Part shown: positions 1-12,487 of the stretch, in pieces | Layout: every line of letters starts with the position of its first letter | Position numbering within the stretch: position 1 is the stretch's first letter | NCBI GenBank assembly: GCA_900753685.1 | Contig: CAAEAB010000232.1 | Span: 1 to 12,487, forward strand | Origin: Lachnospiraceae bacterium | GTDB taxonomy: Bacteria > Bacillota > Clostridia > Lachnospirales > Lachnospiraceae | DNA length: 12,487 bases | Direction: 5' to 3' | The notes under the pieces: generated by a model | Databases searched by the model: none | What the model was told of the DNA's origin: nothing | What the model saw: only the letters and a program-made list of their open reading frames with translations | Position numbers and translations under genes: made by a program

Positions 1-489
1 AATATGTCCATGTGGTTTGCCGCGTTCTTTATTGTATCCATCAATACGGGAGCTTATATGGCAGAAACTGTCAGGGGCGGTATTTTATCCATTGACCCAG
101 GACAGACCGAAGGCGCCAAGGCCATCGGCATGAATCATGTTCAGACAATGCTTTATGTTATCATGCCTCAGGCGCTGCGAAACATTATGCCACAGATTGG
201 CAATAACCTGATTATTAATATTAAGGATACCTGTGTTCTTTCGATTATCGGAACAGTTGAATTATTCTATACGACGAAAGGCGTGGCCGGAGCAAAATAT
301 CTGTATTTTGAATCCTTTGCCATTGCCATGGTGATGTATTTTATCATGACGTTTGCATGTTCACGAATCCTTCGTTTCTGGGAAAGCAAGCTGGACGGGC
401 CGGATAACTACGATCTGGCAACGACAGACACGCTGGCCCATACAAGCGGAATGTACAAATATTCAGCAGAAAAGAAGGAGGAGGAGTGA
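1..489 (+). CDS. Amino acid ABC transporter permease, 5'-truncated
   Basis: This is the C-terminal part of a HisM/GlnP-type membrane permease for polar amino acid import. The reading frame is open to the left edge, so the start lies outside the window; the internal ATG at position 4 is not a convincing start. The visible protein (about 162 residues) contains the EAA cytoplasmic loop that contacts the ATPase: the segment [14 protein letters not shown] followed by EGAKAIGM and a [10 protein letters not shown] stretch, as in GlnP and HisM. A hydrophobic segment around residues 95-120 is the last membrane span, followed by a polar tail rich in Lys and Glu. The stop codon is followed at once by the start of the GlnQ-type ATPase gene, whose ribosome binding site lies inside this gene's last codons. 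That is the usual permease-ATPase coupling. Substrate cannot be read from this fragment. Confidence 0.9.
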
Positions 490-491
490 TT

Positions 492-1232
492 ATGGACGAA
501 AAGATTTTAGAAATCCGTCATTTGAGCAAGGCCTTTGGAAAAAATGTGGTACTTCGGGATATCGACTTTTCCGTCAAACAGGGGGATGTGACCTGCATTA
601 TCGGCGCTTCCGGTTCAGGAAAATCCACGTTGCTCCGCTGCATTAATTTTCTGGAAGAGCCAACGACCGGGGATATTATTTACCATGGAAAAAGTATGAT
701 GGAGCAGCGGATAAATGAAGCCGCCTATCGTGCAAAGGTGGGGATGGTTTTTCAGAGCTTTAATTTATTTAACAATATGACCGTTTTACAGAACTGTATG
801 GTGGGACAGGAAAAAGTCTTAAAGAAGGATAAGGAAACTGCACGAAGGAATGCCATGTACTTTTTAGATAAGGTCGGCATGGCGCCATACATTAATGCGA
901 AGCCGCGTCAGCTTTCCGGCGGTCAGAAACAGCGTGTAGCCATCGCCAGGGCTTTGGCTATGGAGCCGGAAGTCCTTTTATTTGACGAACCGACCTCGGC
1001 GCTGGACCCGCAGATGGTCGGAGAAGTTTTAGCCGTTATGCGTAAGCTGGCGGACGAAGGATTAACGATGATGATCGTTACCCATGAGATGGCTTTTGCC
1101 CGGGACGTATCAAATCATGTAGTTTATATGGCCGGCGGCGTTATCGTGGAGGAGGGAGAACCGAAACAGGTTTTTGGTCATCCGCAGAGTGCTCAGACCA
1201 AAGAGTTTTTAAGTCGTTTTGTTAATAGCTAA
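492..1232 (+). CDS. glnQ: Polar amino acid ABC transporter ATP-binding protein
   Basis: ATPase subunit of a polar amino acid importer, acting at the inner face of the membrane with the permease encoded just upstream. The 246-residue protein has all ABC motifs: Walker A GASGSGKS at residues 38-45, Q-loop Gln88, signature LSGGQ at 141-145, Walker B LLFDEP at 162-167, D-loop SALD at 169-172 and switch His198 in the THEM motif. Length and sequence are normal for the GlnQ/HisP group. I chose ATG 492, which sits 7 bases after a strong AAGGAGGAGG. An in-frame GTG at 486 falls inside the spacing region and would leave no room for ribosome binding. The gene begins 2 bases after the permease stop, and the next gene follows after 13 bases, so all three are probably one transcript. 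The symbol denotes the family; glutamine itself is not shown to be the substrate. Confidence 0.92.
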
Positions 1233-1245
1233 GGGAGGAATTAAG

Positions 1246-2103
1246 ATGCAGAAGATAGGATTTATCGGTCTTGGAATTATGGGGAAATCAATGACCAGAA
1301 ATTTAATGAAAGCCGGATATGAGCTTCACATTTATGCCCGAACAAAGGCAAAGGTGGAGGATATCATTAGTGAAGGCGCTGTTTTCCATGAGACAGCGGG
1401 AGAGTGTGCAAAGGCATCCGAGGCAGTGATTACCATCGTCGGTTATCCGAAGGATGTGGAAGAGGTTTATTTTGGCGATAACGGTATTCTTGACAGCGCC
1501 AAACCGGGAACCTATGTCATTGATATGACGACCTCCAGCCCGAAGCTGGCGAAAAAAATCTATGAGGCGGCAAAGGAAAAGGGAATTCACGCAATGGACG
1601 CGCCGGTAACCGGCGGCGATACGGGCGCGAAAAACGGAACTTTGTCCATTCTTGTCGGCGGAGATAAGGAAGATTACGAGGCTTGCCATGGGGTGTTTGA
1701 GGCCATGGGAACAAATATCAATTATGAGGGTGGTCCGGGCTGTGGCCAGCATACAAAGATGGCCAATCAGATTATGATTGCAGGAACCCTTTCCGGCGTC
1801 TGCGAGGCGATGAGCTATGCGAAAGCCCAGGGGCTGGATCTTCAGACACTTCTGGATTCGGTGGCTACAGGCGCGGCCGGAAGCAAACAGCTGGATGCTT
1901 TTGGCGTAAAAATTATGAACGGAGACTATGCGCCGGGATTTTTCATGAAGCATTTTATTAAGGATATGAATCTGGCGGTGGAAGAAGCAGATGCTCAGGG
2001 GCTGGATTTGAAAGTATTAAAACAGGTGCTGGCAAACTACCGGACGCTGGAAGCCGAGTACGGCGACCTGGGAACACAGACGTTAATTAAATTTTATGAA
2101 TAA
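1246..2103 (+). CDS. NAD(P)-dependent beta-hydroxyacid dehydrogenase (HIBADH / tartronate semialdehyde reductase type)
   Basis: A 285-residue soluble oxidoreductase of the 3-hydroxyisobutyrate dehydrogenase family. These enzymes interconvert 3-hydroxy acids and semialdehydes (3-hydroxyisobutyrate, glycerate/tartronate semialdehyde, sulfolactaldehyde and others). The N-terminal Rossmann fold shows GFIGLGIMG (5-13), the substrate-binding loop is DAPVTGGDTGA (118-128), and the catalytic lysine is K171 in GCGQHTKMANQ. The KxANQ form resembles GarR-type tartronate semialdehyde reductases more than the KLxNN form of many other members, which is a weak specificity hint. KDMNLAVEEA (239-248) is the usual conserved helix. 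ATG 1246 is chosen because AAGGGAGGA ends 6 bases before it; an in-frame ATG at 1219 lies inside the ATPase gene. It is the last gene of the amino acid transporter operon and is followed by a terminator. It might also serve the catabolic operon downstream, but this is inference. Confidence 0.88.
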   Translation: MQKIGFIGLGIMGKSMTRNLMKAGYELHIYARTKAKVEDIISEGAVFHETAGECAKASEAVITIVGYPKDVEEVYFGDNGILDSAKPGTYVIDMTTSSPKLAKKIYEAAKEKGIHAMDAPVTGGDTGAKNGTLSILVGGDKEDYEACHGVFEAMGTNINYEGGPGCGQHTKMANQIMIAGTLSGVCEAMSYAKAQGLDLQTLLDSVATGAAGSKQLDAFGVKIMNGDYAPGFFMKHFIKDMNLAVEEADAQGLDLKVLKQVLANYRTLEAEYGDLGTQTLIKFYE

Positions 2104-2118
2104 TTCTAAGATGAAAGA

Positions 2119-2147
2119 GGGTATTGGCACAGCCAATGCCCTTTTTT
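2119..2147 (+). terminator. Intrinsic terminator of the glnQ-HIBADH operon
   Basis: A 10-bp stem pairs GGGTATTGGC (2119-2128) with GCCAATGCCC (2132-2141) through one G-U pair, with a 3-base ACA loop, followed directly by six T residues at 2142-2147. It lies 15 bases after the dehydrogenase stop codon and is a textbook Rho-independent terminator for the plus strand. Confidence 0.92.
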
Positions 2148-2198
2148 GTCAAAAGTCCGACAATTAGCAGGCAAAATAAAATAAAAGACAAAAATAGG

Positions 2199-2220
2199 AT
2201 ATATTTTACAAAAAATATAT
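2199..2220. repeat. AT-only inverted repeat upstream of the GntR promoter
   Basis: ATATATTTT (2199-2207) and AAAATATAT (2212-2220) form a perfect 9-bp dyad around ACAA. An overlapping pair, ATTTTAC (2203-2209) and GTAAAAT (2221-2227), makes a second dyad. They lie 17-45 bases before the -35 box of the predicted promoter, so they could be a regulator site or an UP-like element. Base composition is extremely AT-rich here, so chance is a serious alternative. Apart from this dyad, the promoter and the repeat at 2293, I see nothing else in the stretch 2148-2409. Confidence 0.3.
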
Positions 2221-2243
2221 GTAAAATTTGGGAAAAATGTGGA

Positions 2244-2272
2244 TTGATTCAGAAATTAAATGATGCTATTAT
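2244..2272 (+). promoter_or_regulatory. Predicted sigma-A promoter for the GntR regulator gene
   Basis: TTGATT at 2244-2249 and TATTAT at 2267-2272 are separated by exactly 17 bases. A TG dinucleotide one base before the -10 box (2264-2265) makes it an extended -10 promoter. Transcription would start near 2279, giving a leader of about 130 bases before ATG 2410. The 17-bp repeat at 2293-2309 would lie just inside the transcript start, a common place for a repressor to block transcription. Confidence 0.65.
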
Positions 2273-2292
2273 GTTTTCAGATGAAATAAAAA

Positions 2293-2309
2293 ATTTTTAA
2301 TTTTAAATT
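2293..2309 (+). promoter_or_regulatory. Candidate operator, copy 1 of an exact 17-bp repeat
   Basis: ATTTTTAATTTTAAATT occurs here and again, identically, at 3102-3118. Its right part, AATTTTAAATT (2299-2309), is an 11-bp inverted repeat around a central T. The two copies stand in front of the regulator gene and in front of the catabolic operon, as expected for a GntR-type protein controlling itself and its neighbours. It lacks the GT...AC core often seen in FadR-group operators, and AT-rich DNA repeats easily, so this remains a candidate. Confidence 0.4.
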
Positions 2310-2409
2310 TGAAATTACTCTTCGCCACACCGAATAAATTCAATATGGACAACCGGAAATGAAAAGTATATTATTGAAAATAAGAATATATAATTTCGGA
2401 GGGAATCAG

Positions 2410-3051
2410 ATGTCACTGAAGAGGAATTTAGACGAGCTGGTCTATGAAACAATATGCCAGGGGTTCGTTGGCGGAGCGTACACGGCTGGTATGCGTTTAG
2501 ACCCGGCGGAGCTGTCTGAACGGTATCAGGTCAGCAAAACGCCTGTGATTCAGGCATTAAAAAGAATGGCGCATGAGCGGATCGTAGAAATTACATCCGG
2601 AGGGAAATATGTTATACCTGTAGCGACCCGGCAGGAGATAGAAAATGTCTGCCAGGCGAGGCTGCTATTTGAAGAAAATGCGTTAATGGCATTGTGTAAA
2701 AACGGAAATCCACAGGCAGTTGCCATTTTGAAGGCCATCGAGGAAAAGTGCCGTAAATTTTACGAGGCAGAAAGCTATGACCAGTATTTTATGTCAGATA
2801 TGTCTTTTCACAGGACGATGGTAGAAATGGCTGGCAACGGATGCCTGGCGGATTTGTATCACATTCTGATTAATCGGTATATGGTGATCCGTAATACTAC
2901 CGGGACAACTTTAGTGCATGACCCGATTGCCGGTAAGGAACATGGACAGATGATTCGAGCCATCGAAGAGAAGGATTGCGATAAGGCAAAGCGGCTCATT
3001 GAAAACCATATCTATAAGATGGAAGAACGGTTGAATGAGAAAGTGAATTAA
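2410..3051 (+). CDS. GntR-family transcriptional regulator, FCD (FadR) subgroup
   Basis: A 213-residue DNA-binding regulator. Residues 1-70 form the winged helix, including the recognition segment LSERYQVSKTPVIQALKRM (35-53), matching the GntR consensus VSxTPVxxAL. Residues 76-205 form an all-helical FCD ligand domain. Asp130 and His134 (DMSFH), His178 (EHGQM) and His200 (ENHI) sit where FCD proteins bind a metal that helps hold a small carboxylate. The family usually senses substrates or intermediates such as sugar acids, lactate or other organic acids and mostly represses its neighbours. ATG 2410 is preceded by GGAGGG with 6 bases of spacing; an in-frame ATG at 2359 has no good ribosome binding site. 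It is expressed from its own promoter and lies 129 bases before the catabolic operon, which is its most likely target. Confidence 0.92.
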   Translation: MSLKRNLDELVYETICQGFVGGAYTAGMRLDPAELSERYQVSKTPVIQALKRMAHERIVEITSGGKYVIPVATRQEIENVCQARLLFEENALMALCKNGNPQAVAILKAIEEKCRKFYEAESYDQYFMSDMSFHRTMVEMAGNGCLADLYHILINRYMVIRNTTGTTLVHDPIAGKEHGQMIRAIEEKDCDKAKRLIENHIYKMEERLNEKVN

Positions 3052-3101
3052 AAAGATAAAAAAATAAAAAACTATTTTTTTTAACATTAATAAAATTTTT
3101 T

Positions 3102-3118
3102 ATTTTTAATTTTAAATT
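3102..3118 (+). promoter_or_regulatory. Candidate operator, copy 2 of an exact 17-bp repeat
   Basis: An identical copy of the sequence at 2293-2309, including the 11-bp inverted repeat AATTTTAAATT (3108-3118). It lies 62 bases before the aldolase start and overlaps the -35 element of the best promoter I can draw for the operon. Its placement before the operon next to the GntR gene supports a role as the regulator's binding site; the low-complexity context weakens the case. Confidence 0.4.
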
Positions 3119-3137
3119 AGAAGGCGCTAAAAAGGGC
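3110..3137 (+). promoter_or_regulatory. Possible promoter of the nine-gene catabolic operon
   Basis: TTTTAA (3110-3115) and TATAAA (3132-3137) with a 16-base spacer would start transcription near 3144 and leave a short leader of about 37 bases. The -35 element is poor and the whole region is AT-rich, so other placements are possible. If correct, the repeat at 3102-3118 would cover the -35 box and binding there would exclude RNA polymerase. Confidence 0.3.
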
Positions 3138-3180
3138 TTTTTATAAAAACAAAAAACTATATGCCAAGGAGGACAAAACA

Positions 3181-4089
3181 ATGGGAAAAACAAAAGGAAT
3201 GGGTGTTATGCCGGCAGTCATGACATTCTGGAACGAGGATGAATCTTACAATGAAAAGGAAACACTGAGATATGTTCAGTGGGTAATGGATCAGGGGGCA
3301 CACAGCATTTCATGTGTAGGAAGTACAGGAGATAATATTTCCATGTCTATGGAAGAACAGAAAATGATCATGAAGAGTATTATTGATTTCGTAGACCATA
3401 GAGTTCCTGTTTATCCTGGAACCGGAAGATATTCCACAGCACAGACAATTGAATTGAGCAAATATGCACAGGAGTGCGGCGCCGATGGTGTTCTTGTCAT
3501 TATGCCTTACTATTTACAGCCGCATAAGAGAGCTGTTGTTAATCATTTCAGAAAGCTTCGCGAAGCCATTGACATCGATATTATCCTTTACAATAACCCG
3601 AGATTTTGCGGCTATGAGATGACGCCGATAGAGATTAAGGAAATGGTTGATGAAGGTCTCATTAACGGTATTAAAGCAGCTCACGGCGATGCGAATCGTA
3701 TTCATGAATTAAGATATCATTGCAAAGATAAGCTGACTGTATTGTATGGACATGATTATGCGCCGATGGAAGGCTTTCTGGCCGGCGCTGACGGATGGCT
3801 TAGCGGTATGCCTGCAATTTTCCCGAAATTCGCGAGAACTTTATTTGACATCTGTACAATTGAAAAGGATGTGGACAAGGCGATTGCTTACTGGAATAAG
3901 ATTCAGCCGTTTGTAGATTACTTTATCACTTACAATACAAATGACCCGCATTGGCATGAGGTATTTAAATATGTATTAAAATGCCAGGGCTTTGACGCAG
4001 GCCTGCCAAGAATGCCTCTTGGAGATCTGGTTCCGGAAGAAAAAGCGAAAATCGACGCTTTGCTGGCGAATATGAAGGATATTTTGTAA
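3181..4089 (+). CDS. Dihydrodipicolinate synthase / N-acetylneuraminate lyase family aldolase
   Basis: A 302-residue class I (Schiff base) aldolase of the DapA/NanA superfamily. These TIM-barrel enzymes form an imine between a lysine and a 2-oxo acid, usually pyruvate, and cleave, condense or dehydrate. The Schiff-base lysine is K165 in GIKAAHGD, the catalytic tyrosine is Tyr137 in YNNP, and the carboxylate-binding loop is GSTGD (47-51), where most relatives have GTTGE or GSTGE. YYLQP at 110-114 replaces the common YYNKP. The context (importer, racemase, dehydrogenase, kinase) points to a catabolic 2-oxo-acid aldolase or dehydratase and not lysine biosynthesis. ATG 3181 follows AAGGAGGA (3166-3173) with 7 bases of spacing. 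It is the first gene of the operon; the binding-protein gene follows after 54 bases with no terminator between. Exact substrate unknown. Confidence 0.9.
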   Translation: MGKTKGMGVMPAVMTFWNEDESYNEKETLRYVQWVMDQGAHSISCVGSTGDNISMSMEEQKMIMKSIIDFVDHRVPVYPGTGRYSTAQTIELSKYAQECGADGVLVIMPYYLQPHKRAVVNHFRKLREAIDIDIILYNNPRFCGYEMTPIEIKEMVDEGLINGIKAAHGDANRIHELRYHCKDKLTVLYGHDYAPMEGFLAGADGWLSGMPAIFPKFARTLFDICTIEKDVDKAIAYWNKIQPFVDYFITYNTNDPHWHEVFKYVLKCQGFDAGLPRMPLGDLVPEEKAKIDALLANMKDIL

Positions 4090-4143
4090 TTAAATTATTA
4101 TTAAATAAAGAGAAGGATATTTTAGCATGTGAGGAGGAATAAT

Positions 4144-5367
4144 ATGAAAAAGAGTTGGTTGGCGGGGGTAATGTCAGCAGCTTTAATTGTATCGTTGCTG
4201 GCAGGATGCAGTTCAAACTCATCGGGGGCAGCAGAAACAAAGGATACGTCGGCGTCATCGGAGACAACGGCAGAAACGACTGGAGACACAGCGAATACGG
4301 CAGGAGATTCGGACACGATTTTAATCGGAGTTTCCGCTTCCATTACAGGTTCCGCGCCGACAAACGGTCTGCGTACCCAGCAGGGAGCGCAGCTGGCTGT
4401 GGATGAGATTAATGCGGCCGGCGGCGTTCTTGGAAAGCAGTTGGAGCTTTATGTGGCGGATGACGGCGGTTTGGCAGACACAGGTATCAATGCGACCAAT
4501 TTGATTGCGAGCCAGGGGGTTGTGGCTCAGGTCGGACCAAACTTATCCGGTTTGGCATTGGCTGTTGAAGGGATTGTTTCTGAAGCCGGATATCCGATGC
4601 TTGTCGGCGCGACCAGTCCGAAGCTTGTCACAGAGGTAGATAATGAGTGGTTGTTCAGAATTCGCGCTTCAGATTCTATTCAGGCCGAATTGGCGGCGGT
4701 TTATGCGACAGAAAATCTTGGATGTAAAAAGATTGGTTTATTTACCAATAGTAACGACTATGGAACCGGCGCCCGCACCGTAGCGGAAGCTTACTTTAAA
4801 GAGCATGGTATTGATTATGTGACAGAAGAGCATAATACCGGCGATACAGATATGACAAGCCAGATTTTGAAGCTAATGAATGAAGGCGTCGATTGTGTCA
4901 TTGTCTGGACAGATGATGCGGAAACAGCATTGGCTGCCCGTCAGTTCTATGATTTAGGGCTGGACGTACCTGTCATCGGCTCTACATCCATTTCCACACC
5001 GCAGGTGAATGAACTGTGTGAACCGGAATGGCTGGATAACTGGTATAGCTGTACCGATTTTACCACATCCAATCCATCTGAAATCGTTCAGAACTTTGTT
5101 GAGAACTTTAAAGCAGCCTATGGCGAAGAACCTGAACTGTATGCGACGACCTATTATGGTTCAATCTATATCGTAGCGGATGCTATTGAGCGGGCCGGAA
5201 GCACAGACCCGGCGGCAATCCGTGATGCTCTGGCGGCAACCGAAGGATTGGAAGGACCTCTGGCTACTTATACGGCGGATGATATACGCGAAATGGTTCA
5301 TGGTGGAACAATTTGTAAAATGGTAGACGGAAAAGCAGAATTCCTGGAATACATACTTGTTGAATAA
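4144..5367 (+). CDS. livK: LIV-type ABC transporter substrate-binding lipoprotein
   Basis: A 407-residue extracytoplasmic binding protein of the branched-chain amino acid / amide family (Peripla_BP_6 fold). It begins with a lipoprotein signal: positive start MKKSW, hydrophobic core, and lipobox LLAGC with the lipidated Cys22. Residues 23-57 are a Ser/Thr/Ala/Glu-rich linker to the membrane. The mature domain starts with ILIGVSASITG and AVDEINAAGGVLG, the family hallmark, and continues with GPNLSG and TNSNDYGTGA segments. The family binds leucine/isoleucine/valine but also urea, amides, aromatic acids and other carboxylates, so the ligand is not fixed by homology; the neighbours suggest a hydroxy or oxo acid. 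ATG 4144 follows GAGGAGGA (4131-4138) with about 5 bases of spacing; the in-frame ATG at 4129 lies before that site. A hairpin downstream probably keeps its mRNA more abundant than that of the permeases. Confidence 0.92.
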   Translation: MKKSWLAGVMSAALIVSLLAGCSSNSSGAAETKDTSASSETTAETTGDTANTAGDSDTILIGVSASITGSAPTNGLRTQQGAQLAVDEINAAGGVLGKQLELYVADDGGLADTGINATNLIASQGVVAQVGPNLSGLALAVEGIVSEAGYPMLVGATSPKLVTEVDNEWLFRIRASDSIQAELAAVYATENLGCKKIGLFTNSNDYGTGARTVAEAYFKEHGIDYVTEEHNTGDTDMTSQILKLMNEGVDCVIVWTDDAETALAARQFYDLGLDVPVIGSTSISTPQVNELCEPEWLDNWYSCTDFTTSNPSEIVQNFVENFKAAYGEEPELYATTYYGSIYIVADAIERAGSTDPAAIRDALAATEGLEGPLATYTADDIREMVHGGTICKMVDGKAEFLEYILVE

Positions 5368-5389
5368 AAGTAATTCCTCTTCCTTTTTT

Positions 5390-5421
5390 AAATAGCTGCG
5401 CCTTAAAAAGCGCAGCTATTT
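5390..5421 (+). terminator. Intercistronic hairpin between livK and livH (partial terminator or mRNA stabiliser)
   Basis: A perfect 12-bp stem, AAATAGCTGCGC (5390-5401) with GCGCAGCTATTT (5410-5421), has an 8-base loop. Only one further T follows before a C, so the T-tract is too short for a strong terminator. It lies between the binding-protein stop and the livH start in an otherwise continuous operon. Such hairpins commonly lower expression of the membrane genes or protect the upstream message from 3' exonucleases, giving excess binding protein. There is no T-run on the minus strand side. Confidence 0.75.
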
Positions 5422-5460
5422 TCATAAAAGAGAGGTCTTGGCGGGATAGGAGGTCGTTAT

Positions 5461-6327
5461 ATGGTTGGGATTTTGATACAGCTCATTGTCAGCGGTATTG
5501 CCATGGGGTTTATCTACGCGTTGGTTGGTATCGAATATACATTAATATGGAATGCTTCCGGCGTGTTGAATTTTAGTCATGATAAGTTGATTACTCTTGG
5601 CGCGTATATTTTCGGCGGAACCTATATTATCGGTTTGGGAATGGGGTATGTGCCGGGGATTATTTTAAGCTTAATTACGGTGGCGTTGATTGGTTTGGTT
5701 ATTGCAAGGCTCATTTTTATTCCTCTTCGGAATATGACGATGATTTACACCATTATGGCTAACGTAATGCTTGGAAAGATTATTATTGAGTTTATTCGTT
5801 TGTTCTGGGGACCGGTACCTTTCTCTGTTCCGGGATTTTTGGTCGGCACAGTGAAAGTCGGGGGAATTGTCATTTCTATTGCGAATATTGCGATTATCGT
5901 GGTAGCGGCTGTCTGTGTTGGCGCTTTGCAATTGTTTTTATATAAGACGAAGCCGGGAAAGGCCATGCGCTGTGTGGCTCAAAACCGGAATGCTTCACAG
6001 TTGATGGGAATTGACGTGAAGTACGTCATGATGATTACGGTGGCAATCAGTATGATGATCTGTTGTCTCATTGGTCTGCTTGTCTCACCGCTTTTAAATA
6101 TAAGTACAACAATGTCGAATATGATCGGACTGAAAGGTTTTGCTGCAGGCGTTATCGGCGGTTTTGGTTATCTGCCGGGGGCCATTATCGGGGGCTTGGT
6201 CATCGGTATTGTCGAAAATCTTGCGTCGATGGTACTTCCGTCGGTCTATAAGGATATCGTAGCCTTTGTTTTACTCGTCGTATTCTTGTTAATCCGCCCG
6301 AAAGGTATTACGGGAAAGACACGATAG
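5461..6327 (+). CDS. livH: LIV-type ABC transporter permease LivH
   Basis: A 288-residue, very hydrophobic inner membrane subunit that pairs with LivM to form the channel. The N-terminus shows the family pattern GIAMGFIYALVGIEYTLIW, then NFSHDKLITLGAYIFG, which corresponds to the usual NFAHGxxxMLGAY; an Asp replaces the common Gly after His. The cytoplasmic coupling segment KTKPGKAMRCVAQNRNASQL with MGIDV corresponds to the usual AMRAxAxxxxxAxLxGI. The late GFGYLPGAIIGGLVIGIVEN is typical. Length is normal for LivH. ATG 5461 follows AGGAGG (5448-5453) with 7 bases. It is separated from the binding protein by the hairpin at 5390-5421 and from livM by 13 bases. Family assignment is firm, transported substrate is not. 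Confidence 0.93.
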   Translation: MVGILIQLIVSGIAMGFIYALVGIEYTLIWNASGVLNFSHDKLITLGAYIFGGTYIIGLGMGYVPGIILSLITVALIGLVIARLIFIPLRNMTMIYTIMANVMLGKIIIEFIRLFWGPVPFSVPGFLVGTVKVGGIVISIANIAIIVVAAVCVGALQLFLYKTKPGKAMRCVAQNRNASQLMGIDVKYVMMITVAISMMICCLIGLLVSPLLNISTTMSNMIGLKGFAAGVIGGFGYLPGAIIGGLVIGIVENLASMVLPSVYKDIVAFVLLVVFLLIRPKGITGKTR

Positions 6328-6340
6328 AAAGGAGTAAAGC

Positions 6341-7321
6341 ATGCAGAAAATTGAAAATAAGAGAATTATCTGGATTACGGCCGCATTTATCATACTGGCC
6401 TGCGCGCCGTTAGTTGTTAAAAATAATTATTATATAACGCTGTTAAATCAGCTGACAATTAATATGATCGTTGTTTTCGGATTGAATTTTGTGACCGGTC
6501 TTACTGGGCAGATGAATCTGGGTACGGCGGGTATTTATGCTATAGGCGCATATATTTCGGCAATTTTGTCCAGGACCTACGGTATTTCGCCGTGGCTGAC
6601 AATGCTCATCGCAATCTGCGCTGGATTTTTGATTGGCCGGGGGCTTGGATATCCGAGCTTAAAACTGCGGGGACCATATCTTTCGTTGACGACGCTGGCT
6701 TTCACAGAAATTGTGCGTATTTTTGCAACGAATCTGACAGAGCTTACCGGCGGTACTCAGGGACTGAAAAGCATTCCACGTTTCTCTATTGGGCCAATTG
6801 CTCTGGATACAAATGTGAAATATTTCTATTTTGTCCTGGTGGTTGCAATTATTATGTGTCTCATTTCTGTCCGTATCGTCTATTCCAAATGGGGGCGGGA
6901 GTTCCGGGCGGTTCGTGATAATGTGGACGCTATTGAATCGCTGGGGCTCGACGTGAAAAAAATTAAAATCCGCGCATTTACGCTGGCAGCCATGTATGGC
7001 GCCTTTGCCGGAGCTTTGTACGCCCACTTTAATCAGTATATTACAAGTCTTACATTTACTACAGATTTATCCATTAACTATGTAATCATGCTGATGGTCG
7101 GCGGAATAGGCGATATTTTTGGCAATATTATCGGCGCGTCGATTATCACTATGCTGCCGGAGCTTTTAAGATTTTTGGGAGATTATTATCAGATTACTTA
7201 TTATATTCTTGTTTTAATCAGCGCTCTGTTTTTGCCAAACGGTCTTGTATCCATTTACGGCAGAGTGGCGCGGAGATTTAAAAAGAAACCGGCAGTGGAA
7301 GGCGGTGAAGGCCATGAGTAA
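6341..7321 (+). CDS. livM: LIV-type ABC transporter permease LivM
   Basis: A 326-residue integral membrane permease, partner of LivH. Hallmarks are GLNFVTGLTGQMNLGTAGIY (compare the usual GLNLxxGxxGQxSLGHA), the SLKLRGPYLSLTTLAF and EIVRI segment, GGTQGL, and the C-terminal VGGIGDIFGNIIGA. The hydrophilic loop WGREFRAVRDNVDAIESLGL near residues 188-207 is the EAA-like contact with the ATPases. The C-terminal tail is short and basic, then Glu/Gly-rich (FKKKPAVEGGEGHE). AAAGGAG at 6328-6334 gives 6-base spacing to ATG 6341. The last 8 bases overlap the start of livG, so translation is probably coupled. Confidence 0.93.
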   Translation: MQKIENKRIIWITAAFIILACAPLVVKNNYYITLLNQLTINMIVVFGLNFVTGLTGQMNLGTAGIYAIGAYISAILSRTYGISPWLTMLIAICAGFLIGRGLGYPSLKLRGPYLSLTTLAFTEIVRIFATNLTELTGGTQGLKSIPRFSIGPIALDTNVKYFYFVLVVAIIMCLISVRIVYSKWGREFRAVRDNVDAIESLGLDVKKIKIRAFTLAAMYGAFAGALYAHFNQYITSLTFTTDLSINYVIMLMVGGIGDIFGNIIGASIITMLPELLRFLGDYYQITYYILVLISALFLPNGLVSIYGRVARRFKKKPAVEGGEGHE

Positions 7322-8123
7322 TGAACAGATTATATTGGAAGTAAAGGGGCTGACGAAACGGTTTTATGGCCTGGTGGCGGTCAATGACCTGAATTTTCAG
7401 GTAAAGAAGGGGCGTATCCATGCGCTGATCGGTCCAAACGGGGCAGGAAAAACAACGACGGTCAATATGATTACGGGAGACGGTCCGCAGACAGAAGGGG
7501 AAGTATTGTTTTGCGGACAGTCCATTTCAAAAATGCCGATTTATGCCAGGGCACAGCTTGGTATTGGCCGGACCTTCCAGAATATTAAATTATTTTCCAC
7601 AATGACGGTGATGGAAAATCTTATGATGGGCGCCCAGAGTAAGACGAATCAGAATATTCTGACATGGCTGTTTAATGTGGGGAAAGCCAATGCAGAAGAA
7701 AAAACGCTGCGGGAGAAGGCCGAAGAGGTATTGAACTTTATTGGGATGTATAGATATAAAGACGAGGTTGTAAGTAATCTGGCCTATGGCCGGCAAAAAA
7801 TGACCGAGCTTGGAAGAACGCTGATGACAGATCCGAAGCTCATCCTTTTGGATGAACCGGCCGCCGGCCTAAACCCTTCCGAGCGTAAGGAGTTTATTGA
7901 TATTATCCAGAAGGTTTATGAGAAGGATGTGGATATGTTTCTCATTGAACACAATATGGATGTTGTCATGAATCTGAGCCATGACATTACGGTATTGAAT
8001 TTTGGCTGCAAGATCGCATCGGGCAGTCCAAAGGAAATTCAGCAAAATGAGGAGGTAATCACGGCATATCTGGGCGAAGGCTACCGTCAGAAAATGGCAA
8101 AGGAGGCTGGAAAGAATGCTTAA
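7314..8123 (+). CDS. livG: LIV-type ABC transporter ATP-binding protein LivG
   Basis: A 269-residue cytoplasmic ATPase. Walker A is GPNGAGKT (40-47), Q-loop Gln89 lies in GRTFQN, Walker B is LILLDEP (176-182) followed by AAGLNP, and switch His213 is in IEHNMD. The signature is LAYGRQ (156-161), a variant of the LivG form LxYGQQ. AAGLNPSE and IEHNM are typical of LivG as opposed to LivF. ATG 7314 overlaps the livM stop by 8 bases. The best ribosome site is GGAAGGCGG ending about 8 bases upstream, weaker than those of neighbours, which fits re-initiation after livM. Longer in-frame starts inside livM (7245) would add residues unrelated to the family. Confidence 0.93.
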   Translation: MSNEQIILEVKGLTKRFYGLVAVNDLNFQVKKGRIHALIGPNGAGKTTTVNMITGDGPQTEGEVLFCGQSISKMPIYARAQLGIGRTFQNIKLFSTMTVMENLMMGAQSKTNQNILTWLFNVGKANAEEKTLREKAEEVLNFIGMYRYKDEVVSNLAYGRQKMTELGRTLMTDPKLILLDEPAAGLNPSERKEFIDIIQKVYEKDVDMFLIEHNMDVVMNLSHDITVLNFGCKIASGSPKEIQQNEEVITAYLGEGYRQKMAKEAGKNA

Positions 8124-8826
8124 AGTAAATCATATCGATGCTTATTATGGTAAAGTCCAGGTCCTCCACGATGTGAGCCTGGAGGTTGGTGAAAATGAAA
8201 TTATTTCTCTGATTGGGGCCAACGGCGCCGGAAAAAGTACCTTGATGAAGACGATCATGGGGCTGATTCGGCCAAAGCAGGGAACGATTGAATTTCAGAA
8301 GGAGGATTTGACAAAAATCCGCAATACAAAAATCGTATCCAAGGGCGTCGTCTATGTGCCGGAAGGGCGGGAGGTTTTTCCGGAAATGTCGGTTCGGGAT
8401 AATCTGGAAATGGGCGCTTACTGCCGTAAATTTTCATTAAAGGAAATGAATGAACATCTGGAAGAAATGTATACTATTTTTCCGAGGCTTGGCGAACGGC
8501 AGAAACAGCTGGCCGGTTCCTTAAGCGGCGGCGAGCAGCAGATGCTGGCAATTGCCCGGGGGCTGATGAGCGATCCAAAGCTGATCATGTTTGATGAGCC
8601 GTCTCTGGGATTAGCGCCGGTCGTTGTGGAAGATATGTTCCGGGTCATCGTGGATATTAATAAGACAAAGAAAATACCGATTCTTTTGGTAGAGCAGAAT
8701 GCCTTTATGGCGCTGAGTATTTCAAATCGGTGTTATGTTATGGAAAATGGCCGGATTACGTTAAACGGTCCGAGTAAAGAATTGTTGGAGAGCGACGAAG
8801 TCAGGAAGTCCTATCTTGGCGGATAA
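8116..8826 (+). CDS. livF: LIV-type ABC transporter ATP-binding protein LivF
   Basis: A 236-residue ATPase, second nucleotide-binding subunit of the importer. Walker A GANGAGKS (34-41), signature LSGGEQQ (136-142), Walker B LIMFDEP (156-162) and the LivF-specific VEQN (192-195), where Gln replaces the usual switch His, are all present. YVPEGREVFPEMSVRDNLEMGA (80-101) is the classic LivF Q-loop region. Length is standard. ATG 8116 overlaps the livG stop by 8 bases, repeating the livM-livG arrangement, and has AGGAGG (8101-8106) 9 bases upstream. With it the importer is complete: binding protein, two permeases and two ATPases. Confidence 0.94.
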   Translation: MLKVNHIDAYYGKVQVLHDVSLEVGENEIISLIGANGAGKSTLMKTIMGLIRPKQGTIEFQKEDLTKIRNTKIVSKGVVYVPEGREVFPEMSVRDNLEMGAYCRKFSLKEMNEHLEEMYTIFPRLGERQKQLAGSLSGGEQQMLAIARGLMSDPKLIMFDEPSLGLAPVVVEDMFRVIVDINKTKKIPILLVEQNAFMALSISNRCYVMENGRITLNGPSKELLESDEVRKSYLGG

Positions 8827-8848
8827 AAGTGTTGGGAGGAATAGTAAG

Positions 8849-9952
8849 ATGGATTTAAGTATTAATGAAACAATTAGATATAATAAATCGGGTCCGGCAA
8901 GATATTGCTGCCGGCCGGAAGTATGGAGTGAAATTGAAAAGCTGTTGACGCCTTTTGGAAAACGGGCGATTGTCAGTGGTGGAACCCGCGCCAGAGCATC
9001 TATTCAGGAAAAACTCTTTCCGGCCCTGGAAGCGGCAGGCATTGAATATAAGGTCAACGCCTTTGTGGGCGAGAGCAGTATGAATAATGTGGAGAAGCTT
9101 GTTGAAATATGTCGGGAATACAAGCCGGACTTTATCATTGGAACCGGCGGAGGCAAATCACTGGATACGGCCAAATATGCTGCGGAAATCTATGGTATTC
9201 CAATCATTACTATACCGACCATCGCGGCAACCTGCGCGGCGGCCAGTAATCAGATTATTGTTTATTCGGATGAAGGCGAGTATTTGGAAAATGTTTATCC
9301 GAAAACCAATCCGCCGCTGGTCATCGTTGACCCGGAGGTTATTTTGAAAGCGCCGAAAAAATATTTAATTTCCGGTATTTATGATTCCCTGGCAAAATGG
9401 TATGAAGGAAGCGCTTCGCTGCCGGGGTCAGACAATGCGGATACCTTTGATTATATGGCCCTGGCTGTGGCAGGCATGTTAAAGGAGCATTTGTTCCGGG
9501 ACGGAAAAGCGGCTCTGGATGCCCTGGATACGGGAATGCTTACGAAAGAGTTTATTAATGTAGTTAATTTAAATATTTATACGGCGGCAACGGTTCAGGC
9601 CCTGGGAATAAAGGCTGTCCGCAACGGCATCGCCCATTCCACTCAAAATGGTTTGACCAAACTGCCGGGCGGACATCATATTACCCACGGTGAGAAGGTC
9701 GCTTACGGGATTGCAGTTCAGCTTGCTGTCTTAAATGCGCCGACATCCGAAAAGGAAGAATTAAAGAGACTCTATGATTCGATGGGGCTTGTGTCGACCT
9801 TTAAGGGCCTTAATTTGGACTTTACAGATGAAAATATACATACGGTGGCGTTAAAAGCTGTCTCCGACGTCTTGATGCGGACGAAACCATTTGATAATAT
9901 TACAGAAGAGATGATGTGTCAGGCCATCCGAGAGGTGGAAGTCACTTTTTAA
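8849..9952 (+). CDS. Iron-type alcohol dehydrogenase family, glycerol / hydroxycarboxylate dehydrogenase-like
   Basis: A 367-residue NAD(P)-dependent, metal-dependent dehydrogenase of the GldA branch of group III alcohol dehydrogenases. The nucleotide loop is GTGGGKSLDTAK (98-109). Metal ligands are predicted as Asp179 (GIYDSLAKWYE), His263 (NGIAHSTQNGL) and His280 (ITHGEKVAYG); their spacing of 84 and 17 residues matches that of bacterial glycerol dehydrogenases. The branch includes glycerol dehydrogenase and also 2-oxoacid-reducing hydroxycarboxylate dehydrogenases of the HcxA/YbdH type. Given the LarA-type racemase two genes on, I lean towards a 2-hydroxy acid substrate, but this is inference. 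ATG 8849 follows GGGAGGA (8834-8840) with 8 bases. It sits 22 bases after livF in the same operon, and the kinase starts 33 bases later. Confidence 0.88.
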   Translation: MDLSINETIRYNKSGPARYCCRPEVWSEIEKLLTPFGKRAIVSGGTRARASIQEKLFPALEAAGIEYKVNAFVGESSMNNVEKLVEICREYKPDFIIGTGGGKSLDTAKYAAEIYGIPIITIPTIAATCAAASNQIIVYSDEGEYLENVYPKTNPPLVIVDPEVILKAPKKYLISGIYDSLAKWYEGSASLPGSDNADTFDYMALAVAGMLKEHLFRDGKAALDALDTGMLTKEFINVVNLNIYTAATVQALGIKAVRNGIAHSTQNGLTKLPGGHHITHGEKVAYGIAVQLAVLNAPTSEKEELKRLYDSMGLVSTFKGLNLDFTDENIHTVALKAVSDVLMRTKPFDNITEEMMCQAIREVEVTF

Positions 9953-9985
9953 CACGAAGCTGGAATATATAAATGGGGTGTTGGA

Positions 9986-10882
9986 ATGAAGATTTTGAAC
10001 TTTGGCTCATTAAATATTGATAATGTTTATCATGTGGATGATTTCGTTCGGCCGGGAGAAACGAAAAAAGCATTAAGTTTTGAAGTGTTTCCCGGCGGTA
10101 AGGGCCTGAACCAGTCGGTGGCGTTAGCAAGGGCCGGATCCGACGCGTATCATGCGGGTAAAATCGGAGCCGACGGCCGGTGGCTGGTGGATTTAATGCG
10201 CCGGTCCGGCGTGAAGGCGGAAGCATCCGACGGCGCGGCGGTTTTTGTCCGGGAAACAGACTGCGGGACGGGTAAGGCGATTATCCAGGTAAACAGTGAA
10301 GGGCAGAACGCCATTATTCTTTATGAGGGAGCCAATAAAACGATCGATTGGGCTTTCGTTGATGAAGTATTCGGTTATTTTGAAGCCGGAGATATTTTGG
10401 TTCTTCAAAATGAAATAAATATGGTGCCGGAGATGATTGATCTGGCCTGGGAACGGGGAATGCAGATTGCTCTCAATCCGTCTCCGGCCAATGAGGTGAT
10501 TCATCAGTGCGATTTGAGAAAGGTTCGGTGGCTGCTGCTCAATGAAATTGAAGGCGAATGGCTGACCGGAAAGAAGAAGCCGGAAGAGATGGCGGAAACC
10601 TTGATGGAAGCTTATCCGAATATGGAGATTATTCTAACCCTGGGCAGCCAGGGAGTTTTGTATCGCTCGGAAAGCAGAAAGTGTTATCAGGCGGCTTTTG
10701 AGGTAAATACGGTGGATACGACCGGGGCCGGTGATACATTTACCGGGTATTTTCTCAAATGTGCGGCTGATGGCGAGTCGCCGGAAACGGCATTAAGGGT
10801 GGCCTCTAAGGCGGCGGCGCTTGCTGTGTCCCGGCCGGGAGCTGCCGTGTCTATTCCATATTGGGCTGAGGTGGTCGAATAG
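9986..10882 (+). CDS. PfkB-family carbohydrate kinase, ribokinase-like
   Basis: A 298-residue ATP-dependent kinase of the ribokinase/PfkB family, phosphorylating a hydroxyl group of a sugar or sugar acid in the cytoplasm. The first family signature is GGKGLNQ (37-43) and the second DTTGAGDTF (244-252), with Asp250 as catalytic base and GAGD as anion hole. NID at 10-12 near the N-terminus and LNPSPA (163-168) also fit ribokinase. Length is normal. Candidate substrates include ribose-like sugars, 2-keto-3-deoxy acids or glycerate-like products, and the sequence does not decide. The upstream ribosome site (GGGGTG near 9974-9979) is weak compared with its neighbours, so it may be translated less. 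The next gene begins 7 bases after its stop. Confidence 0.9.
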   Translation: MKILNFGSLNIDNVYHVDDFVRPGETKKALSFEVFPGGKGLNQSVALARAGSDAYHAGKIGADGRWLVDLMRRSGVKAEASDGAAVFVRETDCGTGKAIIQVNSEGQNAIILYEGANKTIDWAFVDEVFGYFEAGDILVLQNEINMVPEMIDLAWERGMQIALNPSPANEVIHQCDLRKVRWLLLNEIEGEWLTGKKKPEEMAETLMEAYPNMEIILTLGSQGVLYRSESRKCYQAAFEVNTVDTTGAGDTFTGYFLKCAADGESPETALRVASKAAALAVSRPGAAVSIPYWAEVVE

Positions 10883-10889
10883 AAGGAGG

Positions 10890-12215
10890 ATGACGATAAT
10901 TTCAGAGAATATTTTAAATTGCGGCAGTCAGGAAATGACACAGCTTTTGTCGGATGTCCGGCTGCCGCGATTTTATAAAGTCAGACAGAAATTTGATAAA
11001 ACGCATTTTGATAGTGAAACAATTGTATCAGTATTAAAGCAGGAATTTGAGGCCATTTCTGTTCGGGGACAGCGGATTGCCGTTACGGCAGGAAGTCGGG
11101 GCGTTGCCAATATCGGACTCTTTTTAAAAACAATTGTGGAGATTTTAAAGACCAGAGGGGCAAACCCTTTTATTGTGCCGGCCATGGGAAGTCATGGCGG
11201 AGCTTCTGCCGAAGGACAGAAGGCGATTCTCACCGGCTACGGAATTACGGAGGAAGCCATGGGCTGCCCGATTTATTCTTCGATGGAAGTTAAAAAAATC
11301 GGAAAGACGGTGGACGGCCGTGAGGTTTTTATCGATAAAATGGCGGCCGAGGCTGACGGCATCGTTGTGGTCGGGCGGATTAAGCCCCACACAGCCTTTC
11401 GAGGACCTTATCAGAGCGGTGTGATGAAAATGATGGCGATTGGTTTGGGAAAACAATATGGCGCCTCGGTCTGTCATGGCGAGGGTTTCCAGCGAATGGC
11501 GTATAATGTGCAGGTCTTTGGCAGCGCTATTCTTAAACACGCAAATATTTTGTGCGGCGTGGGAATTATTGAGAATGCTTTCGACGAGACGAAAAAGATC
11601 AAAGTAATGCGCCGGGAGGACATTGAATTCATGGAGCCAGCGCTGTTAAAGGAGGCGGAGCAAAATATGCCCCGGATTTTATTTCCGTCTTGCGATGTTT
11701 TGATTGTGGATGAAATCGGGAAAAATTTTAGCGGCGACGGAATGGATCCGAACGTGACGGGGACATTTGCTACGCCATTTGCTGCGGGAGGTATTCATGC
11801 GGAACGCATCGGTCTATTGGACTTGTCACCAGAAACCCATGGAAACGGTATGGGGACAGGAATGGCCAGCGTTATTACTGAGCGGGTTTTTAAACAGTTG
11901 GACGTGAATATGATGTATATAAATGCCCTGACATGTAAAAATCTCAATGGTTCCAGAATTCCCTGTGTTATGACAAGTGATAGGGAGGCGATACAGTTTT
12001 GCCTGAAAAGCTGTATTCAGGCGGACCTGCTTTATCCGAAAATCATCCGGATATTTAACAGCCAGTTTGTTGAATATATGTGGATTTCAGAAGCCTTGGC
12101 TGAAAGACTGCCGGAGGGAGTGGAAATTCTTTCCGGGCCGGAGGAATTATCTTTTGATTCAGAAGGAAATCTTACAGACCGTTTTCCGAGACAACGGGGC
12201 CAAAGGGTTCTATAA
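10890..12215 (+). CDS. LarA-family (DUF2088) nickel-pincer 2-hydroxyacid racemase/epimerase
   Basis: A 441-residue member of the lactate racemase LarA superfamily. Known LarA uses a nickel-pincer nucleotide bound covalently to a lysine, with histidines for catalysis and nickel binding, and inverts C2 of 2-hydroxy acids by hydride transfer. In this protein His102 (MGSHGGA), His167 (KPHTAF), Lys180 (QSGVMK) and His196 (SVCHGEG) match H108, H174, K184 and H200 of Lactobacillus plantarum LarA by motif, and the K-to-H spacing of 16 residues is identical. The segment around K180 reads SGVMK instead of SGGRK, with three extra residues after His167, so this is not a plain lactate racemase. Pincer biosynthesis genes larB, larC and larE are not in the window. 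The start is uncertain: AAGGAGG abuts ATG 10890 with no spacer, so ATG 10935 or a rare ATA/ATT start remain possible. Last gene of the operon. Confidence 0.85.
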   Translation: MTIISENILNCGSQEMTQLLSDVRLPRFYKVRQKFDKTHFDSETIVSVLKQEFEAISVRGQRIAVTAGSRGVANIGLFLKTIVEILKTRGANPFIVPAMGSHGGASAEGQKAILTGYGITEEAMGCPIYSSMEVKKIGKTVDGREVFIDKMAAEADGIVVVGRIKPHTAFRGPYQSGVMKMMAIGLGKQYGASVCHGEGFQRMAYNVQVFGSAILKHANILCGVGIIENAFDETKKIKVMRREDIEFMEPALLKEAEQNMPRILFPSCDVLIVDEIGKNFSGDGMDPNVTGTFATPFAAGGIHAERIGLLDLSPETHGNGMGTGMASVITERVFKQLDVNMMYINALTCKNLNGSRIPCVMTSDREAIQFCLKSCIQADLLYPKIIRIFNSQFVEYMWISEALAERLPEGVEILSGPEELSFDSEGNLTDRFPRQRGQRVL

Positions 12216-12224
12216 ATATGGAAA

Positions 12225-12270
12225 GCCGCTGCTCCACAGCTAGTTAAATTGTGGAGCAGCGGCGCTTTTT
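12225..12270 (+). terminator. Strong intrinsic terminator of the catabolic operon
   Basis: A perfect 14-bp GC-rich stem pairs GCCGCTGCTCCACA (12225-12238) with TGTGGAGCAGCGGC (12250-12263) around an 11-base loop, followed by GC and five T residues (12266-12270). It starts 10 bases after the LarA-like gene and separates it from the convergent minus-strand gene. On the minus strand the stem is followed by TTTCC only, so it may stop that transcript weakly as well. Confidence 0.92.
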
Positions 12271-12273
12271 CTG

Positions 12274-12487
12274 TTATTTAGCACATGGTGGGCATGTGGT
12301 TGGTGCGTCGAAAGAAGGGTTGAAGGCGTAGAAGTTTCTGGAATCCAGTTGTTCCTGTAAAATTCTCAGTGTTTCACCGAAACGCTGGAAATGGACGACT
12401 TCACGTGCTCGAAGGAAACGGATCGGGTCGGCCACTTCCGGGTCCTTTACAAGGCGGAGAATGTTATCGTAGGTGGAACGGGCTTTC
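12274..12487 (-). CDS. Manganese catalase / spore coat CotJC-like protein, C-terminal fragment
   Basis: Reading the minus strand from the right edge gives 70 residues in one open frame ending in TAA (complement of 12274-12276). The gene runs off the window, so its start is not seen. The segment DPEVADPIRFLRAREVV (15-31) followed by HFQRFGE is characteristic of non-haem manganese catalases and their CotJC relatives in spore formers. The His of REVVHF corresponds to a dimanganese ligand. These ferritin-like proteins break down hydrogen peroxide or form part of the spore coat. The C-terminus ends in NPSFDAPTTCPPCAK, with a CxxC pair near the end. It is convergent to the LarA-like gene and unrelated to the operon by position. 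Full length would be needed to decide between CotJC (about 190 residues) and larger catalases. Confidence 0.85.
   Translation of the reverse strand, partial: KARSTYDNILRLVKDPEVADPIRFLRAREVVHFQRFGETLRILQEQLDSRNFYAFNPSFDAPTTCPPCAK

What the first reader, a model, noticed from the sequence alone, without database searches (positions are those of the whole stretch)
3181..12215. Nine-gene LIV importer-aldolase-dehydrogenase-kinase-LarA operon: a possible undescribed hydroxy-acid catabolic pathway
Seen: tight spacing, several overlaps, one internal hairpin and one strong end terminator define a single operon of a DapA-type aldolase, livKHMGF, a GldA/HcxA-like dehydrogenase, a PfkB kinase and a LarA-family enzyme. 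Known: LarA relatives racemise or epimerise 2-hydroxy acids, DapA relatives cleave or dehydrate 2-oxo acids, PfkB kinases phosphorylate polyols and sugar acids. Inference: the imported compound is a 2-hydroxy acid or aldonate-like acid, inverted at C2, oxidised, cleaved to pyruvate plus an aldehyde, with one product trapped by the kinase. I know no characterised pathway with exactly this set; the absence of a dehydratase argues against standard glucarate/galactarate or KDG routes.
Basis: partly seen in the sequence, partly recalled or inferred. Interest (0 to 1): 0.72.

Follow-up and report, generated by a model that had tools for sequence, protein, structure and literature searches.

The report
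Sugar-acid operon with a nickel-cofactor epimerase
A DNA fragment, probably from a gut Clostridia bacterium, carries one gene cluster that likely imports and breaks down an unknown sugar-like acid with the help of a nickel-cofactor enzyme group whose reaction is not reported in the papers read here; the kind of pathway is familiar, the exact combination is not.

Summary
The nine genes sit as described: dapA-like, livKHMGF, an iron-ADH, a PfkB kinase and a LarA homologue, bounded by strong terminators and preceded by a GntR/FCD regulator the finding left out. The last gene belongs to NCBIfam "nickel-pincer isomerase group 22" (504 bits, cut-off 400); the papers read list no activity for that group. 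It keeps the cofactor ligands and both catalytic histidines of LarA. In part of the loci elsewhere, group 22 lies beside altronate/galactarate dehydratases, DapA-family genes, sugar-acid kinases or larB/C/E. One spirochaete operon has the same logic with a LIV importer (dehydratase-larA-livKHMGF-eda-kinase, gntR). This supports a sugar-acid/2-hydroxy-acid route, with a dehydrogenase where that relative has a dehydratase. Against it: the binding protein keeps all four tested LivJ residues for an alpha-amino acid, and the dehydrogenase resembles HcxA only by one motif, overall being as close to glycerol dehydrogenase. The exact set could not be surveyed in Clostridia; substrate and step order are inferred. 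Verdict: new variant of a known kind, worth assaying. Side finding: 14 of 26 spirochaete genomes with group 22 have no larB, larC or larE over the thresholds used.

The parts
2113..2147 (+). strong intrinsic terminator closing the upstream hisM-glnQ-garR-like operon
   Evidence: -22.9 kcal/mol, z -7.08, 0 of 200 shuffles as good; T-run follows
2410..3051 (+). GntR/FCD regulator, probably of the operon that follows
   Evidence: PF00392, PF07729; a GntR/FCD gene also ends the group 22 operon of L048, and GntR-family genes lie near group 22 in L044, L046, L094
3181..4089 (+). DapA-superfamily enzyme, predicted 2-oxo-acid aldolase (a dehydratase of KdgD type is not excluded), not DHDPS
   Evidence: PF00701 179 bits; Schiff-base Lys165 and Tyr137 kept; the Arg of the E. 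coli DapA YNVPSR motif is Phe here; TIGR00674 161 bits against cut-off 206
4144..5367 (+). LIV-type substrate-binding lipoprotein
   Evidence: PF13458; LivJ Ser79/Thr102/Tyr150/Glu226 equivalents (list recalled) S135/T157/Y206/E260 kept
5390..5421 (+). internal hairpin between livK and livH, possible attenuator
   Evidence: -18.6 kcal/mol, z -5.6
5461..6327 (+). LivH permease
6341..7321 (+). LivM permease
7314..8123 (+). LivG ATPase
8116..8826 (+). LivF ATPase
   Evidence: PF00005; named LivF by gene order and by 48% identity to the L048 gene in the same position
8849..9952 (+). iron-containing dehydrogenase with the HcxA motif, predicted 2-hydroxy/2-oxo-acid oxidoreductase
   Evidence: D179, H263, H280 (metal ligands as recalled) kept; PTIAATCAA as in E. 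coli HcxA where GldA has PTIASTDAP; overall score is slightly closer to GldA (169 against 158 bits)
9986..10882 (+). PfkB-family kinase of ribokinase type
   Evidence: TIGR02152 225.7 bits against cut-off 299.65; the ribose-contact residues of RbsK (list recalled) are conserved
10890..12215 (+). LarA homologue, NCBIfam NPN isomerase group 22, predicted C2 epimerase/racemase of a sugar acid
   Evidence: NF052515 504.2 bits against 400; R70, H102, H167, K180, H196 match LarA R75, H108, H174, K184, H200
12225..12263 (+). end terminator of the operon
   Evidence: about -30 kcal/mol, z -7.12

Best explanation
A GntR-controlled catabolic operon for an imported polar acid of the aldonate / 2-hydroxy-acid class. 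Proposed order: the LIV-type ABC importer brings the compound in; the group 22 LarA homologue, loaded with the nickel-pincer nucleotide, inverts C2; the HcxA-motif dehydrogenase oxidises the 2-hydroxyl to a 2-oxo acid; the DapA-type enzyme forms a Schiff base with the 2-oxo acid and splits off pyruvate; the ribokinase-type kinase phosphorylates the released aldehyde sugar and so commits it to central metabolism. Shown by sequence: the families, the kept catalytic residues, the gene arrangement, and the recurrence of group 22 with sugar-acid enzymes in part of the loci elsewhere. Inferred: the substrate, the order and direction of the steps, and that the dehydrogenase replaces the dehydratase of the L048 operon, which would fit a 3-deoxy-aldonate or another 2-hydroxy acid without a 3-hydroxyl. 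If the kinase acts on the cleaved aldose, its ribokinase-type pocket favours a sugar of four or five carbons over glyceraldehyde.
For: Group 22 membership over the curated cut-off with cofactor ligands and both histidines kept; the K-to-H spacing of 16 residues equals that of canonical homologues. Spirochaete locus L048: galactarate/altronate-type dehydratase, larA group 22, livKHMGF, eda (over its cut-off), a KDG-type kinase, GntR/FCD, the same logic as the window with another dehydratase/aldolase/kinase set. L055 and L056: DapA, PfkB, SDR, Zn-ADH, D-2-hydroxyacid dehydrogenase, TTT transporter and group 22 together (families checked for L055). L054: group 22 twice, a DapA-family gene and a galactarate dehydratase over its cut-off (738.8 against 730.85 bits). 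Loktanella: ilvD, ldh-family, dapA-family, altronate dehydratase, group 22, a hypothetical gene, larB, larC in a row. Within 10 kb of 33 spirochaete group 22 genes: GD_AH dehydratase near 7 (0.18 expected), DHDPS family near 6 (0.69 expected), PfkB near 5 (1.44 expected). HcxA motif of the dehydrogenase.
Against: The binding protein keeps all four tested LivJ residues for an alpha-amino acid, while that of the sugar-acid operon L048 has lost two of them. The dehydrogenase is overall as close to GldA as to HcxA (33.4% and 34.8% identity, 169 and 158 bits; glycerol-dehydrogenase model 241.9 bits against HcxA-type model 197.8, both under cut-off). The window's DapA and dehydrogenase have no close relatives in spirochaetes (DapA 39% in 2 of 383 genomes, dehydrogenase 0 of 383 at E <= 1e-50). 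The Loktanella and Sulfitobacter DapA proteins are only 19.5% and 20.8% identical to the window's. 22 of 33 spirochaete group 22 genes have neither a DHDPS-family nor a GD_AH gene within 10 kb, and 21 of 33 have none of DHDPS, GD_AH or listed PfkB genes. The positions of D72 and K298 of LarA are not kept. Whether the host makes the cofactor is unknown.
Confidence: 0.42

Rival explanations
1. Ordinary aldonate route with the dehydratase elsewhere. Group 22 inverts an aldonate at C2 so that an unlinked altronate- or IlvD-type dehydratase can make a 2-oxo-3-deoxy acid; the DapA enzyme cleaves it, and the iron-ADH reduces the aldehyde or balances redox.
For: GD_AH dehydratases are the most enriched of the three partners tested around group 22, and UxaA or IlvD genes lie near it on plasmids; in L048 the same importer type is paired with such a dehydratase. 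The iron-ADH is overall as close to glycerol and glycolaldehyde enzymes as to HcxA.
Against: No dehydratase gene among the 13 + strand genes of the window, although nine genes are packed together; a DapA-family dehydratase is not excluded.
Confidence: 0.3
2. The imported compound carries an alpha-amino group (an amino acid, an amino sugar acid or a sugar-amino-acid conjugate), and the enzymes act on its carbon skeleton after deamination elsewhere.
For: LivJ Ser79, Thr102, Tyr150 and Glu226 equivalents are all kept in the window's binding protein, and Tyr150 and Glu226 are lost in that of L048; the best solved matches are named branched-chain amino-acid or Leu/Ile/Val binding proteins.
Against: No aminotransferase, deaminase or amidase in the operon; several group 22 partners elsewhere are sugar-acid enzymes.
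Confidence: 0.15
3. A branched-chain amino-acid importer that happens to be co-transcribed with unrelated enzymes.
For: Binding-protein residues as above.
Against: An independent livKHMGF set sits between group 22 larA and eda in L048; NF011933 LivJ/K score 115.5 against cut-off 477.
Confidence: 0.07

Closest known systems
LarA superfamily, D-gluconate 2-epimerase GntE (groups 19 and 20; PMC7583248, results section read)
   Same: NPN ligands and catalytic histidines; sugar-acid gene context; fold inferred from family membership only
   Different: Group 22 is a separate NCBIfam group with no member in Table 1 of that paper; D72 and K298 are kept in GntE2 according to the paper but not here; partners differ
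Spirochaete operon L048 (genome G337), found here; the paper searches showed no description of such a set
   Same: group 22 larA, livKHMGF, an aldolase, a PfkB-superfamily kinase and a GntR/FCD regulator
   Different: has a galactarate/altronate-type dehydratase, Eda-type aldolase and KDG-type kinase instead of an iron-ADH, DapA-type aldolase and ribokinase-type kinase; its binding protein lacks the LivJ Glu and Tyr
E. coli HcxA (hydroxycarboxylate dehydrogenase A, name from RefSeq)
   Same: PTIAATCAA motif and metal-ligand positions, 34.8% identity
   Different: model score 197.8 against cut-off 429; E. coli GldA scores slightly higher by BLAST; substrate not tested
E. coli YagE, 2-dehydro-3-deoxygluconate aldolase
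   Same: 29% identity, Schiff-base lysine, no Arg at the DapA position
   Different: different substrate-loop residues; function here not tested

Membership tests
LarA superfamily, NCBIfam group 22 (NF052515) | profile score over the curated cut-off | tested here: met
   504.2 bits against 400
LarA superfamily, NCBIfam group 22 (NF052515) | NPN-binding residues R75, K184, H200 of LarA | tested here: met
   R70, K180, H196; invariant in 21 of 21 aligned group 22 sequences; the K/H pair was placed by motif and spacing because the profile alignment is weak there
LarA superfamily, NCBIfam group 22 (NF052515) | catalytic H108 and H174 | tested here: met
   H102 and H167
LarA superfamily, NCBIfam group 22 (NF052515) | catalytic D72 and K298 as in LarA, Mar2 and GntE2 | tested here: not met
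   no Asp at the D72 position, no Lys at the K298 position in the alignment; the C-terminal part of that alignment is weak. These residues define characterised LarA enzymes, not the NCBIfam group
LarA superfamily, NCBIfam group 22 (NF052515) | host makes the NPN cofactor (larB, larC, larE) | not testable with these tools
   no genome held for the window; of 26 spirochaete genomes with group 22, 11 have all three, one has larC alone and 14 have none over the thresholds
LarA superfamily, NCBIfam group 22 (NF052515) | inversion of a 2-hydroxy acid | not testable with these tools
   needs assay
Glycerol dehydrogenase GldA | Asp of the STDAP motif of E. coli GldA (role in glycerol binding recalled, not from a call) | tested here: not met
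   Cys in the window, in 11 of 11 aligned relatives (11 of the 120 listed) and in HcxA; Asp in GldA
Glycerol dehydrogenase GldA | NF006941 (PRK09423) cut-off | tested here: not met
   241.9 against 336 bits, but this is the best-scoring model
HcxA (PRK10586) | motif and metal-ligand positions | tested here: met
HcxA (PRK10586) | equivalog cut-off | tested here: not met
   197.8 against 429 bits
DHDPS (DapA, lysine synthesis) | Arg138 (number recalled) and TIGR00674 cut-off | tested here: not met
   Phe at the position; 161.1 against 206.15 bits
Ribokinase | ribose-contact residues of RbsK (Asn14, Asp16, Gly42, Lys43, Asn46, Glu143, Asp255; list recalled) | tested here: met
   all conserved in the pairwise alignment
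Ribokinase | TIGR02152 cut-off | tested here: not met
   225.7 against 299.65 bits
Branched-chain amino-acid importer LIV | alpha-amino/alpha-carboxyl frame of LivJ (residue list recalled) | tested here: met
   S135, T157, Y206, E260
Branched-chain amino-acid importer LIV | NF011933 cut-off | tested here: not met
   115.5 against 477 bits
Branched-chain amino-acid importer LIV | ligand is Leu/Ile/Val | not testable with these tools
   needs binding assay

The most novel reading that the evidence does not exclude
The operon is an uncharacterised sugar-acid pathway in which C2 inversion by a group 22 nickel-pincer enzyme is followed by oxidation by an HcxA-like dehydrogenase instead of dehydration, so that 3-deoxy-aldonates are taken apart to pyruvate and an aldose; and group 22 enzymes often work in cells that do not make the nickel-pincer cofactor themselves but acquire it from neighbours, as the spirochaete genomes without larB, larC and larE suggest.
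Probability: 0.12. Interest if true: 0.8.

Novelty: new variant of a known kind. Interest (0 to 1): 0.45.

Why it matters
NCBIfam group 22 occurs in Bacillota, Spirochaetota, Alphaproteobacteria and haloarchaea (over the cut-off), yet no activity is listed for it in the two assay papers read. Part of the contexts collected here point to sugar acids (altronate/galactarate type, perhaps four-carbon acids), which makes a short substrate panel a fair test. The window adds a variant with a dehydrogenase where a relative has a dehydratase. If the lack of cofactor genes in more than half of the sampled spirochaete carriers is real, the source of the cofactor in those cells becomes an open, testable question.

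Tried and rejected
Plain lactate racemase: rejected on group assignment and on T168-A169 after the second histidine where LarA has Phe-Phe. DHDPS for lysine synthesis: rejected on residues and score. Plain glycerol dehydrogenase: made unlikely by the motif, not excluded, since overall scores are slightly nearer to it.

Finding the exact operon elsewhere: viral contigs gave nothing for larA, its alignment, dapA or the dehydrogenase; genome contigs gave only T. parvum; spirochaete genomes gave no close dapA or dehydrogenase relative. rang in no genome at E <= 1e-50, so it is an empty answer without a positive control. As a substitute I compared 'longest contig' lengths in the protein searches (best 120 rows each): one larA relative and one dehydrogenase relative share 50860, and two dapA/dehydrogenase pairs share 94319 and 104748; this hints at co-location but proves nothing. 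Profile search of the PDB with the group 22 alignment found no structure at E <= 0.01. Paper searches for the set of genes, for HcxA/YbdH and for a GldA D121N change gave nothing on the question.

First attempts at mapping LarA residues used wrongly chosen frames and were discarded; one search uses six of ten fetched canonical homologues, chosen by their D-x-T-R motif, so it cannot be used to say how common that motif is.


Full report
What is there. The window holds thirteen genes on the + strand and the end of one on the - strand. Genes 1-3 (partial HisM-type permease, GlnQ-type ATPase, a 2-hydroxy-3-oxopropionate-reductase-family dehydrogenase) end in a strong terminator at 2113-2147. A GntR/FCD regulator at 2410-3051 follows, then the nine genes of the finding with gaps of -8 to 93 bases and a strong terminator at 12225-12263. 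Beyond it, on the - strand, lies the end of a manganese-catalase-family gene. The closest listed relative of the dapA-like protein is 97% identical and named Frisingicoccus sp. by a source, so the fragment is probably from that part of the Lachnospiraceae.

The LarA homologue. It scores 504.2 bits on NF052515, 'nickel pincer cofactor-dependent isomerase, group 22', cut-off 400. In 21 aligned relatives the equivalents of LarA R75, H108, H174, K184 and H200 are invariant, and the distance from the lysine to the last histidine is 16 residues as in canonical homologues. The equivalents of D72 and K298 are not kept (the C-terminal alignment is weak). In the 2020 survey (PMC7583248, results section read) 25 groups were defined and 13 proteins assayed; Table 1 lists none of group 22, and 'group 22' does not occur in the main text. 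The 2024 paper (PMC11770544; abstract, first part of the results, one further results section and passages read) does not contain 'LarAH22'. Supplementary tables were not readable, so what the authors list there for group 22 is unknown to me.

Context of group 22 on plasmids. 113 records match; I read 11 of them, one without annotation. All ten annotated proteins pass the group 22 cut-off (443.7-554.9 bits). Of the ten, five have a UxaA/altronate-dehydratase gene in the stretch (Sporomusa, Sulfitobacter, Loktanella, Pseudosulfitobacter, Natronococcus), five have a named larB, larC or larE gene (Paenibacillus, Sulfitobacter, Loktanella, Pseudosulfitobacter, Roseicitreum), and four have a DapA-family gene (Sulfitobacter, Loktanella, Pseudosulfitobacter, Roseicitreum). 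Haloarcula, Haladaptatus and Haloferax gibbonsii have none of these three; the last two have enolase-superfamily (MLE) genes nearby. Paenibacillus has uxaC, group 22, an SDR, larE, larB, larC in a run. The direct linkage to cofactor genes supports NPN dependence in those cases. Stretches were 8-12 kb on each side, and the ten were picked by me, not drawn at random.

Context in Spirochaetota. 26 of 392 genomes have group 22 over the cut-off, with 33 genes. L048 reads: galactarate/altronate-type dehydratase, group 22, livK, livH, livM, livG, livF, eda (over its cut-off), a KDG-type kinase (under the cut-offs), and GntR/FCD on the other strand. This is the nearest parallel to the window. L055 and L056 carry DapA, PfkB, SDR, Zn-ADH, D-2-hydroxyacid dehydrogenase, TTT transporter and group 22 (L055 families). 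L054 has group 22 twice, a DapA-family gene and a galactarate dehydratase over its cut-off. L053 has a gene best matched by the D-threonate kinase model (162 bits, cut-off 450; domains PF07005 and PF17042), and L053, L063 and L064 have a PdxA-family gene near or beside group 22. These PdxA proteins pass the general PdxA cut-off (vitamin B6 model) and stay under the D-threonate-4-phosphate model, so a link to four-carbon acids is only a suggestion; erythronate and threonate are C2 epimers (established chemistry).

Rates. Within 10 kb of the 33 genes, GD_AH dehydratases are near 7 (0.18 expected, Poisson P about 1e-9), DHDPS-family genes near 6 (0.69 expected, P about 8e-5) and PfkB genes near 5 (1.44 expected, P 0.016). 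22 of 33 have neither of the first two, and 21 of 33 none of the three. Two of the 33 are neighbours in G386 and count twice; the PfkB listing was cut, so its count is a lower bound; bacterial genes cluster by function, so the Poisson values are generous; several contigs are short.

The other enzymes. The Fe-ADH keeps the positions that I recall as metal ligands and reads PTIAATCAA, as does E. coli HcxA, where GldA reads PTIASTDAP. Against this, its identity to HcxA and GldA is nearly the same (34.8% and 33.4%) and its scores are slightly better for GldA and the glycerol-dehydrogenase model. I recall, without a call to support it, that the Asp of GldA binds glycerol and that changing it lets the enzyme act on D-lactate; the paper search found nothing. 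The DapA-like protein keeps the Schiff-base lysine and the YNxP tyrosine and lacks the Arg of DHDPS. The kinase keeps the ribose contacts of RbsK; the KDG-type kinases of L048 and L055 align poorly there. The binding protein keeps the LivJ residues for the alpha-amino and alpha-carboxyl groups, and the L048 binding protein keeps two of the four. This is the strongest result against a simple hydroxy-acid ligand.

Mechanism. I take the best reading to be import, C2 inversion, oxidation at C2, aldol cleavage to pyruvate plus an aldose, and phosphorylation of the aldose. Families and residues are shown; substrate, order and direction are inferred. The ribokinase-type pocket suggests that the kinase acts on an aldose of four or five carbons, which would make the acid one of seven or eight carbons; this is a guess. 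The main rival keeps the sugar-acid class but puts a dehydratase elsewhere in the genome.

Cofactor genes. Among the 26 spirochaete genomes with group 22, LarB (NF033503) and LarE (TIGR00268) pass their cut-offs in the same 11, LarC (PF01969, E <= 1e-10) is present in these 11 and in G311, and 14 genomes have none over the thresholds. Weak LarE-model matches under the cut-off occur in all 14 and weak LarB-model matches in six of them; I take these for other families of the same superfamilies without having tested it. The 14 include T. parvum (G001, record titled complete genome, which also holds a second LarA-superfamily gene) and G386 (its group 22 contig of 3.59 Mb is about the stated genome size). 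Controls: Thermotoga maritima, Methanosarcina acetivorans and Haloferax volcanii, which ring for LarA-type models, also ring for LarB, LarC and LarE models; but Corynebacterium glutamicum, whose LarA homologue was assayed in PMC7583248, rings for LarB and LarC and not for LarE, so the LarE model can miss a real case. Most of the other genomes are fragmented, so part of the 14 may be missing data. The opposite pattern, larB/C/E without larA in about 15% of genomes, is stated in PMC11796402 (passages read). I saw no report of the pattern found here (passages and a listing only).

Verdict.

Noticed in passing
spirochaete genomes G001, G071, G210, G225, G321, G328, G330, G337, G343, G346, G359, G361, G383, G386: Group 22 LarA homologues in genomes with no LarB, LarC or LarE over the thresholds (14 of 26), among them Treponema parvum (complete genome), which has a second LarA-superfamily gene as well. 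The LarE model also misses Corynebacterium glutamicum, so single-gene absences are not safe.
   Followed up: partly
L048:8137-17959: Operon dehydratase - group 22 larA - livKHMGF - eda - KDG-type kinase with a GntR/FCD gene: a LIV-type importer in what looks like a sugar-acid operon; its binding protein has lost the LivJ Glu226 and Tyr150 equivalents.
   Followed up: yes
L053, L063, L064: PdxA-family dehydrogenase near group 22 larA, in L053 with a D-threonate-kinase-like gene on the other side; may point to erythronate/threonate, but the PdxA proteins fit the vitamin B6 model better.
   Followed up: partly
window 1-2103: Separate upstream operon: polar-amino-acid-type ABC importer with a 2-hydroxy-3-oxopropionate-reductase-family dehydrogenase, closed by its own terminator; possibly related metabolism.
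   Followed up: no
window 12277-12486, - strand: End of a manganese-catalase-family protein (PF05067), which resembles spore coat CotJC as I recall it; would fit a spore-forming host.
   Followed up: partly
L088:6353-10360: In G370 a ribokinase-like kinase and an SIS-domain protein (PF01380) lie within about 2 kb of a divergent GntR-dapA-like pair (dapA 38% identical to the window's), an echo of the window's set without larA.
   Followed up: no
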